NCBI GenBank assembly: GCA_903864275.1
Contig: CAIPFE010000022.1
Span: forward strand, 1-64,000
Direction: 5' to 3'
Origin: an uncultured Mucilaginibacter sp.
GTDB lineage: Bacteria > Bacteroidota > Bacteroidia > Sphingobacteriales > Sphingobacteriaceae
DNA length: 64,000 nucleotides
The position numbers and the translations under genes were made by a program. Numbering within the stretch: the first letter of the stretch is position 1; each line of letters opens with the position of its first letter. Below the pieces are notes generated by a model. The model was not told where the DNA came from. It searched no databases and saw nothing but the letters and a program-made list of their open reading frames with translations. Positions 1 to 64,000 of this stretch are shown here, one piece after another.

Positions 1-119
1 ATAAAGAAGTCAGTTATCAATAACCACTTTTAATAACTAACTTTGAAAACGCTTTTACAGCTCTCGCTGCTATCGTTCGCCAGCTAATTGCCTGGTCACT
101 TTGCCACGGAATCAGGTGG

Positions 120-1043
120 TCAACATCCCCGGAATATCAAGTAGCCAACTTTTTGTTCCTGTAGATAGTATTCTACCAAAACACGATCATGTTGTTTATG
201 AAATTTGATCGGGTAATTATTTATCGTTAAAAACAGGTTGTAAAACAACATTCCCTCATTAATTGCCAGCCGTTCTCTCAGCCTTTCAAGTGCATGTTTC
301 TGTATAAACACAGGTAATTGTTTATCGCTATTTGCAGTTTCATCAAGGCCGAAAGTTTGCAACAAGTGGTGACAGACATGAAATTGATCTTTTTCCCGCA
401 TCCAGCCGACTGGGGTAATTTCTCGCTTTGTGCCGTCTGCAATGCATTGTTGCATTTTTACAGGGTATAGATGTATACGTGCGCAATTCGTGCGGCTACG
501 CGGGTCATAAAACGGTAACTCTTTACTTTCTATACGTACAGTGAATTGTCTTGGCATCGTTAAGCAAACTTCCACCATGTTGATAGCCCGCAAACAACTA
601 TTAACAGCATTGCAATACCATTCCGTACCATACAAAAACGGCCAAAATGCTTTCTTTATTTCCGCGGCGTCTGAGACATAGTGATCCTGCATATCGCCTA
701 TGAAATGCAATAATAGCAGGCCTTCGTTCATAAACCTGATCATTGGAATAACCGCGCCAGAGGGTGTCTCGATATTTTGCATTTTAACTATATGCAGAAA
801 ATTCAGCCTGATTAGATCGTCGATCTGTTTGGGGAACTTCTTACCGTTTGTCGTAGTTATTCCAAAATTAGGATAGCGAATGTCATACAGACGGTCAAGT
901 ATTTTAACAGTTAGTTGCCCTACTACTTCCGGCCCGACGAGTACTCGCGCAAAATGAACTACCCGCTCCAAAAAATCTTTTTTGTGCTTGTCATGTTGCA
1001 GCCTGGAGTTAAGAATCGCTTGTTTTTGTTTCTTTTTCGCCAT
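120..1043 (-). CDS. Hypothetical protein, possibly C-terminally truncated
   Basis: Open frame of 307 codons with a basic N-terminus (MAKKKQKQ) and no signal peptide or membrane segment. I do not recognise a catalytic motif. The end (VGYLIFRGC) is abrupt. In the next frame the reading continues without a stop for about 38 codons to about position 15, beginning DVDHLIPWQSDQ, which faintly resembles an HNH-type HxxPW segment. I recall longer Bacteroidota proteins with similar C-terminal stretches, so a frameshift or truncation is possible, but this is memory and not shown. It stands alone; no operon partner is visible. Confidence 0.6.
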   Translation of the reverse strand: MAKKKQKQAILNSRLQHDKHKKDFLERVVHFARVLVGPEVVGQLTVKILDRLYDIRYPNFGITTTNGKKFPKQIDDLIRLNFLHIVKMQNIETPSGAVIPMIRFMNEGLLLLHFIGDMQDHYVSDAAEIKKAFWPFLYGTEWYCNAVNSCLRAINMVEVCLTMPRQFTVRIESKELPFYDPRSRTNCARIHLYPVKMQQCIADGTKREITPVGWMREKDQFHVCHHLLQTFGLDETANSDKQLPVFIQKHALERLRERLAINEGMLFYNLFLTINNYPIKFHKQHDRVLVEYYLQEQKVGYLIFRGC

Positions 1044-1436
1044 AGATTCACTGTTACTTTATCGAAATATTCATAGGTTAAAATTGGCGGTCAAAATTAA
1101 CCATTGCCGTCGAATATACGCTCCGCTGTCCGAAGTTTGTAACTTATGTTCCTGTGGGGTTTCCAACGAGGTCCCTGCGCAATATTTCCGCCTGCCCCCA
1201 CCAGCCCCAGCCCGGCTTAACAGCCAAACTGCACTGATGGAGACGCTTCTCCCAGGCACGCGGCTCAGGGTCCCTTCGGAGACCCTGCCTGGACACGAAA
1301 GAAAACTACAGATGCGGAACGCTCCTTTAAACTTTGTTCCTAATTGCTCTGCAGAAAAAAAAACCGGAAAAATAGCAATTTTCAATAAGTGCAGTTCAGA
1401 TCAATGAAGCATCTTTGTCTATATAATTCATAATAA
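1044..1436. other. Intergenic region with one hairpin
   Basis: No convincing gene. The G+C-rich middle holds an imperfect hairpin at 1252-1292, whose inner arms CAGGGTC and GACCCTG are perfect and whose outer arms are CCAGG and CCTGG. It may be a terminator or a small repeat. The open frames across it on both strands have unnatural composition. Confidence 0.5.
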
Positions 1437-1568
1437 ATGATAACAAAACTTAATCATGTCAGCATATTTGTGTTGGATCAGGACAGTGCTTTTAACTTTT
1501 ATGTAAAAAAACCTGGCTTTAATGATCCAGGCAACTGGTTTTCTTTGGGGGAGAATAAACAATCATGA
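1437..1568 (+). pseudogene. Remnant of a glyoxalase/VOC-family gene (43 codons)
   Basis: ATG at 1437 opens a 43-codon frame reading MITKLNHVSIFVLDQDSAF and then NFYVKKPGFND, the classical first beta-strand and helix of VOC/glyoxalase-superfamily proteins (about 120-150 aa when complete). Soon after the GF motif the frame passes to GNWFSLGENKQS and stops at TGA 1566-1568. Most of the domain is therefore missing, probably by internal deletion. The stop overlaps the ATG of the next gene (ATGA), so it could still act as a leader peptide coupled to that membrane protein. The family call is from motif memory. Confidence 0.65.
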
Positions 1569-1930
1569 TCCGGAACATTATTGCGGTGATAACTGGCTAT
1601 GCTGTATTTGCAGTATCTTCGGTATTGCTTTTTCAGGTAACTGGTCAACCTCCACACCAGGATGCCCCATTGCAATTCAAAATAATCACCTTTTTTTACG
1701 GTTTGTTTTTCTCGGTAGCAGCAGGTTATGTTGTGCAGCTGATAGCCACGCAAACTAAGCTCACCTTAAATTATATTTTAACTGCTTTAATGTTTTTGCT
1801 GGCAGCGACGTCTGTCGTTTTCTCTAAAGGCAGTAGTCATTGGACGCAACTGTTTGCCATGTTCATCTTTGCCCCGGCATCAATTATCGGTGGAAACTTT
1901 AAATTGCGGAGATCAAAAATTGACAGATAA
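1565..1930 (+). CDS. Small integral membrane protein, unknown function
   Basis: 121 aa with about four hydrophobic segments (roughly residues 4-25, 41-62, 68-86 and 94-112) and a short basic tail (KLRRSKIDR). The topology suggests a small four-helix inner-membrane protein. No enzymatic motif is visible. Its ATG overlaps the stop of the upstream VOC remnant by ATGA, suggesting translational coupling or a relic of an operon. A hairpin at 2049-2066 and a strong terminator at 2361-2395 lie downstream. Confidence 0.65.
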   Translation: MIRNIIAVITGYAVFAVSSVLLFQVTGQPPHQDAPLQFKIITFFYGLFFSVAAGYVVQLIATQTKLTLNYILTALMFLLAATSVVFSKGSSHWTQLFAMFIFAPASIIGGNFKLRRSKIDR

Positions 1931-2360
1931 TCTTATAATAGCAGCAAACAATGGATGTTTACGAACTCTTTGAACTTCCTGTAACCGGCAATATGTTTTG
2001 TACCTGACGGAGATTCTTAAGGTTTTGCACCTGACTAACCCAACCCTGGCCCCGACAAATCGGGGCGACCCCCGCTGCCATGTAACAAACTATGCCTGTT
2101 TTAGACATCGTCCTGATATAGATTTACACAAATTTCGCGTTCCAAAAGCCGGAATATCTGATTATCAATTAATTGCAGCGGTGTATTCAAAAATATAGAT
2201 TTTGATATAATTGATTATCAATCGATTATAGAAATGCCGCAATTTTAGAAACGGGGGAACATCCTGATAATGAGCGTGTTTCACAGTGTTCCGCAGTGTT
2301 CCGCATGTAAAAATGGAACACCTGGGACGCAAACAAATATAAATTCCATTAAATGCAAAA
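1931..2360. other. Intergenic region with direct and inverted repeats
   Basis: No supported gene. It contains a hairpin GCCCCGA-CAAA-TCGGGGC at 2049-2066 without a T-tract. GATTATCAAT occurs twice (about 2159-2168 and 2213-2222), and there is a doubled GTGTTCCGCA stretch near 2285-2306. These may be relics of an integration site, but no integrase is nearby. Confidence 0.4.
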
Positions 2361-2395
2361 AAGCCCCGTCCCCAACAATGTTGGGGACGGGGCTT
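2361..2395 (+). terminator. Strong bidirectional intrinsic terminator
   Basis: Perfect 15-bp stem (AAGCCCCGTCCCCAA, 2361-2375) with a 5-nt loop CAATG and the matching arm 2381-2395. A-rich sequence precedes it and TTT follows, so it can work on either strand. It insulates the monooxygenase gene at 2507 from upstream transcription. Confidence 0.8.
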
Positions 2396-2506
2396 TGCCC
2401 GGATGACTATGCTCGTAGACTGCGTCTGCACAACCGAACCAATCAATTTTTTCTTATGCTCATCTTTCGCTATTTTCGGGCGTATGCAAGCAAAATATAA
2501 ATTGCT

Positions 2507-4057
2507 ATGAAATTGAATAAACTCGCCATTATCGGGGGCGGGCCGTCGGGCTTAGCGGCGCTAAAATTTGCGTTGGACGATGGATTCGATGTTACGCTTT
2601 TTGAGCAGGGAAAGGAAACAGGCGGACAGTGGGCACAAACACCCGGACAAAGCGGCGTGTGGGACAGCTTGCATACCAACTCCAGCAAATACCTTACGGC
2701 TTTCTCGGATATGCCTTTTCCGGAGGATACCGAGCTCTACCCTTCACATGCGGTGGTAAAGCAGTACCTCGACGATTACAGGGAAAATTTCGGCCTGTCG
2801 CCATACATTAAACTCAACACCACTGTAAACCATCTTGAATACATCGCCGGCAAAGGGTATGAGCTAAGTTGCGTCACCAAAGCAAACGGCCCCCGGTCGG
2901 AAATATTTGACCGGGTAATTGTGGCGTCGGGCCGTTTCAATAAACCTTACATACCACAGGCGGCCGGGCTTGATAAGTTTACCGGGAGGGTATCGCATGC
3001 CTTTAACTACAGGAGAAACAGCGATTTTAGCGGCAGGCGTGTGCTTGTAGTAGGGAACCGGGTAACAGGCTCCGATCTGGCGGCTGATCTCTCGTTAAAT
3101 GAATCGGTAACTGTAATATCTTCGTGCAGGAAACCCAAATATGTTGTAACCAAAGTTATCAATGGCGAACCGGGAGACCATCTGCTTTATACGCGCTTCA
3201 GGTATTTATCGGCAAATGCATTCCCTCCCGGCGCAGGCGCCGAAAGGCTTAAAGAGTTTATCATTAAATCGTGCGGCAACCCCGCAGATTTTGATGGCCT
3301 GAAACCGGCTGAAAATATCCTGGAAGCCGGCGTAACCGTTTCTGACGGTTACCTTACGCAGGTCCAAAAAAAACGCATTACGCAAAAGCTAAATGTGGGC
3401 CATTTTAATGCACGCAGCGTAGTATTTGAGGATGGAACGGAAGAGGCTATTGATGATGTAATTTTTGCTACCGGCTATGAGCTTAACCTTCCTTTTCTGA
3501 GCCGTGGAATATACCATGCTATCAACACCGGCGATCAGCACCTCGATCTATATAAATATACGTTCCACCCGTTATTCCCTAACCTTGCCTTTATAGGCCA
3601 GTATTTACAGTCAGGCTCGTTCTTTCCTTCGCTCGAATTGCAGGCGCGGTGGATAACGGGCACCTGGAGTAACAATATCCCGGGTGCAAGTGAGGCTGGA
3701 ATGCTTGATTGGATAGCTGATTTTAAAAACACAAAAGGCCGCGGGGCAATGCCCGGGCTGCATGAGATGGCTGGCCTGGTGGCAAATGCCGCCGGTTTTG
3801 AACCCGACCTTAATGCATTCCCCGACCTTGCCGGCTCGCTCCTTTTCGGCCCACTCCTGCCATCGCAGTTCCGTTTGCAGGGCCACGGCAGCATGCCTGA
3901 TGCCAAAGCGGTTTATTTGAAAGACAATGCCGGTAAAGTTAACAGCATCAGGGATTTGAGTGATCAGCAATTAAACCAGCTGAAAGCCGTAGCCGATGTT
4001 TTAAAAGAAAACACGGGCCTGCGGCAGCTCATTGAAATGTCAACGGCAATGAAATAA
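2507..4057 (+). CDS. Flavin-containing monooxygenase (FMO-like), NAD(P)H-dependent
   Basis: 516 aa. FAD-binding Rossmann motif GGGPSG at residues 10-15, with an acidic strand end near E33. The FMO signature FxGxxxHxxxY is seen as FTGRVSHAFNY at 158-168. The second nucleotide site reads VVGNRVTGSD at 181-190, where the usual second Gly is Arg, so cofactor binding may be altered. A conserved ATGY lies near residue 325. The family oxygenates nucleophilic N or S atoms or carries out Baeyer-Villiger reactions using NADPH and O2; the substrate cannot be read here. The protein is cytosolic, with no signal peptide. It stands alone behind the terminator at 2361-2395. Confidence 0.85.
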   Translation: MKLNKLAIIGGGPSGLAALKFALDDGFDVTLFEQGKETGGQWAQTPGQSGVWDSLHTNSSKYLTAFSDMPFPEDTELYPSHAVVKQYLDDYRENFGLSPYIKLNTTVNHLEYIAGKGYELSCVTKANGPRSEIFDRVIVASGRFNKPYIPQAAGLDKFTGRVSHAFNYRRNSDFSGRRVLVVGNRVTGSDLAADLSLNESVTVISSCRKPKYVVTKVINGEPGDHLLYTRFRYLSANAFPPGAGAERLKEFIIKSCGNPADFDGLKPAENILEAGVTVSDGYLTQVQKKRITQKLNVGHFNARSVVFEDGTEEAIDDVIFATGYELNLPFLSRGIYHAINTGDQHLDLYKYTFHPLFPNLAFIGQYLQSGSFFPSLELQARWITGTWSNNIPGASEAGMLDWIADFKNTKGRGAMPGLHEMAGLVANAAGFEPDLNAFPDLAGSLLFGPLLPSQFRLQGHGSMPDAKAVYLKDNAGKVNSIRDLSDQQLNQLKAVADVLKENTGLRQLIEMSTAMK

Positions 4058-4245
4058 TCTACATGCATTTCAGTCCGCTTTGCGCAGGCTTTTTATTATT
4101 TGAACGTTCCGCGATATGGTTTGTGTTTACGCGGATAATCAGTACATTGATCACGAAACCCTGAAAGAAGTTTTGCCGCATCTGATAACAATTCACCCGG
4201 TGAGACCGGGCGCTGAATTTAGCGGGTTGGAAAAAATTCAAAGAG

Positions 4246-5010
4246 ATGAAAAAAATTGCAATTGTTACCGGGGCCTCCCGGTTAAATGGTATCGGGGCGG
4301 CTATAGCTATTACTTTGGCTGAGAGAGGTATCGATATTTTTCTTACATACTGGTCTGCATATGATCGGGAAATGCCCTGGGGCATCGGTGATAACGAGCC
4401 GGAAGTACTGGAAAATATGATCAGGGGGTATGGCGTCAGATGTGAAAGATTAGAGTTAGATCTCTCCGATGTGCTCGCCCCGGTGAAATTATTCGACTAT
4501 GTTGAAGAAAAGCTGGGACAATCCACAATTTTGGTAAACAATGCCACATACTCCGTTGGCGCCGGACACGAAAATCTGACTGCTGAGATCATTGATAAAC
4601 ATTACCAGGTAAATATTCGCGGAGCAATGTTACTAAGTTCCGAATTTGTAAAACGATTCACTCAAAAACATGGCGGAAGAATTATCAATTTAACTTCTGG
4701 CCAGTCTCTCGGACCGATGGTTGGTAATATTGCCTACGCAGCCACAAAAGGGGCCATCGATGCTTTTACTATAACGCTTTCTGCTGAAGTTTCTTCCAAA
4801 GGGATCACCGTTAACGCTATCAATCCGGGACCAACGGATACAGGCTGGATGAATGATGAAGATAAAAAATACATTTTATCTAAGTCTGCTTCAGGGCGCA
4901 TTGGTAACCCAAATGACGCAGCACGATTGATAAGCTTTATCGCAGGCGAGGACGCTGATTGGATAACCGGGCAAATAATTCACTCAGAAGGCGGCTTTCG
5001 GCGATATTAA
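4246..5010 (+). CDS. Short-chain dehydrogenase/reductase (SDR)
   Basis: 254 aa, a classical SDR length. Cofactor motif TGASRLNGIG (8-17) carries a two-residue insertion relative to TGxxxGIG. NNA is at 98-100, the catalytic Ser is about 151, and Y164 with K168 forms YxxxK (YAATK). It ends with the usual ITGQIIHSEGG segment. The family reduces or oxidises carbonyl/hydroxyl groups with NAD(P)H; this member resembles FabG-like 3-oxoacyl reductases, but the substrate is unknown. A terminator follows at 5070-5100. The 190 bp upstream hold a 68-codon overlapping frame that I did not accept. Confidence 0.85.
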   Translation: MKKIAIVTGASRLNGIGAAIAITLAERGIDIFLTYWSAYDREMPWGIGDNEPEVLENMIRGYGVRCERLELDLSDVLAPVKLFDYVEEKLGQSTILVNNATYSVGAGHENLTAEIIDKHYQVNIRGAMLLSSEFVKRFTQKHGGRIINLTSGQSLGPMVGNIAYAATKGAIDAFTITLSAEVSSKGITVNAINPGPTDTGWMNDEDKKYILSKSASGRIGNPNDAARLISFIAGEDADWITGQIIHSEGGFRRY

Positions 5011-5069
5011 AGCTTTAAATTCTCCAAAAAGTCCGGGATTTGTCCCCTTCCGTCTACCCGGTACGAATA

Positions 5070-5100
5070 AAGCCTCGGGTCGAAAGACTTGAGGCTTTTA
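5070..5100 (+). terminator. Intrinsic terminator after the SDR gene
   Basis: Stem GCCTCGGGTC / GACTTGAGGC with a GAAA loop (5072-5095), preceded by AAA and followed by TTTTA. Two stem positions are G-U type. It can serve both the plus-strand SDR and the convergent hydrolase at 5130. Confidence 0.75.
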
Positions 5101-5129
5101 TGTTTCGGCAAGGGCCGGAAAAGCATCTG

Positions 5130-6005
5130 TTACTTTAAAAAGTCATCCAGGTAACCTAATATCGTTTTTGTCTGCATCATCAGGCCTACATGACTCTGCG
5201 ATGGAACAATTGCCAAATGCGATTTTGGCATCGGGGATAAATCAGCAGCCAGGCCGCCTCCCAGTAATTGATACGTTTTCATCAGCTCAACTTTATCCAG
5301 GCCATCATTGTCGCCCGAAATGATCAATACCGGCGAAGTAATTTTCGCAATATTGCTGTCACCCATGTCGAATGGGGTCCCGGCAAAAGCGATCATCTGT
5401 TCCACGAACTTTGTCCATTTTGTTTTATCAGGCGCTACCGCATCATATCCCGTTTCCAGCGGCGTATTCGTTAAAAATTCAGGCTTAAAACCTTTAAACG
5501 CATTAGTTACTTCGGGCCGCCAACCGGTGCTTTTATAGGTAGAAGAAATGATCACTAATTTCCTTACCCGTTTAGGGTTTTGTATGGTCAATTGGTAAGC
5601 CACGGAGCCGCCCATACTATATCCTGCAACATCGGCACTGTCAACTTTTAAGTAATCCATTACGCCTGCTACATCACTTGCCAGGGTAACAAGGTCTAAT
5701 TTTCTGTCTGAAAACGGTGAGTGCCCGTGTCCCTGCATTTCAATGGCAATTACTTTTCTTGTTTTCGACAATTCAGGTATCAATTGCGCCCAGTTCATCT
5801 CAATGGTATAAAAAGCACCATGCAGTAAAACGATAGGCCTGCCCTCGCCATACACTTCGTAATAAACTTTAATGCCATTAACAGGTGCAAAGCCGCTGGC
5901 AGAAGGTTTACTCTGTTGCCCTTTAGACTGAACTACTGTAAAAAAAAGCATGGCAATTATTAATACCGGTTTGTGGATATTATATCCTTTGATTACCCTT
6001 TTCAT
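5130..6005 (-). CDS. Exported alpha/beta-fold hydrolase
   Basis: 291 aa. A hydrophobic N-terminal segment (residues 13-26) ahead of QSKGQQ looks like a signal peptide, so the protein is probably periplasmic. Oxyanion motif LLHGAF lies near 60-65. The nucleophile elbow is GYSMGG with S130. A likely acid is in GDNDGLD (231-237), and the catalytic His is H272 in PSQSHVG. The length and motifs fit the AB-hydrolase 1 family (esterases, lactonases, haloperoxidase-like). The substrate is unknown. It is monocistronic and convergent with the SDR gene. Confidence 0.85.
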   Translation of the reverse strand: MKRVIKGYNIHKPVLIIAMLFFTVVQSKGQQSKPSASGFAPVNGIKVYYEVYGEGRPIVLLHGAFYTIEMNWAQLIPELSKTRKVIAIEMQGHGHSPFSDRKLDLVTLASDVAGVMDYLKVDSADVAGYSMGGSVAYQLTIQNPKRVRKLVIISSTYKSTGWRPEVTNAFKGFKPEFLTNTPLETGYDAVAPDKTKWTKFVEQMIAFAGTPFDMGDSNIAKITSPVLIISGDNDGLDKVELMKTYQLLGGGLAADLSPMPKSHLAIVPSQSHVGLMMQTKTILGYLDDFLK

Positions 6006-6154
6006 AAAACGTTATTTAAATTATTTTGATTTTATTGACAATTCAAATATCGAAGGCGTTCCGGGATTTTACACTGTGTAAAAATGACAAATTCAGGGGT
6101 GGATCGTGACATAATAGTTTTGCTGTGCCTTACAGCTCAGTACCCCGCTTTTGA

Positions 6155-6574
6155 TCATTCCTTTTCGGCCGACCACTTGCCCGGATTATCAATAGTGCCA
6201 TCGCTTGATCCTGTCCAGGTGCCGATCATTGTCTTGCCACCGTTTGATACATTCATCGTGTACACAACGGGTTCAATGTTGCCGGTTATCACTACAGAGT
6301 GCATGGTAAGTATCCTTGTGCTTATATTGTAGTTCCCGGCAACACTGTCGGTACCTGTTGATAGTCCGTCAACTGCGTTCCATAAAATAAGCCCGCTATA
6401 GTCGGCCCCTTGTTGTTTTAGGGTAAAAGAGCCGTTCCAGTTACGGCCGTCATTACCAACGGCGCTGGTAATTTTCCAGTTTCCTGCCAGGGATGGTTCG
6501 GGCTGTGATTTCGACTGGCATGATACAATAAATTGTACGATCAATACAGCAAAAAGAAGTTTTATCAGACGCAT
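6155..6574 (-). CDS. Small lipoprotein, lipocalin-like beta protein
   Basis: 139 aa. Signal peptide with lipobox IVSC, Cys19 being the lipidation site. The mature part has GNWKITSAVG, GADYSGLILW, TGTDSVAGNYN and TMIGTWTG, which suggest a small beta-barrel of the lipocalin-like type common in Bacteroidota. No catalytic residues are evident. It is probably anchored to the inner or outer membrane facing the periplasm. Function unknown. Confidence 0.75.
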   Translation of the reverse strand: MRLIKLLFAVLIVQFIVSCQSKSQPEPSLAGNWKITSAVGNDGRNWNGSFTLKQQGADYSGLILWNAVDGLSTGTDSVAGNYNISTRILTMHSVVITGNIEPVVYTMNVSNGGKTMIGTWTGSSDGTIDNPGKWSAEKE

Positions 6575-6927
6575 AATGGTGAAATAAAAGACTGGTTTAC
6601 AAGCTAAAGATAAACAAACCTGTTATTCCTTTCACTTTCGGGGAATATATTTTGCAAAGTTCGGGGCATGCTCCCGCTATGGAAACTCCCGGTTTCAAAT
6701 TTCCGTCCAATAAATAATTCTCTTAATTCTTTAATAATTAAATTAGAAATATAATAAATTGAAAATTATTTTTGAATTGTAAATATTATTTATCATTTTT
6801 AAAACCGTTATTAACAGTTATTATATAGCGTATTATTTTAACCAATGCTTATAATGGCTTTAACTAAAGTGAAATTTTATCGTTTGTGCAATTATTTAAT
6901 ATTTAATCATTAATTTAAAACTAAAAA

Positions 6928-7446
6928 ATGAAAAAAATCTTACTATCACTCGCTGTTATTGTTTTTGTGTCCAATTTTTGCTTTGCCCAAACGGGTAACA
7001 ATCAAATTAGCCTTGGTGCCGAAGTCAATTTCTTTGCAAGTAACGGCTACAGTTCCATTTACAATCCCGGAATTGGAGGAAATCTTAAGGGCTTGTACGG
7101 GATAGGCGATGCAAGTCAATTAACCCTCACAGGTGCTTATTCGTCATTTAGCGGGAAGTCATCAAGTACCTTTGGTGATCAAACGTTGAGCCTCCTCCCT
7201 ATTTTGGCCGGGTACAGGTATAACTTAAAGAGTGGCATCTACGGTGAAGCCCAGGCCGGGTTAGCCATACTCACTACCAAGGTGACAGGGGCTTCATACT
7301 CCCAAACTAATTTCGGGGGAGCAATTAATATTGGCTATGTAATTCATGGATTTGACGTAAGTGCCAGGTATTATACAGAAGGGGACGTTTTGAGTACGTT
7401 TGCCATTCGTTTAGCTTATAATTTTAGCTTGACTGCGAAAAAATAA
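6928..7446 (+). CDS. Outer-membrane beta-barrel protein
   Basis: 172 aa. A clean Sec signal peptide ends near FCFAQ (residues 1-21). The rest alternates Gly/aromatic-rich strands (NFFASNGYSSIYNPGIGG, AGYRYNLKSGIYGEAQAG) and ends in a strand with aromatic residues (AIRLAYNFSL), typical of OmpA/OMP_b-brl-type eight-strand barrels. No ligand or enzymatic role can be read. It is preceded by about 200 bp of very AT-rich DNA (6720-6927) likely holding its promoter, and followed by a terminator at 7474-7523. Confidence 0.8.
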   Translation: MKKILLSLAVIVFVSNFCFAQTGNNQISLGAEVNFFASNGYSSIYNPGIGGNLKGLYGIGDASQLTLTGAYSSFSGKSSSTFGDQTLSLLPILAGYRYNLKSGIYGEAQAGLAILTTKVTGASYSQTNFGGAINIGYVIHGFDVSARYYTEGDVLSTFAIRLAYNFSLTAKK

Positions 7447-7473
7447 GTCCTGCTCAGTCTACCGGTTTAAGTC

Positions 7474-7523
7474 AAAAAGTCTTTAGTCGTCCCGATAGCT
7501 ACCGGAAGTCTAAAGGCTTTTTC
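7474..7523 (+). terminator. Intrinsic terminator after the barrel gene
   Basis: Arms AAAAAGTCTTTAG and CTAAAGGCTTTTT pair over 13 bp with one G-U type change, around a 23-nt loop containing CCCGATAGCTACCGG. A run of T follows the second arm. Confidence 0.65.
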
Positions 7524-7572
7524 CGTTTGAGGGCCTTTGCCTTTTATAAGTACCACATCACCTATTATTTGT

Positions 7573-7580
7573 TAATTTTG
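7573..7580 (+). promoter_or_regulatory. Possible Bacteroidota -7 box for the methionine aminopeptidase gene
   Basis: TAATTTTG matches the TAnnTTTG -7 consensus, 21 nt before the ATG at 7601. No clear -33 TTTG is found at the usual spacing. Confidence 0.4.
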
Positions 7581-7600
7581 CTATAGAAAAAAACTTCAAC

Positions 7601-8365
7601 ATGTCTATAACTACCGAAAACGAAATGATCGGGATGCAGCATGCAAGTGATGCTGTGGCCGCCACGCTAAAAAAGATGCGTGAGTTTGCCAAACCTGGCA
7701 TTTCAACAAAGGAACTTGACGATTACGGCGGCGAGTTGCTGGCACAGATGGGCGCCCGTTCTGCACCTTTGTTAACCTACGATTTTCCCGGCTATACTTG
7801 CATAAGCATTAATGGGGAGGTTGCGCATGGCATACCGTCAGCCGGTAAGATCCTGAAAGAAGGCGACCTGGTAAATATTGACGTATCGGCAGAATTGAAT
7901 GGCTATTGGGCCGACAATGGCGGCTCCTTCGTGCTGGGTGAAGATATTTACGGCCATGGCAGATTGGTTGAAACATCGAAGGAGATATTGAGGAAGGCGA
8001 TCAGCAATATTAAAGGTGGTGTCAGGATATCAGAGATTGGCAGGCTGATAGAGACTGAGGCCAGGAAAGCCGGCTACACGGTAATAAAAAACCTTACCGG
8101 GCATGGCGTCGGCCGCAACCTGCACGAAGAACCCCACGAGATAGCCAACTACTGCGACAGGTTCAACATATCGCGTTTCAAAAAAAATTCGGTGGTGGCG
8201 ATAGAGACATTCATTTCAACACGGTCGACAATTGCCGATACACAAGCCGATGGCTGGACCTTGCGGGGTAATAAAGGTGGTTTTGTTGCGCAGCACGAGC
8301 ATACCATTATGGTAACCGGCGGCCAGCCGGTTATACTTACAGCGCGGAATGGTATTTGGGAGTGA
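7601..8365 (+). CDS. map: Methionine aminopeptidase, type I
   Basis: 254 aa, the usual type I length. It removes the initiator Met from nascent proteins in the cytosol. The five metal ligands of the pita-bread fold can be placed: D94 and D105 (D-x10-D in NIDVSAELNGYWAD), H168 in TGHGVGRNLHE, E202 in AIETF and E233 in QHEHT. H76 in VAHGIP is the conserved substrate-side His. GGS follows D105 where TSR-like residues are common, so this may be an accessory paralogue and not the secY-linked housekeeping copy. It stands alone. Confidence 0.88.
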   Translation: MSITTENEMIGMQHASDAVAATLKKMREFAKPGISTKELDDYGGELLAQMGARSAPLLTYDFPGYTCISINGEVAHGIPSAGKILKEGDLVNIDVSAELNGYWADNGGSFVLGEDIYGHGRLVETSKEILRKAISNIKGGVRISEIGRLIETEARKAGYTVIKNLTGHGVGRNLHEEPHEIANYCDRFNISRFKKNSVVAIETFISTRSTIADTQADGWTLRGNKGGFVAQHEHTIMVTGGQPVILTARNGIWE

Positions 8366-8389
8366 TTTTTATAGCGCTATGTTCCCCAC

Positions 8390-8608
8390 CGCCGGTTCAA
8401 GCGTCCCGCTTGAACCCAAACGCCGGTCAGCGTCCCGCTGACATCACCAAATAATCTTCAATGGGCTTTCAGGATTCCCGGGGCCGCCGGTGGTGGTGTT
8501 GCATTGCATGGTAATAATTTGCATAATATTTTTTTATGGCGCAAAAAGAGTTATTATAAGCGGGACGCTTACATTTGCTTAGGTTCAAGCGGGACGTTTG
8601 AACCGGCG
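8390..8608. mobile_element. Non-autonomous derivative of the RAYT element (219 bp)
   Basis: The left part (8390-8474) matches the left end of the transposase element at 15584-15669. The right part (about 8497-8608) matches its right end from about 16168. The transposase gene between them is absent. The outer ends form an inverted repeat of about 27 bp (CGCCGGTTCAAGCG... / ...AACCGGCG) with one mismatch. Four hairpins with a GCG-TCC-CGC or GCG-GGA-CGC type core lie at 8394-8416, 8426-8442, 8557-8571 and 8582-8604. This is the structure of an internally deleted REP/MITE element mobilised in trans. Confidence 0.8.
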
Positions 8609-8623
8609 GGACCGACATTATAT

Positions 8624-8631
8624 TAACTTTG
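8624..8631 (+). promoter_or_regulatory. Putative -7 box abutting the acetyltransferase start
   Basis: TAACTTTG matches TAnnTTTG and lies only 4 nt before the GTG at 8636, so the transcript would be nearly leaderless. A TTTG at 8597-8600, inside the right end of the mobile element, sits 23 nt upstream and could act as a -33 box. Confidence 0.45.
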
Positions 8632-8635
8632 CAAA

Positions 8636-9190
8636 GTGAAAGATATTTTTGAAAGGCTTCAATCAGGAGAGATAGTCCTGTTGACTGACCCTGAATTTTC
8701 CAGGGTAGATGAAATTGTAACACGTACGCTGGCGCTGTCGCCGGCACTCAATTCTTCTACCAGCGTAGATCAAATCCGTAGCAGGTTAAGCGAGATTATC
8801 GGTTCGGAGTTGGACCAGTCAACAACAGTATTCGCGCCATTTTACACCAATTTTGGCCGTTCCATAAAAATTGGCAAACATGTATTCGTCAATCATGCCT
8901 GTTCATTTTTGGATATGGGCGGCATTACATTGGAAGATCATGTGTTGATTGGCCCGAAAGTCAATCTCATTACGGAGAATCACCCGCTTGACCCAATTGA
9001 TCGGCGCGGTATGCTTTGTAAACCTATTGTAATCAAACAAAACGCTTGGGTCGGCGCTGGAGCAACTATATTGCCTGGAGTAACAATCGGTGAAAATTCC
9101 GTGGTTGCAGCTGGGGCGGTAGTGAGTAAAGATGTCCCTGCTAATACAGTTGTGGCCGGAATTCCGGCCAAAATCATCAGAAGTATTTGA
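8636..9190 (+). CDS. Hexapeptide-repeat sugar O-acetyltransferase
   Basis: 184 aa with a left-handed beta-helix of hexapeptide repeats ([56 protein letters not shown]), as in maltose/galactoside acetyltransferases. The catalytic His is probably in ENHPLDP. The N-terminal helix [12 protein letters not shown] is typical, which supports the GTG start at 8636. It acetylates a sugar or related acceptor from acetyl-CoA in the cytosol; the acceptor is unknown. It lies directly behind the non-autonomous REP element. Confidence 0.85.
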
Positions 9191-9446
9191 AAATTTTTAG
9201 TACAACATTTATTATCAATTATGAAATATTTAGTAGTGCTTCTACTACTAAGCGACACATTTGTTGTTAAAGAGAAAAAGGGCATGCAAAATTCAATCGT
9301 CAGTAAAGTATTAAAGCCTGGGCCGTGCCGTTCTCCCAATCTCGCCGAATATCCGCGTCGGGCGGCGGTTTGGGCTACTCGTACGTCGCTGACAGGTAAT
9401 AAACAATGCTGTGGCAGCGGAATTGTATCCCGTAAACTGATATTCC

Positions 9447-10469
9447 CTATCGCCAACCCAGGGCCGGGGCAACATGCTCCAAAATAGCCGACAGCACATG
9501 AACATTGTAGTCAACGCCCAGGGTATTGGGGATGGTAAGGAGCAGCGTGTCAGCTTCCTGTATTGCTTCATCCTGCGCCAGTTCTTTGATCAGCTGATCC
9601 GGTTCGGCGGCATAGCTCTTTCCAAAGACGGCTCTTTTTTCTGGCTCGATATAACCAAAACTGTCCGCTGATTTGCCTTGCTGCCCGAAGTAATACCTGT
9701 CCTGTTCGGTGACCAATGCATAGATCGATCGGCTCACAGATACCCGCGGTTCGCGCTGATTGCCGGCTTTTTTCCAGGCATCTTTATATGCCCTGATCTG
9801 CTCGGCCTGCTGGATATGGAAAGGTTTGCCGCTTTCATCAAATTTCAAAGTAGAACTTTGCAGGTGCATGCCGTTCCCGGCAGCCCAAACTGCGGTTGCA
9901 TTAGAGGCAGCTCCCCACCAGATCCGCTCCCGCAATCTGTCTGAATGCGGCTCCAGGCGTAATAAGCCGGGCGGGTTAGGGAACATCGGGTAAGGATTGG
10001 GCTCTGCAAACCCGGCGCCTTTTAATTTATCCAAAAACTCCAAAGCTTTCCGGCGGCCCATTTCAGCATCAGTTTCCCCCTTTTCAGGTTCATACCCGAA
10101 ATAGCGCCAGCCTTCGATCACTTGCTCAGGTGAACCCCGGCTAATGCCTAATTGCAAACGTCCGCCCGAGATCAGGTCGGCAGCACCGGCATCCTCCACC
10201 ATATACAGTGGGTTTTCATAGCGCATATCGATAACGCCGGTTCCAATTTCTATTTTGCTGGTTTTGGCGCCGATGGCCGAAAGCAAAGGAAAGGGCGATG
10301 CCAACTGCCGCGCAAAGTGATGGACGCGGAAATAGGCGCCATCTATACCAATTTCCTCTGCGGCGACAGCCAGGTCAATGGACTGCAGCAAAGTATCGCC
10401 CGCGGTACGGGTTTGATAGGAAGGGTGGTTGGACCAGTGCCCGAATGATAAAAATCCTATTTTCTTCAT
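9447..10469 (-). CDS. LLM-class flavin-dependent oxidoreductase
   Basis: About 340 aa from the ATG at 10469 (MKKIGFLSFGHW); an upstream in-frame ATG at 10505 would add 12 unlikely residues. The luciferase-like TIM barrel shows EEIGIDGAYFRVHHFARQLASPFPLL near the N-terminus, then IEIGTGVIDMRYENPLYMVEDAGAADL and SGGRLQLGISRGSPE. These are characteristic of FMN-dependent bacterial-luciferase-like monooxygenases. The substrate is unknown. It is divergent from yjdM, with about 110 bp between them. Confidence 0.85.
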   Translation of the reverse strand: MKKIGFLSFGHWSNHPSYQTRTAGDTLLQSIDLAVAAEEIGIDGAYFRVHHFARQLASPFPLLSAIGAKTSKIEIGTGVIDMRYENPLYMVEDAGAADLISGGRLQLGISRGSPEQVIEGWRYFGYEPEKGETDAEMGRRKALEFLDKLKGAGFAEPNPYPMFPNPPGLLRLEPHSDRLRERIWWGAASNATAVWAAGNGMHLQSSTLKFDESGKPFHIQQAEQIRAYKDAWKKAGNQREPRVSVSRSIYALVTEQDRYYFGQQGKSADSFGYIEPEKRAVFGKSYAAEPDQLIKELAQDEAIQEADTLLLTIPNTLGVDYNVHVLSAILEHVAPALGWR

Positions 10470-10552
10470 ATAGAAAACAAATGTAAGCATCCGGTCGGTC
10501 CGCACGGGTCACGGCTCAGTAAATCTTACGTACCGGGTATACCAACAATTGC

Positions 10553-10560
10553 TAACTTTG
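10553..10560 (+). promoter_or_regulatory. Putative -7 box for yjdM
   Basis: TAACTTTG fits the TAnnTTTG consensus 23 nt before the ATG at 10584. The -33 element is not obvious. Confidence 0.45.
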
Positions 10561-10583
10561 CGCTTTCAACAAATTGAATAGCC

Positions 10584-10922
10584 ATGACTGAACTTGCACC
10601 TTGCCCGATCTGCCGGTCCCCTTATACTTATGAACTGGAAAGCTTATTGGTTTGCCCGGAATGCGGGCATGAGTGGAACGCTGTGGAAGAGCCGGCAGGT
10701 GATGAGGCTTTTGCGGTGAAAGACAGCAACGGTAATGTGCTGCAGAATGGCGACACGGTGGTAACGATCAAAAACCTCCCGGTAAAAGGTACCACGCAAA
10801 CCATCAAAGCCGGCACGAAGGTCAAAAACATCCGTTTGGTAGCCAGCGATCATAATATCGACTGTAAGATTGAGGGATTCGGCGCGATGGCGTTAAAATC
10901 AGAATTCGTTAAAAAAGCCTGA
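10584..10922 (+). CDS. yjdM: Zinc-ribbon YjdM/PhnA-family protein
   Basis: 112 aa. An N-terminal zinc ribbon uses C7, C10, C24 and C27 (CPIC...CPEC). It is followed by the conserved [24 protein letters not shown] segment and a GTKVKNIRL beta domain, a match to the whole YjdM (formerly PhnA) family. The protein was named for alkylphosphonate loci but is not a phosphonoacetate hydrolase, and its role remains unclear. It is monocistronic. Confidence 0.9.
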
Positions 10923-11000
10923 ATACTGCCCCCGGTTGCCCGTAGAAGTTTTCATAATAGGTTTTAATTGGTTACCTGATATTTTATAGGGGTTTAATGT

Positions 11001-11771
11001 TTAACCATGACGAAGCATATCCGCATATTCGTTGGGCAAAGGACTATCTTCAACCGCTTTGGCCGCCTTTTCTACGTCATAATCAAAACGGATAAACTCA
11101 ACCTTTACACTGTCTTTATCTTTAATTGAACTATTTTCGTTGATGTGCAACAGCACATACCCGCCGCGCGGGTCTTTATCTTTAGGCTTACCTACCGAAC
11201 CGACATTAACTGCATGACGGTAATGGGGGTCATCGGTAACTACCGTTGGTAATACCCTGTGGTAAGGCTGGTGTGTATGGCCGAAACACATCACATCGGC
11301 ATCCGCCTGCTCCATGATCCGTACAAGGCTTTTTTCGTCCCTGTCCTCAAATAGATATTCATTAACCTTGCGGGGGCTGCCATGTACCAACAGCACGTTT
11401 AATTTATCGTTATTGAGTTGAAACTCTAAACGAATATGTGCCGGGAGCGTACGCAAGTAAGCCCTTTGCTCGTCTTTTACGACCTCGTTGGTATAAGCGA
11501 TAGATATTTTACCCATTGCCTTTTCTTCGTCCGTTTTATAGGCGCAGCCGCAATCATCGCTATGACGGCCAATTCCAAAATCATAGTTTCCGGCAATACA
11601 GGGAATGCCGCGTTTGCGGATCTCGTCAATTACTTCATTTGGCCAAATGTTATAGCCGACCAAATCGCCCAGACAGTAAATGGCATCGGGTTTTTGCGTT
11701 TCCACATCTTCAAAAAATGCTTCCAATGCAGGCAGGTTGGCGTGTATATCTGAAAAAAGAGCAATCTTCAT
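11001..11771 (-). CDS. Calcineurin-like metallophosphoesterase, last gene of the ars operon
   Basis: 256 aa from the ATG at 11771, which begins [19 protein letters not shown]; a longer start at 11816 would run into acr3. Metallophosphoesterase motifs appear in order: DxH in FSDIHAN, GDLVGYN, GNYD, LVHGSPR and FGHTHQPY. This resembles YfcE/MJ0936-type phosphodiesterases. The ATG overlaps the acr3 stop by ATGA, so the two are translationally coupled and this gene belongs to the arsenic operon. Its role there is not established; dephosphorylating an arsenic-stress metabolite is only a guess. Confidence 0.88.
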
Positions 11772-12850
11772 ATTGATATAGTCGTAACGGGTGTATAATA
11801 TTTTTTTCGGAGCCAAAAGGCTAAGTTGACTAAAGCAATCAATGCGGGTACTTCTACCAGTGGCCCTATTACCCCTGCAAAGGCTTCTCCCGAATTAATT
11901 CCGAATACGCCAATAGCAACAGCAATAGCCAGTTCAAAGTTGTTGCCTGTCGCGGTAAATGCAATTGAGGTGCTTCTTGAATAATCTGCCCCAAATGATT
12001 TACCGATAAAAAAGCTTATCGTGAACATAACGGTAAAGTAGATCACTAACGGGATTGCGATCCGTACCACGTCCATAGGTATCTGCACAATCAGGTTTCC
12101 TTTTAGGCTGAACATCACCACAATGGTAAAAAGCAAAGCAATCAAAGTTATGGGCGAAATAATAGGCACGTATTTTTGTTGAAACCATGTTTCACCTTTT
12201 ATTGCAATCAGTGCATAGCGACTGATGATCCCGGCTGCAAAAGGAATACCTAAATAAATACCTACACTTTTGGCAATTTCTAATATCGTGATATTAACAG
12301 CTAATCCCTTTAAGCCGAATAATGGCGGCAAAATGGTTATAAACACATAGGCGTAAACGCTGTAAAGTAATACCTGAAAAATGCTATTTAAAGCAATTAA
12401 TCCGGCTGCGTATTCCCGGTTGCCCTCGGCCAATTCGTTCCAAACTACCACCATCGCGATACAACGTGCAAGGCCGATAAGAATTAACCCAACCATATAA
12501 GCCGGGTGATCACGCAATAAGGTAATGGCTAAAAAGAACATCAGGATCGGCCCGACAATCCAATTCAGAATTAAAGAGGCGCTCAATACTTTGGTGTCTT
12601 TAAATACCTCGCCCATGTTTTCATATTTCACTTTGGCAAGCGGCGGGTACATCATCAATATTAAGCCAATGGCGAGTGGCAAATTGGTCGTCCCGGTGGA
12701 AAAGGAATTGATAAATCCTGCTGATGAGGGGATAAAGTAGCCTACAGCAACGCCGATGGCCATTGCCAGGAATATCCATAAAGTCAGGTAACGATCAAGG
12801 AAACTTAGTTTTTTTCTTTCTGCCACAGGGGCACAGGTGTTTGCGCTCAT
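11768..12850 (-). CDS. acr3: Arsenite efflux transporter, ACR3 family
   Basis: 360 aa with about ten membrane helices. It exports As(OH)3 through the inner membrane. Family marks: C130 in [16 protein letters not shown], the Cys essential in ACR3 proteins; [17 protein letters not shown] in the second half; and [14 protein letters not shown] near the end. It lies between the VOC gene (7-bp gap) and the metallophosphoesterase (4-bp overlap), in the middle of a complete resistance operon. Confidence 0.95.
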
Positions 12851-12856
12851 TATTTA

Positions 12857-13297
12857 TTATAAGGGTTTTAAGATGTCCCATACGCTGTTAACGCGTGGGA
12901 TATTGAGAAATTTGAAAGTATTTATTTTTTTGTCTTTGATGCTGAATTTCCAATTGAGTCCATTAGGGTCTGTTATGCCGAACGAATGGTTGTCCGGGTC
13001 GAATGAATTATAATCCGCTTTCAAGGTATTGGCAAATCCCGCTCTTGTGAATTGTACGAAGCGTTCATAAACCTCCTTGTCGGAATTAAAAAGAAAGCTG
13101 AAGTTGCCACATATTGGTTCAGTCACTTTCAGGTTTTCAATAAAGGTTATCGTCAGTAATTGTTTTCTTAAAGCATAGATAGCATGCCCCTCGTATAAGT
13201 CGGCCGCCGCCTCTCCCAATAAGATATTATAAAAGTCCATAGTACGCACCAGGTCTTTTACCTCATATTCAATATTTAATGTCGCGGCATGAAGCAT
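12857..13297 (-). CDS. VOC/glyoxalase-fold protein of the ars operon
   Basis: 146 aa. The VOC pattern begins LNIEYEVKDLVRTMDFYNILLGE and ends with FGITDPNGLNWKFS. The vicinal Cys expected of the ArsI C-As lyase are absent; only one Cys (in PICGNF) is visible, so ArsI activity is unlikely. It sits between arsC and acr3 with very short gaps (6-15 bp). It may bind or modify an arsenic conjugate, but that is inference from position. Confidence 0.8.
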   Translation of the reverse strand: MLHAATLNIEYEVKDLVRTMDFYNILLGEAAADLYEGHAIYALRKQLLTITFIENLKVTEPICGNFSFLFNSDKEVYERFVQFTRAGFANTLKADYNSFDPDNHSFGITDPNGLNWKFSIKDKKINTFKFLNIPRVNSVWDILKPL

Positions 13298-13311
13298 ATT
13301 CCACTACAGGA

Positions 13312-13776
13312 TTAAGCATTAAGCTTTTGTTTTACCCAATATTGCATGTGCTTCGCTTCATCAATAAAAGCCAGCACCGCTTCCTTTATTTCATTTCTCA
13401 CCTTGCGGGTGTTTTCCAAAATTTCTTCTTCGGTGCCCGTGAAACTTGACGGATCAGGGAATGACCAGCCCAGCCTCCTTACTACGCCTGGGAAAATAGG
13501 ACAACCCTCGGCGCTGGCTTCATCGCAAACGGTTATGACAGCCTGGAACAAACGGCCTTTCTTAAACAGGTCAAAAACCTCCTGTGTGCCTTTGTGGCTA
13601 ATGTCGATGCCCACTTCTGCCATCACTTTGACGACATTAGGGTTCAGTCTTCCGGGCTCCAGACCGGCGCTTTCAGCTATCAGCGATTTGCCGTCGTAAT
13701 GGTTCAGGAATGCCTCTGCCATCTGACTGCGGGCTGAATTGTGGATGCAAACAAATAAAATGTTGTGCTGTATCAT
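13312..13776 (-). CDS. arsC: Arsenate reductase, low-molecular-weight phosphatase type
   Basis: 154 aa. Reduces As(V) to As(III) in the cytosol. P-loop CX5R is CIHNSAR (10-16). The relay cysteines of thioredoxin-coupled enzymes may be C84 (VCDEAS) and C92 (GCPIFPG). The general acid is in DPSSF (108-112). The end YWVKQKLNA is a variant. It feeds arsenite to Acr3 encoded downstream. A putative ArsR site (13815-13829) lies in its leader. Confidence 0.93.
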   Translation of the reverse strand: MIQHNILFVCIHNSARSQMAEAFLNHYDGKSLIAESAGLEPGRLNPNVVKVMAEVGIDISHKGTQEVFDLFKKGRLFQAVITVCDEASAEGCPIFPGVVRRLGWSFPDPSSFTGTEEEILENTRKVRNEIKEAVLAFIDEAKHMQYWVKQKLNA

Positions 13777-13814
13777 GGTTTTATGTATTGGTTCAAAATC
13801 AGTCTGCTTGTATA

Positions 13815-13829
13815 TTGCAATTTAACGAT
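13815..13829. promoter_or_regulatory. Putative ArsR operator before arsC (variant)
   Basis: On the plus strand TTGCAATTTAACGAT, a variant of the TTGCAATATTACGAT motif found three more times in this operon, 38 bp upstream of arsC. Confidence 0.5.
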
Positions 13830-13847
13830 AAAACGCAGCAAAAAAAA

Positions 13848-14177
13848 TCAGCAACAGGTTTCGTCAAATTTTACATCAATAAAGAACGTTTTTAATATTG
13901 CGGCGTTCTCTTTCCATTTTACCTGGTCGATACAATAGTTCATCGATGTGCCTTCAATTGTTCCCTTTAACAATCCAGCCTCTTTCAGCTCCCTTAAATG
14001 CTGCGAGGTAGTCGCCTGTGATAAGCCCGTAACCTCTACCAAATAGCCGGTTATACATTCGTTGGCTTTCAGCAAATGGTCAATGATTGCGATCCTTGCC
14101 GGGTGTGCCACTGCCTTGAGCATTAGCGCCAGTTTGTTCTGCCTTTCCGTAAAATTGGCTGTCTTCGTTAATCCCAT
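13848..14177 (-). CDS. ArsR-family repressor (ArsR1), altered metal site
   Basis: 109 aa winged-helix protein: [16 protein letters not shown], recognition helix LSQATTSQHLRELKEAGL, wing TIEGTSMNYCI. It has C41 in ECITGYL, where the sister protein encoded at 15159 has CxC; the second Cys is Thr44-region residue. Other cysteines are C82 and a terminal CC (108-109). It could sense As(III) through C41, C82 or the CC pair. It has its own promoter with an operator overlapping the -7 box (14187-14200). It lies between arsM and arsC. Confidence 0.88.
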   Translation of the reverse strand: MGLTKTANFTERQNKLALMLKAVAHPARIAIIDHLLKANECITGYLVEVTGLSQATTSQHLRELKEAGLLKGTIEGTSMNYCIDQVKWKENAAILKTFFIDVKFDETCC

Positions 14178-14186
14178 CTTGTATAA

Positions 14187-14200
14187 TGCAATATTACGAT
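14187..14200. promoter_or_regulatory. Promoter -7 box with ArsR operator, arsR1
   Basis: Plus strand TGCAATATTACGAT; read toward arsR1 it is ATCGTAATATTGCA, containing a -7-like TAATATTG. A TTTG lies 18 nt upstream on the same strand, a good -33. The -7 box and operator overlap, the expected geometry for repression. Confidence 0.6.
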
Positions 14201-14258
14201 TAATAATTAAAATCCAAATATATTTTTATTTTTGATGGGATTAACGGGACGTTATTTA

Positions 14259-15104
14259 TTAGTTACAGCAATCCGGGCCGCAGCAGGTTTTTGCTTCCGT
14301 TGGTTTCTCGGCATATACGGTTATGCTAAAGATGCCAGCTTCTTTGCTTTGATACTGCGCTAATTCTTCTTCGTTCAAATGATCCTTTAAAATGTCAGTA
14401 GGGATATTGATCACTTTTTCCTTTTGGATACCGATGTTCTTAAAGCCGTTGTGCTGAATGAGTTCCAGGTAAACGTCTTTCTGAATAGCACCGGACACAC
14501 AACCCGCATACATTTCTGCACTTTTGCGCAAACCGTCCGGTAGGGTGCCTATCAAGACCACGTCAGAAATACTAAAGTGCCCACCTGGTTTTAACACCCG
14601 GTATATATCTTTGATTACTGCATCTTTATTAGGCACTAAGTTTAATACGCAGTTACTCACGATTACATCCGCAGTGTTAGCGGTAACCGGCATATTTTCA
14701 ATATCGCCAAAACGAAACTCGACATTATGAAAAGCTAACTTTTCGGCATTGGTTCTAGCCTTATTGATCATGGCCTCCGTAAAATCAATGCCAATCACTT
14801 TTCCCGTTTCGCCAGTTTCTGCTCTTGCTATAAAAGCGTCATTACCTGCGCCGGAACCTAAGTCGATCACGACATCACCTTTTTTAATTTTTGCGAATTG
14901 TGTAGGCAGGCCGCAGCCCAATCCTAAATCAGCATCTGAGTTATAGCCGTTCAAATCGGTATAATCATCACTCATGATGTTATATACTTCGGTGCTGCAA
15001 CCGGTGGCGCCGCAGCAGGAGGCTTGGTTGTCTTCCTTGTCCTGTAAAGCAATCTCACTGTATTTTTGCCTTACCAATTCTTTCAGTTCTTGTTCGTTGC
15101 TCAT
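14259..15104 (-). CDS. arsM: Arsenite S-adenosylmethionine methyltransferase
   Basis: 281 aa. Methylates As(III) with SAM. SAM motif I is DLGSGAGND (81-89). The arsenic-binding cysteines are C64 (GLGCGLP), C152 (SNCVLNL) and C202 (YAGCVSG); the 50-residue spacing between the last two equals that of known ArsM enzymes. Extra pairs occur near the N-terminus (C30, C31, C36) and at the C-terminus (CC...CC, 274-280), which may hand on arsenite. The gene lies between arsR2 and arsR1, with an operator-like site 22-36 bp upstream. Confidence 0.94.
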   Translation of the reverse strand: MSNEQELKELVRQKYSEIALQDKEDNQASCCGATGCSTEVYNIMSDDYTDLNGYNSDADLGLGCGLPTQFAKIKKGDVVIDLGSGAGNDAFIARAETGETGKVIGIDFTEAMINKARTNAEKLAFHNVEFRFGDIENMPVTANTADVIVSNCVLNLVPNKDAVIKDIYRVLKPGGHFSISDVVLIGTLPDGLRKSAEMYAGCVSGAIQKDVYLELIQHNGFKNIGIQKEKVINIPTDILKDHLNEEELAQYQSKEAGIFSITVYAEKPTEAKTCCGPDCCN

Positions 15105-15125
15105 GGTCTTTTAGTTTTATATTTA

Positions 15126-15140
15126 TTGTAATATTACGAT
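15126..15140. promoter_or_regulatory. Putative ArsR operator between arsR2 and arsM
   Basis: TTGTAATATTACGAT on the plus strand, the same motif as at 14187 and 15491, in the 54-bp gap before arsM. No good -33 box accompanies it, so it may be a binding site only. Confidence 0.55.
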
Positions 15141-15158
15141 GTATTTGTTTAAATTTTT

Positions 15159-15482
15159 TTAGCAGCAGGCTGGGTTATAGGAATTAAAGAATAAATCTAA
15201 CTGATCCTTTAACTCGTCCCAAACATCCGGGTTAATACAATAGCAAACACTTGCACCTTCTATGGTTCCCCGAATCAGCCCTGCCGTCTTCAGTTCTTTT
15301 AAGTGTTGTGAAATGGTTGGTTGTGCCAAACCCAATTCATCAACTAAGTCCCCGCAAATACAAGCGTTGGCCTTAATGATTTGCTGCAAAATAGCGATGC
15401 GCGCCGGGTGCGCCATTGCTTTGAGCATAACAGCCAGCCTGTTTTGCTCCCCGGTAAATATCTCTGTTTTCGTTACGCCCAT
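15159..15482 (-). CDS. arsR: ArsR-family arsenite-responsive repressor (ArsR2), first gene of the ars operon
   Basis: 107 aa. Winged helix with recognition helix [18 protein letters not shown]. The metal site ACICGDL (C41, C43) matches the CxC of E. coli ArsR (ELCVCDL). Additional cysteines are C80, C82 and C106-C107. About 60 percent identical to ArsR1 by eye, so a duplication. It is the likely sensor that releases the operator at 15491-15504 when arsenite binds. Confidence 0.92.
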
Positions 15483-15490
15483 AAATACAT

Positions 15491-15524
15491 CGCAATATTA
15501 CGATTAATAAATTTGTAATTCAAA
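15491..15524 (-). promoter_or_regulatory. Main ars operon promoter with overlapping operator
   Basis: Reading toward arsR2: TTTG, 20 nt, then TAATATTG, close to the Bacteroidota -33/-7 consensus and spacing. The -7 lies inside the operator-like motif ATCGTAATATTGCG (plus strand CGCAATATTACGAT, 15491-15504), 9 bp before the start codon. Confidence 0.65.
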
Positions 15525-15637
15525 TTTTTTATTCCTTTTTTTATTCTACCTGGCTGAAAAAAAATTAATCTTCCATTTTACCTCGCCGGTTCAAGCGTCC
15601 CGCTTGAACCCAAACGATAGTCAGCGTCCCGCTGACA

Positions 15638-16179
15638 TCACCAAATGACTTTCAGCGGGTTTTCAGGATTTGCGCTGCTATACCAATACTCGTGCGCCGA
15701 ACCCACAAACCCTGCCCTTACCGGATTTTCATGCGTGTAATCGATCTTTTGCTCAATAACCGCAGGTGAAAAAAGCACAACCGGGTAATTGCCATTCTGC
15801 CAAAACTGATGCTTTTCGTTTAACGGATTGTATTTACCCGCCCTGTCAAAAGCTTTCAGCATCCATTCGCGCCGGCTTTCCTGTGTATTGTTGGCTATCA
15901 TCTTGTAAAGTTCTTTTGAAGTGAAGCTTTTAAATCGCCCCAATACATCACCTAATGACCCATCGGTAACATTGGCCACCATGTGAATATGGTTGGTCAT
16001 GATGACATAGGCATAAATATTGAGTTTTGCGTTTTGCTGGCACCAGGCCAGGTTTTCGATAATGAAATCGCTGTAATACCGGCGGGTAAATACATCTATC
16101 CCTGTCTGCCGACAGGCAGGCAGTCTACTACAGTTAAGGTGACGAAGTAAGGTTCGTCGGTTGAGGCGTTGCGTTGCAT
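15638..16179 (-). pseudogene. RAYT (Y1 / IS200-like) transposase, frameshifted by a 20-bp palindrome
   Basis: From ATG 16179 the frame reads MQRNASTDEPYFVTLTVVD. Then a 20-bp insertion (16101-16120) breaks the codon for Trp. After removing it the frame continues WIDVFTRRYYSDF, then MTNHIHMVANV with the HxH metal motif, and ends at 15638. The repaired gene is exactly 174 codons including stop (542 minus 20 bp), a normal RAYT length. The intact 3' part alone is 120 codons from an internal ATG and lacks the N-terminal strand. It is probably inactive now. Confidence 0.85.
16101..16120. repeat. 20-bp palindromic insertion in the transposase gene
   Basis: CCTGTCTGCCGACAGGCAGG, a near-perfect inverted repeat (CCTG.CTGCCG.CAG). 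Deleting it restores VVD-W-IDVFTRR, so the boundaries are exact. No target duplication is visible. Confidence 0.8.
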
Positions 16180-16348
16180 AGTAATAAAGTTGCGGAATAT
16201 TTTTTACATCGCAAAAGAGTTATGTGTAAGCGGGACGCTTACATTGGTTTGGATTCAAGCGGCGGGAGCGCGTGCGCTCGCGAAGGCAATCATTCAAACG
16301 TGTCTTAAACGATTGTTATGAGGATTCACCTGACGCGCGGCTTCTCTT

Positions 16349-17749
16349 TTACGGCGGACTATTTGCCGTGGCTACCGTTATCGTCGCTGAATTTTCGAGT
16401 GTGCGAGCGTGGATAATGTCCACACGGAGTGAAGAATTATCAACAAATGATGCCGTCAGCGCATGAGCGGTGGGAGAATCAGCCCTATTATTCTGATCTA
16501 TAACAACTTGCGCATCATCGGTCATCGGCGGCTCGGGGCAAATTGCAGCGCTGTTTTCGTCCGGGCTACCATGCCGTATCAACTTATTTACCGTCCCCAG
16601 CCCAATATTGAGCTGTAGGGCTATTTGCCGCTGGCTTAGCCCTACAGCTGAAAGCGCGGCTATTTGTACTGCCAGCAGTTGGTGGTCTGCAGGTGAGCGG
16701 TTATAACCATGCCGGTATGCTACCTGTATATGCGGCCGCTCGGCATCGAAGCCTTCGAAATCGAAATGCAGAAAATTGCCGGGCTTTGTACCCGAAAGCG
16801 GCGCTTTGCTGATGCGGCAAAGGGCAACGTTGTCTTCGCCGTAAATTTGTTGGGTGTTGCGCTGCTTTATCTGCTTTAAATAGCATAAACCGGCCTCTTT
16901 GGTGCTTCTGCCGATGGCGAAGGCGCTGTCGGCAAAGTTGATAAGGAGCTTGCTGCCATGCAGGTCTTCGGCAGCCAGCGGCCGGGCGGGATTGCGGCGT
17001 TTGGGCGTATGCGCCAGTACCAGGATGGAGAGCTTATGGTCGGCTTTAAGGCTTTTGAGGTTATTCATGAGCCGTAGGGCCACGGCCGCGCTTTCGGTAC
17101 CGCCGCGCAGGCAGGTGACATTATCAATTACAAGCACGGTGGCGCCGATCTGCCTTATTTTGTATTCGAGGCCTGCAATAAGGAGATCATCATAGCCTTT
17201 GAAATTGCTGACGGTAACGGCATTTTCGGGGTTGAACTGCGCACGATAGAAGTTGGTGGGGAACTGGTGATCGCCCTCCGGGTGACTGTAACGCTGGTAA
17301 AATTGGGTGGTAGTGAGCTCAAAATCAACATACATTACCTTTTCGGGTTTGGCATCGCAGGCAAAGGGGCCGGTTGGTTTAGCGCGGGCAATATTGTTGG
17401 CGATCTGCACAGCCAGTACCGATTTGCCGGCATTGGTATCGGCAAAAAGGATGCAAAGCTCACCCTGGTGCCAGAATTCGCCGAAAAGCATTTTTGCTTC
17501 AGGTTCGCGTTCGCCAAGCTCCATCCAGCGGTTGCCTGTTTCTATCGTAAAAAGACGGCGTACAGCATCAGGATCGGGCAGCTGTGGCCCGGATTTTTTA
17601 CGCGCGGCCGGGCGGTACGTTTCCCCGCGCGCCTCCGCGCGGATCTGCTCGATAAACTCCGGGCGCTCGGCAGACGGCGGTTCGCGGAAGGTACCCGGGT
17701 AAGGCGCCGGGTAAGGCAAAAGGTGAAAATCGAGTGGTGCACCGTCCAT
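16349..17749 (-). CDS. RepA-like AAA/RecA-fold ATPase with C-terminal HTH
   Basis: 466 aa. The Pro/Arg-rich N-terminal 60 residues are followed by a RecA-like core. Walker A reads ADTNAGKS (103-110), with Ala in place of the first Gly. Walker B is TVLVIDNV near residue 205. ILVLAHTPKRR and EDLHGSKLL follow, as in RepA/hexameric helicase relatives. A helix-turn-helix (LSQRQIALQLNIGLGTVNKLI) lies near 374-394, and the tail is low-complexity. Such lone ATPases are common near mobile DNA in Bacteroidota; the role is unknown. Its base composition is richer in G+C than the neighbours. Confidence 0.8.
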   Translation of the reverse strand: MDGAPLDFHLLPYPAPYPGTFREPPSAERPEFIEQIRAEARGETYRPAARKKSGPQLPDPDAVRRLFTIETGNRWMELGEREPEAKMLFGEFWHQGELCILFADTNAGKSVLAVQIANNIARAKPTGPFACDAKPEKVMYVDFELTTTQFYQRYSHPEGDHQFPTNFYRAQFNPENAVTVSNFKGYDDLLIAGLEYKIRQIGATVLVIDNVTCLRGGTESAAVALRLMNNLKSLKADHKLSILVLAHTPKRRNPARPLAAEDLHGSKLLINFADSAFAIGRSTKEAGLCYLKQIKQRNTQQIYGEDNVALCRISKAPLSGTKPGNFLHFDFEGFDAERPHIQVAYRHGYNRSPADHQLLAVQIAALSAVGLSQRQIALQLNIGLGTVNKLIRHGSPDENSAAICPEPPMTDDAQVVIDQNNRADSPTAHALTASFVDNSSLRVDIIHARTLENSATITVATANSPP

Positions 17750-18202
17750 TTGAGTAAGCTGGGGGGATATGGGTTTGTGAATAAACCCGCGTGAATAACA
17801 AAGATAGGGGGTTGAAAGATGAGAAGTGGTGACACTGTTTTGTCAGTAGTTGGATTTAGATGTGAGATATGAGATGTGAGATATGAGATTAGTCCGAAAG
17901 TCCGACCGCGTGCCGCCTCAACTTTAGCGGTGGCGCAAAGAAGCTGCGGCTGACGTTTCGGTGAAAACTCCCGTCGCAGCAAAAATGCAAAAATTGCAAA
18001 TAGTTAAATTTTACTTGGCTGATAATCAGGTGTTCATGGTTTTAAAAACGTCTGTGTTCGCGCGAAGTGAACGCGAACACCGGTAATTTTTGCGCACCCG
18101 CAATTATTTTTCGGCTAAGTCGGATTCTTAACGGGGCGGGTATTTTTTTCGTTTTATTTTTAAATTAAATGACTGTGCTTATCTTGTATTCAATTTTCTG
18201 AT
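17750..18202. repeat. Intergenic region with one copy of the GCGAAGTGAACGC repeat
   Basis: No gene. 17855-17895 is a simple GAGATRTGAGATATGAGATTAG-like stretch followed by TCCGAAAGTCCG. A dispersed-repeat copy (R1) spans about 18015-18082. In it GTGTTCGCG and CGCGAACAC form a perfect 9-bp stem around CGAAGTGAA. Confidence 0.6.
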
Positions 18203-18826
18203 ATGCGCACAATATATTCACCAAAGGTTACTGCTATAGTGATATTCGCTTTTTTAATGGTGTTTTATTGCTGCCATTCGTTTGCACAAGGTTACAAGTT
18301 GCATGGAAAGATCAAAGGTGTAGGCGATGGCTGGGCCTTTTTGAGGCACCGGCAGACGGGGAAAATAGATTCCTGCCGGATCGAGGCTGGTCATTTCTCG
18401 CTTTCGGGCGCCTTAACCACCCCTGAATTTTGCACGTTTGGTTTTTCGGCCAATGGCGTTAAAGATTATTATTTAAGCTTTTTTTTAGAAAATGGCGAGT
18501 TCAACATGACGGCCGGCAAAGATTCGCTAAATGATACCAGTATCAGGTTTACCGGAAGCCTGGTGGAAAATGAGTTCCAGGACTTTCAAAGGCAGGTAAG
18601 CCAGGTCAATCAACAACATTATCCACAAGCGACGGCTGAAACCAAACTGGCACAAGTGGCGGCGACTTTCGCATCACAGCATCCTGGCTCTTATGTAAGC
18701 GCTTTTGCACTGGACTCTTATGAAAATAACTTAGCCGAATTATCCCGGCTTTATAACCGCTTGTCGCCGGAGATCCGGCGGTCTTACTATGGTCAGTTAG
18801 TCAACAATAAAATTAATCGCCATTAG
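18203..18826 (+). CDS. DUF4369-containing protein without thioredoxin domain
   Basis: 207 aa. Signal peptide (residues 8-29, ending SFAQ). The mature part begins YKLHGKIKGVGDGWAFLRH with DSCRIEAGHFSLSGAL, the DUF4369 beta domain usually found before a TlpA-like thioredoxin domain in 350-400 aa Bacteroidota proteins. Here the protein stops after the helical linker (LSRLYNRLSPEIRRSYYGQ) and no CxxC is present. It is either a truncated disulfide-exchange protein or a stand-alone domain. It is predicted to be periplasmic. Confidence 0.75.
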   Translation: MRTIYSPKVTAIVIFAFLMVFYCCHSFAQGYKLHGKIKGVGDGWAFLRHRQTGKIDSCRIEAGHFSLSGALTTPEFCTFGFSANGVKDYYLSFFLENGEFNMTAGKDSLNDTSIRFTGSLVENEFQDFQRQVSQVNQQHYPQATAETKLAQVAATFASQHPGSYVSAFALDSYENNLAELSRLYNRLSPEIRRSYYGQLVNNKINRH

Positions 18827-19107
18827 TCAATTCCCCCTGCCGGGTGTGGGCAATTAAACACATTAAAAATTCCGTTGGCTGTTTGTTTGGCGCTCCTTTC
18901 AAATATTTTCAAAAATCAACCGGCTGATTTTCAGGCGTTCACGCAATTTTTTTTGTGTGTTTGTGCGAAGTGAACGCGAACGGGGGGTAGAGACCAGAGG
19001 TTAGAGATTAGTTGAATTTGCCATACCGCAATCCCTGGTGGCCCTGCTATTATATTTATCCCGGTATTAAATTGGGGTTAAGCAGCATTGAAAGAAATCA
19101 TTTCTAA
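18827..19107. repeat. Intergenic region with dispersed-repeat copy R2
   Basis: The repeat spans about 18909-18983: AAAAATCAACCGGCTGATTTTCA, then GGCGTTCACGC, then GTGCGAAGTGAACGCGAAC. It is followed by AGAGGTTAGAGATTAG (about 18998-19013). No gene. Confidence 0.65.
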
Positions 19108-19136
19108 TAAAAAAAGCACCCCAAAAAGGGGCGCTC
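19108..19136 (-). terminator. Terminator of the PUL operon
   Basis: Read on the minus strand: GCGCCCC, loop TTTTT, GGGGTGC, then seven T. A textbook intrinsic terminator 58 bp after the LamG gene stop. Confidence 0.8.
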
Positions 19137-19193
19137 TCTCAACTAAGCTTTAAATCGATCAACTAAATCTCAACCCAGTTCTCTTTAATAGCT

Positions 19194-20246
19194 TTATGGC
19201 TGTTCCATTGTATACAATGATTTTACTTCCGTATCGCTTAACACTTTATTATAAAGGTGCACATCGTCAATGGCCCCCATAAAGTAATTGCCGCCATAAT
19301 AGGCCATCGGGCTGTTTGGATCAGTAAAGTTATAAGCCGATTTAGGCAGTTCGTTACCTATGGCGAGTGGTGGCGGAGCAACCAGGGTTGTTGGGTCGCC
19401 GGTTATATTGGCTGTTTTTACCAAAGCCCCATTAATATAAAATTTCTCGGTACCATTTGTAAAACTCGCTACCACCTGTGTCCATACACCCAGTGTAACC
19501 GACGGCCCGCCATCATCCTGGTCGTGGTCCCCGGTGCTTGTGTTTACGGTCAGGAAAGGCAAATTGCCCCCCTGTAACTGGAATTTATACCCGTTCCAGC
19601 GGTCTAAAGAAAATATGTAATTTCCATTACTTGCCACATCCGGTTTTATCCATGCACAAATTGTAAAACTCGAGGGGCGCAGTGTTATGTCAAAAGGCAC
19701 TTCGACATAGGCGCCGTTGTTAAATGTATAAGCATTATTGGCAACGCCATAGCGGTCGGCAACCAAAACAGGCAAAGTGGCGCCATCAACGGCAGGCGCG
19801 CCGTAAGGGCCTACCCAGCCGGTTTGTAAGGTACCATTGTGGCCATTGCCCGATACATCCTTTGCGTTACCGGTAAAAGTCCAGGAGGCGATCAGGTTGG
19901 CTGCGGAAATTTGCTGTATTAAATTTACATTAAACTGCCCTGCTGCCCGCAAAAGATTTGCCACGGCATTGTTAACCTCCTGCTGTGTAAATTGGCCTGT
20001 TTCAACGCTTTTGGCTAAAGTTAAGGCTGTTTCAAGCGTTGCTTTTGAGCCTACCACGTAGTCTCCGGCTTGCTTTCCTTCAACTGCCAGGTTATAGACC
20101 GCCGTCAGCGAATCAGTTACTGCGCCAAGCCTGGTCTTGTTAGAATTATAGTCCGGTTTAGCAGCGCTTTTTTTACAGGATTGAAAGACGGCTGCCAGCG
20201 CCATCACCATGATGGCGGCTGTCATTATTTTTTTAAGTTTTTTCAT
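19194..20246 (-). CDS. LamG-domain surface lipoprotein of the PUL
   Basis: 350 aa. Lipobox FQSC, Cys24. Residues about 35-115 are a helical FIVAR-like bundle (LTAVYNLAVEGKQAGDY...LETALTLAKSVETG). Residues about 120-345 are a LamG/concanavalin-like sandwich (LIASWTFTGNAKDVSGNGHNG, FTICAWIKPD, FYINGALVKTANI, GAIDDVHLYNKVLSDTEV). It probably binds glycan at the cell surface alongside SusC and SusD, with which it is co-transcribed (29-bp gap). Confidence 0.87.
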   Translation of the reverse strand: MKKLKKIMTAAIMVMALAAVFQSCKKSAAKPDYNSNKTRLGAVTDSLTAVYNLAVEGKQAGDYVVGSKATLETALTLAKSVETGQFTQQEVNNAVANLLRAAGQFNVNLIQQISAANLIASWTFTGNAKDVSGNGHNGTLQTGWVGPYGAPAVDGATLPVLVADRYGVANNAYTFNNGAYVEVPFDITLRPSSFTICAWIKPDVASNGNYIFSLDRWNGYKFQLQGGNLPFLTVNTSTGDHDQDDGGPSVTLGVWTQVVASFTNGTEKFYINGALVKTANITGDPTTLVAPPPLAIGNELPKSAYNFTDPNSPMAYYGGNYFMGAIDDVHLYNKVLSDTEVKSLYTMEQP

Positions 20247-20275
20247 TTGTTAATGATTATTTTAAAAATGTTCAA

Positions 20276-21781
20276 TTACTCACCCAATTTTGAATTGGCC
20301 TCCCTTTCACTTTCGGGTATCGGGAAAAACTGGTTGGTAGTAAAATTAAAATTAGGCTTACTGCTGAGCGCCGCCTGGGCGTAAGTTTGGCCGTAACGAA
20401 TAATATCGAAAAACCTGTGAAACTCCAAAGCCAGTTCCGAGCGTCTTTCTACACGGATAATATCGCGCAATGAAGCCTGGTTAGTAATTGTAATGTCTGG
20501 CAGCAGGCCAGCGGGTATTGTACCAAAACCGGGTAAAGAAGAATCGTTCAGATAACTTTCCCTTGCGCGTTTGCGCACCCGGTTAAGCGGGGCTAACGCT
20601 CCGGCACTATTGCCCGACTCATTGAGCGCTTCGGCCTCAATAAGCAATACTTCAGCAAACCGGATGGCCTGGTAATTTAAATTGCCATCGCCCCTGATAT
20701 TAATTGGGATCTCGGATAAAGGCTGCGTATGTTTTTTACTTACATAGCCTGTTGATGTCCATGCAGGGTCGAAGGGGGAATCAAAGTAAGGATGCCCGGC
20801 TCTTCCAACCGTATAATCAAGACGTGGGTCATCAGTACCGTCCGTCGCCTTTTCAAAATTATTTACTAAGCTTTGTGTCGGCAGGTAAAACCCGTAGCCA
20901 TTTAAGGGGCGCGGGGCAAACCATGCATTTAAATTATTTCCCTGGTACGGAACAAGACCGCTTGTATGCTGGATTGAGAAAACGCCTTCAGCGTTATTTT
21001 TGGTTGCCGCCCTGAAATTGTCGGCAAAAACCGGTAACAGGCTATATACACCCAAAGCATCTACCGCTTGTGCGGTTGTAGCCGCCAGTGCCCATTTTTG
21101 TTCGAAAAGATAAGTTTTTGCCAGCAAAGCTAAGGCTGCACCTTTGGTTACACGGCCCACATCGGCCCCGGTCCACGTTGTAGGCAAAACAGCCGCAGCA
21201 GCCTGGCAATCTTTTTCTATCTGCGCATAAATTTGCGTTTGCGGTAATGCAGGGCTTTGTAGTTCAGCAGGAGTTTCCACCTTTAAATGCAAGGGTATTT
21301 TTCCATAAGCCGCGGTTAAGTTAAAGTAGTAATAAGCCCTTAAAAATTCGGCCTGCGCTACTACTGATGCCCTTACAGGCTCACTCACCCCGGGTTGGGC
21401 GGTTGCTAGTCCGTCAGTAACTACATTACATGCAAAAACGCCATCATAATACCTTTTCCAAACGGCTTCAACAGCCGAATTCGAGGGGTTGATATTAAAG
21501 TTTTGCACGCTCAAAAAATCAGACTGGTCGCCATCACTGCTTCCTTTTATGGCATCATCCGAAGCCAGGTCGCCCAAAACCCATATCGCGTTCGAAGAGC
21601 CATCTGTGAAAGTGAGCGGAGCATACGCAGCATTTACCCCCAAATTGGCATTAGCATCAGAGGTAAAAAAATTGCTGGTTTGGTACTGGCCCAAAACCGG
21701 TTGGTCAAGCACCTTTTTACATCCTGTCGAAATAATGAACAGGGATGCAGTTATGTAGATATAAATATTTTTTGCTTTCAT
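20276..21781 (-). CDS. susD: SusD/RagB-family glycan-binding lipoprotein
   Basis: 501 aa. Lipobox STGC, Cys21. N-terminal SusD-like TPR region (VWKRYYDGVFACNVVTDGL, RAEFLRAYYYFNLTAAYGKIPL) and C-terminal RagB motif (IRFAEVLLIEAEALNESGNSAGALAPLNRVRKRA, LRDIIRVERRSELALEFHRFFDIIRYG). It sits on the outer membrane as a lid for the SusC pore, 17 bp downstream of susC. Ligand specificity cannot be read from the sequence. Confidence 0.93.
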   Translation of the reverse strand: MKAKNIYIYITASLFIISTGCKKVLDQPVLGQYQTSNFFTSDANANLGVNAAYAPLTFTDGSSNAIWVLGDLASDDAIKGSSDGDQSDFLSVQNFNINPSNSAVEAVWKRYYDGVFACNVVTDGLATAQPGVSEPVRASVVAQAEFLRAYYYFNLTAAYGKIPLHLKVETPAELQSPALPQTQIYAQIEKDCQAAAAVLPTTWTGADVGRVTKGAALALLAKTYLFEQKWALAATTAQAVDALGVYSLLPVFADNFRAATKNNAEGVFSIQHTSGLVPYQGNNLNAWFAPRPLNGYGFYLPTQSLVNNFEKATDGTDDPRLDYTVGRAGHPYFDSPFDPAWTSTGYVSKKHTQPLSEIPINIRGDGNLNYQAIRFAEVLLIEAEALNESGNSAGALAPLNRVRKRARESYLNDSSLPGFGTIPAGLLPDITITNQASLRDIIRVERRSELALEFHRFFDIIRYGQTYAQAALSSKPNFNFTTNQFFPIPESEREANSKLGE

Positions 21782-21798
21782 CTCTATATTTTTTTTGG

Positions 21799-24700
21799 TT
21801 AGAAATTAGCGTTAACACCAACAGTTATTGTACGCGCCGATGGATAAGTTCCCCAATCGATACCCACTGCCCTTGGGCCGTCCGCTGCGTTATCGGTATT
21901 TTGATATTGCTCGGGATCAAGACCGGTGTACTTGGTAAAGGTGAGCAGGTTTTGGCCGCTTACATAAATACGTACTGATGATACACCCAGGGTTTTTAAA
22001 GTATTGGCGCCTAAGGTATATCCTAACTGAACATTTTTAAGCCTTAGGTATGATCCGCTTTCAAGGAACCGTGTTGATGGCATTTTATTGTTTGCGCCAT
22101 CTGTCCACGACAATAGCGGATAGGTATTGGTTGACCCCGGACCTGTCCAGGCATTTTCGGCGATCCGCTGGGTAATATTAAAAGGGCGGTAAAAGCCTTC
22201 GATGTCGGTAAGTACCTGGTTATAAATTTTATTACCATATACTCCCTGGAAAAATGCACTCAAATCGAAGTTTTTATACTTCACATTGGCGGTAAGGCCA
22301 TATGTAAATTTTGGTATCGGGCTGCCCACGAAACTGCGGTCTTTATCATCTATAACGCCATCTCCGTTTACATCTTTATACATTACGTCGCCCGGCCTTA
22401 TACCCGGCCCCTGGTAGGCGTGGGTAAATACCTGCTGCGCACTTTGAAATATGCCTTCCTGCTGCAACAAATAAAACGAGCCTATTGGCTGTCCCACTTC
22501 GGTCAATGTACCAAAATAGTTATTGTCGATACGTCCGCCGGGGATGGGTGTGCCACCCGCAAGGGAGGTTACCTCATTTTTAAGGGTAGCGAAATTACCG
22601 TTCAGACTATAGCTCCAGTCATTGTTGATCACCTTTTTGTAGGTCAGCTCCAATTCGAGGCCGCTGTTGCGTACACTTCCGGCGTTTACTTCAGGTTCTC
22701 CTACCGGAAAAGGCTGCTGCCCGCCGCCACTGCTTGGTTCGGGCAGAGGGATTAACATATTCGTTGTGTTTTTAACATAATAATCGGCAGTAAACAAAAG
22801 GGCGTTCTCAAAAAAACCAATATCCAACCCTACATCTTCCTGGGTGCTTGTTTCCCAGCGAACATTTGGATTACCCAAAGATGTAATACTGATTCCCTGG
22901 TTTGTGGCCCCTCCAAAAGGATAATAACCACTTGTGCCAAAGGTTGAAGTGTATGGATAATTGCCGATCCCTGCATTGCCCAACTGGCCAATACTGCCGC
23001 GTAGTTTAAGGGTAGAAATGGGTTTAACATTTTTCATGAAATCTTCCCGGTCAATCCTCCATCCCAATGAGCCTGAATAAAAATTCTCATAACGTGATGA
23101 CGGATCAAGCTGAGAAGACCCATCCCGGCGGAAATTCGCACTCGCGAGATATTTACCATCGTATTGATAATCTATCCGGCTAAAAAGAGAAAACATAGCA
23201 AGATGCGCCTCGTTGCCTCCGTTTTGCTGGCTTGCGGCGGTCCCGTTATCCAAATATTGAAAATCGGGGGTTTGATTAACATAGCCGGTTCGCGACGCGG
23301 ACAGGGCCTGTACATCCTGCTTAATTAATTCTGAACCTGCTAAAAGCTTAAAAACACTTTTGCCTAAAATAAGATCATAGGTGGCAGTATTTGTCCAGTT
23401 ATAGTTTAGATTATCTTCGTTTGACTGAGAAAGAGCATTTGGTGAATTAAAAAAACGATCGATACCATATGTTTCGAAAAACTGTTTGTTATCTGTTTGA
23501 ATCCAGTTCATACCAAAATCCGATCTTATTTTCAAACCTTTTATAGGATCAAGCTCCGCAAAAGCATCGCCCAACAGCGTATAACCATACGTATTGTTGT
23601 TAGTTGCATCGGCCAGCGCCACAGGGTTTATGCCATCGCCCAAAAAATTACCCAAAGTAGGGTCTTGTTTTGGCAGATCGACAAATTGCCCGCTGGCATT
23701 GCGAACAGGGGTGCCGGGTGTACGGAACAGCGCATAGCGCACAACGCTGGGCGCACCTACAAAACCATCACCGGATGTGCCAACTGTCCTTGTTTTTGAG
23801 TACGAAAGATTGACGTTGGTACCTATTTTAAAATACTTTGATAAGGTACTGTTTATCGCCGTACGCAGGTTAAATCTGTTGTAAGATGAGTTTTCGATCA
23901 AACCATCCTGGCTAAAATAATTACCAGATAAGATATATTGAGAGGTTTCGTTACCTCCGCTAAGCGAAAGGTTACCGTTGCTTATCCGTGCAGGTTTCAA
24001 AATTTCTTTCAGCCAGTTTACATCAGATAATGTACTGGCCAGGCTATCAGATATTCCGGGCCTGCCATCATTTTTGGCTGCGGTATTATACGCTTGTACA
24101 TATTGCGCATTATTAGCCATTTTAATTAAATTCTGGGCCGTTTGAACACCGGTATAAGCATTAAAGTTGAGCAGTGTTTTGCCCGCTTTGCCATGTTTGG
24201 TGGTTATTATAATAACACCACCTGCTGCCCTCGCACCATAAATAGCCGCCGATGATGCATCTTTTAATACGTTGATACTTTCAATATCATTTGGCGATAT
24301 TTCGTTAATACCATCCTGGGTTGGCACGCCGTCAATTATATACAATGGGGAGATACCATTAATAGTTCCTGTTCCACGTATTATAACGTTTATGCCATCG
24401 CCCGGGGCGCCGGTATTTTGGGTTACAGCCACGCCTGCAGCCTTACCTTGTAATATCTGGTCGACACCACCCACGGGTATTGCGGTGATATCTTTGGCGT
24501 TTATTAATGATACTGCACCGGTAAGGTCCTTTTTTCGTTGCGTGGTATAACCCACAACAACAACCTCGTTTAAACTACCGGCAGCTTCCTTTAATACAAT
24601 ATTAAGCTGCGTTTGGCCAGCTACTGCAACTTCCTGGGTTTGATAGCCGATATAGGATACTACCAATGTAGCATTCTCAGGCACTGTTACGGTAAAATTA

Positions 24701-25020
24701 CCGTTTACATCGGTAACTGTAAGGCCATTGCCGTTTTTCAGGCCGACTGTGGCCCCTATAAGCGCTACGCCGCTGGGATCTGTAACCTTCCCTGTTACCT
24801 TTATATCGGCAAACTGCTGTTTGGCTGCTGCTGATTTTGAGGGAAGCGTATTTTGAGATGAACCACCGGTGTTGAGTCCCGGGTTATCTCCTTTTAGCGG
24901 ATTCGCATTTGCAGAAAACTGAACTAATGCTGCCAGGAGCAAAGCAAAAGCAAATTTCGCAGTAAAACGAATTCCTTTTTCATATCTGTGGATAATGAAA
25001 TAACTGTAAGTTTTTTTCAT
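21799..25020 (-). CDS. susC: SusC/RagA-family TonB-dependent outer-membrane transporter
   Basis: 1073 aa from ATG 25020 (MKKTYSYF...), which gives a good signal peptide; the longer frame to 25092 is unlikely. A carboxypeptidase-D-like regulatory domain (VTGKVTDPSGVALIGATVGLK) is followed by the TonB box and plug (LNEVVVVGYTTQRKKDLTGAV, the SusC signature). The barrel ends in an aromatic-terminated strand (ITVGVNANF). It imports oligosaccharides into the periplasm with TonB energy. It is the first gene of the susC-susD-lamG operon. Confidence 0.95.
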   Translation of the reverse strand: MKKTYSYFIIHRYEKGIRFTAKFAFALLLAALVQFSANANPLKGDNPGLNTGGSSQNTLPSKSAAAKQQFADIKVTGKVTDPSGVALIGATVGLKNGNGLTVTDVNGNFTVTVPENATLVVSYIGYQTQEVAVAGQTQLNIVLKEAAGSLNEVVVVGYTTQRKKDLTGAVSLINAKDITAIPVGGVDQILQGKAAGVAVTQNTGAPGDGINVIIRGTGTINGISPLYIIDGVPTQDGINEISPNDIESINVLKDASSAAIYGARAAGGVIIITTKHGKAGKTLLNFNAYTGVQTAQNLIKMANNAQYVQAYNTAAKNDGRPGISDSLASTLSDVNWLKEILKPARISNGNLSLSGGNETSQYILSGNYFSQDGLIENSSYNRFNLRTAINSTLSKYFKIGTNVNLSYSKTRTVGTSGDGFVGAPSVVRYALFRTPGTPVRNASGQFVDLPKQDPTLGNFLGDGINPVALADATNNNTYGYTLLGDAFAELDPIKGLKIRSDFGMNWIQTDNKQFFETYGIDRFFNSPNALSQSNEDNLNYNWTNTATYDLILGKSVFKLLAGSELIKQDVQALSASRTGYVNQTPDFQYLDNGTAASQQNGGNEAHLAMFSLFSRIDYQYDGKYLASANFRRDGSSQLDPSSRYENFYSGSLGWRIDREDFMKNVKPISTLKLRGSIGQLGNAGIGNYPYTSTFGTSGYYPFGGATNQGISITSLGNPNVRWETSTQEDVGLDIGFFENALLFTADYYVKNTTNMLIPLPEPSSGGGQQPFPVGEPEVNAGSVRNSGLELELTYKKVINNDWSYSLNGNFATLKNEVTSLAGGTPIPGGRIDNNYFGTLTEVGQPIGSFYLLQQEGIFQSAQQVFTHAYQGPGIRPGDVMYKDVNGDGVIDDKDRSFVGSPIPKFTYGLTANVKYKNFDLSAFFQGVYGNKIYNQVLTDIEGFYRPFNITQRIAENAWTGPGSTNTYPLLSWTDGANNKMPSTRFLESGSYLRLKNVQLGYTLGANTLKTLGVSSVRIYVSGQNLLTFTKYTGLDPEQYQNTDNAADGPRAVGIDWGTYPSARTITVGVNANF

Positions 25021-25358
25021 ATACTTTGAATTAAGGTGAATAATTGATTGATGCTTTGATAAGACCGGAACCGGCCAGATCAATGTTGCCATAAATGGAA
25101 ATGTCTTCGCTTTACATTTCGGCGGGTAATGTTTTTAGTAAACTATTTCATAAAATTTCCCCCTTCTTCTCATAGGTTTTATAGGTATATGTAATCTTAT
25201 ATTCAAGCTGGTTATCTCTGGTATTAATTGCATTAAAACGATGCTTTCCAATCAAAAAATGACAGTCCGTTTCCCGTTTTCAGGGCCAAAAGCGCCCCGA
25301 TCACTCACTAATTAGTAATGTGTTATTTAAAAAAATAGAATAAATTATTAGGGTAGTC
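25021..25358. other. Intergenic region upstream of susC
   Basis: 338 bp, no gene. It probably holds the susC promoter. No AAAACCGGTTTT palindrome is present, unlike the flanking GH130 operon, so susC regulation may differ or be read-through from GH130. Confidence 0.5.
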
Positions 25359-26522
25359 CTATAAAAGTGGTATTGGGTCGGGAGGCGCCGGTTTATAAGG
25401 GTCAAAAACTGCAACCCCCACCCTTGAGTCTGCACAACCATAATAGAGGAACCACTTTTTCTTAAAGTAAGCCATACCTTCAATAAAAACAGTTCCGTTT
25501 ACATATTGCCCGCTTTTTTCAAATGGCTCCATCGGGCGAAGAAATGGAACATCCAGGCGGGTTATTATTTTCGACGGATCCGTCGAAGAAAATAAAGCCT
25601 GCCCTGCGCAGTACGAATTACCATTGAAACGCTTGTCGCCGCCATCGCCCGGATGGTTTTTGCCGTTGTAAAATAATATGATGCCCTTGGCTGTCATAAT
25701 CGCGGGCGGCCCGCATTCGGTAAGGTCACTGTCAAAGTAGCCTTTGCGGGGTGATATTAATTGTTTGAGTGCGCCCGTATCATCAACAACGGGCTTCCAA
25801 TCGACCAGGTTGGCAGAAGTTGCTGCAAAAACATGCAATTCGCCCCAATACATCCAGTATCTGCCATTAACTTTTGCGATCACCTGCCGGTCGCTATTCA
25901 ATTTTGTCAGGATAGAGGCAGATTTATTGGCGATATCGGCAAACTTCCCATTATAAAATTTTCTGAAGATAGGGCCATGTTTTACCCAGGTGATCAAATC
26001 CGTCGAGGTAGCTACCCCAAGGCGCGGAACTTTACGGTTCCATTGCGTATAAAACATCACGTACGTTCCGTTTTCGGTCACTGCTACCCGTGGATCTTCG
26101 CAGCCTCCGGGCCATTCAAATTCTTTCTGACTATCATTCGCGGGAAATACCACAGGCGTGGCATTTCTTTTGAAAGTAAGCCCGTCGCTGCTTACGGCAT
26201 AACCGATCCGGGAGGTGCGGGTGCCGATCTCAACGCCGGTTTTGTCTTCGGATCTGTATAGGACGACTATTTTCCCGCCTTTAACTGTCGCTGCAGGATT
26301 AAAAGTATAGTTTGCTTCCCACTTCACCATTTTATTCGACATGGGGTCCAGAAATTTTGCATTCGCATCGGGTGAAATAATAGGATTGATATTTTGCGGC
26401 CGCACAAAACCGCCAAACGCCCATTTGGGAAGAACATTCTGCCCTGTTGTTTGAGCAACGGAAAAATTAAAAACCAGCAGACAGGCTAAAAATCCTGTTA
26501 GTTTAACAAGTTCCTTCTTCAT
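25359..26522 (-). CDS. Secreted GH130-family enzyme (beta-mannoside hydrolase/phosphorylase)
   Basis: 387 aa. Signal peptide ends near SVAQ (24). The GH130 five-blade propeller motifs include NPAATVKGGKIVVLYRSED (75-93), GCEDPR (140-145), YWGE with E228, TECGPPAI with E269, FYNGKNHPGD and YGCADSRVGV. I recall that secreted Bacteroides GH130 beta-1,2-mannosidases use two glutamates at the same 41-residue spacing. Hydrolysis of a beta-mannoside is therefore more likely than phosphorolysis, but this is from memory. It is the first gene after two operator palindromes, and its product would act on glycans before SusCD or in the periplasm. Confidence 0.85.
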   Translation of the reverse strand: MKKELVKLTGFLACLLVFNFSVAQTTGQNVLPKWAFGGFVRPQNINPIISPDANAKFLDPMSNKMVKWEANYTFNPAATVKGGKIVVLYRSEDKTGVEIGTRTSRIGYAVSSDGLTFKRNATPVVFPANDSQKEFEWPGGCEDPRVAVTENGTYVMFYTQWNRKVPRLGVATSTDLITWVKHGPIFRKFYNGKFADIANKSASILTKLNSDRQVIAKVNGRYWMYWGELHVFAATSANLVDWKPVVDDTGALKQLISPRKGYFDSDLTECGPPAIMTAKGIILFYNGKNHPGDGGDKRFNGNSYCAGQALFSSTDPSKIITRLDVPFLRPMEPFEKSGQYVNGTVFIEGMAYFKKKWFLYYGCADSRVGVAVFDPYKPAPPDPIPLL

Positions 26523-26579
26523 CAGGCGCGTTTATATTTTTATAGGTTTTATATCTGGTTATAACCGATTTAGTCGTGC

Positions 26580-26591
26580 AAAACCGGTTTT
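26580..26591. promoter_or_regulatory. LacI-family operator (GH130 promoter, site 1)
   Basis: Perfect palindrome AAAACCGGTTTT, 58 bp upstream of the GH130 start. An identical core lies 38 bp away at 26618. Confidence 0.7.
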
Positions 26592-26617
26592 ATGAATTAT
26601 TGACAATAATAGGCAAT

Positions 26618-26629
26618 AAAACCGGTTTT
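26618..26629. promoter_or_regulatory. LacI-family operator (GH130 promoter, site 2)
   Basis: AAAACCGGTTTT, followed by GCAAAT exactly as at 29133-29150. The extended identity supports a shared regulator. Confidence 0.72.
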
Positions 26630-26718
26630 GCAAATTTATTCTAAAAAACTTTTTCAGGGTATCAATAACAATTTGGTCGAGGCTGGAGGTACACCTTAAA
26701 TAATACATAAAAAGGAGT

Positions 26719-27948
26719 TTAATGTTTCACTTTATACAATTTATAGCCAAACAGAAAAATTACGGCATAACATACAATTGGCAAGTAATAAGCTTTAGCC
26801 ACATCATGATTTGCAACCTGACCCATTATTAAAGGAAAAAAAGCCCCGCCCACAACGCCCATCGCTATAAATGACGATGCCCTTTGGGTGTGTGTCCCCA
26901 GGTTTTTTAAGCCAAGACTAAAAATTGTTGGAAACATAATACTGAAGAAAAAGTTGATCATCATCAGCGCAATATATGACGGCCAGCCGAAGCCCTGCGC
27001 TACGATCAGGCACATGAGGATACTGCCAGACGCAAAGCAGGCCAGTAATTTGTTGGGTGCGATGAACTTCATCAGATATGTGCCGGTAAAACGGCCCGCC
27101 ATCATCATAGCCATAAAAATACTCATATACCTCCCTGCTGACAGGTTACTAAAGCCCATTATCTCGTGCCCGTAGTTAATAAAAAACGCCCAGGTACCTG
27201 CCTGCGCGGCTACGTTAAAAAACTGTGCTACTACGGCCCATACAAAATGCCTGTGCTGATACAGCTTTTTCCCGGGCGCCACATCCACGTTAACCGCCTC
27301 GGGATCAACTTCGGCTATAGCAACGTGCGGGTCGTTTAATACAGGTACCCTGAGAAATAAAAAAGCAACGATAAGCAGGACCAGTACACCACCAATACTG
27401 ACATACAGGTATTTAACAGCGTTAAGATCAGGCGTGTTTCCGGCGACGACACCAAAAAGAAACCAGGATGCAATAAAAGGCCCGGCAGTAGCACCTAAAG
27501 CATTGAATGATTGTGCAAAATTAATACGCCGGTCACTCGTCCGCTGATCGCCCAATGCAGCCGCAAATGGGTGTGCCACCGTTTCAAGGGTTGCCATTCC
27601 GCAGCCCATAACAAACAACGCGATCCTGAAAAATCCAAATGACCCCGCGTTTGCCGCCGGCACAAACAGGAAGGTGCCAATAGCAAATAAAGACAAGCCG
27701 AGAAGCACACCTGGTTTATATCCGAATTTCTTTAAAAAGTAACCGGCCGGGATACTCATCACAAAGTAGGCGCCAAAAACCGAAAGCTGGATGAGCCCCG
27801 ATTGTGATTTTGAAACATTCAATGCGCCCTGGAAATACTTGTTTAGCACATCGCTCATGGCATGTAATACGCCCCACATCAAAAATAATGAGGTTACGAA
27901 AATAAAGTTGACAACGAACTTTTTGTCGATAAAGGCTGCTTTTTGCAT
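26719..27948 (-). CDS. Sugar MFS transporter, FHS (FucP-like) family
   Basis: 409 aa with about 12 membrane helices. FHS-type motifs include MWGVLHAMSDVLNKYFQ in helix 1, GLIQLSVFGAYFVMSIPAGYFLKKFGYKPGVLLGL, and GCGMATLETVAHPFAAALGD. It imports a mono- or disaccharide with protons through the inner membrane. It forms an operon with the ROK kinase upstream (11-bp gap), which would phosphorylate the incoming sugar. The exact sugar is not readable; mannose or glucose would fit the GH130. Confidence 0.88.
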   Translation of the reverse strand: MQKAAFIDKKFVVNFIFVTSLFLMWGVLHAMSDVLNKYFQGALNVSKSQSGLIQLSVFGAYFVMSIPAGYFLKKFGYKPGVLLGLSLFAIGTFLFVPAANAGSFGFFRIALFVMGCGMATLETVAHPFAAALGDQRTSDRRINFAQSFNALGATAGPFIASWFLFGVVAGNTPDLNAVKYLYVSIGGVLVLLIVAFLFLRVPVLNDPHVAIAEVDPEAVNVDVAPGKKLYQHRHFVWAVVAQFFNVAAQAGTWAFFINYGHEIMGFSNLSAGRYMSIFMAMMMAGRFTGTYLMKFIAPNKLLACFASGSILMCLIVAQGFGWPSYIALMMINFFFSIMFPTIFSLGLKNLGTHTQRASSFIAMGVVGGAFFPLIMGQVANHDVAKAYYLPIVCYAVIFLFGYKLYKVKH

Positions 27949-27959
27949 AATATATTGAG

Positions 27960-28871
27960 CTATAAAGGGTTTACAGAATTAAATAGCGCCTGGCTGCCTG
28001 AATGGTCAAACGTGGCCGCAGCCCCTATCAGCGGCGCATTTTCGCCAAGCTGAGCTAACTTAATGGGCAAGGGATGCAAAGCTTTGGTCAGTTCGGGAAG
28101 GAAGAACCCCGACGCTTTTGCAATGTTGCCGCAAATGATCAACACCTCGGGCTTAAGCTGCCCAACCGGTTTTTTAAGAAAATCAGCCATATTAACGGCA
28201 AATTCTTTAAATATATCCTGCGCAACTTTACTTTTTTTCGCTATTAGCGAAAGCTCCTTAACCCCGCCGGTTAAAACAATGCCAGTTAGTTCCTTATAGC
28301 GCCTCAAAAACCACCGCGTTGACAGATAATCGTCCGCTATCGAATCCTTATAGGGCTCACTTCCCAGGTTAATGTCTTTTGTGATCTTATTTTCGCTGTA
28401 TGCAGATCCAAATCCTGTGCCCAGGGTTACACCGATCACCTTATCAAATTCTTTACCTGCGCCGGCCAACACTTCCCCGGCAATAGTAGATTCGGCATCG
28501 TTACGGAACCTGATCATCTGCGGGTCGAGTTTTAGAAGGCCGGCCAGCATTTCCTTAATGTTCAATCCATATAAAGCCTCATATTTGTCGAGCCCTTTTA
28601 TATAGGAAATGCCTTTTTCGTAATCGAAAGGCCCTGGCATTGCAACGCTCAACCCTGTGACCGGTTGTCCTGAGTTCTTAAGCACATGTTTAAAAGCGCT
28701 TCCCCATGAAGTTAGTATGTCATCTGCTGACCCTTTACTTAAAACTTCCTCTCTTATTACGCTTCCTTCCTGAATAGTGCAGGTATTTACAATATAAATA
28801 CCTGTTGATATATGCGAGCCGCCTATATCAGCAGTCAGAATACAGGAGGATGACCGATTATTAGTGGGCAT
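27960..28871 (-). CDS. ROK-family sugar kinase (glucokinase/hexokinase-like)
   Basis: 303 aa. ATP-binding phosphate motif ADIGGSHISTGI (14-25). Catalytic region with GLDKYEALYGLNIKEML and FRNDAESTIAGEVLAGAGK. GVTLGTGFGSAYSENK follows. The zinc-binding CxCGxxGCxE motif of many ROK proteins is missing, replaced by a stretch around YLSTRWFLRRYKEL. The enzyme likely phosphorylates the sugar imported by the adjacent FHS transporter. It has no HTH, so it is a kinase and not a repressor. It faces an operator at 29133. Confidence 0.87.
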   Translation of the reverse strand: MPTNNRSSSCILTADIGGSHISTGIYIVNTCTIQEGSVIREEVLSKGSADDILTSWGSAFKHVLKNSGQPVTGLSVAMPGPFDYEKGISYIKGLDKYEALYGLNIKEMLAGLLKLDPQMIRFRNDAESTIAGEVLAGAGKEFDKVIGVTLGTGFGSAYSENKITKDINLGSEPYKDSIADDYLSTRWFLRRYKELTGIVLTGGVKELSLIAKKSKVAQDIFKEFAVNMADFLKKPVGQLKPEVLIICGNIAKASGFFLPELTKALHPLPIKLAQLGENAPLIGAAATFDHSGSQALFNSVNPL

Positions 28872-29392
28872 TATTTTTATTTTGTTTGTAGTCCGTCTAT
28901 TTTTTTCACGGGTAGAAATCTGGTCCCGCAGGTATTAAATGTGCACCGCAAAAAAAGTCGCTCACGACCGATCCCATGGATATTGGGCAGGATATGAAGT
29001 CTGACCCGTTATTTTCAGGAAAAACAGCTCTTATTTATTAACAGGACAAATAATTGGTTTATAAAGCGCTAAGTGTTCAAACAAAGCCCCGGAAAATCTA
29101 ATTTCTTTTCCCGGTCTGCAATGATAATTAATAAAACCGGTTTTGCAAATAGAAAATGATATATTTGTGAATCAAGAACCAGGAGCCGGGAAGCAAGCGT
29201 CAGGAATCAAGATAAAAAAATAAAAGCTGGTCAATTTTACTGTAGTCCAAAGAGATGAGCTGTGTAATTTTTATCACTATTTTTCGTGATCCTTGGTTCG
29301 CATCATTTATTAAAATACATTTAACGCTGTTTTATAAAATGAACATGCTTTGCATTTTGTAACCATAACAATACCACGGGCAATTAAATTAA
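28872..29392. other. Divergent regulatory region, ROK kinase / lacI
   Basis: 520 bp, no gene. It contains the operator at 29133-29144 and a low-complexity AGAACCAGGAGCC / CAGGAATCAAGA stretch (29170-29212). It is likely the bidirectional promoter region. Confidence 0.55.
29133..29144. promoter_or_regulatory. LacI-family operator (ROK/lacI divergent region)
   Basis: AAAACCGGTTTT followed by GCAAAT, identical to the site at 26618. It is a third copy of this palindrome within 3 kb, with none seen elsewhere in the window. Confidence 0.7.
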
Positions 29393-30412
29393 ATGAGTAA
29401 AAAATTATCAATCAACGATATAGCTAACGAACTACACGTTGCAAAATCTACCGTTTCGTTTATTTTGAATGGGAAAGCAAAGGAAAAGAGAATAAGTGAT
29501 GAACTGACGGAAAGGGTTTTGAAGTTTGTACAGGAAAAAGGATTTCAGCCTAACTATCTCGCTAAAAGCTTAAGCACCGGCAAAACAAAAATGATATGCT
29601 TGATGGTCGAAAAAATATCCGACTATTTCTTTTCACATATCGCCTTTCATTTAGAAGCGCTGGCATACAAAAATGGCTATAAGATAATTTACTGCAGCAC
29701 TGAAAATAATCCTGAAAAAACGAGGCAATTAATTGCTCTGCTACGGGCACGCCATGTTGATGGCTATATTATCACCCCGCCCGCCGGGGTTGAGCCCGAA
29801 ATTAAAGCGTTGATAGCCGGTAATTTACCCGTCGTATTATTTGACCGTTATCTGCCAACCGTGCCAACTGACTATGTGGGATTAGATAATTATGCAGGGA
29901 CATTTGATGCTACAGAACTTTTAATAAAAACTTCCGCTAAAAAAATCGCACTATTTACCCTGGCCTCCGCTCAAACCCAGATGGAGGAAAGGCAATCGGG
30001 TTACCTGGCTGCCATAAAAAAACATAACCTGAAGCCTTTGATCTTCAAAATACCTTTTGAGAACGACACCGAAACAACCATTAAACAATCTATTCAATTT
30101 ATCAGCGACCATCCGGGGATAGACGCTATCATATTTGCGACCAACTACCTGGCGCTAAGCGGAATAAAAGCCATCAACGAATCGGGCCTCAATATCCCCG
30201 GGGATATTTCTGTAATAGCATTTGACGACCACGATGTATTTAATATTTATAACCCTTCGATCAGCGCTGTGGCACAACCGTTGGATGAAATGGCGAAGCA
30301 GTTGTTCAAAACACTTTTGGATAAATTGGAAAACAAAGTGCGTTTAAAAGACCTGACGAAAGTAATTATCCAGCCCGAATTGATTTTAAGAGGCTCGACC
30401 AAAGTGGTGTAA
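29393..30412 (+). CDS. LacI-family transcriptional regulator of the PUL
   Basis: 339 aa. N-terminal HTH: INDIANELHVAKSTVSFILNGKAKEKRISDEL (7-38), with hinge LTERVLKFVQEKGFQPNYLAKSL. Then comes a periplasmic-binding-protein-like sugar sensor (KMICLMVEKISDYFF, GLDNYAGTFDATELL, SVIAFDDHDVFNIYNPSISAVAQP). It is transcribed away from the ROK-MFS-GH130-susCD genes and is their likely regulator via AAAACCGGTTTT, a typical LacI-type palindrome with a central CG. Confidence 0.92.
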   Translation: MSKKLSINDIANELHVAKSTVSFILNGKAKEKRISDELTERVLKFVQEKGFQPNYLAKSLSTGKTKMICLMVEKISDYFFSHIAFHLEALAYKNGYKIIYCSTENNPEKTRQLIALLRARHVDGYIITPPAGVEPEIKALIAGNLPVVLFDRYLPTVPTDYVGLDNYAGTFDATELLIKTSAKKIALFTLASAQTQMEERQSGYLAAIKKHNLKPLIFKIPFENDTETTIKQSIQFISDHPGIDAIIFATNYLALSGIKAINESGLNIPGDISVIAFDDHDVFNIYNPSISAVAQPLDEMAKQLFKTLLDKLENKVRLKDLTKVIIQPELILRGSTKVV

Positions 30413-30565
30413 ATTAATTTCCGGTAAACCAACTTACGAACTGTATTATAGTGGTGTACCTTGTTTATAAAACGGAAGTGTTTCTGCTTCAAAATACACC
30501 TGGTACTTTTTTTCAGGTCATTACGGTGTTAGGCACTTATCCCTAACCGCTGATCTCTACGCCCG

Positions 30566-30638
30566 TTAGCGTTCACTTCGCAACAAGACGGGCAATTTTA
30601 AATACGTTAACGGATGAAAATCAGTTAGTTGACTTTTG
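30566..30638 (-). repeat. Dispersed repeat copy R3 (reverse orientation)
   Basis: GCGTTCACTTCGCAACAAG, then ACGTTAACGGATGAAAATCAG and TTAGTTGACTTTTGAG, the reverse complement of the repeat clustered at 31551-32255. Confidence 0.65.
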
Positions 30639-30652
30639 AGAATATCCAAAAT

Positions 30653-30988
30653 ATGCAAGATTATATAGCAAAACTCCGGACAATATGGAGGTATATCTAT
30701 GTATTGGCCTTTATTGCGTTTCTTTGTCATACGCTGTATTCTCATTTTGCCGGTGAAAAGATGATGCTTAAATTGAGATTTAATGGAATTGTTGAAAAAG
30801 TCGAGTATGATAGACAATCAGTACCGACTGTAACTATAAACGGCAAAATCTACTATTTGGGTTCTACAAGTTGGGGGTTTAACCACTTAATATCTAAAGG
30901 AGATTCGCTTTTAAAGGACAGTGGAAATATGACAGTCAAACTAATAAAGAATAAAAATGGAAAGGTTATCATATTCGATGGAAAATAA
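30653..30988 (+). CDS. Small membrane-anchored protein, unknown function
   Basis: 111 aa from the ATG at 30653; the frame can be extended to a TTG at 30629. One hydrophobic segment (roughly IYVLAFIAFLCHTLYSHF) is followed by a polar domain with FNGIVEKVEYDRQSVPTVTINGKIYYLG and GDSLLKDSGNMTVKLIKNKNG, an OB- or small-beta-like pattern typical of Bacteroidota membrane-anchored proteins. It overlaps the downstream lipoprotein gene by 11 bp, so the two form an operon. Confidence 0.65.
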   Translation: MQDYIAKLRTIWRYIYVLAFIAFLCHTLYSHFAGEKMMLKLRFNGIVEKVEYDRQSVPTVTINGKIYYLGSTSWGFNHLISKGDSLLKDSGNMTVKLIKNKNGKVIIFDGK

Positions 30989-31448
30989 ATTGAAATTTAT
31001 AAAGAGGCATACCATTTATGTTATGGCGGTTACTCTTATAGTCTTTTTTCAGGGTTGCCATTTTACAACAGGGTATATAAACAAAGAAGAGGACCAGGTT
31101 GACGGTAAAAGCTTTTTAAACAGGTTTTACAATTCTATAAAGACTTATAATTACAGTGATATAGATAAATTAACGAGCGATACCCTAAGAAAGGTGATGG
31201 GCGGCGATAGTTTATCTAAAATGTGTAGCCGTATTAGTCATAAGATCGGCTCTTTTAAAACTTATACCATAACAGAGTTTTTCATTAAAAGGGAAGAAGG
31301 TAAATCTTTAGTAGTAACTTATTCATATAAACTTAAGGTTGTTTATGAAAAAGGCGCAACCGATGAATTTCTTAGATTAAGAAAACAAGACCAACTTCCA
31401 ATAAAACTAATTTCTTACAAAGTTTACTCTGATTTATTAACCCATTGA
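30978..31448 (+). CDS. Lipoprotein, DUF4019-like, unknown function
   Basis: 156 aa from the ATG at 30978 (MENKLKFIKRHT). Hydrophobic segment with lipobox FFQGC. The mature domain has SFLNRFYNSIKTYNYSDIDKL, GDSLSKMCSRISHKIGSFKTY and a strand-rich end (VVTYSYKLKVVYEKGATDEF), reminiscent of small NTF2/DUF4019-like folds. The partner upstream overlaps it. A possible envelope pair, function unknown. Confidence 0.68.
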   Translation: MENKLKFIKRHTIYVMAVTLIVFFQGCHFTTGYINKEEDQVDGKSFLNRFYNSIKTYNYSDIDKLTSDTLRKVMGGDSLSKMCSRISHKIGSFKTYTITEFFIKREEGKSLVVTYSYKLKVVYEKGATDEFLRLRKQDQLPIKLISYKVYSDLLTH

Positions 31449-32335
31449 CATGGTGCCGATAGTAGTGTGACAAAATCTCGTGCGTTGTCCGGCGCCTCAT
31501 GTGTTTGGTTAGCAAGTTGCCAGCGTTCCTTTGGCACACGTTTTAATATCTACAAAAATCAACCAATTGATTTTCAGTCGTTAACGCATTTAAAACTGTG
31601 CATGTTGTTGCGAAGTGAACGCTTGTGGGACTGAGATTAGAGGTTGGAGATTAGTCTGAAAGAGGAAAAAGGGCATCCATTTTTCCGCCGCCGCAAGGTG
31701 TTTTTGCGAAGTCCTCGTTTTTGCACATTTTGGATATTCGCAAAAATCAACTAATTGAGTTTCAGGCATTAACGAACCTAAAATTGCGTGTGCTGTTGCG
31801 AAGTGAACGCGAACATGAATGAGTGGCAGTGCCAGGATGTACGGCCAGTGGCTAATGGTTGATTTTCAACCCTTAGTGTATTCAATCTGTTTTTTTGCCT
31901 TTTTGCATTTTTTTCCAATTTTTGAGATTTATAAAAATACAATTTCTTGATTTTCAAGCGTTCATATATTTATAATTGCCTGTGCCGTTGCGAAGTGAAC
32001 GCTGTTTTGAACGCCTTTGTGTATCGGACAGGTCGTGGTAGAGATCAGTAATTAGAGGTTAGAGATTAGGCCGAAGGAGAAAGGCAAAAGGAGAAAGGCA
32101 AAAGGAGGTTATTTTTTGTCCCAGCAATGGTGTTTTTGCGAAACACCCGTTTTTGCACATTTTGGATATTTGCAAAAATCAACTAACTGATTTACAGGCG
32201 TTAACATATTTAAAATTACCCGTGCTGTTGCGAAGTGAACGCGAACATGAACGCTTGTATAGCGTTTTGCCCTGAAAAAAGAGGCCCTTTGCCGATTAGT
32301 CCTGCAATGGGTTTACACTTGCCGAAACGTACAAA
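31449..32335. repeat. Intergenic cluster of four dispersed repeats (R4-R7)
   Basis: No gene in 890 bp. Four direct copies of an ~85-nt repeat: 31551-31628, 31740-31818, 31931-32015 and 32171-32255. The core TTGCGAAGTGAACGC is at 31608, 31796, 31988 and 32228. Upstream of each core is CAAAAATCAAC..A..TGATTTTCAG, whose halves pair, then GGCGTTAACG. Two copies are followed by GAGATTAGAGGTTRGAGATTAG. The period is 188, 192 and 240 bp. Confidence 0.8.
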
Positions 32336-32791
32336 TTATTTTGCTTTATCACTGTTGATATAGTCGAAAAGCCATTCTTTAATAACCCTCTCCCAAAAAT
32401 GAACACAATGCTCATAACACTCCAGTTGAGGCCCAAGTCCCTCGTGCGTAAAAATCAACGTGGTTTCTTGTCCTTTAGGAGTTATCTCAAAAATCATTTT
32501 TGTGCCTGTCCACTCCTCCTTATTTTCTTTTATCCAGGTAAGCTTGCTGTCGGTTACCAGCCACACCACTTTTTTATCGGGTATAACCTCAATTAATTTA
32601 TGTTTTGAATAGTGAACGTCGCCATGCCTGAGTATAAATTCATCATCAAGCTTTGAGCTTTTGCCTTCAAATTCGGTGCTCGCTCCGCCAACATGTTTCA
32701 GCCACCATTTTGGTACATCATTGATGCGGTTGAAAACATCTTCCGCGCTTGCAGCAACTTCTATGCTTGTACTATAGCTTTGCATTTTCAT
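32336..32791 (-). CDS. SRPBCC (AHSA1/START-like) domain protein
   Basis: 151 aa. SRPBCC pattern: STSIEVAASAEDVFNRINDVPKWWLKHVGG, KVVWLVTDSKLTWIKENKEEWTGTKMIFEI, TLIFTHEGLGPQLECYEHCVHFW. Members bind hydrophobic ligands or act as co-chaperones; no ligand is implied here. It overlaps the VOC gene upstream by ATGA and belongs to a run of three such genes with SRPBCC at 33336. Confidence 0.85.
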   Translation of the reverse strand: MKMQSYSTSIEVAASAEDVFNRINDVPKWWLKHVGGASTEFEGKSSKLDDEFILRHGDVHYSKHKLIEVIPDKKVVWLVTDSKLTWIKENKEEWTGTKMIFEITPKGQETTLIFTHEGLGPQLECYEHCVHFWERVIKEWLFDYINSDKAK

Positions 32792-33228
32792 TTTTCTTTT
32801 AGTTTAACGGCCTCTTTTACTTTTGCCACATCCGGGCCTGCCCCCACCCCCTCATAAAATGACATGTCTTCGTCGATTCCCACGAGCCGCAGCACTTGCC
32901 CGCCCGGGGCCTGGAAGTAAAGATGGGGATCTGGTATATCAAGCTTCCTGACACCGAAACCGAGTATTTTATGCTTCATTTCTTCCACGTTGTCTGATTT
33001 TATCTCCAGCCAGATCGATCGTGCTGTTCGTAAAAACTCGCTCTCATCTGCTACATCCCCATAGAGAAAGCCGATATAGAAGTTTTCTCCCAGGCGAAGG
33101 AAGTCCCTGTCATCCTCCGCTTTCGTGATTTTGCCACCGAGCACATCGCAATAAAATTTGCGTATCGCGTCCCTGTCTTTCCGCGGCACTATAACCGACG
33201 AATGATTTCCAAAAATTACGTTTGCCAT
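32788..33228 (-). CDS. VOC/glyoxalase-family protein
   Basis: 146 aa from the ATG at 33228 (MANVIFGNHSSVIVPRKDR); the frame extends to 33339 but those residues look like leader. VOC strand order: SSVIVPRKDRDAIRKFYCDVLGGK, ENFYIGFLYGD, SIWLEIKSDNVEEMKHKIL, LYFQAPGGQVLRLVG. Possible dioxygenase or antibiotic-binding fold. Its stop overlaps the next gene by 4 bp. Confidence 0.82.
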   Translation of the reverse strand: MANVIFGNHSSVIVPRKDRDAIRKFYCDVLGGKITKAEDDRDFLRLGENFYIGFLYGDVADESEFLRTARSIWLEIKSDNVEEMKHKILGFGVRKLDIPDPHLYFQAPGGQVLRLVGIDEDMSFYEGVGAGPDVAKVKEAVKLKEK

Positions 33229-33335
33229 GATTGTTTTCAATTTTGTTTTCTGTAATAGTGTGGCCTCCTGAGCATACGCTGCGATTGTCTCAAAAACCAT
33301 CTTTGTGATTACACGCCAATACTTATTATTCCTTT

Positions 33336-34034
33336 TCAATTAATCGACGTTTTACTGACAAAGTTCTGTAAGTGTTCCAATAGCCCCGGTTCGTTATTCA
33401 GCAGCATATAATAATCGCCTTTGGGCTTTTCCACTTCGCCGTTAAATGCTTGAACCGAGTAAGCCGAAAGCACCTGCTCCACCCTGGTTTGCTTTACATC
33501 CAGCACCAGCAGGTCGCCGTTCATTTCCGTCGATAACTGGTCCCGGGTATATATCTTACCTTTGCATACCTTGCCGTCGCTCTCCAGCCAGGCGTGGATA
33601 CCAGCGCCCGGCAAACCCTGCTCTTTTTCCAAATATCCAAACAGGCTTTCCCGAAAGTAAAAGTTCCAGCCATTTGTACAGTCATTAAAACATTCCTTAT
33701 CCGGCCTTAGCCCTTCATGCGTTATATCGATGACGGTTTGGTCGTCCGCGCTGCCAAACTGGAAGATGAGCCGGGTGCCTTTCCACTCTTTTGGGTCTTT
33801 CAGCAGGTCAAGGTAGCAATCAGTCGCCGCCCATACAATGCGGTCGCGACTTAGTTCCGACACCCTGAACTCTCCCCACGTCTTGCCGAAATGAACTGTG
33901 AACTGATCTCCCAGTTTTTTTGCAGTGCCATCCACTTCCTGAGCCCACCAGCCCGGTACATTGCTAATGGCGTTGATGGCCTGTTCAGCGGTCGTATTGA
34001 CCTTTAGCTGAACATGATAATCAAGTTTATCCAT
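33336..34034 (-). CDS. SRPBCC-domain protein with C-terminal extension
   Basis: 232 aa. Residues 1-145 are an SRPBCC/AHSA1 domain (DYHVQLKVNTTAEQAINAISNVPGWWAQEV, VWAATDCYLDLLKDPKEWKGTRLIFQF, THEGLRPDKECFNDCTNGW). Residues about 150-232 add a region with GIHAWLESDGKVCKGKIYTRDQLS and VLDVKQTRVEQVLSAYSV that I do not recognise. Likely co-transcribed with 32336 and 32788. Confidence 0.82.
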   Translation of the reverse strand: MDKLDYHVQLKVNTTAEQAINAISNVPGWWAQEVDGTAKKLGDQFTVHFGKTWGEFRVSELSRDRIVWAATDCYLDLLKDPKEWKGTRLIFQFGSADDQTVIDITHEGLRPDKECFNDCTNGWNFYFRESLFGYLEKEQGLPGAGIHAWLESDGKVCKGKIYTRDQLSTEMNGDLLVLDVKQTRVEQVLSAYSVQAFNGEVEKPKGDYYMLLNNEPGLLEHLQNFVSKTSIN

Positions 34035-34107
34035 AAAATTGAGTTGTTAATTAAAATTTCCATTTGCTCCAGCCATACATCTCAGCCGACTGATTTCAAA
34101 ATCTTTT

Positions 34108-34542
34108 TTATTGAGGAACGCCGATGTGTTCGGTTAATAGCTGAAGTAAACTTCCTTTGAAATGTTCGTTCCAGCCTGCTTCGCATGCGCCGAAACATTC
34201 CACCTGCGGTACAAGGCCGATATGCGTCATGGTAACCTGTGTCTCATCGCCCAAAGGTGTAATTTCAAACATAACGGTGGTGCCGTTCCACTCGGTTTTG
34301 TCTTTCAGCCAGTGCAGGTAGCAATCTGTTACGTTCCATGCGATTTTTTTGGCGGGTACGCTTTCGGTAACTTTAAAGCTTACAAATGTTTCGCCGAAAC
34401 GGACGGTAAAAACGTCATTTAATTTTTCGGCGCTGCCTTCAAAGTTTTTTGCCCACCATTGATTAACCTGGTTGATGGCTTCGAACGCCTCGGTCGGCGT
34501 AAAGTCTGCAGCTATGCTGCTCTGATAATTTTGCTGATTCAT
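34108..34542 (-). CDS. SRPBCC-domain protein, paralogue of the one at 62178
   Basis: 144 aa. MNQQNYQSSIAADFTPTEAFEAINQV at the N-terminus, WNVTDCYLHWLKDKTEWNGTTVMFEI in the middle and TMTHIGLVPQVECFGACEAGWNEHFKGSLLQLL at the end. About 85-90 percent identical by eye to the protein encoded at 62178-62615, a recent duplication. Its upstream DNA carries the same tandem operators as the second locus, but the regulator gene is missing here, so the distant ArsR-type protein (62651) may control it. Confidence 0.88.
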   Translation of the reverse strand: MNQQNYQSSIAADFTPTEAFEAINQVNQWWAKNFEGSAEKLNDVFTVRFGETFVSFKVTESVPAKKIAWNVTDCYLHWLKDKTEWNGTTVMFEITPLGDETQVTMTHIGLVPQVECFGACEAGWNEHFKGSLLQLLTEHIGVPQ

Positions 34543-34641
34543 TTTATTGATTTTTAAGTGTGTTTTGTGAAAAATTCTTTAATCTGGTAACTTGTTCTTT
34601 GATAGATTTCTGGCTTTTGCTTATATGTATTGTCATAATGA

Positions 34642-34685
34642 GTAACTTTAAAGTTACTCAAATGTATACGTAACTTTTGAGTTAC
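34642..34685. promoter_or_regulatory. Tandem ArsR-type operators, first locus
   Basis: GTAACTTTAAAGTTAC (34642-34657, perfect palindrome, extendable to 18 bp) and GTAACTTTTGAGTTAC (34670-34685), 28 bp apart centre to centre. The same pair with the same spacing lies at 63413-63456 before the second SRPBCC/ArsR locus. Confidence 0.72.
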
Positions 34686-34753
34686 GCAAATTTTTTTCAA
34701 AAAAATTTTATGCCGTACTCAAAGCCTTGGTTAAAAGGAGTTTATGTACCCTG

Positions 34754-36391
34754 CTACAATATCTGCAGGTCTTTCCAGTAAGCATCGCCGGCTTCTTTTC
34801 CGTCAATCAGTACGCGCTGGTATAACCTGATATTGACGGTTTTACCGCGGTAACGGCTTAAATCAACAGATATCTTCTGCCAGTTGATTGAGGGTTGGGT
34901 CCCTTCAATAATTTTATCCAGCACCTGGTCATTATCAATATAAACATTCAACTCCCATGACCGGCTGTGGTCTACGCCTGCGTTAAATGAAAGCGACTTT
35001 TGATGGTTGATCTTTAAAGTTCGTTGTAAAACTACGCCCCGCACCTCATCACGGGGATAGGTGGCCAGTACCTTATTATCCAGGTAGGTTATCCCCCTGA
35101 TACCGGGCATGCCGCCGCCCGCACCACCAAAACCAGCGCGCTGCAGTTCCCAGTCAGCATTCCAGTATTTGGTAAGGTCGGCCAGCTTAAAAAGCTCGGC
35201 GGGCTGGGTTAGCGGTTCCTGTACCGGTATAAATAAGTTATTGCCCGATTGCGTGGCCCCATTTTTTTTAAGCACCTGCAGCCCGAGGGCAACCGTTCTT
35301 TTCGCCAGGCCGGATATGGTTTCATCTACCGGCGGTGTTAAAGCAACGTTTCCCAGCGAATCTCCTTTGATCCTGTCGTGAAACTGGTTCACCAGGTTTA
35401 CCGGAATGGCCTTCATCCCATGCATAGCACCGATAACCGAAGCAGAATTCGCGCCATTGCAATCCGCGTCGGTAAAATCGGCGGCGCCAAAAGCAAGGTT
35501 AACCGTTTTCAAAAAGTCGCCCTGCCCAAACCAAACGCTGGTGGCCACTATCGCGCCATTAGCTACAGCATTATTGGTGGCGGGATACTCCATATGCCAG
35601 CGGTCTTCCACGGCGTCAAATACCTGCCGCGCTGTCTTCCCCTGGTCCGCAAGACGGATCACCATGTCGATACACTGCCGGTATGGCGACTGTGGGCTGA
35701 TCAGTGTTGCCGCTTTACGGACGATCGCCTTTGGGTCTTGTTCGGTAAAGCCCAGGCTAATCATACCTGAAACAAAAACAGCGCCGTCGGCGCCCTCGGC
35801 ATAACCGTTAATGTGGGCGTACTTACGGGCCATCCTGGCTGCCGTGTTTGGCAAGCCTGGCGCCAGCGCGCCGTACACATCCGAACTGAACTGGGGCCCG
35901 ATGGTGAACCACAATTTATTGTATTTGGGATGGCCGGCAGAATCAGCAGCCACTCCCCTTTTCATCAGTAGCCGCGCCTGCTCGCTGGATCCCCATGTGC
36001 CACACGAATTTTGCAGCCATTGTTTACCGAGCTGCTGAACAGTCATATCGATGCCGCAACACTCAAATGCCCTAACCGCCACCATTTCGTAATACCAGTC
36101 ATCATCTACAGTGGAAAACTTCATGGGCTCGGGGTAATCATCAACCCATTTTCGTGAAGCGGTGTTATGTTCAAACTGAAAACCCATAGTCGCGGCGGCC
36201 ATTTGCCCTATCCAAATGGCCTTAACCTTGTCTTGGTAGGATGCGACGCTTAGTTTTAGCGTTGTTGTTGGCCCCGGCCTGGTTTCATGATGTTTGACGG
36301 CTGAACTATTTTGGGAAAAAGTCGCCTGGCCCATTGCCACGAGCAAAAACAAACAACTGGAAAAAAATATTAACTGAGATTTTCTATGCAC
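34754..36391 (-). CDS. Exported ADP-ribosylglycohydrolase-fold protein with C-terminal beta-sandwich
   Basis: 545 aa if the GTG at 36391 is used (VHRKSQLIFFSSCLFLLVAMGQATFSQ), which gives a clean signal peptide; an ATG at 36508 would put the signal peptide at residue 42. The catalytic half carries IWIGQMAAATMGFQFE, STVDDDWYYEMVAVRAFE, EGADGAVFVSGMISLGF and AFGAADFTDADCNGANSASVIGAMHG, the pattern of ADP-ribosylglycohydrolase (ARH/DraG) enzymes. The DD and DxDCN acidic residues bind metal. The last 150 residues form a carbohydrate-binding-like beta-sandwich (NPCBM-like). It is secreted, and the substrate is unknown. It is operonic with the SDR (short gap). Confidence 0.78.
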   Translation of the reverse strand: MHRKSQLIFFSSCLFLLVAMGQATFSQNSSAVKHHETRPGPTTTLKLSVASYQDKVKAIWIGQMAAATMGFQFEHNTASRKWVDDYPEPMKFSTVDDDWYYEMVAVRAFECCGIDMTVQQLGKQWLQNSCGTWGSSEQARLLMKRGVAADSAGHPKYNKLWFTIGPQFSSDVYGALAPGLPNTAARMARKYAHINGYAEGADGAVFVSGMISLGFTEQDPKAIVRKAATLISPQSPYRQCIDMVIRLADQGKTARQVFDAVEDRWHMEYPATNNAVANGAIVATSVWFGQGDFLKTVNLAFGAADFTDADCNGANSASVIGAMHGMKAIPVNLVNQFHDRIKGDSLGNVALTPPVDETISGLAKRTVALGLQVLKKNGATQSGNNLFIPVQEPLTQPAELFKLADLTKYWNADWELQRAGFGGAGGGMPGIRGITYLDNKVLATYPRDEVRGVVLQRTLKINHQKSLSFNAGVDHSRSWELNVYIDNDQVLDKIIEGTQPSINWQKISVDLSRYRGKTVNIRLYQRVLIDGKEAGDAYWKDLQIL

Positions 36392-36541
36392 GTCGAACCT
36401 TGGTTTACTGGCAACTGGAAACAAGTTTGAAAGTTCGTGTTTTGTATCGATAAAAAAAAGACGTTTCGGCAACGTTTGGGACGGGCCGGGAATACCAATC
36501 TCCGGCAAGCCGGATTTCCTAAATGAATTTATAAAACCAAA

Positions 36542-37387
36542 TTATTCCGGTTTAGGGGCCAGTTCGCCATACCAATATGCCGCAGTAACGCCGCCGTCCA
36601 TTAAAAAATCGCTCCCGGTAATAAATGCACCGTCCGGTCCCATTAACAGGGCCCCCACAGATCCCACTTCATCGGGAGTTCCTGCCCGCCCCACGGCAGA
36701 GGCCCCGATCATCCGGCGATAGCCATCGCCCCGCGGCCCGCTCAATTCATCCTTTGCCAGCGGCGTTATAATAATTCCCGGACTTATCGTATTGATGCGG
36801 GCGCCCCGCTTACCCCACCTTACCGCTTCTGCCATTACCCGCAGCGAATTGCCTCTTTTGGATATTTGATAAGCGTGCAGCGCATCTTTTACCTGGTCGG
36901 GTTGAACTAAGGGAAGGGATAACAGCTCTTCAACGGGTGCGGTTGCCAGCGCTTTATCCTGTTCTGGCGTCAAAGCAGGCAGGCGATGCCCCGACTGTGA
37001 AGCGATCACCACGCCGGAGCCGCCGCTCTCTATAACTTTGCCAAATTCCTCAAGCACCAGGGCCGTACCATACAGGTCCACTTTAAGTATGGTGGATGGC
37101 GGTGCCTGCGAAGGCGAAACGCCGGCAGCATGGATAAGGCCTGTAATGCCCCCGATTGCAGTGGCAGTATTGATAAGGGATTGAACCGACTGCCGTGATG
37201 ATACATCAACAATAGCAGTGCTCACTTCGAAACCGGCTTCGCTGAGCACTTTTGCAGCAGCATCACTATTTTCCTGCCGGAGATCAGCAAGAAGGATGTG
37301 TTTGCCTGCACCCACCCGCCGAGCAATTGCTTGCCCAATTGAGCCTGCGCCGATGACTACGATAACGTTTACAGATTTATTTTTCAT
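36542..37387 (-). CDS. Short-chain dehydrogenase/reductase
   Basis: 281 aa. Cofactor motif IGAGSIGQAIA (12-22) differs from TGxxxGIG and is like some atypical SDRs. Catalytic Ser in VIASQSGH, then YQISKRG giving YxxxK. The end is SVGALLMGPDGAFITGSDFLMDGGVTAAYWYGEL. The Rossmann acidic D in LLADLRQ suggests NAD(H). The substrate is unknown. Upstream of the ADP-ribosylglycohydrolase-like gene, with which it is probably co-transcribed. Confidence 0.85.
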   Translation of the reverse strand: MKNKSVNVIVVIGAGSIGQAIARRVGAGKHILLADLRQENSDAAAKVLSEAGFEVSTAIVDVSSRQSVQSLINTATAIGGITGLIHAAGVSPSQAPPSTILKVDLYGTALVLEEFGKVIESGGSGVVIASQSGHRLPALTPEQDKALATAPVEELLSLPLVQPDQVKDALHAYQISKRGNSLRVMAEAVRWGKRGARINTISPGIIITPLAKDELSGPRGDGYRRMIGASAVGRAGTPDEVGSVGALLMGPDGAFITGSDFLMDGGVTAAYWYGELAPKPE

Positions 37388-37598
37388 AATTTAATTATTC
37401 ATTACAATCATTGGCTTTTTGATTATTTTTTTCAAAGACCAAAATTACAGATGTATATAAGTTAGCGTTAACGATAATCAAACAAAAAGATAAGAAATTC
37501 AAATAGTGACTATCCTCGCACCGGTCGTAACGATCGAGCAAGCTTCCCGCTAACCTCGCACAAAAAATATTTTGAAAAAAAATTTAAAAAAAATTTGC

Positions 37599-37640
37599 GT
37601 AGTTAAATAACTACATATATATTTGTAGTCAAATAGCTAC
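37599..37640. promoter_or_regulatory. Tandem operators of the ArsR-type regulator
   Basis: GTAGTTAAATAACTAC (37599-37614) and GTAGTCAAATAGCTAC (37625-37640), two 16-bp palindromes 26 bp apart, the second ending 3 bp before the ATG at 37644. Such placement is typical of autorepression. Confidence 0.75.
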
Positions 37641-37643
37641 ACG

Positions 37644-37976
37644 ATGAATTTAAGAAGAGACGTATTCCAGGCCATAGCAGACCCGACAAGGAGGGCGATA
37701 CTGCTATTGGTAGCAGCGCAATCCCTGACGGCAGGCGCAATTGCGGCAAACTTTGGCACAGCAAGACCGACAGTTTCAAAACACTTACAAATACTCACCG
37801 AGTGCGAATTGCTTAAACAGGAGCAAAACGGCAGGGAAATTTTTTATCACATAAACGCAAAAAACATGAAACAGGTAGCAGACTTTATTGAACCATTCCG
37901 CAAAATGTGGGATGACAGGTTTAATGTATTAGAAGCTGTAATGAAAGCATACCAAAAGAAAAATAAGGAGCACTAA
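37644..37976 (+). CDS. ArsR-type (DUF-like HTH) transcriptional regulator
   Basis: 110 aa winged helix: [25 protein letters not shown], recognition helix [18 protein letters not shown], wing [14 protein letters not shown], and an C-terminal helix with [12 protein letters not shown]. This is the non-metal SmtB/ArsR subgroup usually paired with SRPBCC genes. The next gene (38083) is such a partner, separated by a long hairpin at 37981-38060. It likely represses its own operon through the palindromes at 37599-37640. Confidence 0.88.
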
Positions 37977-37980
37977 TTTT

Positions 37981-38060
37981 CACGAATGGATACGAATTAC
38001 ACGAATTAATTTTTGCTAATTCTAATTCGTGCAATTCGAAAAAATTCGTGACCATTCGTG
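37981..38060. repeat. 80-bp imperfect inverted repeat between regulator and SRPBCC gene
   Basis: Left arm begins CACGAATGGATACGAATTAC and the right arm ends TTCGTGACCATTCGTG. The arms pair over most of their length (CACGAATGG / CCATTCGTG; ACGAATTA / TAATTCGT). It is a typical Bacteroidota intergenic repeat and may attenuate read-through. Confidence 0.65.
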
Positions 38061-38082
38061 TATAACATAAAAATAAATCATC

Positions 38083-38547
38083 ATGGAACGGAAAACAAAG
38101 ATCAACGCCGAAGACGGCAAACAGGACATCATGATAACGCGGGAGTTTGATTTGCCCCTGGAATTACTTTTTAAGGCATTTGAGGAACCCGAACTTGTTG
38201 CACAATGGATGGGGACTAAAGTGCTGAAACTGGAATGTAAAAAACACGGCAGTTACCAGTTTGAAACGACCGATAATAAGGGAAACAAACACGGTTTCAA
38301 TGGGGTGTTCCATGAGTTCATCCCGAACACAAAGATCATCCGGACATTTGAAATGGACAGTGTGCCATTCGGCGTTCAACTGGAGATAACAGAGTTTGAA
38401 AAACTCACCGATGACACCAGCAAACTGAATATGCATGTGATATATGAATCGGTTGCGCAACGCGACGAGTTGCTGAAACTGCCCTTTGCCCAGGGCCTAA
38501 ACTGGGCGCATAACCGGTTGGAGGAATTATTAAAAACTTTAAAATAA
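38083..38547 (+). CDS. SRPBCC/AHSA1-domain protein
   Basis: 154 aa. IMITREFDLPLELLFKAFEEPELVAQWMG is the classical AHSA1 opening; it is followed by FNGVFHEFIPNTKIIRTFEMD, and the end is QGLNWAHNRLEELLKTLK. Downstream of the ArsR-type regulator and 7 bp before the DoxX gene, so part of that operon. Ligand unknown. Confidence 0.87.
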   Translation: MERKTKINAEDGKQDIMITREFDLPLELLFKAFEEPELVAQWMGTKVLKLECKKHGSYQFETTDNKGNKHGFNGVFHEFIPNTKIIRTFEMDSVPFGVQLEITEFEKLTDDTSKLNMHVIYESVAQRDELLKLPFAQGLNWAHNRLEELLKTLK

Positions 38548-38554
38548 ACTAAAA

Positions 38555-38938
38555 ATGGAAAAGAGAAAGAAAATTTGGTATTGGATAATTACAGGAATAT
38601 TATCCTTTTGTATTTTTTTTGGCGGGCTAACCCAGGCGCTGCTGCTGAAACAGACTGTACAAGGTTTTAAACCCCTTGGGTACCCCCTTTACTTTATTTC
38701 ACTGATCGGTATTTGGAAGATGCTTGGCGTAATTGCCATTCTGGTCCCCAAATTTCCGCTGCTGAAGGAATGGGCCTATGCGGGTATTTTTTTTGTGATG
38801 ACCGGCGCAGTGATCTCGCATATTGCCAGCAATGATGTTAAGGCACAAATAATTTCCCCGGTTGTACTGGCCATTTTTACCGTGTTATCATGGTATTTGA
38901 GGCCCGAGGACAGAAAAATAATTGCAATAAATCAATGA
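38555..38938 (+). CDS. DoxX-like membrane protein
   Basis: 127 aa with four membrane helices (roughly 8-29, 43-65, 72-90 and 97-117). Motifs GFKPLGYPLYFISLIGIWKMLG and LKEWAYAGIFFVMTGAVISHIA are those of the DoxX_2 group. The family sits in the inner membrane and is often linked to redox or antibiotic response; no function is proven. Operon with 37644 and 38083. Confidence 0.85.
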   Translation: MEKRKKIWYWIITGILSFCIFFGGLTQALLLKQTVQGFKPLGYPLYFISLIGIWKMLGVIAILVPKFPLLKEWAYAGIFFVMTGAVISHIASNDVKAQIISPVVLAIFTVLSWYLRPEDRKIIAINQ

Positions 38939-38971
38939 GCATTTTTTTACCGGAACGTCAGTTGCAGCTTC

Positions 38972-38989
38972 TCCCGATAGCTATCGGGA
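38972..38989. repeat. Palindrome TCCCGATAGCTATCGGGA
   Basis: A perfect 18-bp palindrome in the gap between the DoxX-like gene and the VOC gene; a related CCCGATAGCTACCGG lies in the terminator loop near 7490. It may be a small repeat family or a terminator stem. Confidence 0.55.
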
Positions 38990-39057
38990 CGGACTTCCGA
39001 TCTTACCTACTTTCGGACTAATCAAAATAAATTTATTAACCATAAAAAACAACAATC

Positions 39058-39492
39058 ATGGCAAGCGTAGCAATTTATTTAAATTTTATGGGCAATGCGG
39101 AAGAAGCATTTAACCATTACAAAAAGGTTTTCGGGGCAGAATTTTCCGCTCCGCTAATACGGTTCAAAGACGCACCGTCAAACCCCGGGGCGCCACCACT
39201 GCCGGCAGCCGACCAAAACAAAGTAGCGCATGTGGCCCTGCCTATACTCGGAGGTGTTCAAATCATGGCAACGGATATGCTGGAAAGCATGGGGCAAAAA
39301 TTGATTGAAGGGAACAACTTTACAATCAGTTTGAGCCCCGACACCAAAGAGGAAGCCGACAGGCTGTACAGCGGGCTATCAGAAGGGTCAACAGACGGAA
39401 TAGCGCCTCATGACGAATTCTGGGGATACTGGGGCTCGTGCAAAGACCGGTTTGGGATCAGCTGGATGTTCAATATTATGAAACAGTGGTAG
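39058..39492 (+). CDS. PhnB/VOC-family protein (copy 1)
   Basis: 144 aa. YLNFMGNAEEAFNHYKKVFGAEF, HVALPILGGVQIMATDMLESMG, EEADRLYSGLSEGS, DEFWGYWGSCKDRFGISWMFN: the PhnB/3-demethylubiquinone-methyltransferase-like VOC subgroup. About 75 percent identical to the protein at 43516. The ligand is unknown. Followed by a hairpin at 39521-39551. Confidence 0.87.
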   Translation: MASVAIYLNFMGNAEEAFNHYKKVFGAEFSAPLIRFKDAPSNPGAPPLPAADQNKVAHVALPILGGVQIMATDMLESMGQKLIEGNNFTISLSPDTKEEADRLYSGLSEGSTDGIAPHDEFWGYWGSCKDRFGISWMFNIMKQW

Positions 39493-39520
39493 AACCGGCA
39501 CATCGGGGAAAGCAGAATTT

Positions 39521-39551
39521 GGGGCTTGTTGGGATAGATTCAACAAGCCCC
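39521..39551 (+). terminator. Terminator hairpin after the VOC gene
   Basis: GGGGCTTGTTG and CAACAAGCCCC form a perfect 11-bp stem around a 9-nt loop; a weak T-run (ATTTTAT) follows a few bases later. Confidence 0.65.
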
Positions 39552-39589
39552 GAACATTTTATAACTTTACAGTACAGAAATAGCATACT

Positions 39590-40186
39590 ATGACAACGAG
39601 CAGCATGAATCCAAAAGTTGACTGGTTTTTTGAAAAAGCCAAACAGTGGCAGGAAGAATACGAGAAACTGAGAATGATCTGCCTCAGCTGCGGGCTGACA
39701 GAAGAATTGAAGTGGGGCTGCCCCTGCTATGCCTTGAACAATCAAAACATAGTTTTAATACATGGCTTTAAGGAGTATTGTGCGCTTTTATTTTTCAAAG
39801 GCGCCCTGGTGAATGACCCTGAAGGTATCCTCATCCAGCAAACCAAAGATGTACAATCGGCCCGGCAGATGCGGTTCACCAATATACTCGAAATAGTCGA
39901 CCTGGAACCCGTTGCGAAGGCATACATTCATGAAGCCATTGAAGTGGAAAAGGCCGGTTTAAAGTTGGAACTTAAAAAGACAGAGGACTTTGAAGTTCCC
40001 GCCGAGTTTCAAAGCAAATTAGATCATATTCCCGCGCTGAAAACCGCCTTTGAGGCTTTAACACCGGGAAGACAGCGAGGGTACCTGTTTTATTTTTTGC
40101 AAGCCAAACAATCCAAAACCCGTGAGGCAAGGGTTGAAAAATATATGCCGCAAATTTTGGCTGGGAAGGGGATAGATGATGAATAA
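39590..40186 (+). CDS. YdeI-like/DUF1801-type protein (copy 1)
   Basis: 198 aa. KLRMICLSCGLTEELKWGCPCYALNNQNIVLIHGFKEYCALLFFKGALVNDP is the DUF1801/YdhG-YdeI domain opening. The C-terminal half has the LTPGRQRGYLFYFLQAKQSKTREARVEKYMPQILAGKG motif of the YdeI extension. The family is implicated in cationic peptide tolerance in Bacillus, but here only the domain is seen. Paralogue at 42872. Confidence 0.88.
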   Translation: MTTSSMNPKVDWFFEKAKQWQEEYEKLRMICLSCGLTEELKWGCPCYALNNQNIVLIHGFKEYCALLFFKGALVNDPEGILIQQTKDVQSARQMRFTNILEIVDLEPVAKAYIHEAIEVEKAGLKLELKKTEDFEVPAEFQSKLDHIPALKTAFEALTPGRQRGYLFYFLQAKQSKTREARVEKYMPQILAGKGIDDE

Positions 40187-40314
40187 AGTAATGGGAAAAG
40201 CACTTTTGTGCTACATTTGAATGGCTGAAACCTGGTTCAATCACAAAAAAAAACGGTTACGATAACAGCGAGATAACAAGCGCTCGACAATGCATATTCT
40301 CAAATAATACATCG

Positions 40315-40881
40315 ATGGCAACAGGCAGATTTAAAATAACCATACACATGGTTTCAAGTCTTGACGGCTATATCGCAAAAAAAGACAATAGCGTTTCGTG
40401 GTTCGAGACAGCCGACGATTACGAGAAAGGCGTTACTGTTACTCAACAGGAAGCGCAGGAGTTTCTTAAAACGATAGATTGCTATGTAATGGGTTCGCGG
40501 ACTTATGAACTAGCTCTGGAACTTTCAAAAGCTTATGGTTGGGTTTACGGAGATGTGCCAACTATTATATTAACCCACAGAAAACTACCTGTTAACAGGC
40601 CGAATATCGAATTATATTCGGGCGACCTGGACAAACTTGTAAACGAACGGTTAAAACCAAACTATAAAAATATTTGGGTTGTAGGTGGCGCTCTGCTTGT
40701 TAAAGATTTCATTCGTTCAGGCCTGGCCGACGAAATTAGGCAATCAATTCTACCCATTATTTTGGGTGATGGATTACCTTTTTATGACCAGGTAGGGCAA
40801 GAACAAGCACTACATCTAAAAAATGTAACGGCCTACAAAAACGGAATGGTGGAACTGGTGTATGAAATAAGAAATGGGTAG
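40315..40881 (+). CDS. Dihydrofolate reductase-like protein (RibD C-terminal domain)
   Basis: 188 aa. Opens FKITIHMVSSLDGYIAKKDNSVSWF, then YVMGSRTYE, then IWVVGGALLVKDFIRSGLADEIRQSILPIILGDGLPF, the RibD_C/DHFR-like fold with its NADPH-binding GGxxL segment. It is not a true FolA (too divergent). Its substrate is unknown; such genes are often drug-resistance-annotated without proof. Confidence 0.87.
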   Translation: MATGRFKITIHMVSSLDGYIAKKDNSVSWFETADDYEKGVTVTQQEAQEFLKTIDCYVMGSRTYELALELSKAYGWVYGDVPTIILTHRKLPVNRPNIELYSGDLDKLVNERLKPNYKNIWVVGGALLVKDFIRSGLADEIRQSILPIILGDGLPFYDQVGQEQALHLKNVTAYKNGMVELVYEIRNG

Positions 40882-41015
40882 GTGATTTTATTTAAACGGG
40901 GTGCTTAAATTGTTGTGCTTCCAGGTGGTATATTTGGATGGGCGGGGGTAGTAAATTAATGATTGATAAGTCCCGTTCAAAAAGTAAAATTACCTTTTCA
41001 TAAAACATAAGCCAG

Positions 41016-41726
41016 ATGCCTGCAACAATTAGCCCACAAATCAAAACTGTGATGGATCAGATCATTTCTTGTTTTGAAAATTCAACACCTGTAATTCAAT
41101 ATAATTCTGTTGTAAATTTGGACGACGGGCGGGGTTATACCTGCGGCAAAGCAGGCTTTACCACTGCCGACGGAGATGCATTAGGGGTCGTCACCCGGTA
41201 TAATCATGGGCCCATAATGCAAGTAGTTCCTGTTCTGCAAAAGCTTCAGCAGCAAAATTCAGATAACGTTCAAGCACTCGACGCAGTTGGATTCAGCCAG
41301 CTTTGGGTAAATGCATGCAGCGACCCAGCCTTTATAAAAGCACAGGATGATGTTTGCGATGCAGAGTACTTTACGCCGGCTTATAACTTAGCCACGCAAT
41401 ACAAATGCGATTCGAATTTAGGTGTGCTGTGCTTCTACGATACAGCCGTAGAGCATGGTGCTGGTGGTGGCCCGGATTCGCTGCAGGATATCATCAAGAG
41501 AACGCTGAACGGCGGGCAAGACTTAGATTTAACCGCATTCCTGGTTACAAGAAAAGCTGTTTTGGAAAATCCGCAAGATCCCACCACAACAGAGGCCTGG
41601 CGCGAATCGATAGACCGTGTGAACGTTCTTTTAAAATTCGTGGCTGACGATAATTGGGACTTAAAAACCCCGATTACTTTCACTGTTTTTGGCGATGGTT
41701 ATACCATACCTGTGGCAACAGCCTGA
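41016..41726 (+). CDS. GH46 chitosanase-like protein lacking the catalytic Glu
   Basis: 236 aa, close to GH46 enzymes in pattern: IQYNSVVNLDDGRGYTCGKAGFTTADGDALGVVTRYN, AQDDVCDAEYFTPA, LCFYDTAVEHGAGGGPDSLQDIIKRT and TEAWRESIDRVNVLLKFV. By eye the line up with Bacillus Csn puts Val where the catalytic acid Glu (YAYAE) stands; the second catalytic residue, Asp in ADGD, is kept. No signal peptide is seen, which is odd for a chitosanase. It could be inactive or use another acid. Alignment is from memory. Confidence 0.75.
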   Translation: MPATISPQIKTVMDQIISCFENSTPVIQYNSVVNLDDGRGYTCGKAGFTTADGDALGVVTRYNHGPIMQVVPVLQKLQQQNSDNVQALDAVGFSQLWVNACSDPAFIKAQDDVCDAEYFTPAYNLATQYKCDSNLGVLCFYDTAVEHGAGGGPDSLQDIIKRTLNGGQDLDLTAFLVTRKAVLENPQDPTTTEAWRESIDRVNVLLKFVADDNWDLKTPITFTVFGDGYTIPVATA

Positions 41727-41771
41727 AAGCTGTTTAATGGCTGACAAAAAATGTTCTTTAAAAACAACCCG

Positions 41772-42686
41772 ATGAAAATATTATTTGCATTGATTTTGAG
41801 TACTTTAATGGTTGTTGCCAATGGGCAAACCCCTGCGCCTAAAGAAACCACCGTTTATTACAATTCATTTAGTTGGAGTCCCGATGGTACAAAGCTTTGT
41901 TTTTCGGTCATTGTGATGAAAAATGGGGTTTTCAACGGAAAGCTTTGGGAGATAGGATCGGTTGATATCCGGACCTCAAAGGTGCTTCGCATTACAGATA
42001 ATAACTTCGACGACGATTGGCCCGTTTATTCGCCGGATGGGAAAAAAATAGCGTTCCAGACGGACCGCGACGGAAGCCCCCAGATCTACGTAATGGATGC
42101 CGGTGGAGGGCCACCGCAAAGGCTCAGTAAAAATAATTTTCACGAAATGCATCCCGCATGGTCGCCGGATGGTAAACAGATCATGTTCATCAGCGACCGC
42201 AATGGCAACCAGGAGATATACAAAATGAATACCGATGGCTCCGGCCAAATAAGATTGACCACAAGTCCATACAAAGAGTTTAACCCGGAGTGGTCGCCCG
42301 ACGGTAAAAGGATTGTTTATTATTACGAAAAAGGCGACCGGCATGACCAAATCTATATCGCCGATAATGACGGCAAAAACGCCGTTAAGCTTACCAGCGA
42401 CTCTACCCATAACTATTACCCGGCCTGGTCGGCCGATGGGGTGAGCATTATTTACGGCAGCGGCGGCAAGGTGTGGCAATTGAAGGTGGATAGGCCAAAT
42501 GAAAAACGGGAACTTGTGCCCGGCACGGGTTATGCCAAATATTCGCCCGACGGAAGTAAGATAGCTTTCAAAAAGGGGGACTGGCCATCCAATGAAATTT
42601 GGCTAAGCGACAGCGACGGCAGCAATATGGTGCAGCTGACCGATCCCCAAAAAATGACCGGCCTTTTTATGGCGGGGGCGAAATAA
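41772..42686 (+). CDS. TolB-like PD40 beta-propeller protein, exported
   Basis: 304 aa from the ATG at 41772 (MKILFALILSTLMVVANGQ), a good signal peptide. Five or six PD40/WD40-like repeats with WSPDGK or YSPDGK cores (e.g. FVSPDGKKIAFQTDRDGSPQI, WSPDGKQIMFISDRNGNQEI, WSPDGKRIVYYYEKGDRHDQI), as in TolB and similar propellers. It is likely periplasmic or a surface protein. The partner is unknown. It lies 45 bp after the GH46-like gene. Confidence 0.85.
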   Translation: MKILFALILSTLMVVANGQTPAPKETTVYYNSFSWSPDGTKLCFSVIVMKNGVFNGKLWEIGSVDIRTSKVLRITDNNFDDDWPVYSPDGKKIAFQTDRDGSPQIYVMDAGGGPPQRLSKNNFHEMHPAWSPDGKQIMFISDRNGNQEIYKMNTDGSGQIRLTTSPYKEFNPEWSPDGKRIVYYYEKGDRHDQIYIADNDGKNAVKLTSDSTHNYYPAWSADGVSIIYGSGGKVWQLKVDRPNEKRELVPGTGYAKYSPDGSKIAFKKGDWPSNEIWLSDSDGSNMVQLTDPQKMTGLFMAGAK

Positions 42687-42871
42687 ACTAAACCAGGATA
42701 ACTAAATTGATATGATATGACATCCGGTTTTAATTTAATCGCTTAAATTGCTCTGTAGCCAGGCAACGCGGATCGAAAGAGGGTGCGGGGAGAAAATAAA
42801 ATATTTTTCTAACTTTAATAAGCAGTAACTATCGTTAAATAGCCTTAACACTTGTGACGATGAAACTATAA

Positions 42872-43513
42872 ATGACTAGCATGGATCCCAGGGTTAATAA
42901 TTATATAAGCAAATCTGAAAAGTGGCCAAAAGAATTGGAGCGGTTAAGAATGATCTGTCTCAGCTGCGGGCTTACCGAAGAATTTAAGTGGGATCAGCCT
43001 TGTTATACGTTTCAGCAAAGGAATGTAGTTATATTGGGTGAACTGAAAGACCACTGTGCACTTAGTTTTTTTAAAGGCGCCTTGTTATACGATGCCGAAG
43101 GGATCCTGCTAAAACCGGGGGAGCACACGCAGTCGGGACGATGGATCAAATTCAGTAATGTTCAGCAAATAGTTGAGATGGAACCTATCCTGAAAGCCTA
43201 TATTTATGAAGCTATCGAAGTTGAAAAAGCCGGTTTGAAAGTAATGCTTAAAACCACTGAAGACTTCATTGTTCCCGAAGAGTTTCAAAATAAATTAGAT
43301 GCGATCCCCGCCCTCAGTACTGCTTTTTACGCATTAACGCCCGGCCGGCAACGGGCATACCTGCTGCATTTTGCCGCTCCAAAACAATCCAAAACCCGCG
43401 AGGCAAGAGTTGAAAAATATATACCGCAAATTCTGAGTGGAAAGGGCTTACTTGATGATTACTTACAGGAAGGAAAATTTAAAAAAATTAATAATCATAA
43501 AAAAACAACATAA
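42872..43513 (+). CDS. YdeI-like/DUF1801-type protein (copy 2)
   Basis: 213 aa. Same order of motifs as 39590 (LRMICLSCGLTEEFKWDQPCYTF, ALSFFKGALLYDAEGILLKPGEHTQ, LTPGRQRAYLLHFAAPKQSKTREARVEKYIPQILSGKG), about 70 percent identical by eye. It has a longer basic C-terminal tail (KFKKINNHKKTT). It is 2 bp from the downstream VOC gene and forms a mirror image of the pair at 39058-40186. Confidence 0.87.
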   Translation: MTSMDPRVNNYISKSEKWPKELERLRMICLSCGLTEEFKWDQPCYTFQQRNVVILGELKDHCALSFFKGALLYDAEGILLKPGEHTQSGRWIKFSNVQQIVEMEPILKAYIYEAIEVEKAGLKVMLKTTEDFIVPEEFQNKLDAIPALSTAFYALTPGRQRAYLLHFAAPKQSKTREARVEKYIPQILSGKGLLDDYLQEGKFKKINNHKKTT

Positions 43514-43515
43514 TT

Positions 43516-43953
43516 ATGGCAAGCGTATCAATTTATTTAAATTTTATGGGCAATGCCGAAGAGGCATTTAACCATTACAAAAAGATTTTCGGGTCAGAAT
43601 TTTCGAGTCCGCTGATGCGGATGGGCGATATACCGCCGCGGGATGGGGCGCCGCCGATGCCGGAAGCCGACAAAAACAAAGTAATGCACGTGGCACTGCC
43701 CATACTCGGCGGCACACAATTAATGGCAACTGACATGCTGGAAAGCATGGGGCACAAACTGGTAGAGGGAAATAATGTTACTATAAGCCTGAACCCCGAC
43801 TCCAAAGGAGAGGCCGACAGGTTGTACGGCGGACTATCAGAAGGCGGAACAGATAGCGTGGCGCCACATGATGAATTTTGGGGTTACTGGGGCACCTGTA
43901 AAGACCGTTTTGGCATCCGGTGGATGTTTAATGTTATGAACCAGCCACAATAG
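43516..43953 (+). CDS. PhnB/VOC-family protein (copy 2)
   Basis: 145 aa, near-identical in motif order to 39058: YLNFMGNAEEAFNHYKKIFGSEF, HVALPILGGTQLMATDMLESMG, DEFWGYWGTCKDRFGIRWMFN. Operon with the YdeI-like gene, 2 bp gap. Confidence 0.87.
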   Translation: MASVSIYLNFMGNAEEAFNHYKKIFGSEFSSPLMRMGDIPPRDGAPPMPEADKNKVMHVALPILGGTQLMATDMLESMGHKLVEGNNVTISLNPDSKGEADRLYGGLSEGGTDSVAPHDEFWGYWGTCKDRFGIRWMFNVMNQPQ

Positions 43954-44036
43954 TAGAAACCCGGCGCCGCGACCCATTCTTCCGTTTTTGGGAATTCGAT
44001 TACGTCTGCAGACTAAGTCTGGGCTGACTATAACCC

Positions 44037-44555
44037 TTATTGCCTCAACATTTGCGCATCTGCAAACACCTCAATTTTACCGTTATCATCGCTTTCCAGT
44101 TTCCAGTGCCACCTGTTTTCATTTGGAATAAAAGTTAGTGTAGTGTGAAAGAGGGTGTTGTTACCCATCTTAAATAAAAGCGCTATCGTATTGGGTCCAG
44201 GTGTTGCATGGGCAACCACCTTGGGGTCAAAGTCGGTTGTTCCGGTATTGTCCAGCCAAAGGCAATCGTATTGGTTATGTGCTTTATTATAGCAAAAAAA
44301 TACTATGGCATCATAAGATGGCTGCCCGTTTGCCAGTTTCTCTTTCGCAGTTTCTTTAAGTTCAATATACTGATGGCCGAGCACCCATTCAGCGGTGATG
44401 TCGTGCCGGATATTTTTGCCCGCGATAGTTCCCTCAAGCACCCATTTGCCCGTTAAGTGGTTAAGCAACGTATCGGCAGGGGCTGCCTGCTGCGCCGAAA
44501 CGGCAACAGGACAAAGACAAGCCAACATAACTGCCAATAATTTTAATAGCCTCAT
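44037..44555 (-). CDS. Secreted DUF1579-like protein
   Basis: 172 aa. Signal peptide ending SAQQ (about residues 1-22). The mature part LLNHLTGKWVLEGTIAGKNIRHDITAEWVLGHQYIELKE and FFCYNKAHNQYDCLWLDNTGTT resembles DUF1579/lipocalin-like secreted proteins. No catalytic residues. Function unknown; monocistronic. Confidence 0.78.
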   Translation of the reverse strand: MRLLKLLAVMLACLCPVAVSAQQAAPADTLLNHLTGKWVLEGTIAGKNIRHDITAEWVLGHQYIELKETAKEKLANGQPSYDAIVFFCYNKAHNQYDCLWLDNTGTTDFDPKVVAHATPGPNTIALLFKMGNNTLFHTTLTFIPNENRWHWKLESDDNGKIEVFADAQMLRQ

Positions 44556-44718
44556 GTAATTCTATTAATGAATAATTAAGGTAAATATAATTTTTTAACC
44601 GGGAATTTTAGCTGTCACGCGGGAATGACCGGGGTTCATTTGGAGCGCCAGCACAGGGCTCTCTGCGGGTTTAAGGCTACCCGTAAAATGATTTTTCCTG
44701 AGTCGGCCTGCACAAAAA

Positions 44719-44822
44719 GCGTTCATGTTCGCGTTCACTTCGCAATAACACACGCGATAAATATTGCGTGAACGCCTGAAAATCAGCATGTTAATTTTCA
44801 ACTATTTGAGATTTATGCAAAA
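44719..44822 (-). repeat. Dispersed repeat copy R8 (reverse orientation)
   Basis: GCGTTCACTTCGCAATAAC, then ATTGCGTGAACGCCTGAAAATCAGC, then TTAATTTTCAACTATTTGAGATTTATGCAAAA: the reverse complement of the repeat seen at 31551-32255 and elsewhere. Confidence 0.68.
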
Positions 44823-44853
44823 GGACAATTTCCGGCAACTTTCTGATCGGGGT

Positions 44854-45942
44854 TTATCCGGGCGTACGGCGAAGGGGCCTCTTCGAGATATCCTGCGGGG
44901 ACAACAATGAATAATCGAACAGGCTGCTATTTATCGCCGGTGTATCCAGTTTCTTCTCCTCCAAAAAATAAAGTATGATGCTATGAATATTTGAATATAC
45001 CTCTTCCACAATTTTTGTCGATGCGCCCCGTTTATGCAGCGCTTCGGCAACTACCACACCCCACATAGTAAAATCGTGGTGCTGTACTTCATCAGACCTG
45101 ATCACCACCCGGTATATAGGGTTGGAAAGTACTTTCAATTGCCGGGCGTTATCCTCTTTTTGCTGCGAAACGGTAATTATATGCAGCATCGGGACCTTAA
45201 GCATCGCCGGCTTATAATCGGGTGATAAAGTGGTTTTAGAACGGTCGCCAAATACACCGCCGTCCATGTTGATCAGCAGTTTTACCCTGGTCGTCCTCAT
45301 AGCAAGGTAAAACGCCGGCTGTATGCCTCCGCCGTGGCCAAATGCCGCAACACGGGTGGTATCTATATCAGGCTGCCCGATCATGTAGTTCAACAGGTAC
45401 TCCAGGCGATCTGTTGGTTTCGGCCACAACAAAGTATCATTAGGCGCCTCTTCAACTTTAGCGGTGATGGATGCAACCACAAAACCATTGCTTGCCAGGT
45501 ATTCAAATGTAACCGGGTAGTTACCAGGCGAAGCGCTTGCAATAACTAACGGAAACCTTTTTTTTATAGGGACGGCGTTCTGACCAGCCTTGAGCGGCAT
45601 AGCCAATACTTTGGCATATTGGTCATCCGGCACTTTGTCCAAATGAAATAAAAAGGGCAGTTCCAGCACCCTTTTAAAACCATTTGTACTTGCTGTATCA
45701 GCTACATCTTTTGACAAAGCACCCGCTACAATATAATTCTTCAAAGTCATTTTCTCCCCGCCCGCAGATGCAGGGTACCACAAGCAGATCAGCAAGGGCT
45801 TACCCTGCCCGTCCGGCCGCAAAATGCTTCTGAACCCAACTTTGTAAGGGCCGGCTTTGAGATTGTTTAATTGCCGGGCGAATGTTTTGCCGGACGCCAA
45901 AAGCAGCGGGAAGAGAATGCCGTATTTAATTATTGCCTTCAT
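44854..45942 (-). CDS. Exported alpha/beta-hydrolase-fold protein lacking the Ser nucleophile
   Basis: 362 aa from the ATG at 45942 (MKAIIKYGILFPLLLASGKTFA), which gives a clear signal peptide. It has the PAF-acetylhydrolase/dienelactone hydrolase-like opening VGFRSILRPDGQGKPLLICLWYPA and PLVIASASPGNYPVTFEYLASNGFVV. The nucleophile elbow reads FGHGGG (201-206) where GHSxG is expected; Gly204 replaces Ser. The HH at 288-289 keeps a possible catalytic His. Likely a non-catalytic or altered member. Confidence 0.78.
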   Translation of the reverse strand: MKAIIKYGILFPLLLASGKTFARQLNNLKAGPYKVGFRSILRPDGQGKPLLICLWYPASAGGEKMTLKNYIVAGALSKDVADTASTNGFKRVLELPFLFHLDKVPDDQYAKVLAMPLKAGQNAVPIKKRFPLVIASASPGNYPVTFEYLASNGFVVASITAKVEEAPNDTLLWPKPTDRLEYLLNYMIGQPDIDTTRVAAFGHGGGIQPAFYLAMRTTRVKLLINMDGGVFGDRSKTTLSPDYKPAMLKVPMLHIITVSQQKEDNARQLKVLSNPIYRVVIRSDEVQHHDFTMWGVVVAEALHKRGASTKIVEEVYSNIHSIILYFLEEKKLDTPAINSSLFDYSLLSPQDISKRPLRRTPG

Positions 45943-46217
45943 CAGGTTGAGGGAATAAAAGTACACTAAAATAAAACTTTGATCGCTTCTCAAAGCCACC
46001 CTTTAGGGGTGATTTTGAAAGCAGGTGACCTGGATCAGAAAAGTTTGTTTTAATTTAAATGAACTTCGCGTTATGCCTGCAGACGGGATCTGTGGTAATT
46101 ATTTAAAGCTGCTGATCCGCCAGTTTCAATCAAATAAACCAAGCAAACAGGGTTAACACGGGTTAACACAATTTCAAGTATTTTTATCTCATACTATTGA
46201 TTATCAATAAGTTAAAT
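45943..46217. other. Intergenic region before the accessory island
   Basis: Divergent region of 375 bp to the next start; contains a doubled GGGTTAACAC (about 46151-46168) and ATTGATTATCAATAAG near 46197. The large palindrome follows. No gene. It may be an island boundary, but no att duplication could be identified. Confidence 0.45.
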
Positions 46218-46253
46218 AAAAAAGAGGGTTTACACGTGTAAACCCTCTTTTTT
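46218..46253. terminator. 36-bp perfect palindrome, bidirectional terminator
   Basis: AAAAAAGAGGGTTTACAC and its exact reverse complement, joined without a spacer. The A/T ends make it a strong terminator in either direction, but no gene points into it; the divergent neighbours start on both sides. It may mark a lost gene or be a protein-binding palindrome. Confidence 0.7.
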
Positions 46254-46320
46254 ATTACTAAAAATATTAGTATTTCTAAATGGTTTTGCCTACCTTTATA
46301 AAAAGACTAAAGAGACAATA

Positions 46321-47079
46321 ATGGAAACGGAAAACACTGCCTTAACGAAATTCACAGATTCAAAGGGAAAAGTTAACCGCCTCTTTGCGCTTAAAAAGAT
46401 CACCCCAAAAGACATTGAAGGTTTTACGGAACTTGAACGCGATTATCTCGCGGAAACCTCTACCGAAATATTGAAGCAGTTAAAGGGTGACGAAAGGGAT
46501 AACTTTGTTAATAAAATAGCGATGATCGTTCCCGCAGAAACCAATAGTCAAATTTGGGAATATAATGATTATCTTATCAGCAATGCCATTTCAAACCTGA
46601 TGCGCGAGCACGGCTTTATGCCCGATAAAACCGACATAGCTAAAGCGACCGGCCTGAGCCGCCAAACCATTGCCAAACATTTAAAAGAATATAAAACCCA
46701 CCCCGAATATGCATCAGAACTGGAGCGGTTTAAATTTATGGCCCCAAAGGTACTGGCAACCGTTTTTAAGTTTGCCCTTAACGGCGATATGAAGGCCGCC
46801 AGGCTTTATTTTGAAATGGTTGGCACAGTAAATAAACGGCAGCCCGGCTCGGTTGTAAACGAGCAAAATAACTATATCCAAATAAACAATACCATATTAA
46901 GCCAGGAGAACTTAAAGCAGTTAAGCGAAGAGCAGTTAAACCAGATTGAAAATATTATTACGTCCGCCGATTCGTCGTTGCGAGGAACAGCCTGTCCCGG
47001 CAATTCGGGAAAGCAATCTCTGCAACACTCAGTCAACGAAACGGAGTGCAAGCCTGTCCTGCGTGCGGCTGAAAGGTAA
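46321..47079 (+). CDS. Phage-type HTH protein (phBC6A51-like) with repeat-derived C-terminus
   Basis: 252 aa. A helix-turn-helix at about 104-122 (KTDIAKATGLSRQTIAKHLKEY) lies in a context reminiscent of small terminase/phBC6A51-type proteins (EYNDYLISNAISNLMREHGF, FALNGDMKAARLYFEMVGTVNKRQPGS). From residue about 218 the reading frame enters a dispersed inverted-repeat element starting at 46973 (CGTCGTTGCGAGGAAC), so the last 35 residues and the stop come from the insertion. The original protein probably ended near residue 217. DNA-binding role inferred. Confidence 0.75.
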   Translation: METENTALTKFTDSKGKVNRLFALKKITPKDIEGFTELERDYLAETSTEILKQLKGDERDNFVNKIAMIVPAETNSQIWEYNDYLISNAISNLMREHGFMPDKTDIAKATGLSRQTIAKHLKEYKTHPEYASELERFKFMAPKVLATVFKFALNGDMKAARLYFEMVGTVNKRQPGSVVNEQNNYIQINNTILSQENLKQLSEEQLNQIENIITSADSSLRGTACPGNSGKQSLQHSVNETECKPVLRAAER

Positions 47080-47136
47080 CAAAGAGATATGGGTCCTTGA
47101 ATGGCATGTTTAGCGATTGCTTCGTTCGCAACGACG
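46973..47136. mobile_element. MITE-like inverted-repeat element (about 164 bp)
   Basis: CGTCGTTGCGAGGAAC at the left and GTTCGCAACGACG at the right; the outer 11 bp (CGTCGTTGCGA) are perfectly inverted, and AAGCAATC / GATTGCTT continue inside. This is a known type of dispersed Bacteroidota intergenic repeat. It carries no gene and has captured the 3' end of the HTH gene. Confidence 0.75.
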
Positions 47137-47209
47137 GTCGGATGGGTTTTTTATGGGTAACTTAAATATGCGGGACACCCTACGGCGACAAAAATTTCAG
47201 GGCCATGCT

Positions 47210-47313
47210 TTATTCCTGGTTGCGGGCAAGTTCTGCCAGCAGGCTGTCAATCGGCAAAATACGGCCAGGGGAATATAAGTCTCCGATATATACTAAATGA
47301 TTTGGGTGTTTTA
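47210..47313 (-). pseudogene. C-terminal gene remnant (possible MBL-fold hydrolase)
   Basis: Minus-strand frame of 34 codons with a natural-looking end: KHPNHLVYIGDLYSPGRIL, then PIDSLLAELARNQE and TAA at 47210-47212. It is bounded upstream by a stop codon. The DLYSPGR segment resembles the C-terminal part of some metallo-beta-lactamase-fold hydrolases, from memory only. No start or body remains; it lies just behind the MITE. Confidence 0.5.
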
Positions 47314-47464
47314 AGGGCTAACTATTAATGTAGTTAAAAACTATGCTGATTTTCACCCTGTTAACTACTATTAAAATGAAAAAATGATTTTTTTTTATTA
47401 TTTTACGTTTATAAATCAAACGAATTTATTTAACTTTATAGTATCAAATTTAAACTTTAATCAC

Positions 47465-48301
47465 ATGAGCTTAGAAAAAACAAAGCTATTGGCTTTTTCA
47501 GGATTAATAGCAATAATTGCAATCAACGGTTGTGCGGGTGTAAAATTTGCTTCAGCACCGCACGACAATTTGCCAGATCAATATATTAATAGATCAATTC
47601 TAGATCCAAGCGTTCAATCATACATATTTGAGCAATTGCCCGGAAGTATTATCTTAATAAAAAAAAATCAAAATCCTGCACTGATCGGTTTTGTAACACC
47701 ACCTGGCTTTAAGGCTTCAGTAATTCCTATTACTGCGGATGAGTCTTTAAATTACTATCATTCAATTATTACTTCTAAGGTATCGACAAAAGCCAACTAC
47801 CTCGCCTTTGCCGCAGATTTTTCTACTGATGACATGGCAGAATTAACTTTGGTGGACGTTGCAAGGGCGGGCATAGACATCAATGCGACGACATTTCCTC
47901 AAATTACAGATGGATTGACGGCATGGGTTGCCACTCACCCTCTAGCTGACACTTCCGAACATAGAATATGGATATCATCTACTGTACTAACAAGTAGAGT
48001 ATATAATATCGGAACTAAAATAAATGCAGATGCGTCAGGACAAGTCGGAACTGTTGTTGGTGTAAGCGGTAATGTTTATAATACCAATACCACAGCCTTT
48101 AAAAGTACTATAATTAGTTTTATATCTTTTGACGTCGATAAATTAATCAACCAGAATTTAAATGCGGCAAAAACAAAACAGGATACTAGTAAAATTTTAA
48201 CAGGAGCGGTTTCACCAAAAAGATTTAAAGAAAAAATTGATGCCATGGCAATTAAAGGTTTGGTGCTAAAAGGTGACTTAGTAAATAAAATTTCAAATTA
48301 G
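47465..48301 (+). CDS. Lipoprotein of unknown function, partner of the next gene
   Basis: 278 aa from the ATG at 47465 (MSLEKTKLLAFSGLIAIIAINGC); the frame extends to 47384 but the signal peptide supports the later start. Lipobox AINGC, then a 250-residue polar part with LTLVDVARAGIDINATTFPQI, TSEHRIWISSTVLTSRVYNIGTKINADASGQ and a basic helix-rich tail. I do not recognise the family. The next gene starts 32 bp later in the same direction, so the two probably work together. Confidence 0.7.
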   Translation: MSLEKTKLLAFSGLIAIIAINGCAGVKFASAPHDNLPDQYINRSILDPSVQSYIFEQLPGSIILIKKNQNPALIGFVTPPGFKASVIPITADESLNYYHSIITSKVSTKANYLAFAADFSTDDMAELTLVDVARAGIDINATTFPQITDGLTAWVATHPLADTSEHRIWISSTVLTSRVYNIGTKINADASGQVGTVVGVSGNVYNTNTTAFKSTIISFISFDVDKLINQNLNAAKTKQDTSKILTGAVSPKRFKEKIDAMAIKGLVLKGDLVNKISN

Positions 48302-48333
48302 ATACTACTAAATAATTGAAATAAAATTTCACA

Positions 48334-49182
48334 ATGTCAATAAATCAAATTGCTTTAGTTAGTCTAACTAGTCAAATATCACCTTCCGATTTGGCAGCAA
48401 CAGCTTCAGCTATCCAGAAACAAATTACAAGGGATTTGGGGCCGATATGGGGTATTCAGGCAACCATAAACAGTTTCCCTGACCTCAAAAGCATTCCTGC
48501 GGGTTATTGGCCAATTACGATATCGGAAACTATCGACAATCCTGATGACGAGGGTTATCATTGGAGTGACGTAACTAACCATCCCTATGCAGTTGTATTA
48601 TATGAATCAGATGGGTCGTGGCAACTAACATGTAGTCATGAAACATGCGAAATGCTTGTCGACCCTTATGGTAAAAGAACAATCGTGAGTGATAGTATTG
48701 AAGATGGGCAAGGTAGGGTAGGATATTTAGTTGAAGTGTGTGATCCATGTGAAGATTCTTCATTTGCCTATTCTGTAAATGGTATCTTGCTAAGTGATTT
48801 TTACACACCTAACTATTTTGATCCAATTCAAAATGCAGCAGTAAGATATTCTTTTACAGGGGCAATTACATCACCAAAACAAGTGTTAAAAAATGGTTAT
48901 CTGAGTTGGCAAGATACAATTAGTTTAAAGTGGTTTCAGGCAACCTATTTTGATGCTGCCATTCAAATCGATGATGTAACAAATGCAATGCAGCGCGCAT
49001 CGGGTCCTTTAAGAAGTAAAATAGACAGAATTACAAAAAATCCTAATAAGCGTCTAAGTTTTGGAACATCATCTGAGAAACATTCAAAAGCAAAAGCTGC
49101 TTTTGAAAAATCTACTAAATCATATCAAGAAAACTTTATACAAGAACTTCAAAAGCTTATGACTTTACCAACTTGGCGCTAG
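48334..49182 (+). CDS. Unknown protein with a zincin-like SHETCEMLVDP motif
   Basis: 282 aa, no signal peptide. The middle carries WQLTCSHETCEMLVDPYGKRT (about residues 90-110): HExxE followed by D, which resembles the active-site helix of some zincin-like proteins although the canonical HExxH is absent. PYAVVLYESDGSW just before and EVCDPCEDSSFAYSV after are further conserved-looking parts. The C-terminus is Lys-rich. I recall similar motifs in uncharacterised bacterial proteins. Possible metallo-enzyme acting with the upstream lipoprotein. Confidence 0.68.
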   Translation: MSINQIALVSLTSQISPSDLAATASAIQKQITRDLGPIWGIQATINSFPDLKSIPAGYWPITISETIDNPDDEGYHWSDVTNHPYAVVLYESDGSWQLTCSHETCEMLVDPYGKRTIVSDSIEDGQGRVGYLVEVCDPCEDSSFAYSVNGILLSDFYTPNYFDPIQNAAVRYSFTGAITSPKQVLKNGYLSWQDTISLKWFQATYFDAAIQIDDVTNAMQRASGPLRSKIDRITKNPNKRLSFGTSSEKHSKAKAAFEKSTKSYQENFIQELQKLMTLPTWR

Positions 49183-49396
49183 TACTCGGCGCAGGCCAAA
49201 AGCGTGGCGTACCAATGCCTTGTTGAAAAGTATTAACTATGCTTACCAATTTGTTCTAAAAATATGTTATTCATTTCTTGTAAAAAAAAGCGCCCTTAGG
49301 TATTGCGACAACCTGGCGGCGTGGCACTAATACCCGGCCGCACAATTCGGCGCCGCATACTAGCGCCAGGGTTCGGGAAACGCTTAACGGGCGGGA

Positions 49397-50335
49397 TTAA
49401 TTCTGATCTTTCAACAACTTTTTATACATTTCATTTCTATTCTTAAAGGCTTTTTTATTTCCTATTGCTTCTCCCTTTTTTGTCAACAAATAATTAAATT
49501 CCCATTCTTTATCTTTATTGAAGATGAATTGTATTTTTTCAGGTTTCAAATTTTTCAATCGTTCTATTTTTTCCTTTAATGTCTTTAACTTTTCTTCGCT
49601 GACGGCTTTAATTACTTCATTATGGCTATTGGTAGTAATAATCAATTCAATAGCATATTTGGTATAATTATACTGAATAACGAAATTCTTTGGCCGATTT
49701 GCTGGTATTGTCCGCTTTATCATTTCTACAGCGGAGGTAGTTAACAGCTTATAAAACTTTACTACGTCGGCTCCCACGGCTTCTCCTAATTTTTGAGGAA
49801 TCTTTGTAGCACCGAGGCCTAACGCAACAGCCAATGTGTTTGTTAGTTTTATAATTAATTCAGGATCGGCAAGGTTTGATTTTCGGCCAACCATTGATTG
49901 TTCAAAATCAATGTCCGTTTCACGGCGAAGTGTATCCATTAAATCTTCGTAACCCACAAAATCCTCAAAATTTGCTGGGTCGGTAGAAATGCTAATTATT
50001 CCTATTTCTTCAATCTTACTGTCCCAAAATGGTTTATTGCCTTTTTTAAAAGATTCTTTCATTAACACAGTTCCATCTTCAAGAACCGCTTGTTCTATTT
50101 TATCGAAATAGATAGATTCGCCGATTAAATAATAAGCTTGATCATTTCCCTGCACAACTGCTCCGTTGATAATTGCACCCATTGGCGGAAAAGTTCTTAT
50201 ATGTTCAATGCCTAATTTTACTCTCCTCTCGCCGTTAAGATACAAAAGGCCGCTATCCAACGCTTCTTTAGTCATTACGCAACCTTGAGAATCTAAATGA
50301 GTTGAACTTAGCACTAGGTTTTGTTTTGCTACCAT
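49397..50335 (-). CDS. Unknown protein of the accessory island
   Basis: 312 aa. The N-terminal 110 residues (LVLSSTHLDSQGCVMTKEALDSGLLYLNG... FPPMGAIINGAVVQGNDQAYYLIGES) look like a beta-rich domain. A central helical stretch (LADPELIIKLTNTLAVALGLGATKIPQKLGEAVGADV) and a charged C-terminal part (KLKTLKEKIERLKNLKPEKIQFIFNKDKEW) follow. No family recognised. It is divergent from the coupled pair at 50591 with about 250 bp between. Confidence 0.68.
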   Translation of the reverse strand: MVAKQNLVLSSTHLDSQGCVMTKEALDSGLLYLNGERRVKLGIEHIRTFPPMGAIINGAVVQGNDQAYYLIGESIYFDKIEQAVLEDGTVLMKESFKKGNKPFWDSKIEEIGIISISTDPANFEDFVGYEDLMDTLRRETDIDFEQSMVGRKSNLADPELIIKLTNTLAVALGLGATKIPQKLGEAVGADVVKFYKLLTTSAVEMIKRTIPANRPKNFVIQYNYTKYAIELIITTNSHNEVIKAVSEEKLKTLKEKIERLKNLKPEKIQFIFNKDKEWEFNYLLTKKGEAIGNKKAFKNRNEMYKKLLKDQN

Positions 50336-50590
50336 TTTTTTGTGTTACTTCTCTACTAAATTAAGTAATTAAATACATAGCTTCACTATTCATATTCGAA
50401 AGATTTGAGGCTTTTTTTTGGGTTTTTATGATAGTACCTCGTGCCACATTACTTGAGTGTGGACACTCAAAAACATTTTTCGGTCAAGCGCAAACGCTTA
50501 ACCGGACGTGGACAGAATATCCACGACAATTGAATACCAAGATTTCCCTATATTTACACCATATTAAATGTTTTAAATGAAGAATTTAAG

Positions 50591-51016
50591 ATGAGTTATA
50601 AATTCCCGACTGTTGCTATTAACGAAGCTGGGCTCTTCGGGCCTACAGGCCAAAAACATTTTTATAAGCCGGTATTTTATCACAACAGAACGGCTCTGAA
50701 AAATGAAAATAAAAACAAATGGGTTCTAAAACAAAATGAACAATATGAGGTGTTTCGGGTCTCCGATGAAGGCGTTTGGAATTGTAAAAACAACAACGGA
50801 CTTTTTTCTATCTTAGAAAATGGTCAAATTGTTTTTGGCACAAAGGAAGAAAGGCTATCTTTTTTTCCGACACCAGTGAACGACAAAGATGCTTGGCATG
50901 GCTTTCCAGTTAATAGTGCTGAATATGAACCAAGTAGCGAACTAATAGATAAATGGCTTAAGTATGATATAATAGATCAAAGAATGAGTATAAAAATTCT
51001 GAAAGGTCAAATATGA
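50591..51016 (+). CDS. Unknown protein A of a coupled two-gene unit
   Basis: 141 aa. Has FPTVAINEAGLFGPTGQKHFY at the N-terminus, YEVFRVSDEGVWNCKNNNGLFSILENG in the middle and a WHGFPV motif followed by SELIDKWLKYDIIDQRMSIKILKG. I recall WHGFPV-type endings in uncharacterised small bacterial proteins but no function. The stop overlaps the next start by ATGA (51013-51016), so the two are translationally coupled. A1/protein-protein role is a guess. Confidence 0.68.
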   Translation: MSYKFPTVAINEAGLFGPTGQKHFYKPVFYHNRTALKNENKNKWVLKQNEQYEVFRVSDEGVWNCKNNNGLFSILENGQIVFGTKEERLSFFPTPVNDKDAWHGFPVNSAEYEPSSELIDKWLKYDIIDQRMSIKILKGQI

Positions 51017-52260
51017 AAACCTTAAAATTTTCGATAAATGTCGAGGCAATCGATAGTTATATTTATAGCGGTCATTTGTTTCTAATTCTAAAGGGCGGTG
51101 ACATCACGTTTGCACCACTTAGCAAGATTATTGGAAAACTTGCAAACGCGTACCCCAATTATAACAATCTAATTAGGCTGGCATTTCAAAGAAATGATTA
51201 TTTCGCTAATAATCAAGGTGAAATGATTTTGGGGATTTCTGAAGTGAAAAATACGTTTATCGATGTTTGGGACTGCGCCGCAAATAATATGAAATTTATG
51301 CTCGAATATGATAGTGAAGATTATAAAATAATCGGAGCTGTTCCAACGATGCCGGTTCTTGATTTAAAAATGTATGCAATGCGCCTTTATTTAGGCACCA
51401 AAGAAGGGCTCTATGAAATTAATCTAAATTCCGATGATCGATATAATTTAGCACCAACCAAACCCAAAAAGCGTTTTGATGCTAAGGTGACTTGTTTAAA
51501 CGCAAAATCCGGTGAAATAATAATTTCTTCAAATTCTGAAGGGCTTTTCCATGGCACGTTCTTAAATGAAAAAAATGTACTACAAGTTAATCATAAACCA
51601 GTTTCTCAAAAATCTATTCGGACTTCATGGTCTGGCTATGATATTATAAACTATGGTGAACAAAGTAGCTTTGATTATTTTATAAATAAAACCGATAAAG
51701 CAGAAAAAAAACTAGGTTATTCGAGATTTGACGAAAGTATTGAAAAGCAAAGAATATTAGAATTTGGCGTATCAAAATTCGCGATGGCTGATTTGTTGGA
51801 GTCATCCAATATTAACCATAAGGACGTTTCGTACTGCTTTAACAGTTCGTTATCTGGATTCTTCTTTATGAACGATGGCCGATTTATTAATATTAACTTG
51901 AATAAAGATAGAGAAAACATTCATTTCACCTCAAGAAATCACGAACTTCCAGTTATAAATAATGGGTTAGAGTTACCCCAACGTCCTATTTCAGCGTGTA
52001 TTGTTCCCAAAGGGTGCGTAGTTGAATATTATGATAAAGTAGTTCTCTATCATAATTCCAAAGCCAAATTAATTGAAAACGCTCCATCAATAAATATCCG
52101 GAGTTATCCATCATCTTTAAGATACAGAAATATTATTACTATAACCAAAGAAAAGGAAGTATCGATTCATTCAATTTATCCTTTTAACGAAAGTATATCG
52201 CACCTCGAGGTTGTCAACAACGACATTGTGAGTAATGAAGATGAGTTTCTTCCCTTCTAA
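51013..52260 (+). CDS. Unknown protein B of a coupled two-gene unit, beta-rich
   Basis: 415 aa, no signal peptide. Repeated short beta-like stretches (YIYSGHLFLILKGGDITFAPL, MRLYLGTKEGLYEIN, GEIIISSNSEGLFHG, SSLSGFFFMNDGRFININL, NIITITKEKEVSIHSIY) suggest a propeller-like fold of about six blades. No catalytic motif. It follows protein A by a 4-bp overlap. The lack of signal and of neighbours with known function leave the role open. Confidence 0.68.
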   Translation: MKTLKFSINVEAIDSYIYSGHLFLILKGGDITFAPLSKIIGKLANAYPNYNNLIRLAFQRNDYFANNQGEMILGISEVKNTFIDVWDCAANNMKFMLEYDSEDYKIIGAVPTMPVLDLKMYAMRLYLGTKEGLYEINLNSDDRYNLAPTKPKKRFDAKVTCLNAKSGEIIISSNSEGLFHGTFLNEKNVLQVNHKPVSQKSIRTSWSGYDIINYGEQSSFDYFINKTDKAEKKLGYSRFDESIEKQRILEFGVSKFAMADLLESSNINHKDVSYCFNSSLSGFFFMNDGRFININLNKDRENIHFTSRNHELPVINNGLELPQRPISACIVPKGCVVEYYDKVVLYHNSKAKLIENAPSINIRSYPSSLRYRNIITITKEKEVSIHSIYPFNESISHLEVVNNDIVSNEDEFLPF

Positions 52261-52309
52261 TTCTAAGTTCTATCGGCTGTTCCAGTTTCTTTGAGGCGCG
52301 AAAAATCTT

Positions 52310-52846
52310 TTATCCTAACGATTTGCAATTTATTTCGTTAGGAGGATAAGGCGTATTAAAGCCATTTCGTTTCCTGTGAATTTTTTGCTCAAAGCATTCG
52401 TTGTCTTTATTTTTAAATTGAATTAAGGCTTCAAATTCAAAATCTCCAGCGTTTACCTTATTCATAATTTCTATATCATAAGGAAAATGCAAACGCCTTA
52501 ATTCATTTAAAAGCACATTTTCAGGCGGTTCAAATGTTTTAAACTCATATAAACCAACAAATTTTGCACTTAATACTGTAAAGTCGTAGGCGGTTTGCCC
52601 AATATTTCTAAACGCAATAGAGTTATCATATGCCTTTTGTTTAAAATCGTCTATTACAAAAGATGGGTTAATTTCGTCCCTACGGTTTTTCTGATAAAGA
52701 TTAGCCATTTTAGCTAGTGAATCGACTTGTTTTTGAATTTCATCAGAATCCTTTCTTGTTGAATAAAGGGTATAAACAGTGCCTAACAAGGCCATGCCGG
52801 ATATAATTGCAGAAACCCAATCTGCCGATATTTCACATAAAATCAT
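52310..52846 (-). CDS. Single-pass membrane protein of unknown function
   Basis: 178 aa from the ATG at 52846 (MILCEISADWVSAIISGMAL); the longer frame to 52948 adds an unlikely basic leader. One membrane helix (residues about 9-28), a coiled-coil-like stretch (SDEIQKQVDSLAKMANLYQ), and then a beta-rich cytosolic or periplasmic domain (PSFVIDDFKQKAYDNSIAFRNIGQTAYDFTVL). Such proteins are frequent in defence islands and mobile regions. Unknown function. Confidence 0.65.
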   Translation of the reverse strand: MILCEISADWVSAIISGMALLGTVYTLYSTRKDSDEIQKQVDSLAKMANLYQKNRRDEINPSFVIDDFKQKAYDNSIAFRNIGQTAYDFTVLSAKFVGLYEFKTFEPPENVLLNELRRLHFPYDIEIMNKVNAGDFEFEALIQFKNKDNECFEQKIHRKRNGFNTPYPPNEINCKSLG

Positions 52847-53118
52847 ATATAAATATAGGCATTTTTCAAATAGTTGACTACAGCGTTTCTGGCGCTGGGT
52901 ATAGCGCAAAGCGCATTGACGACTCGCGACATTTATTTTCCGAGGCAATTGGTTTCCCTTTTCTAACGCTAAGATGCAGGACGGATTTTGGAGATAGATG
53001 AAAGCTGAAAAAAATCCACTTTGGCTTTATTTTTTCTCCCCCAATATTGCGAGTGTTTCAAAGTTCCATTATATTTACTTGATAATCTTCACTCTAACCA
53101 GATCGTATCAGATAATTT

Positions 53119-54000
53119 ATGCCGACAGATAAATTAAGTAAAATAGCAAATTTAATCGGCATAATTGTTATTCCCATTGTGCTGGCGGTTGTCGGTAATC
53201 AGTATACCGAAACGGTAAAAGATAAGGAAGTCCACGGCAAACTTGTGGAATTGGCAATCAATATATTGGATAAAGAGCCCAGCAAAAATGACAATAATAT
53301 CCGGAAATGGGCCACAAAAGTCATCGACAAGTATTCGGGAGTGCCTTTTGGTGACAGTACCCAAAAGGATCTAATCGAAAAAATACCTTTAAATTCTGCT
53401 TTGCCATCGTTTTATAAGGATATAATACTCCCGAAAAACTCATCGGGCCCACTTCGTATAGAAAATAATGTTCTTGTTGGAGATAGCGTTCATTATCAGT
53501 TTTCCTCCAATACCGATACGGCTAAAATGTTGAACCTCGATTCGTTGAAGGTAATTGTAATGCATGTTCTTGACGGGACGGTATTGGGGGCGGAGGCATG
53601 GTTCCAATCGAAAGAGAGCTATACCTCCACGCATATAATAATCGGTCTAAATGGTAGTATTGTCCAGGTGATTCCTTTTAATCACATGGCGTTTCACGCC
53701 CCAACGGTACAGGTTACTGCCAAAAATAAAGAAAAAATAAAAATATTTGAGATATCGCCGGGCCGATTTGTGAATCCCAACAAAATGTCGATAGGTATTA
53801 GTTTGGAGGGCAACCAATTTACTAAATTTACTAAGAATCAAATAGATGCTTGCAGGCAAATTTGTTTGTTATTGAAAAAACAATATAAGATTAATCTAAT
53901 ATTAAACCACAGCGATATTTCCCCTGGAAAAAGTTGCCCAGGTCCTAATTTCCCAATCGAAGAAATTAGGAAGGATGTTTTTGGCGGAAACTATCCATAG
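53119..54000 (+). CDS. Membrane-anchored PGRP/T7-lysozyme-like N-acetylmuramoyl-L-alanine amidase
   Basis: 293 aa. An N-terminal helix (LIGIIVIPIVLAVVG, 12-26) anchors it. A short helical domain (HGKLVELAINILDKEPSKNDNNIRKWATKVIDKYSGVPFG) occurs in many uncharacterised membrane proteins. The Amidase_2/PGRP domain covers about 140-280. Zinc ligands matching T7 lysozyme are H149 (IVMHVLDG), H264 (LNHSDIS) and C273 (GKSCPGP), with K271 in the KxC pattern, and H172 in STHIIIG nearby. It would cleave the amide between MurNAc and L-Ala. Envelope-acting enzyme or effector. Confidence 0.8.
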   Translation: MPTDKLSKIANLIGIIVIPIVLAVVGNQYTETVKDKEVHGKLVELAINILDKEPSKNDNNIRKWATKVIDKYSGVPFGDSTQKDLIEKIPLNSALPSFYKDIILPKNSSGPLRIENNVLVGDSVHYQFSSNTDTAKMLNLDSLKVIVMHVLDGTVLGAEAWFQSKESYTSTHIIIGLNGSIVQVIPFNHMAFHAPTVQVTAKNKEKIKIFEISPGRFVNPNKMSIGISLEGNQFTKFTKNQIDACRQICLLLKKQYKINLILNHSDISPGKSCPGPNFPIEEIRKDVFGGNYP

Positions 54001-54097
54001 TGTTAACTAAATCTTTCTTCAACTGCAAGCCTGACGCGCCAGCCAAAAGCGCAAAAGCGACTAACGCTCGTTTGCCGGCGAATCATTCTTTTTCTTT

Positions 54098-54877
54098 TCA
54101 ACCCACCCTTTTCCCCACCCCCGCCACCACAAACGCAATCCCACCATAAGCCAACGCCAAAAATGCACTGGTTATCTCACCTCCCCTATCCGCAACGGGA
54201 GCAGCAACCACTTTTGGGATATGCAGAATAATAAACCAAACAAGGATCATTGCCCCCAAAAGGGCGGCCATTAACCCGGTTTTGATCTTCAAAACAATCG
54301 CTATGCCCGAACCCAATAATGCTGCGCCGGCAAAATATATCCAAAATACAGGGTTAGGTATCCATGACGGTACATAGCCTGCTGCCTCTTTTCCATATAC
54401 AAAATGATCGATGCCAAAGCTGATGATCGTTAAGGCAAAGAAAATAATCCCGTAAGGTATCAGCTTACTCAAAAACCTAAAAACGGGGTTTTCATTATTT
54501 GCCGGGAAGCAGCCGGCAATAACAAACGCGCCGCTGGCTAATGACAGTTCTTTCATGGCGTTTTCCCATTCCCCAAAATGCATATAATTCGGGGTAGCCA
54601 TAAATTCATATGGGACAAAGTAGCAGCAAAATATTAATAGCAGCACAGTCCCTAACAGGAGGGAAACTTGCCGGGGTATTTTCCTAAAAACGATGCATGC
54701 CCCGGCCAAAATCAGCAGGATCCCAAAAATAAAAGTAAGCCCGGTAAAACCAGGTATCCCGGAATGATTTGGCGGTATGAGCATATAAGGAAAATCCTTA
54801 TCATAAATGGTCTGGAACGCCATCCCGGCCATGGCGATACCATAGAAAATGCGGCCTATATCAGACAGGTTTTTCAT
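54098..54877 (-). CDS. DoxX-like polytopic membrane protein
   Basis: 259 aa from the ATG at 54877 (MKNLSDIGRIFYGIAMAGMAFQTI); the frame extends to 54937 with a non-coding look. About seven or eight hydrophobic helices with GRIFYGIAMAGMAFQTIYDKDFPYMLIPP, a DoxX-like opening, and GLMAALLGAMILVWFIILHIP later. Cellular role unknown. Upstream of it lies a remnant of a hydrolase gene and an inverted repeat. Confidence 0.75.
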   Translation of the reverse strand: MKNLSDIGRIFYGIAMAGMAFQTIYDKDFPYMLIPPNHSGIPGFTGLTFIFGILLILAGACIVFRKIPRQVSLLLGTVLLLIFCCYFVPYEFMATPNYMHFGEWENAMKELSLASGAFVIAGCFPANNENPVFRFLSKLIPYGIIFFALTIISFGIDHFVYGKEAAGYVPSWIPNPVFWIYFAGAALLGSGIAIVLKIKTGLMAALLGAMILVWFIILHIPKVVAAPVADRGGEITSAFLALAYGGIAFVVAGVGKRVG

Positions 54878-54890
54878 AAAACTAACAGCA

Positions 54891-54952
54891 TTACGTGAAA
54901 TTCTCCTTAAAAAAATCAATCGTCCGTTACCAGGCACGGTCGGCGGCGGCTT
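54891..54952 (-). pseudogene. 3' remnant of a dienelactone hydrolase gene
   Basis: Minus-strand translation of the segment reads AAADRAW-stop-RTIDFFKENFT and ends in TAA at 54891-54893. The intact gene at 56868 ends [19 protein letters not shown]. The match over 19 residues, with one internal stop, shows a leftover tail of a second copy. The break lies at the right-hand arm of the 19-bp inverted repeat that starts at 54951. Confidence 0.75.
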
Positions 54953-55006
54953 TTAATCAAATGTAATAAATCAATATCATGTTAGGATTATTACATTTGA
55001 TTAAAA
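54951..55006. repeat. 19-bp perfect inverted repeat before the acyl-CoA synthetase gene
   Basis: TTTTAATCAAATGTAATAA (54951-54969) and TTATTACATTTGATTAAAA (54988-55006), 18 bp apart. It may be an operator for a dimeric or tetrameric regulator of the synthetase at 55073, or a large hairpin. Confidence 0.7.
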
Positions 55007-55072
55007 AATTTGATTAATTCCTAAATAAGTATTGAAAAGTTTATAACCAGCCGGTTACGGCGCAATATACAG

Positions 55073-56713
55073 ATGGAGCAAAAATCGTATTCCTTTGGTT
55101 TAAGCCGGCATCGGCTGCTCGGTGAAACAATTGGCCGGAACTTACAGCGTACCTGCAATAAATTTCCAGACCGGGCGGCATTGATCAGTGTAGCACAAAG
55201 TCGCCGTTTTACTTACAGCGAATTCTGGCAGCAGGTAACCATAGCTGCGAAAGCATTGCTTGCCCTGCATGTGCAGGCTGGAGACCGTGTGGGTATCTGG
55301 TCTCCCAACCGTTATGAATGGGTGCTTATGCAATATGCCAGCGCGAGAGCCGGAGCGATATTGGTAAATATAAATCCCGCTTACCGGACATCGGAGCTGG
55401 CATATGTGTTGGGCCAGTCGGGCGTGAGCGTGCTTGTTTCGGCATTATCGTTTAAGGCTAACGATTATAAAGCAATGATAGATGAGGCGAAGAGCTTATG
55501 TGAAAACCTGCGCGAAGTAATTTTCATGGAACAGGACTGGGATGATTTTCTGGCAAAAGCAGGTGATATAAGTGATGAACAACTGGCATTAGTTGAAAAC
55601 AGCATTCAGTTTGATGACCCTGTGAATATCCAGTACACGTCGGGAACGACAGGGTTCCCGAAAGGTGTTACGCTTTCGCATTATAACCTTTTGAATAATG
55701 GTTATTTTATTGCCAAAAGGCTTGGCTACAGTGAAGAAGACAAAGTTTGCATTCCCGTTCCATTCTATCACTGTTTTGGCATGGTGATAGGTAATTTGGC
55801 CTGCACATCGCATGGCGCCTGCATGGTGATACCTTCGGAAAGCTTTGAGCCGGTTAAAGCGCTGGAAGCCGTGGAACGCGAAGGGTGCACTTCGCTATAT
55901 GGAGTGCCAACCATGTTCATCGCGGAACTGCAATTGCCTGAATTTGGCCGGTTCAATTTGTCGTCGTTAAGAACAGGGGTTATGGCAGGTTCCCCCTGCC
56001 CGGTTGAAGTTATGAAAAAAGTGCAATCGCTCATGCACATGAAAGATGTACAGATATGCTATGGAATGACAGAAACGTCGCCTGTATCTACACAAACATC
56101 TGCAGGCACCCCGTTTGAAAAACAGGTTGGCACCGTAGGGACTGTGCAGGACCACCTTGAGATAAAGATCATAAATCCTGAAACGGGTGGCCTGCAGGGA
56201 CGCAACGAACCGGGCGAACTGTGCACGCGCGGTTACGCGGTGATGCTTGGCTACTGGAACAATGCGAAAGCGACTGCTGAAGCTATTGACCAGGCACGGT
56301 GGATGCATACCGGTGATCTCGCCACAATGGATGAGGATGGTTACGTGAATATTGTAGGCCGGATAAAAGATATGATTTTACGGGGCGGGGAAAATATTTA
56401 CCCCAGGGAGATTGAAGAATTTCTCTATACCCATGAGGCCATTGCCGATGTGCAGGTGATCGGTGTGCCGAGCGAAAAATATGGCGAAGAAGTAATGGCA
56501 TGGGTAAAAAGAAAATCAGGCCACGGTTTGTCGGAAAGTGACCTGGTCGATTTCTGCAGCAAACAAATAGCACATTATAAAGTTCCAAAGTACTGGAAAT
56601 TCGTAGATGGTTTTCCGATGACGATCACCGGCAAAATAAGAAAAGTGGAAATGCGTGAAATCTCCATTGAAGAACTTGGCCTGCAGGAAGTCGCGAAAAT
56701 ACAGACGTCATAG
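55073..56713 (+). CDS. Acyl-CoA synthetase, AMP-binding (ANL) family
   Basis: 546 aa. AMP-binding P-loop [11 protein letters not shown] near 183-193 and the A8 motif [24 protein letters not shown] near 435-460. The C-terminal lysine motif reads [23 protein letters not shown] (K near 530). Catalyses ATP-dependent activation of a carboxylic acid, most likely a medium- or long-chain fatty acid, to the CoA thioester. Monocistronic by position; possible regulation via the inverted repeat at 54951-55006. Confidence 0.92.
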
Positions 56714-56867
56714 CAATTTAAATACCCGCCGCCGCCGCCCCAAATTTAATAAAAGCGAATAATCTCCCTTCAAGCGCGATGTGACAGCCAAAAAGGCAAA
56801 GGCGACTCCGGCTCCGCTGATAAGGTAGGCCGCATGCTCCGCTCAGGTTAGCCAAATAGTCTTGCCC

Positions 56868-57755
56868 CTATGTCAAATACTGCTTAAAAAAATCAATGGT
56901 GCGTTGCCAGGCAAGGTCGGCGGCGGCTTTGTCATAGCGGGGCGTGGTATTGTTATGGAAGCCGTGGTTAACGTTATCGTAAATAAAGGCCTGGTATTTT
57001 TTGCCATTGGCTTTTAGTGCAGCTTCGTAGGCCGGCCAGCCGCCGGTGATGCGGGTATCCAGCCCGGCATAATGCAGCAGTAAGGGCGCATTAATTTTCG
57101 GCACATCCGCAGCATCCGGCTGGGCGCCGTAAAAAGGTACAGCCGCCGAAAGTGTGGGTACGCGTACGGCCATCATATTGGCAATGCCTCCGCCATAGCA
57201 GAAACCCACAACACCTATTTTGCCGTTACAGTCGGCGTTATTTTTAAGGTAATAGTAGGCGTCGATAAAATCCTGCTCCATTTCGCCTTTGTCGCGTTTG
57301 CTTTGCATGTCGCGGCCGGCATCATCATTGCCGGGGTAGCCGCCGAGGGGTGTAAGGGCATCGGGGGCAATGGTAACAAAGCCTGCCAGGGCGGCGCGGC
57401 GGGCCACATCTTCAATGTAAGGGTTCAGGCCCCGGTTTTCGTGCACCACTACAATGCCGCCAAGCTTCCCTTTGGCATCAACAGGTTTTGACAGCAGCGC
57501 CTTGATATTCCCGCCGCCTTTTGGCGAGGAATAAGTAATGTATTCCGATTTTAAACGCGGATCGTCCGGCTTTACCAGCGCGGTGCTTTTATAATCAGGC
57601 ATCAGGAAACTCAATAGCGCGGGCACGGTCATAGCGCCAACCGCGTAGGCCGACAGCTTTTGCACAAAGTCGCGCCTGTCAAGCCGGTTGTGCGCGTAAT
57701 CATCATACAGGTCGAATACTTCCTGCTTGATGTCTTCTTTTTTTATCTGGCTCAT
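56868..57755 (-). CDS. Dienelactone hydrolase-family protein with a TAT-like N-terminus
   Basis: 295 aa. N-terminal leader with [24 protein letters not shown], a Tat-like RR motif followed by a hydrophobic stretch. Active site: E106 (HENRG), C186 nucleophile in GFCYGGG, D233 in GLDTRI and H264 in VNHGF, as in dienelactone hydrolases. It is probably periplasmic. Its substrate is unknown. A broken relative lies at 54891. Confidence 0.87.
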
Positions 57756-57990
57756 AAGTAAAAGGTTTTATCAAATGTAGTGATTCGGGGCAATTGCTTG
57801 CAAATCAAATGGTAATAGTATTGTTACGTGGAAAGCCATTCATCACTGCCCTGATTTTGACAGGATTAGCATATCATCACACAATTGCTATTCCTAAATT
57901 TGCATTCCCATCAATTTCCACGAATAAAATACAGGTATATATCCTTAATGGCGCTGCCTGCTGATTTGATAATTAAAAAAACTTTACAAT

Positions 57991-58581
57991 ATGAAAAAAG
58001 TAATTCAATTGGCATTTGCAAGCATGATAGTGCTTGCTGCCTGCACAAAGACTGACATGACGCCCGCGCCTCAACAACCTGCTGAAACGGCGCCAGCGGC
58101 CCGGCCATCTTTCACCGCAAAGGCCCTGAAAAACGAGGCTGTGAACAATTATTGTGTTTCAAAAGGGACCAATACTACCCGCGGCTACATCGGAAAAGTA
58201 TCCATGGAAACTATCAATAATGCAAGCGGTAATAATGGCGGTTATGGAAACTTTACCGGTATGAGCGCCACCCTGGTAAAAGCAGATGGCTATACTATCG
58301 GGTTAACTCCCGGTTTCGTCCAGGGCGCCGCTTATTTCGAATACTGGACAGTTTATATCGACTATAACCAGGATGGCATATTTGAACCCAATGAAATAGT
58401 AGCAAAAGGCCACGCCGCTATCAGGATAAATAAATCTTTCACCATACCGGCTACCGCCAAAAACGGGGCTACACGTATGCGGATCCAAATGCAAGAGGGG
58501 GCACAGCAAACCGACCCCTGCGCTGTTTATACTTATGGAGAAGTAGAAGATTATACGGTGAATATTGTTACTTCTTTGTAG
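57991..58581 (+). CDS. GEVED-domain lipoprotein
   Basis: 196 aa. Lipobox LAAC, Cys18. The mature part begins YCVSKGTNTTRGYIGKVSMETINNASGNNGGYGNFTGM and carries VYIDYNQDGIFEPNE, a calcium-binding-like loop, and the ending YGEVEDYTVNIV, the GEVED domain found in Bacteroidota secreted proteases and adhesins. Here it stands alone. A MITE follows at 58601. Confidence 0.85.
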   Translation: MKKVIQLAFASMIVLAACTKTDMTPAPQQPAETAPAARPSFTAKALKNEAVNNYCVSKGTNTTRGYIGKVSMETINNASGNNGGYGNFTGMSATLVKADGYTIGLTPGFVQGAAYFEYWTVYIDYNQDGIFEPNEIVAKGHAAIRINKSFTIPATAKNGATRMRIQMQEGAQQTDPCAVYTYGEVEDYTVNIVTSL

Positions 58582-58600
58582 ACAAATTAGCTTTACGATA

Positions 58601-58742
58601 GTTTGGCTAAAGCCATTCGCCTTTTATTCAATCACCGTCCGCTAAAGCGGACGGCAATGAAGCGAAAAGGCATGTTACATTCATTGCCGTCGGCTTCAGC
58701 CGACGGATAAGGAGCAATTAATAAAGGGGCTTTAGCCAAAAC
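58601..58742. mobile_element. MITE-like element with two internal palindromes (142 bp)
   Basis: Ends GTTTGGCTAAAGCC and GGCTTTAGCCAAAAC form an inverted repeat of about 13 bp. Inside are two 20-bp palindromes, CCGTCCGCTAAAGCGGACGG (58635-58654) and CCGTCGGCTTCAGCCGACGG (58687-58706), which share the CCGTC..GACGG frame. No coding capacity. It sits 90 bp before rlmF. Confidence 0.75.
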
Positions 58743-58830
58743 TACGCAAGCAGATCAATGGGAAGCCAAAAGCTCAAACGCTTTTTTGTGGCTAAGAATA
58801 CCGACCTTCGCAAAAATCATCCCCATCAAC

Positions 58831-59796
58831 ATGCCCTCAGACTCAAAACAAAAACCTGCCGAAAAAGAAAACCTGCACCCGAGGAACAGCCACCGGGCGG
58901 GGTATGATTTTAAGCAGCTCTGCAAAAGCAGCGCCGGCCTGAAAGCGTTTGTGTCGCGGAACCAATATGATGATGAATCGATTGACTTTAGCAACCCTGA
59001 TGCGGTTAAAGCCTTAAATAAAGCACTGCTAAAATATTTTTACGGTGTGGATGAATGGGATATCCCCGAAGGATACCTCTGCCCGCCCATCCCCGGCCGC
59101 GCCGATTACATCCACTATGCGGCGGACCTGCTGGGCGAAACCAACGGCGGCGCCATCCCGCGCGGCAGCAAAATAAATGTGCTGGATATTGGCGTGGGGG
59201 CAAATTGTGTTTACCCTTTAATTGGCAGCAGTGTTTACGGCTGGCGGTTTGTAGGCACCGATATTGACCCGGCGGCTATCCGGTCGGCAAAAAATATTGT
59301 TTCGCTGAACAAGGCTTTCCAGGATAAGATCATATTCCGCCTGCAAACCAATAAGGCTAATATTTTTAAAGGCATTATTAAACGGGGCGAGGGTTTCGAT
59401 ATTACCATCTGCAATCCTCCGTTCCACGCATCCTTACAGGAGGCACAGGCATCCGCTGCCGCCAAATGGAAAAAGTTAGGGATTGCCAAACAAACCGCAG
59501 CCTTAAATTTCGGCGGACAAAAAACGGAGCTCTGGTGCTATGGCGGCGAAGCCGGCTTTATCCGCCGCATGGTGGAGCAAAGCGCCCTGGTAGCGCAGCA
59601 ATGCCTGTGGTTCTCCACACTGGTTTCCAAAAAAGATACCCTCCCGGTGATCTATAAAGCGCTGAAAGCAGTCAACGCCCTTGACGTTAAAACCATTAGC
59701 ATGACCCACGGCCAAAAAGTAAGCCGTATATTGGCGTGGACGTTTTTAAGCCCCGCAGAGCAAAAGGATTGGCGGGAGAGGTTTTGGCGGGATTAG
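58831..59796 (+). CDS. rlmF: 23S rRNA (adenine1618-N6)-methyltransferase
   Basis: 321 aa from the ATG at 58831 (MPSDSKQKPAEKENLHPRN); an upstream ATG at 58786 adds 15 residues of doubtful status. SAM motif LDIGVGANCVYPLIG, catalytic NPPF (ITICNPPFHASLQEA), and the conserved opening NSHRAGYDFKQLC and PGRADYIHYAADLL match RlmF throughout. Methylates A1618 of 23S rRNA in the cytosol. It is monocistronic. Confidence 0.93.
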   Translation: MPSDSKQKPAEKENLHPRNSHRAGYDFKQLCKSSAGLKAFVSRNQYDDESIDFSNPDAVKALNKALLKYFYGVDEWDIPEGYLCPPIPGRADYIHYAADLLGETNGGAIPRGSKINVLDIGVGANCVYPLIGSSVYGWRFVGTDIDPAAIRSAKNIVSLNKAFQDKIIFRLQTNKANIFKGIIKRGEGFDITICNPPFHASLQEAQASAAAKWKKLGIAKQTAALNFGGQKTELWCYGGEAGFIRRMVEQSALVAQQCLWFSTLVSKKDTLPVIYKALKAVNALDVKTISMTHGQKVSRILAWTFLSPAEQKDWRERFWRD

Positions 59797-59798
59797 TT

Positions 59799-60473
59799 TT
59801 AAAGACCATGGTCTGCCGCAAGATTTTTTTCTTGACTTTGTTCAATAAAAGCGCTTAATTCTTTAATATAGCAATCCAGCTGGTTCGCTGAAAAACGGAG
59901 ATTACCAAAACCGTCTTTTATCTCAGTTTTAGATAAACCAAAGCTGTCGTTGCTTATAATTTCAAGAATCCCAAGTATGTTTGCCACCGGTCTTCTAACC
60001 TGGTGCGACGTCATTACCAACATATGTTCCAGGGCATTTATATATTGCTGCCGCTTATATTCCCCGGCGTCGCTTATTTTCCGGTGTTGTACGGCCATGT
60101 ACGCAGTAATTAAAATGGCAATTACGGATACACCATGGTTGACGAAATTGGATATACTAGGCTGATGCCTGAGGTCAAAAAAAACCATATCGATAGCGAT
60201 CAGTAAACAAGCAGCCACGCTAAAACCAATGATCGTCCGTGTGTTTTGCTTAAACACAATCAGTATGCAGCACAGGTACAATATGCCCGCAACAAATTCG
60301 ATAGGCGTGAAGATATCGATAATAAAAACAATTGACATGCTGCCCACGGCCAGGTAATGCGTTGTTTTAATAGCAGATTTTGATGGCGATGACAGTTTTT
60401 CAAGAATGCAGCTATCGGGAATCCGTTTGCCCAAACCCAATTCATGCCAATTTCCGACATTAAACCAATTCAT
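59799..60473 (-). CDS. Truncated histidine-kinase-like membrane protein
   Basis: 224 aa from the ATG at 60473 (MNWFNVGNWHELG). Three or four helices (about residues 40-130) precede a HisKA domain whose H-box reads MTSHQVRRPVANILG with phosphoacceptor-type His (about residue 157). No HATPase domain follows; the frame ends 60 residues later. Either a degraded kinase or a protein that signals by dimerisation. Convergent with rlmF, 2 bp between stops. Confidence 0.78.
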   Translation of the reverse strand: MNWFNVGNWHELGLGKRIPDSCILEKLSSPSKSAIKTTHYLAVGSMSIVFIIDIFTPIEFVAGILYLCCILIVFKQNTRTIIGFSVAACLLIAIDMVFFDLRHQPSISNFVNHGVSVIAILITAYMAVQHRKISDAGEYKRQQYINALEHMLVMTSHQVRRPVANILGILEIISNDSFGLSKTEIKDGFGNLRFSANQLDCYIKELSAFIEQSQEKNLAADHGL

Positions 60474-60880
60474 TTCTCTAAAAAATAAAATCACATTATA
60501 ACTCCTTTCTTATTTTAGTCAAATAGCTTTTTATAATCAGCAGAAAAACTACCTGGGTCATGTTATTAAATCAATCTCCAATTATGTAAAGCTTAGTAGC
60601 ATTGAATTATCTAAGTTATGGCCCGGCGCCCGAACATTAAATGATAGCGGTCAAAAAAAACAGTGACCGTAAACATATTAATGCTCTTGTGTTGCATTCA
60701 GTTTTACTATGCAAAATTATTGTTGAGGCGCCCGCAGGCACCGCGCAAACAGGTGATGAAAATCATTTATATTAATGATGGGGCACATGAATTCCCCGGT
60801 AAGGGAATCTTACTTTTATCAGCAAAAGCTCAATTTGTGATCTTACAAAGTAGTTGCTTTGACCATTTCATTTGTTAACT
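60474..60880. other. Intergenic region before histidine decarboxylase
   Basis: About 400 bp between divergent starts. No confident gene, repeat or operator seen; a 71-codon frame at 60663 is not coding-like. Confidence 0.5.
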
Positions 60881-62026
60881 ATGGAAAAGGAATTAATTGC
60901 AGATAGTACCAGCGAAATATTAAACGATATGCTGGAGAAGATCAGGCTAACATCGGCAATGACGATGGGTTACCCGGTATCGAGAGGTTTTGATTATAGC
61001 GAATTGCTGCCTTTTTTGCAGTACCCATTGAATAATGTGGGCGATCCCTTTATTCCCTCGACCTACACCGTGGGATCGAGGGAGCTGGAAAAAGAAGTTG
61101 TGGCATTCTTTTCGAAATTGTTCAGGGCCGAGGAAGATAATTGGTGGGGATACGTCACCAACGGCGGATCGGAAGGAAACCTGTACGGCCTGTACCTGGC
61201 AAGGGAACTGTATCCCAAGGCAATAGTTTACTATTCCGAGGCTACCCATTATAGCGTGCAGAAAAATCTGCACCTGCTGAATATGCCGAATATCGCCATC
61301 AGGTCGCAGGACAGTGGTGAGATCGATTATGCCGACCTGGAGAAAACGATCAGCATAAACCGCCAGGTGCCCGTTATCATCATGGCCAATATCGGCACGA
61401 CCATGACGGAAGCGCGGGATGATGTAGCGAAAATGAAAGCCATATTTAAAGGCCTGGCCATTCAGCACCATTATATTCATGCAGACGGCGCCTTATCCGG
61501 CAGTTATGCCGCTTTTATTGAACCGCGGCCGGCTTTTGATTTTGCTGACGGGGCCGACAGTATCGCCATCAGCGGGCACAAGTTTTTGGGGTCCCCTATT
61601 CCCTGCGGACTGGTCATTGCAAAAAAGAGCCACCGCGACCGCATCGCAAGGTCAATAGATTATATTGGTTCATTGGATACAACCATTTCCGGCTCGCGCA
61701 ACGGGCATACGCCCCTATTCCTTTGGTATATGATCAGAAAATTAGGGGTCGAAGGCTTAATGAAAAAGACCCGGGCATGCCTGGATGTAGCCGAATACGC
61801 AACGACCGCCCTAAAACGTATTGAGCCATTGACCTGGCGAAATCCGAATACGCTTACCATTAATATTCCAAAGCCCGAAGTTGCCCTCGTTAAAAAATGG
61901 CAGTTAGCCTCCGAACACAACTGGGCCCATATTATTTGCATGCCCGGAATGCAAAAAGCACAAATTGACGCGTTCGTAAAAGACTTGAAACAAAGCAAGA
62001 TCAGGTCCGCGCACTTAACTGATTGA
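60881..62026 (+). CDS. hdc: Histidine decarboxylase (PLP-dependent)
   Basis: 381 aa from the ATG at 60881; the frame also contains a TTG three codons upstream. Group II PLP decarboxylase with YVTNGGSEGNLYGLY (91-105), H123 in EATHYSVQKN, D202 in HADGALSG, and K234 in SGHKFLGSP, the Schiff-base lysine. The pattern (DNWWGYVTNGGSEGN, VGSRELEKEVVAFF) fits bacterial histidine decarboxylases of the Morganella type. It converts L-His to histamine and CO2, or acts on a related amino acid. It stands alone. Confidence 0.85.
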   Translation: MEKELIADSTSEILNDMLEKIRLTSAMTMGYPVSRGFDYSELLPFLQYPLNNVGDPFIPSTYTVGSRELEKEVVAFFSKLFRAEEDNWWGYVTNGGSEGNLYGLYLARELYPKAIVYYSEATHYSVQKNLHLLNMPNIAIRSQDSGEIDYADLEKTISINRQVPVIIMANIGTTMTEARDDVAKMKAIFKGLAIQHHYIHADGALSGSYAAFIEPRPAFDFADGADSIAISGHKFLGSPIPCGLVIAKKSHRDRIARSIDYIGSLDTTISGSRNGHTPLFLWYMIRKLGVEGLMKKTRACLDVAEYATTALKRIEPLTWRNPNTLTINIPKPEVALVKKWQLASEHNWAHIICMPGMQKAQIDAFVKDLKQSKIRSAHLTD

Positions 62027-62084
62027 AAAATTGAATTTGATAAGCAGTTAAATCATCTGCTTTAACCAGTTCTTTGCGTCCTTT

Positions 62085-62144
62085 GTGAATTCTCGGTGCC
62101 CTTAGTGGTAAAAAACTTCACCACTAAGTACACTAAGAATTCAC
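62085..62144. terminator. Long hairpin between convergent genes
   Basis: Arms 62085-62109 and 62120-62144 (GTGAATTCTCGGTGCC... / ...CACTAAGAATTCAC) pair over 25 bp with four mismatches around a 10-nt loop. Typical of dispersed Bacteroidota repeats and well placed as a bidirectional terminator for hdc and the SRPBCC gene. Confidence 0.65.
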
Positions 62145-62177
62145 AGGGGACACTATGGAAAAAATTATCGAGCCTTT

Positions 62178-62615
62178 TTATTGGGGAACGCCGGCATGTT
62201 CTGTTAACAACTGAAGTAAACTTCCTTTGAAATATTGGTTCCAGCCTGCTTCGCAGCCATTATAACATTCTATCTCCGGTACAAGGCCGATGTGCGTCAT
62301 GGTGACCTGTGTCTCATCGCCCACAGCGGAAATTTCAAACACCACGCTGGTTCCGGTCCACTCGGTTTTGTCCTTCAGCCAGGGCAGGTAGCAGTCTGTT
62401 ACCAGCCATGCGATTTTTTTACCGGGTATACTTTCGGTAATTTCAAAAGTTACAAAGGTTCCGCTGCTGAAGCGGACGGTAAAAACATCATTTAATTTTT
62501 CGGTGCTGCCTTCAATGTTTTTTGCCCACCATTCACGGACCTGGTTGATGGCTTCGAACGCCTCAGCGGGCGTAAAGTCTGCAGCTATGCTGCTTTGATA
62601 ATTTTGCTGGTTCAT
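62178..62615 (-). CDS. SRPBCC-domain protein, second locus
   Basis: 145 aa, close paralogue of 34108: MNQQNYQSSIAADFTPAEAFEAINQV, then WLVTDCYLPWLKDKTEWTGTSVVFEI, then TMTHIGLVPEIECYNGCEAGWNQYF. Downstream of the ArsR-type regulator (62651), with a 35-bp gap. Ligand unknown. Confidence 0.88.
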   Translation of the reverse strand: MNQQNYQSSIAADFTPAEAFEAINQVREWWAKNIEGSTEKLNDVFTVRFSSGTFVTFEITESIPGKKIAWLVTDCYLPWLKDKTEWTGTSVVFEISAVGDETQVTMTHIGLVPEIECYNGCEAGWNQYFKGSLLQLLTEHAGVPQ

Positions 62616-62650
62616 TTTATTAATTTTTTAAATGTGTTTTGATAAATTTC

Positions 62651-62974
62651 TTAGTTCGGTAATTTGTTATTCAACAAATTTTCCAGATTCTTCAGTTTCG
62701 ATGTCCAGAACTGGTCGAAGTAATTGAGCCACTCGTGCAGGGCGTTAAACCCGTCCTGCTTCAATGTGCAATGCCGTTCGCGGCCGATGTCCTGAATAGC
62801 TATAAATCCCGCGGAATACAATACTTTAATGTGTTTCGAAACCGCGGGGCGGCTCATGTCGAAATTATCGGCCAGGCTGTTGATGGTTAAACTGTCCTTC
62901 GACAGCAGCATCAGCATATGCCGCCTGCTCGGGTCGGCAATTACCTGGAATGCGTCAAGCGTTGGTTGTGCCAT
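62651..62974 (-). CDS. ArsR-type regulator of the SRPBCC loci
   Basis: 107 aa. Winged helix: FQVIADPSRRHMLMLLSKDSLTINSLADNFDMSRPAVSKHIKVLYSAGFIAIQDIGRERHCTLKQDGFNALHEWLNYFDQFWTSK split in motif order HTH, wing, C-terminal helix. The recognition helix is SRPAVSKHIKVL. Non-metal SmtB/ArsR subgroup. It overlaps the upstream SRPBCC gene by 20 bp. Likely controls the tandem GTAACTTTTGAGTTAC sites at 63413-63456 and at 34642-34685. Confidence 0.88.
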   Translation of the reverse strand: MAQPTLDAFQVIADPSRRHMLMLLSKDSLTINSLADNFDMSRPAVSKHIKVLYSAGFIAIQDIGRERHCTLKQDGFNALHEWLNYFDQFWTSKLKNLENLLNNKLPN

Positions 62975-63407
62975 GATTGGTTTCGTTTAAGCGATCGAGT
63001 ATCTTATGCATATTTTGAAGCCAGCCTGCGTTCATGGCTTCGAAAATTCCGATGTGTTTCAATACCGCAAAATCGCCATGATCCAGTAAAAGCTCCGTGC
63101 CATTATCCTTTGGCTGTAATTCCCACCTTACTACCGACTCGACGTTGGTAGTGCCGTCTCCGGGCCCCAGGTTCCATGAATAAGAAAGGTTTTTGAAGGG
63201 CTCGATCTCCAATACCTTGCAATAGATGATGCCGTCCCAATCGAAAGCTGCTACCGGCTTACTCCGGAATGTAAATTCGTGCCCCTTAACCGGCTGAAAA
63301 TCGCTTTTCATGAGCCAGAGTTCCATCAACTCAGCGTTGGTGAGGTATTCCCAAACCGCCTCGGGCGGATGCTGGAAAAATAATTGGTGTTTAATGCTTG
63401 CTGCCAT
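62955..63407 (-). CDS. SRPBCC-domain protein, first gene of the regulator operon
   Basis: 150 aa. KHQLFFQHPPEAVWEYLTNAELMELWLMKSDFQPVKGHEFTFRSKPV opens an AHSA1-like domain; SYSWNLGPGDGTTNVESVVRWELQPKDNGTELLLDHGDFAVL and LNETNHGTTNA follow. It precedes the regulator gene in the same direction, and its start lies 6 bp from the operators. Confidence 0.85.
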   Translation of the reverse strand: MAASIKHQLFFQHPPEAVWEYLTNAELMELWLMKSDFQPVKGHEFTFRSKPVAAFDWDGIIYCKVLEIEPFKNLSYSWNLGPGDGTTNVESVVRWELQPKDNGTELLLDHGDFAVLKHIGIFEAMNAGWLQNMHKILDRLNETNHGTTNA

Positions 63408-63412
63408 AATAA

Positions 63413-63456
63413 GTAACTTTTAAGTTACCCAAATGTATAAGTAACTTTTGAGTTAC
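63413..63456. promoter_or_regulatory. Tandem ArsR-type operators, second locus
   Basis: GTAACTTTTAAGTTAC (63413-63428) and GTAACTTTTGAGTTAC (63441-63456), 28 bp centre to centre. The spacing and the sequence after them (GCAAATTTATTTTCAAAAAAA) match the first locus at 34642-34685. Confidence 0.72.
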
Positions 63457-63545
63457 GCAAATTTATTTTCAAAAAAATTAAAATTATTTTTTTAGCGATT
63501 GATAATCTTAAACAACAAGTAGGTAACTAATTGAAAATATGTGCG

Positions 63546-63646
63546 TTAAACGACTCCCCTCTTGAGAGGGGGCGCGCTGGAATGTGAGGTGGCGGGGGTG
63601 TGTTAGCAGGTATGTTCGTCAACACACCACTCCACCCCTCTCAAGA
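63546..63646. repeat. MITE-like repeat near the right end
   Basis: ACTCCCCTCTTGAGAGGGGG at the left forms a hairpin on its own and pairs with CACCCCTCTCAAGA at the right. The middle holds GGGGGTGTGTTAGCAGG and CAACACACCACTCC. A typical Bacteroidota intergenic repeat; no gene. Confidence 0.6.
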
Positions 63647-63675
63647 TGGTAACTATATATGAGTTGGGACAAAAG

Positions 63676-63999
63676 TTAATTAGTTTTTTCACTTGTGTAA
63701 GTTACCTTAGATAACAAACTGTCAATTTCAAAAGTAGTTGTATATAATAACAGTGCTCCAAACCCATTCTTAGCCCTATATGTATGGCTTATATGATAGG
63801 AAATAGGAGTAGTTTGTTTTTTTTCTGATATATCACGTTCTCTGTTACTAAATTTTTCCAATATGGGGGAACTTTTTGTTGTGATACTATCATATTCCGG
63901 ATGATTAATAGAAAAATCAGGATCGTAACCGTCCTTCCTTTTGTATTTTTTTGCAATATAATTCGCCTTTTTTTCTAAAGCATAATACTCCCTTTTATA
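63676..63999 (-). CDS. C-terminal part of an unknown gene running off the window
   Basis: On the minus strand the frame is open from the window edge to a TAA at 63676 (108 codons including stop). It starts YKREYYALEKKANYIAKKY and ends TTTFEIDSLLSKVTYTSEKTN. The frame has no internal stop and natural composition, so it is the 3' end of a real gene whose start lies beyond 64000. Probably a secreted or small unknown protein; no family recognised. Confidence 0.65.
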   Translation of the reverse strand, partial: YKREYYALEKKANYIAKKYKRKDGYDPDFSINHPEYDSITTKSSPILEKFSNRERDISEKKQTTPISYHISHTYRAKNGFGALLLYTTTFEIDSLLSKVTYTSEKTN

Positions 64000-64000
64000 C

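Follow-up and report, generated by a model that had tools for sequence, protein, structure and literature searches.

The window, a stretch of 64,000 nucleotides from an uncultured Mucilaginibacter sp., contains a gene for a REP-associated tyrosine transposase (RAYT) that is interrupted by 20 bp and lies between paired hairpins, together with a shortened derivative of the same unit. We assigned the following features.

15588–15610, no strand: right terminal repeat, outer hairpin (GGTTCAAGCG TCC CGCTTGAACC).
15616–15639, no strand: right terminal repeat, inner hairpin (core GTCAGCG TCC CGCTGAC).
15638–16179, minus strand: RAYT gene, interrupted (frame reading, paralogue alignment and profile match of the paralogue).
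16101–16120, no strand: 20-bp palindrome, probably mobile, in the Trp codon of V-V-D-W-I-D-V (empty site in the paralogue).
16225–16243, no strand: left terminal repeat, inner hairpin (TGTAAGCG GGA CGCTTACA).
16244–16262, no strand: left terminal repeat, outer hairpin, a truncated remnant that is complete in the copy on contig C37.
8390–8608, no strand: MITE of the RAYT unit, derived by internal deletion and retaining 87 bp (90%) of one end of the unit and 110 bp (81%) of the other.

The inserted sequence, CCTGTCTGCCGACAGGCAGG at 16101–16120, occurs once in the window even when up to 3 mismatches are allowed (0 in 100 shuffles). Read on the minus strand from the ATG at 16179, the frame gives MQRNASTDEPYFVTLTVVD, continues into the insert-encoded CLPVGRQG and ends at a TAG, 27 codons in all. 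Downstream of the insert the RAYT frame is open to 15638; its first ATG, GTG or TTG is the ATG at 16000, from which 120 aa can be read. Joined without the 20 bp, the flanks read 173 aa and a stop, so the 174-codon gene that the original prediction expected upon deletion of the insert is correct. The insertion was said to be an exact palindrome: it is exactly 20 bp long, but the window copy is an imperfect palindrome, self-complementary at 16/20 positions. The intact paralogue described below (L263) scores 94.4 bits against the RAYT profile NF047646 (cut-off 80) and 24.5 against PF01797 (cut-off 23). The 120-aa downstream fragment of the window copy reaches 55.4 bits against NF047646, under the cut-off of 80, over positions 55–146 of the 146-position profile, and gave no Pfam match when searched alone. 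By eye, both the paralogue and the window copy contain N-H-I-H and Y-T-H-E-N-P, which we take to be the HUH motif and the catalytic tyrosine of RAYTs. A sequence search for relatives of the RAYT with solved structures returned 0 at E 0.01, and a search of plasmid records returned three records, all matching the neighbouring arsR (nearest Mucilaginibacter, 74%). With its frame closed after 27 codons, the window copy is predicted to have lost its function; residual function is formally possible because the 120-aa downstream frame retains both predicted catalytic motifs.

We established that the 20 bp were inserted by comparing the locus with its relatives. The same genome carries a second RAYT copy (G000:C37:188515-189033, L263), whose protein is 98% identical, which has the same flanking hairpins and which is without the 20 bp, giving a clean before/after pair within one genome and confirming by an empty site that the frame was interrupted by the insert. 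The DNA alignment of the two copies spans 681 bp at 92% identity, flanking hairpin repeats included, and contains 23 gap positions, 20 of which are the insert, the only gap inside the ORF, while the remaining 3 lie upstream of the ORF; the empty site places the insert at 16101–16120 or, equally well, at 16102–16121. In another genome of the genus (G249), one locus (L264) has a full RAYT copy together with a 5' fragment, neither with the insert, and a second locus has a further full-length match. RAYT homologues are present in 81/120 genomes of relatives, and we took the best locus each from 30 of these 81. None of the 30 homologous loci has a gap or insert at the site, and tryptophan occupies the split codon in 29 of them; the intact reading VVDWIDVFTRR, anticipated for homologues, is seen in L263. 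Two findings that would have counted against an insertion, related RAYT genes bearing the same 20 bp and a repaired frame that is not conserved, were thus both absent from the 30 loci, all of which keep an uninterrupted frame. That the 20 bp are ancestral and were lost by the other RAYT copies can scarcely be entertained, given this frame in 30/30 loci and the tryptophan in 29. One homologue (L272, G234:C52:12402-12920) has a stop codon exactly at the Trp codon that the palindrome splits in the window.

Over 522 coding positions the two copies of the genome show 23 differences. Using G249 as the outgroup, we could polarise 17 of these and 6 were ambiguous, giving synonymous/non-synonymous changes of 5/2 on the lineage of the window copy and 9/1 on that of the C37 paralogue. 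On these small numbers both copies look to have been under constraint until recently, and the mostly synonymous changes on both lineages suggest that the insertion happened recently relative to the duplication of the RAYT.

The RAYT unit as a whole is present twice in the genome (window 15588–16262; L263 1401–2076). The C37 copy has two hairpins per end; in the window copy three of these four hairpins are still present and the last is reduced to a remnant. Compared in inverse orientation, the window copy's right end and the C37 copy's left end agree at 50/55 positions. The core AGCGTCCCGCT flanks both RAYT copies on both sides and recurs elsewhere, at 15 places in total (reversed control 1), so that the hairpins beside these genes are repeated in the genome as expected of a RAYT. 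According to the accessible part of one survey, REPtrons do not seem to move as whole units (PMC6006769); contrary to this, two near-identical units at different places, together with the derivative at 8390–8608, suggest that the unit moved as a whole. The two full-length matches and the fragment in G249 likewise look as if a whole unit moves.

We conclude, with a probability of about 85%, that a RAYT unit exists twice in this genome and that one copy was later hit by a 20-bp palindrome belonging to a separate, widespread family of very small mobile DNA. In this genome the 20-mer has three copies, namely the window copy and two copies of the perfect palindrome CCTGCCTGCCGGCAGGCAGG; three copies being all, no burst is visible here. 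One perfect copy (C12, L005) sits in the remnant of a tRNA that precedes a GIY-YIG gene. The other is read in frame close to the beginning of an ORF that encodes a MobA-like domain (C34, L006; PF12804, 99.2 bits); at this site 11/30 homologous loci could be aligned by motif and the palindrome is in the genome's own locus only, which by eye is 21 bases longer than L326 at the palindrome, within a stretch of variable length. The palindrome is read in frame, as LPAGRQ or LPVGRQ, in L076, L080 and L095 (WWE3 and Daviesbacteria contigs), in L149 and in this MobA-like ORF.

Beyond this genome, the 20-mer pattern was found in 25/301 genomes of the family, with up to 29 copies, and in 22/148 genomes of the phylum, the reversed control being 0 among the rows listed in both cases. 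The commonest variant of the palindrome (157/247 copies) is self-complementary at 20/20 positions. Contigs of species representatives contained at least 118 stretches with the 20-mer and viral contigs contained 59; the 80 titles among the matches listed include many Bacteroidota or Patescibacteria and also Omnitrophota, Planctomycetes, Thermodesulfovibrionia, Bacillota and more. Isolates with the 20-mer include Galbibacter orientalis DSM 19592 and Winogradskyella echinorum KCTC 22026. In some repeat-rich genomes the copies lie inside larger repeats, so not all copies are independent; in the counts of junctions, empty sites, fold-backs, tRNAs and open frames given below, identical near flanks were counted once and near-identical sites were kept separate. 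The palindrome thus recurs elsewhere, as the original prediction had supposed, in a family patchily spread over the phylum and beyond. The constancy of its 20 letters across phyla may reflect frequent horizontal movement or selection on the sequence. Searches with palindrome strings (four DNA, two peptide) gave no match in a literature collection outside which many subscription papers lie, and a wider search with the same coverage found no paper on the 20-mer element among the titles and abstracts of the matches listed. Hairpins are error-prone and most titles among the matches listed are drafts or MAGs, as would suit a sequencing or assembly artefact, or a palindromic mutation arising de novo by template switching; we judge either highly improbable, for the same 20 letters stand in independent records, isolates included, the reversed control was 0 among the rows listed, some copies are read in frame within ORFs, and template switching would not yield a single sequence at unrelated sites.

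To describe the footprint of insertion, we searched the fetched loci for an empty counterpart of each site, defined as the 24-base site with up to 2 mismatches elsewhere among them. An empty counterpart lacking exactly 20 bp was found for 32/245 distinct sites; other lengths gave 21 bp at 3 sites, 24 bp at 1 and none at 22, 23, 25 or 26. At least 10 of the 32 matches are weak: 7 (L051, L075, L097, L116, L166, L191, L221) are in palindrome-like sequence and 3 (L008; L169, twice) in simple tandem repeats. Among the others, some are related to one another (tRNA-Arg in L029, L236 and L242; three in L198). The 20-bp sites show neither duplication nor loss, and hence not the target-site duplication of a transposon or MITE. 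At the junctions, T is avoided on the left side and A on the right side: among 242 sites the pair A|T is 2.4 times as frequent as expected and T|A 0.14 times as frequent, and T stands left of the junction on 33/484 symmetrised sides, as against 27% expected. In 70 asymmetric copies that could be oriented, C is at +1 in 71% and A at -3 in 49%, and the insertion site of the window, A-T-C^C, fits this A-N-V^C preference. From these non-random junction bases we infer an enzyme with a weak site preference and not random repair.

Three copies (L075 467, L116 6496, L166 4234) are centred in older, similar palindromes. These nested copies prompted us to consider hairpin tips as targets; stems of at least 6 bp surround the junction at 7.5% of 241 sites, compared with 4.1–7.9% at 10–55 bases off and 5.8–9.1% at 1–5 bases off, and since they are no commoner at junctions than nearby we do not claim such targeting. 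Nor is the breaking of genes a habit of the family, few gene kills being visible among 221 sites. With 60 codons required to be open on each side, 10/221 sites are open only without the insert, as against 4–9 of 215–236 shifted positions; 24/221 are open only with it, as against 91–103 at shifted positions, and 18 more are open both ways. Palindrome copies are outside open frames more than their surroundings are.

These properties bear on how the palindrome arrived. It could be a lone REP that belongs to some RAYT and was brought in by an HUH tyrosine transposase via single-stranded DNA, so that one RAYT family would have hit another. This we regard as doubtful: the 20-mer has the hairpin form, duplication-free insertion is what single-strand transposition would leave and RAYT homologues are common in relatives (81/120 genomes), but no fixed tag of the GTAG/CGTC type stands beside the copies, the window RAYT carries other hairpins (those with the AGCGTCCCGCT core) and the targets show no clear fold-back preference.

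The surroundings of the copies link the palindrome family to tRNA genes and GIY-YIG nucleases. tRNA-like sequence was found at 19/242 junctions versus 0/212 and 0/224 at 1 kb either side, and at 1–6 of 227–243 positions 150–500 bases from the junctions. We assayed proximity to GIY-YIG ORFs with 14 seeds from 12 loci fetched by GIY-YIG similarity and not for the palindrome: 6/7 ORFs on genome contigs and 2/2 on viral contigs lay within 200 bp of a 20-mer copy, a zone that makes up 5.6–5.9% of bases. The chance of 6/7 is 3e-7, or 4e-6 with the tandem pair of L120 counted once. In the biased set of ORFs from palindrome-locus seeds, 13/14 were within 317 bp of a copy and the fourteenth (L024, 851–1081) was about 420 bp away. 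In the usual layout, the D-arm of a 5' tRNA half holds the palindrome, a GIY-YIG ORF starting near the anticodon follows, and 3' of this ORF stand an intact tRNA and, in some cases, a 3' half whose T-arm holds the palindrome; tandem arrays occur at some loci. The identical D-arm position recurs in Bacteroidota, Patescibacteria and one viral contig (L120, L071, L114, L218). PF01541 was detected in 3/3 GIY-YIG ORFs tested, and ARAGORN found no intact tRNA in L191 or L218. The genome of the window has one such element of its own:

L005 1490–1860, corresponding to C12 ~62350–62720: GIY-YIG/tRNA element.

GIY-YIG genes set in tRNA genes were seen in L005, L014, L024, L071, L120, L136, L218 and L236 (Bacteroidota, WWE3 Patescibacteria and viral contigs). 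Some GIY-YIG/tRNA loci carry different palindromes at the corresponding place: CCCGCCCG..CGGGCGGG in L246, CCGTTGGCTAACGG in L248, CCGCCGCGGCGG in L259, CCGCCAGCTGGCGG in L260 and TCCCGATTTTTCAATCGGGA in L262.

The palindrome could accordingly be conceived as a working part of small, homing-like GIY-YIG/tRNA elements, moved by their nuclease, with solitary copies as by-products. The counts near GIY-YIG ORFs (6/7 and 2/2) and at tRNA-like junctions (19/242), the recurrent D-arm position across Bacteroidota, Patescibacteria and a viral contig, and the element in the genome itself all favour this, and it is possible, if on balance unlikely: a GIY-YIG gene is near 18/258 copies and none lies within 1.5 kb of the other 240; the different palindromes at corresponding spots in L246, L248, L260 and L262 indicate that the elements do not require the 20-mer sequence; and co-occurrence among genomes is weak, GIY-YIG genes being present in 16/25 palindrome-bearing genomes versus 8/25 comparison genomes hand-picked to match genera (p=0.046). 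The palindrome-rich genomes G014 (8 copies) and G063 (6) have no GIY-YIG gene at the cut-off used for co-occurrence. Since few copies are near such a gene and this co-occurrence is too weak to make the GIY-YIG nuclease a proven mover, we read the association as a link and not as proof.

Returning to the reading that we prefer, a RAYT unit, consisting of a gene between paired-hairpin terminal repeats, exists in two copies, and the 20-bp palindrome later inserted cleanly into one of them. The 20-mer would move as a hairpin, either single-stranded or extruded, which an enzyme of the host or of an element would cut and join in trans; the two leading candidates for the mover are a GIY-YIG nuclease with a single domain, of the type associated with tRNAs, and an HUH enzyme (RAYT/IS200-like). 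We propose tentatively, and as a rather unlikely version of events, that the bare 20-bp palindrome, common to several bacterial phyla, is itself a mobile unit that inserts at a weakly specific A-N-V^C site without target duplication, that it is either spread by small, homing-like GIY-YIG elements in tRNA genes or acts as their safeguard, protecting the tRNA half that they displace against cleavage or recombination, and that these elements are the source of solitary copies, the one in the window RAYT included.

Our data support the original prediction as right on what is there and largely right on what it means. Its view that one repeat family inactivated the engine of another is borne out insofar as the palindrome is a repeat family and the frame is broken; the engine as such is not lost from the genome, because an intact RAYT, 98% identical, remains on C37. 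The loss of one transposase copy is ordinary; the interest lies in the palindrome family that brought it about. If our reading is true, the 20-mer would rank with the smallest known mobile DNAs; its footprint can be measured (exactly 20 bp, no duplication, a junction preference), and some of its host organisms are in culture. Very small palindromic repeats are already known; judging from sequence, this family adds to them a candidate link to tRNA-borne GIY-YIG elements, and through this nuclease link a concrete candidate enzyme would be at hand for the long-standing problem of the spread of very short palindromic repeats.

Several known systems invite comparison. The SDR5 repeats of cyanobacteria reportedly measure ~20–27 bp and are cleanly inserted into genes and other repeats (as Elhai et al. 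are said to have described in 2008); the 20-mer is similar in size and clean insertion, a likeness by description alone to elements described from cyanobacteria. REPs are, in the accessible part of one account, short hairpins dispersed in genomes, some within genes (PMC3733652), and the 20-mer, which here interrupts a RAYT (TnpA-REP) gene of the REP/REPIN system, is likewise a dispersed short hairpin that is sometimes within genes. The window RAYT itself probably resembles subclass 2.6, which, in the part of PMC6006769 available, is found mostly in Bacteroidetes and has atypical flanking hairpins. The 20-mer differs from REPs in showing a preference at one to three bases in place of their conserved GTAG/CGTC end tag, in that the RAYT pair of its genome is flanked by hairpins other than the 20-mer, and in that, compared with REP/REPIN, nothing but the palindrome is gained by the insertion. 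Rickettsia palindromic elements (RPE) are inserted into coding sequence and some are read through, RPE-1 being longer than the 20-mer and RPE-4 and RPE-6 bearing a CGTC tag, according to the same portion of PMC3733652; the 20-mer also lies in coding sequence and is read through at some sites, but it has no tag and its exact sequence is shared between phyla, and it is set apart from these elements by their tag and length as described there. Finally, phage SegB, described in an excerpt of PMC13096335 as a free-standing homing endonuclease near tRNA genes, resembles the GIY-YIG loci reported here in being a small nuclease gene tied to tRNA genes; as far as that excerpt goes, our loci differ by the palindrome in the D- or T-arm of the displaced tRNA half.
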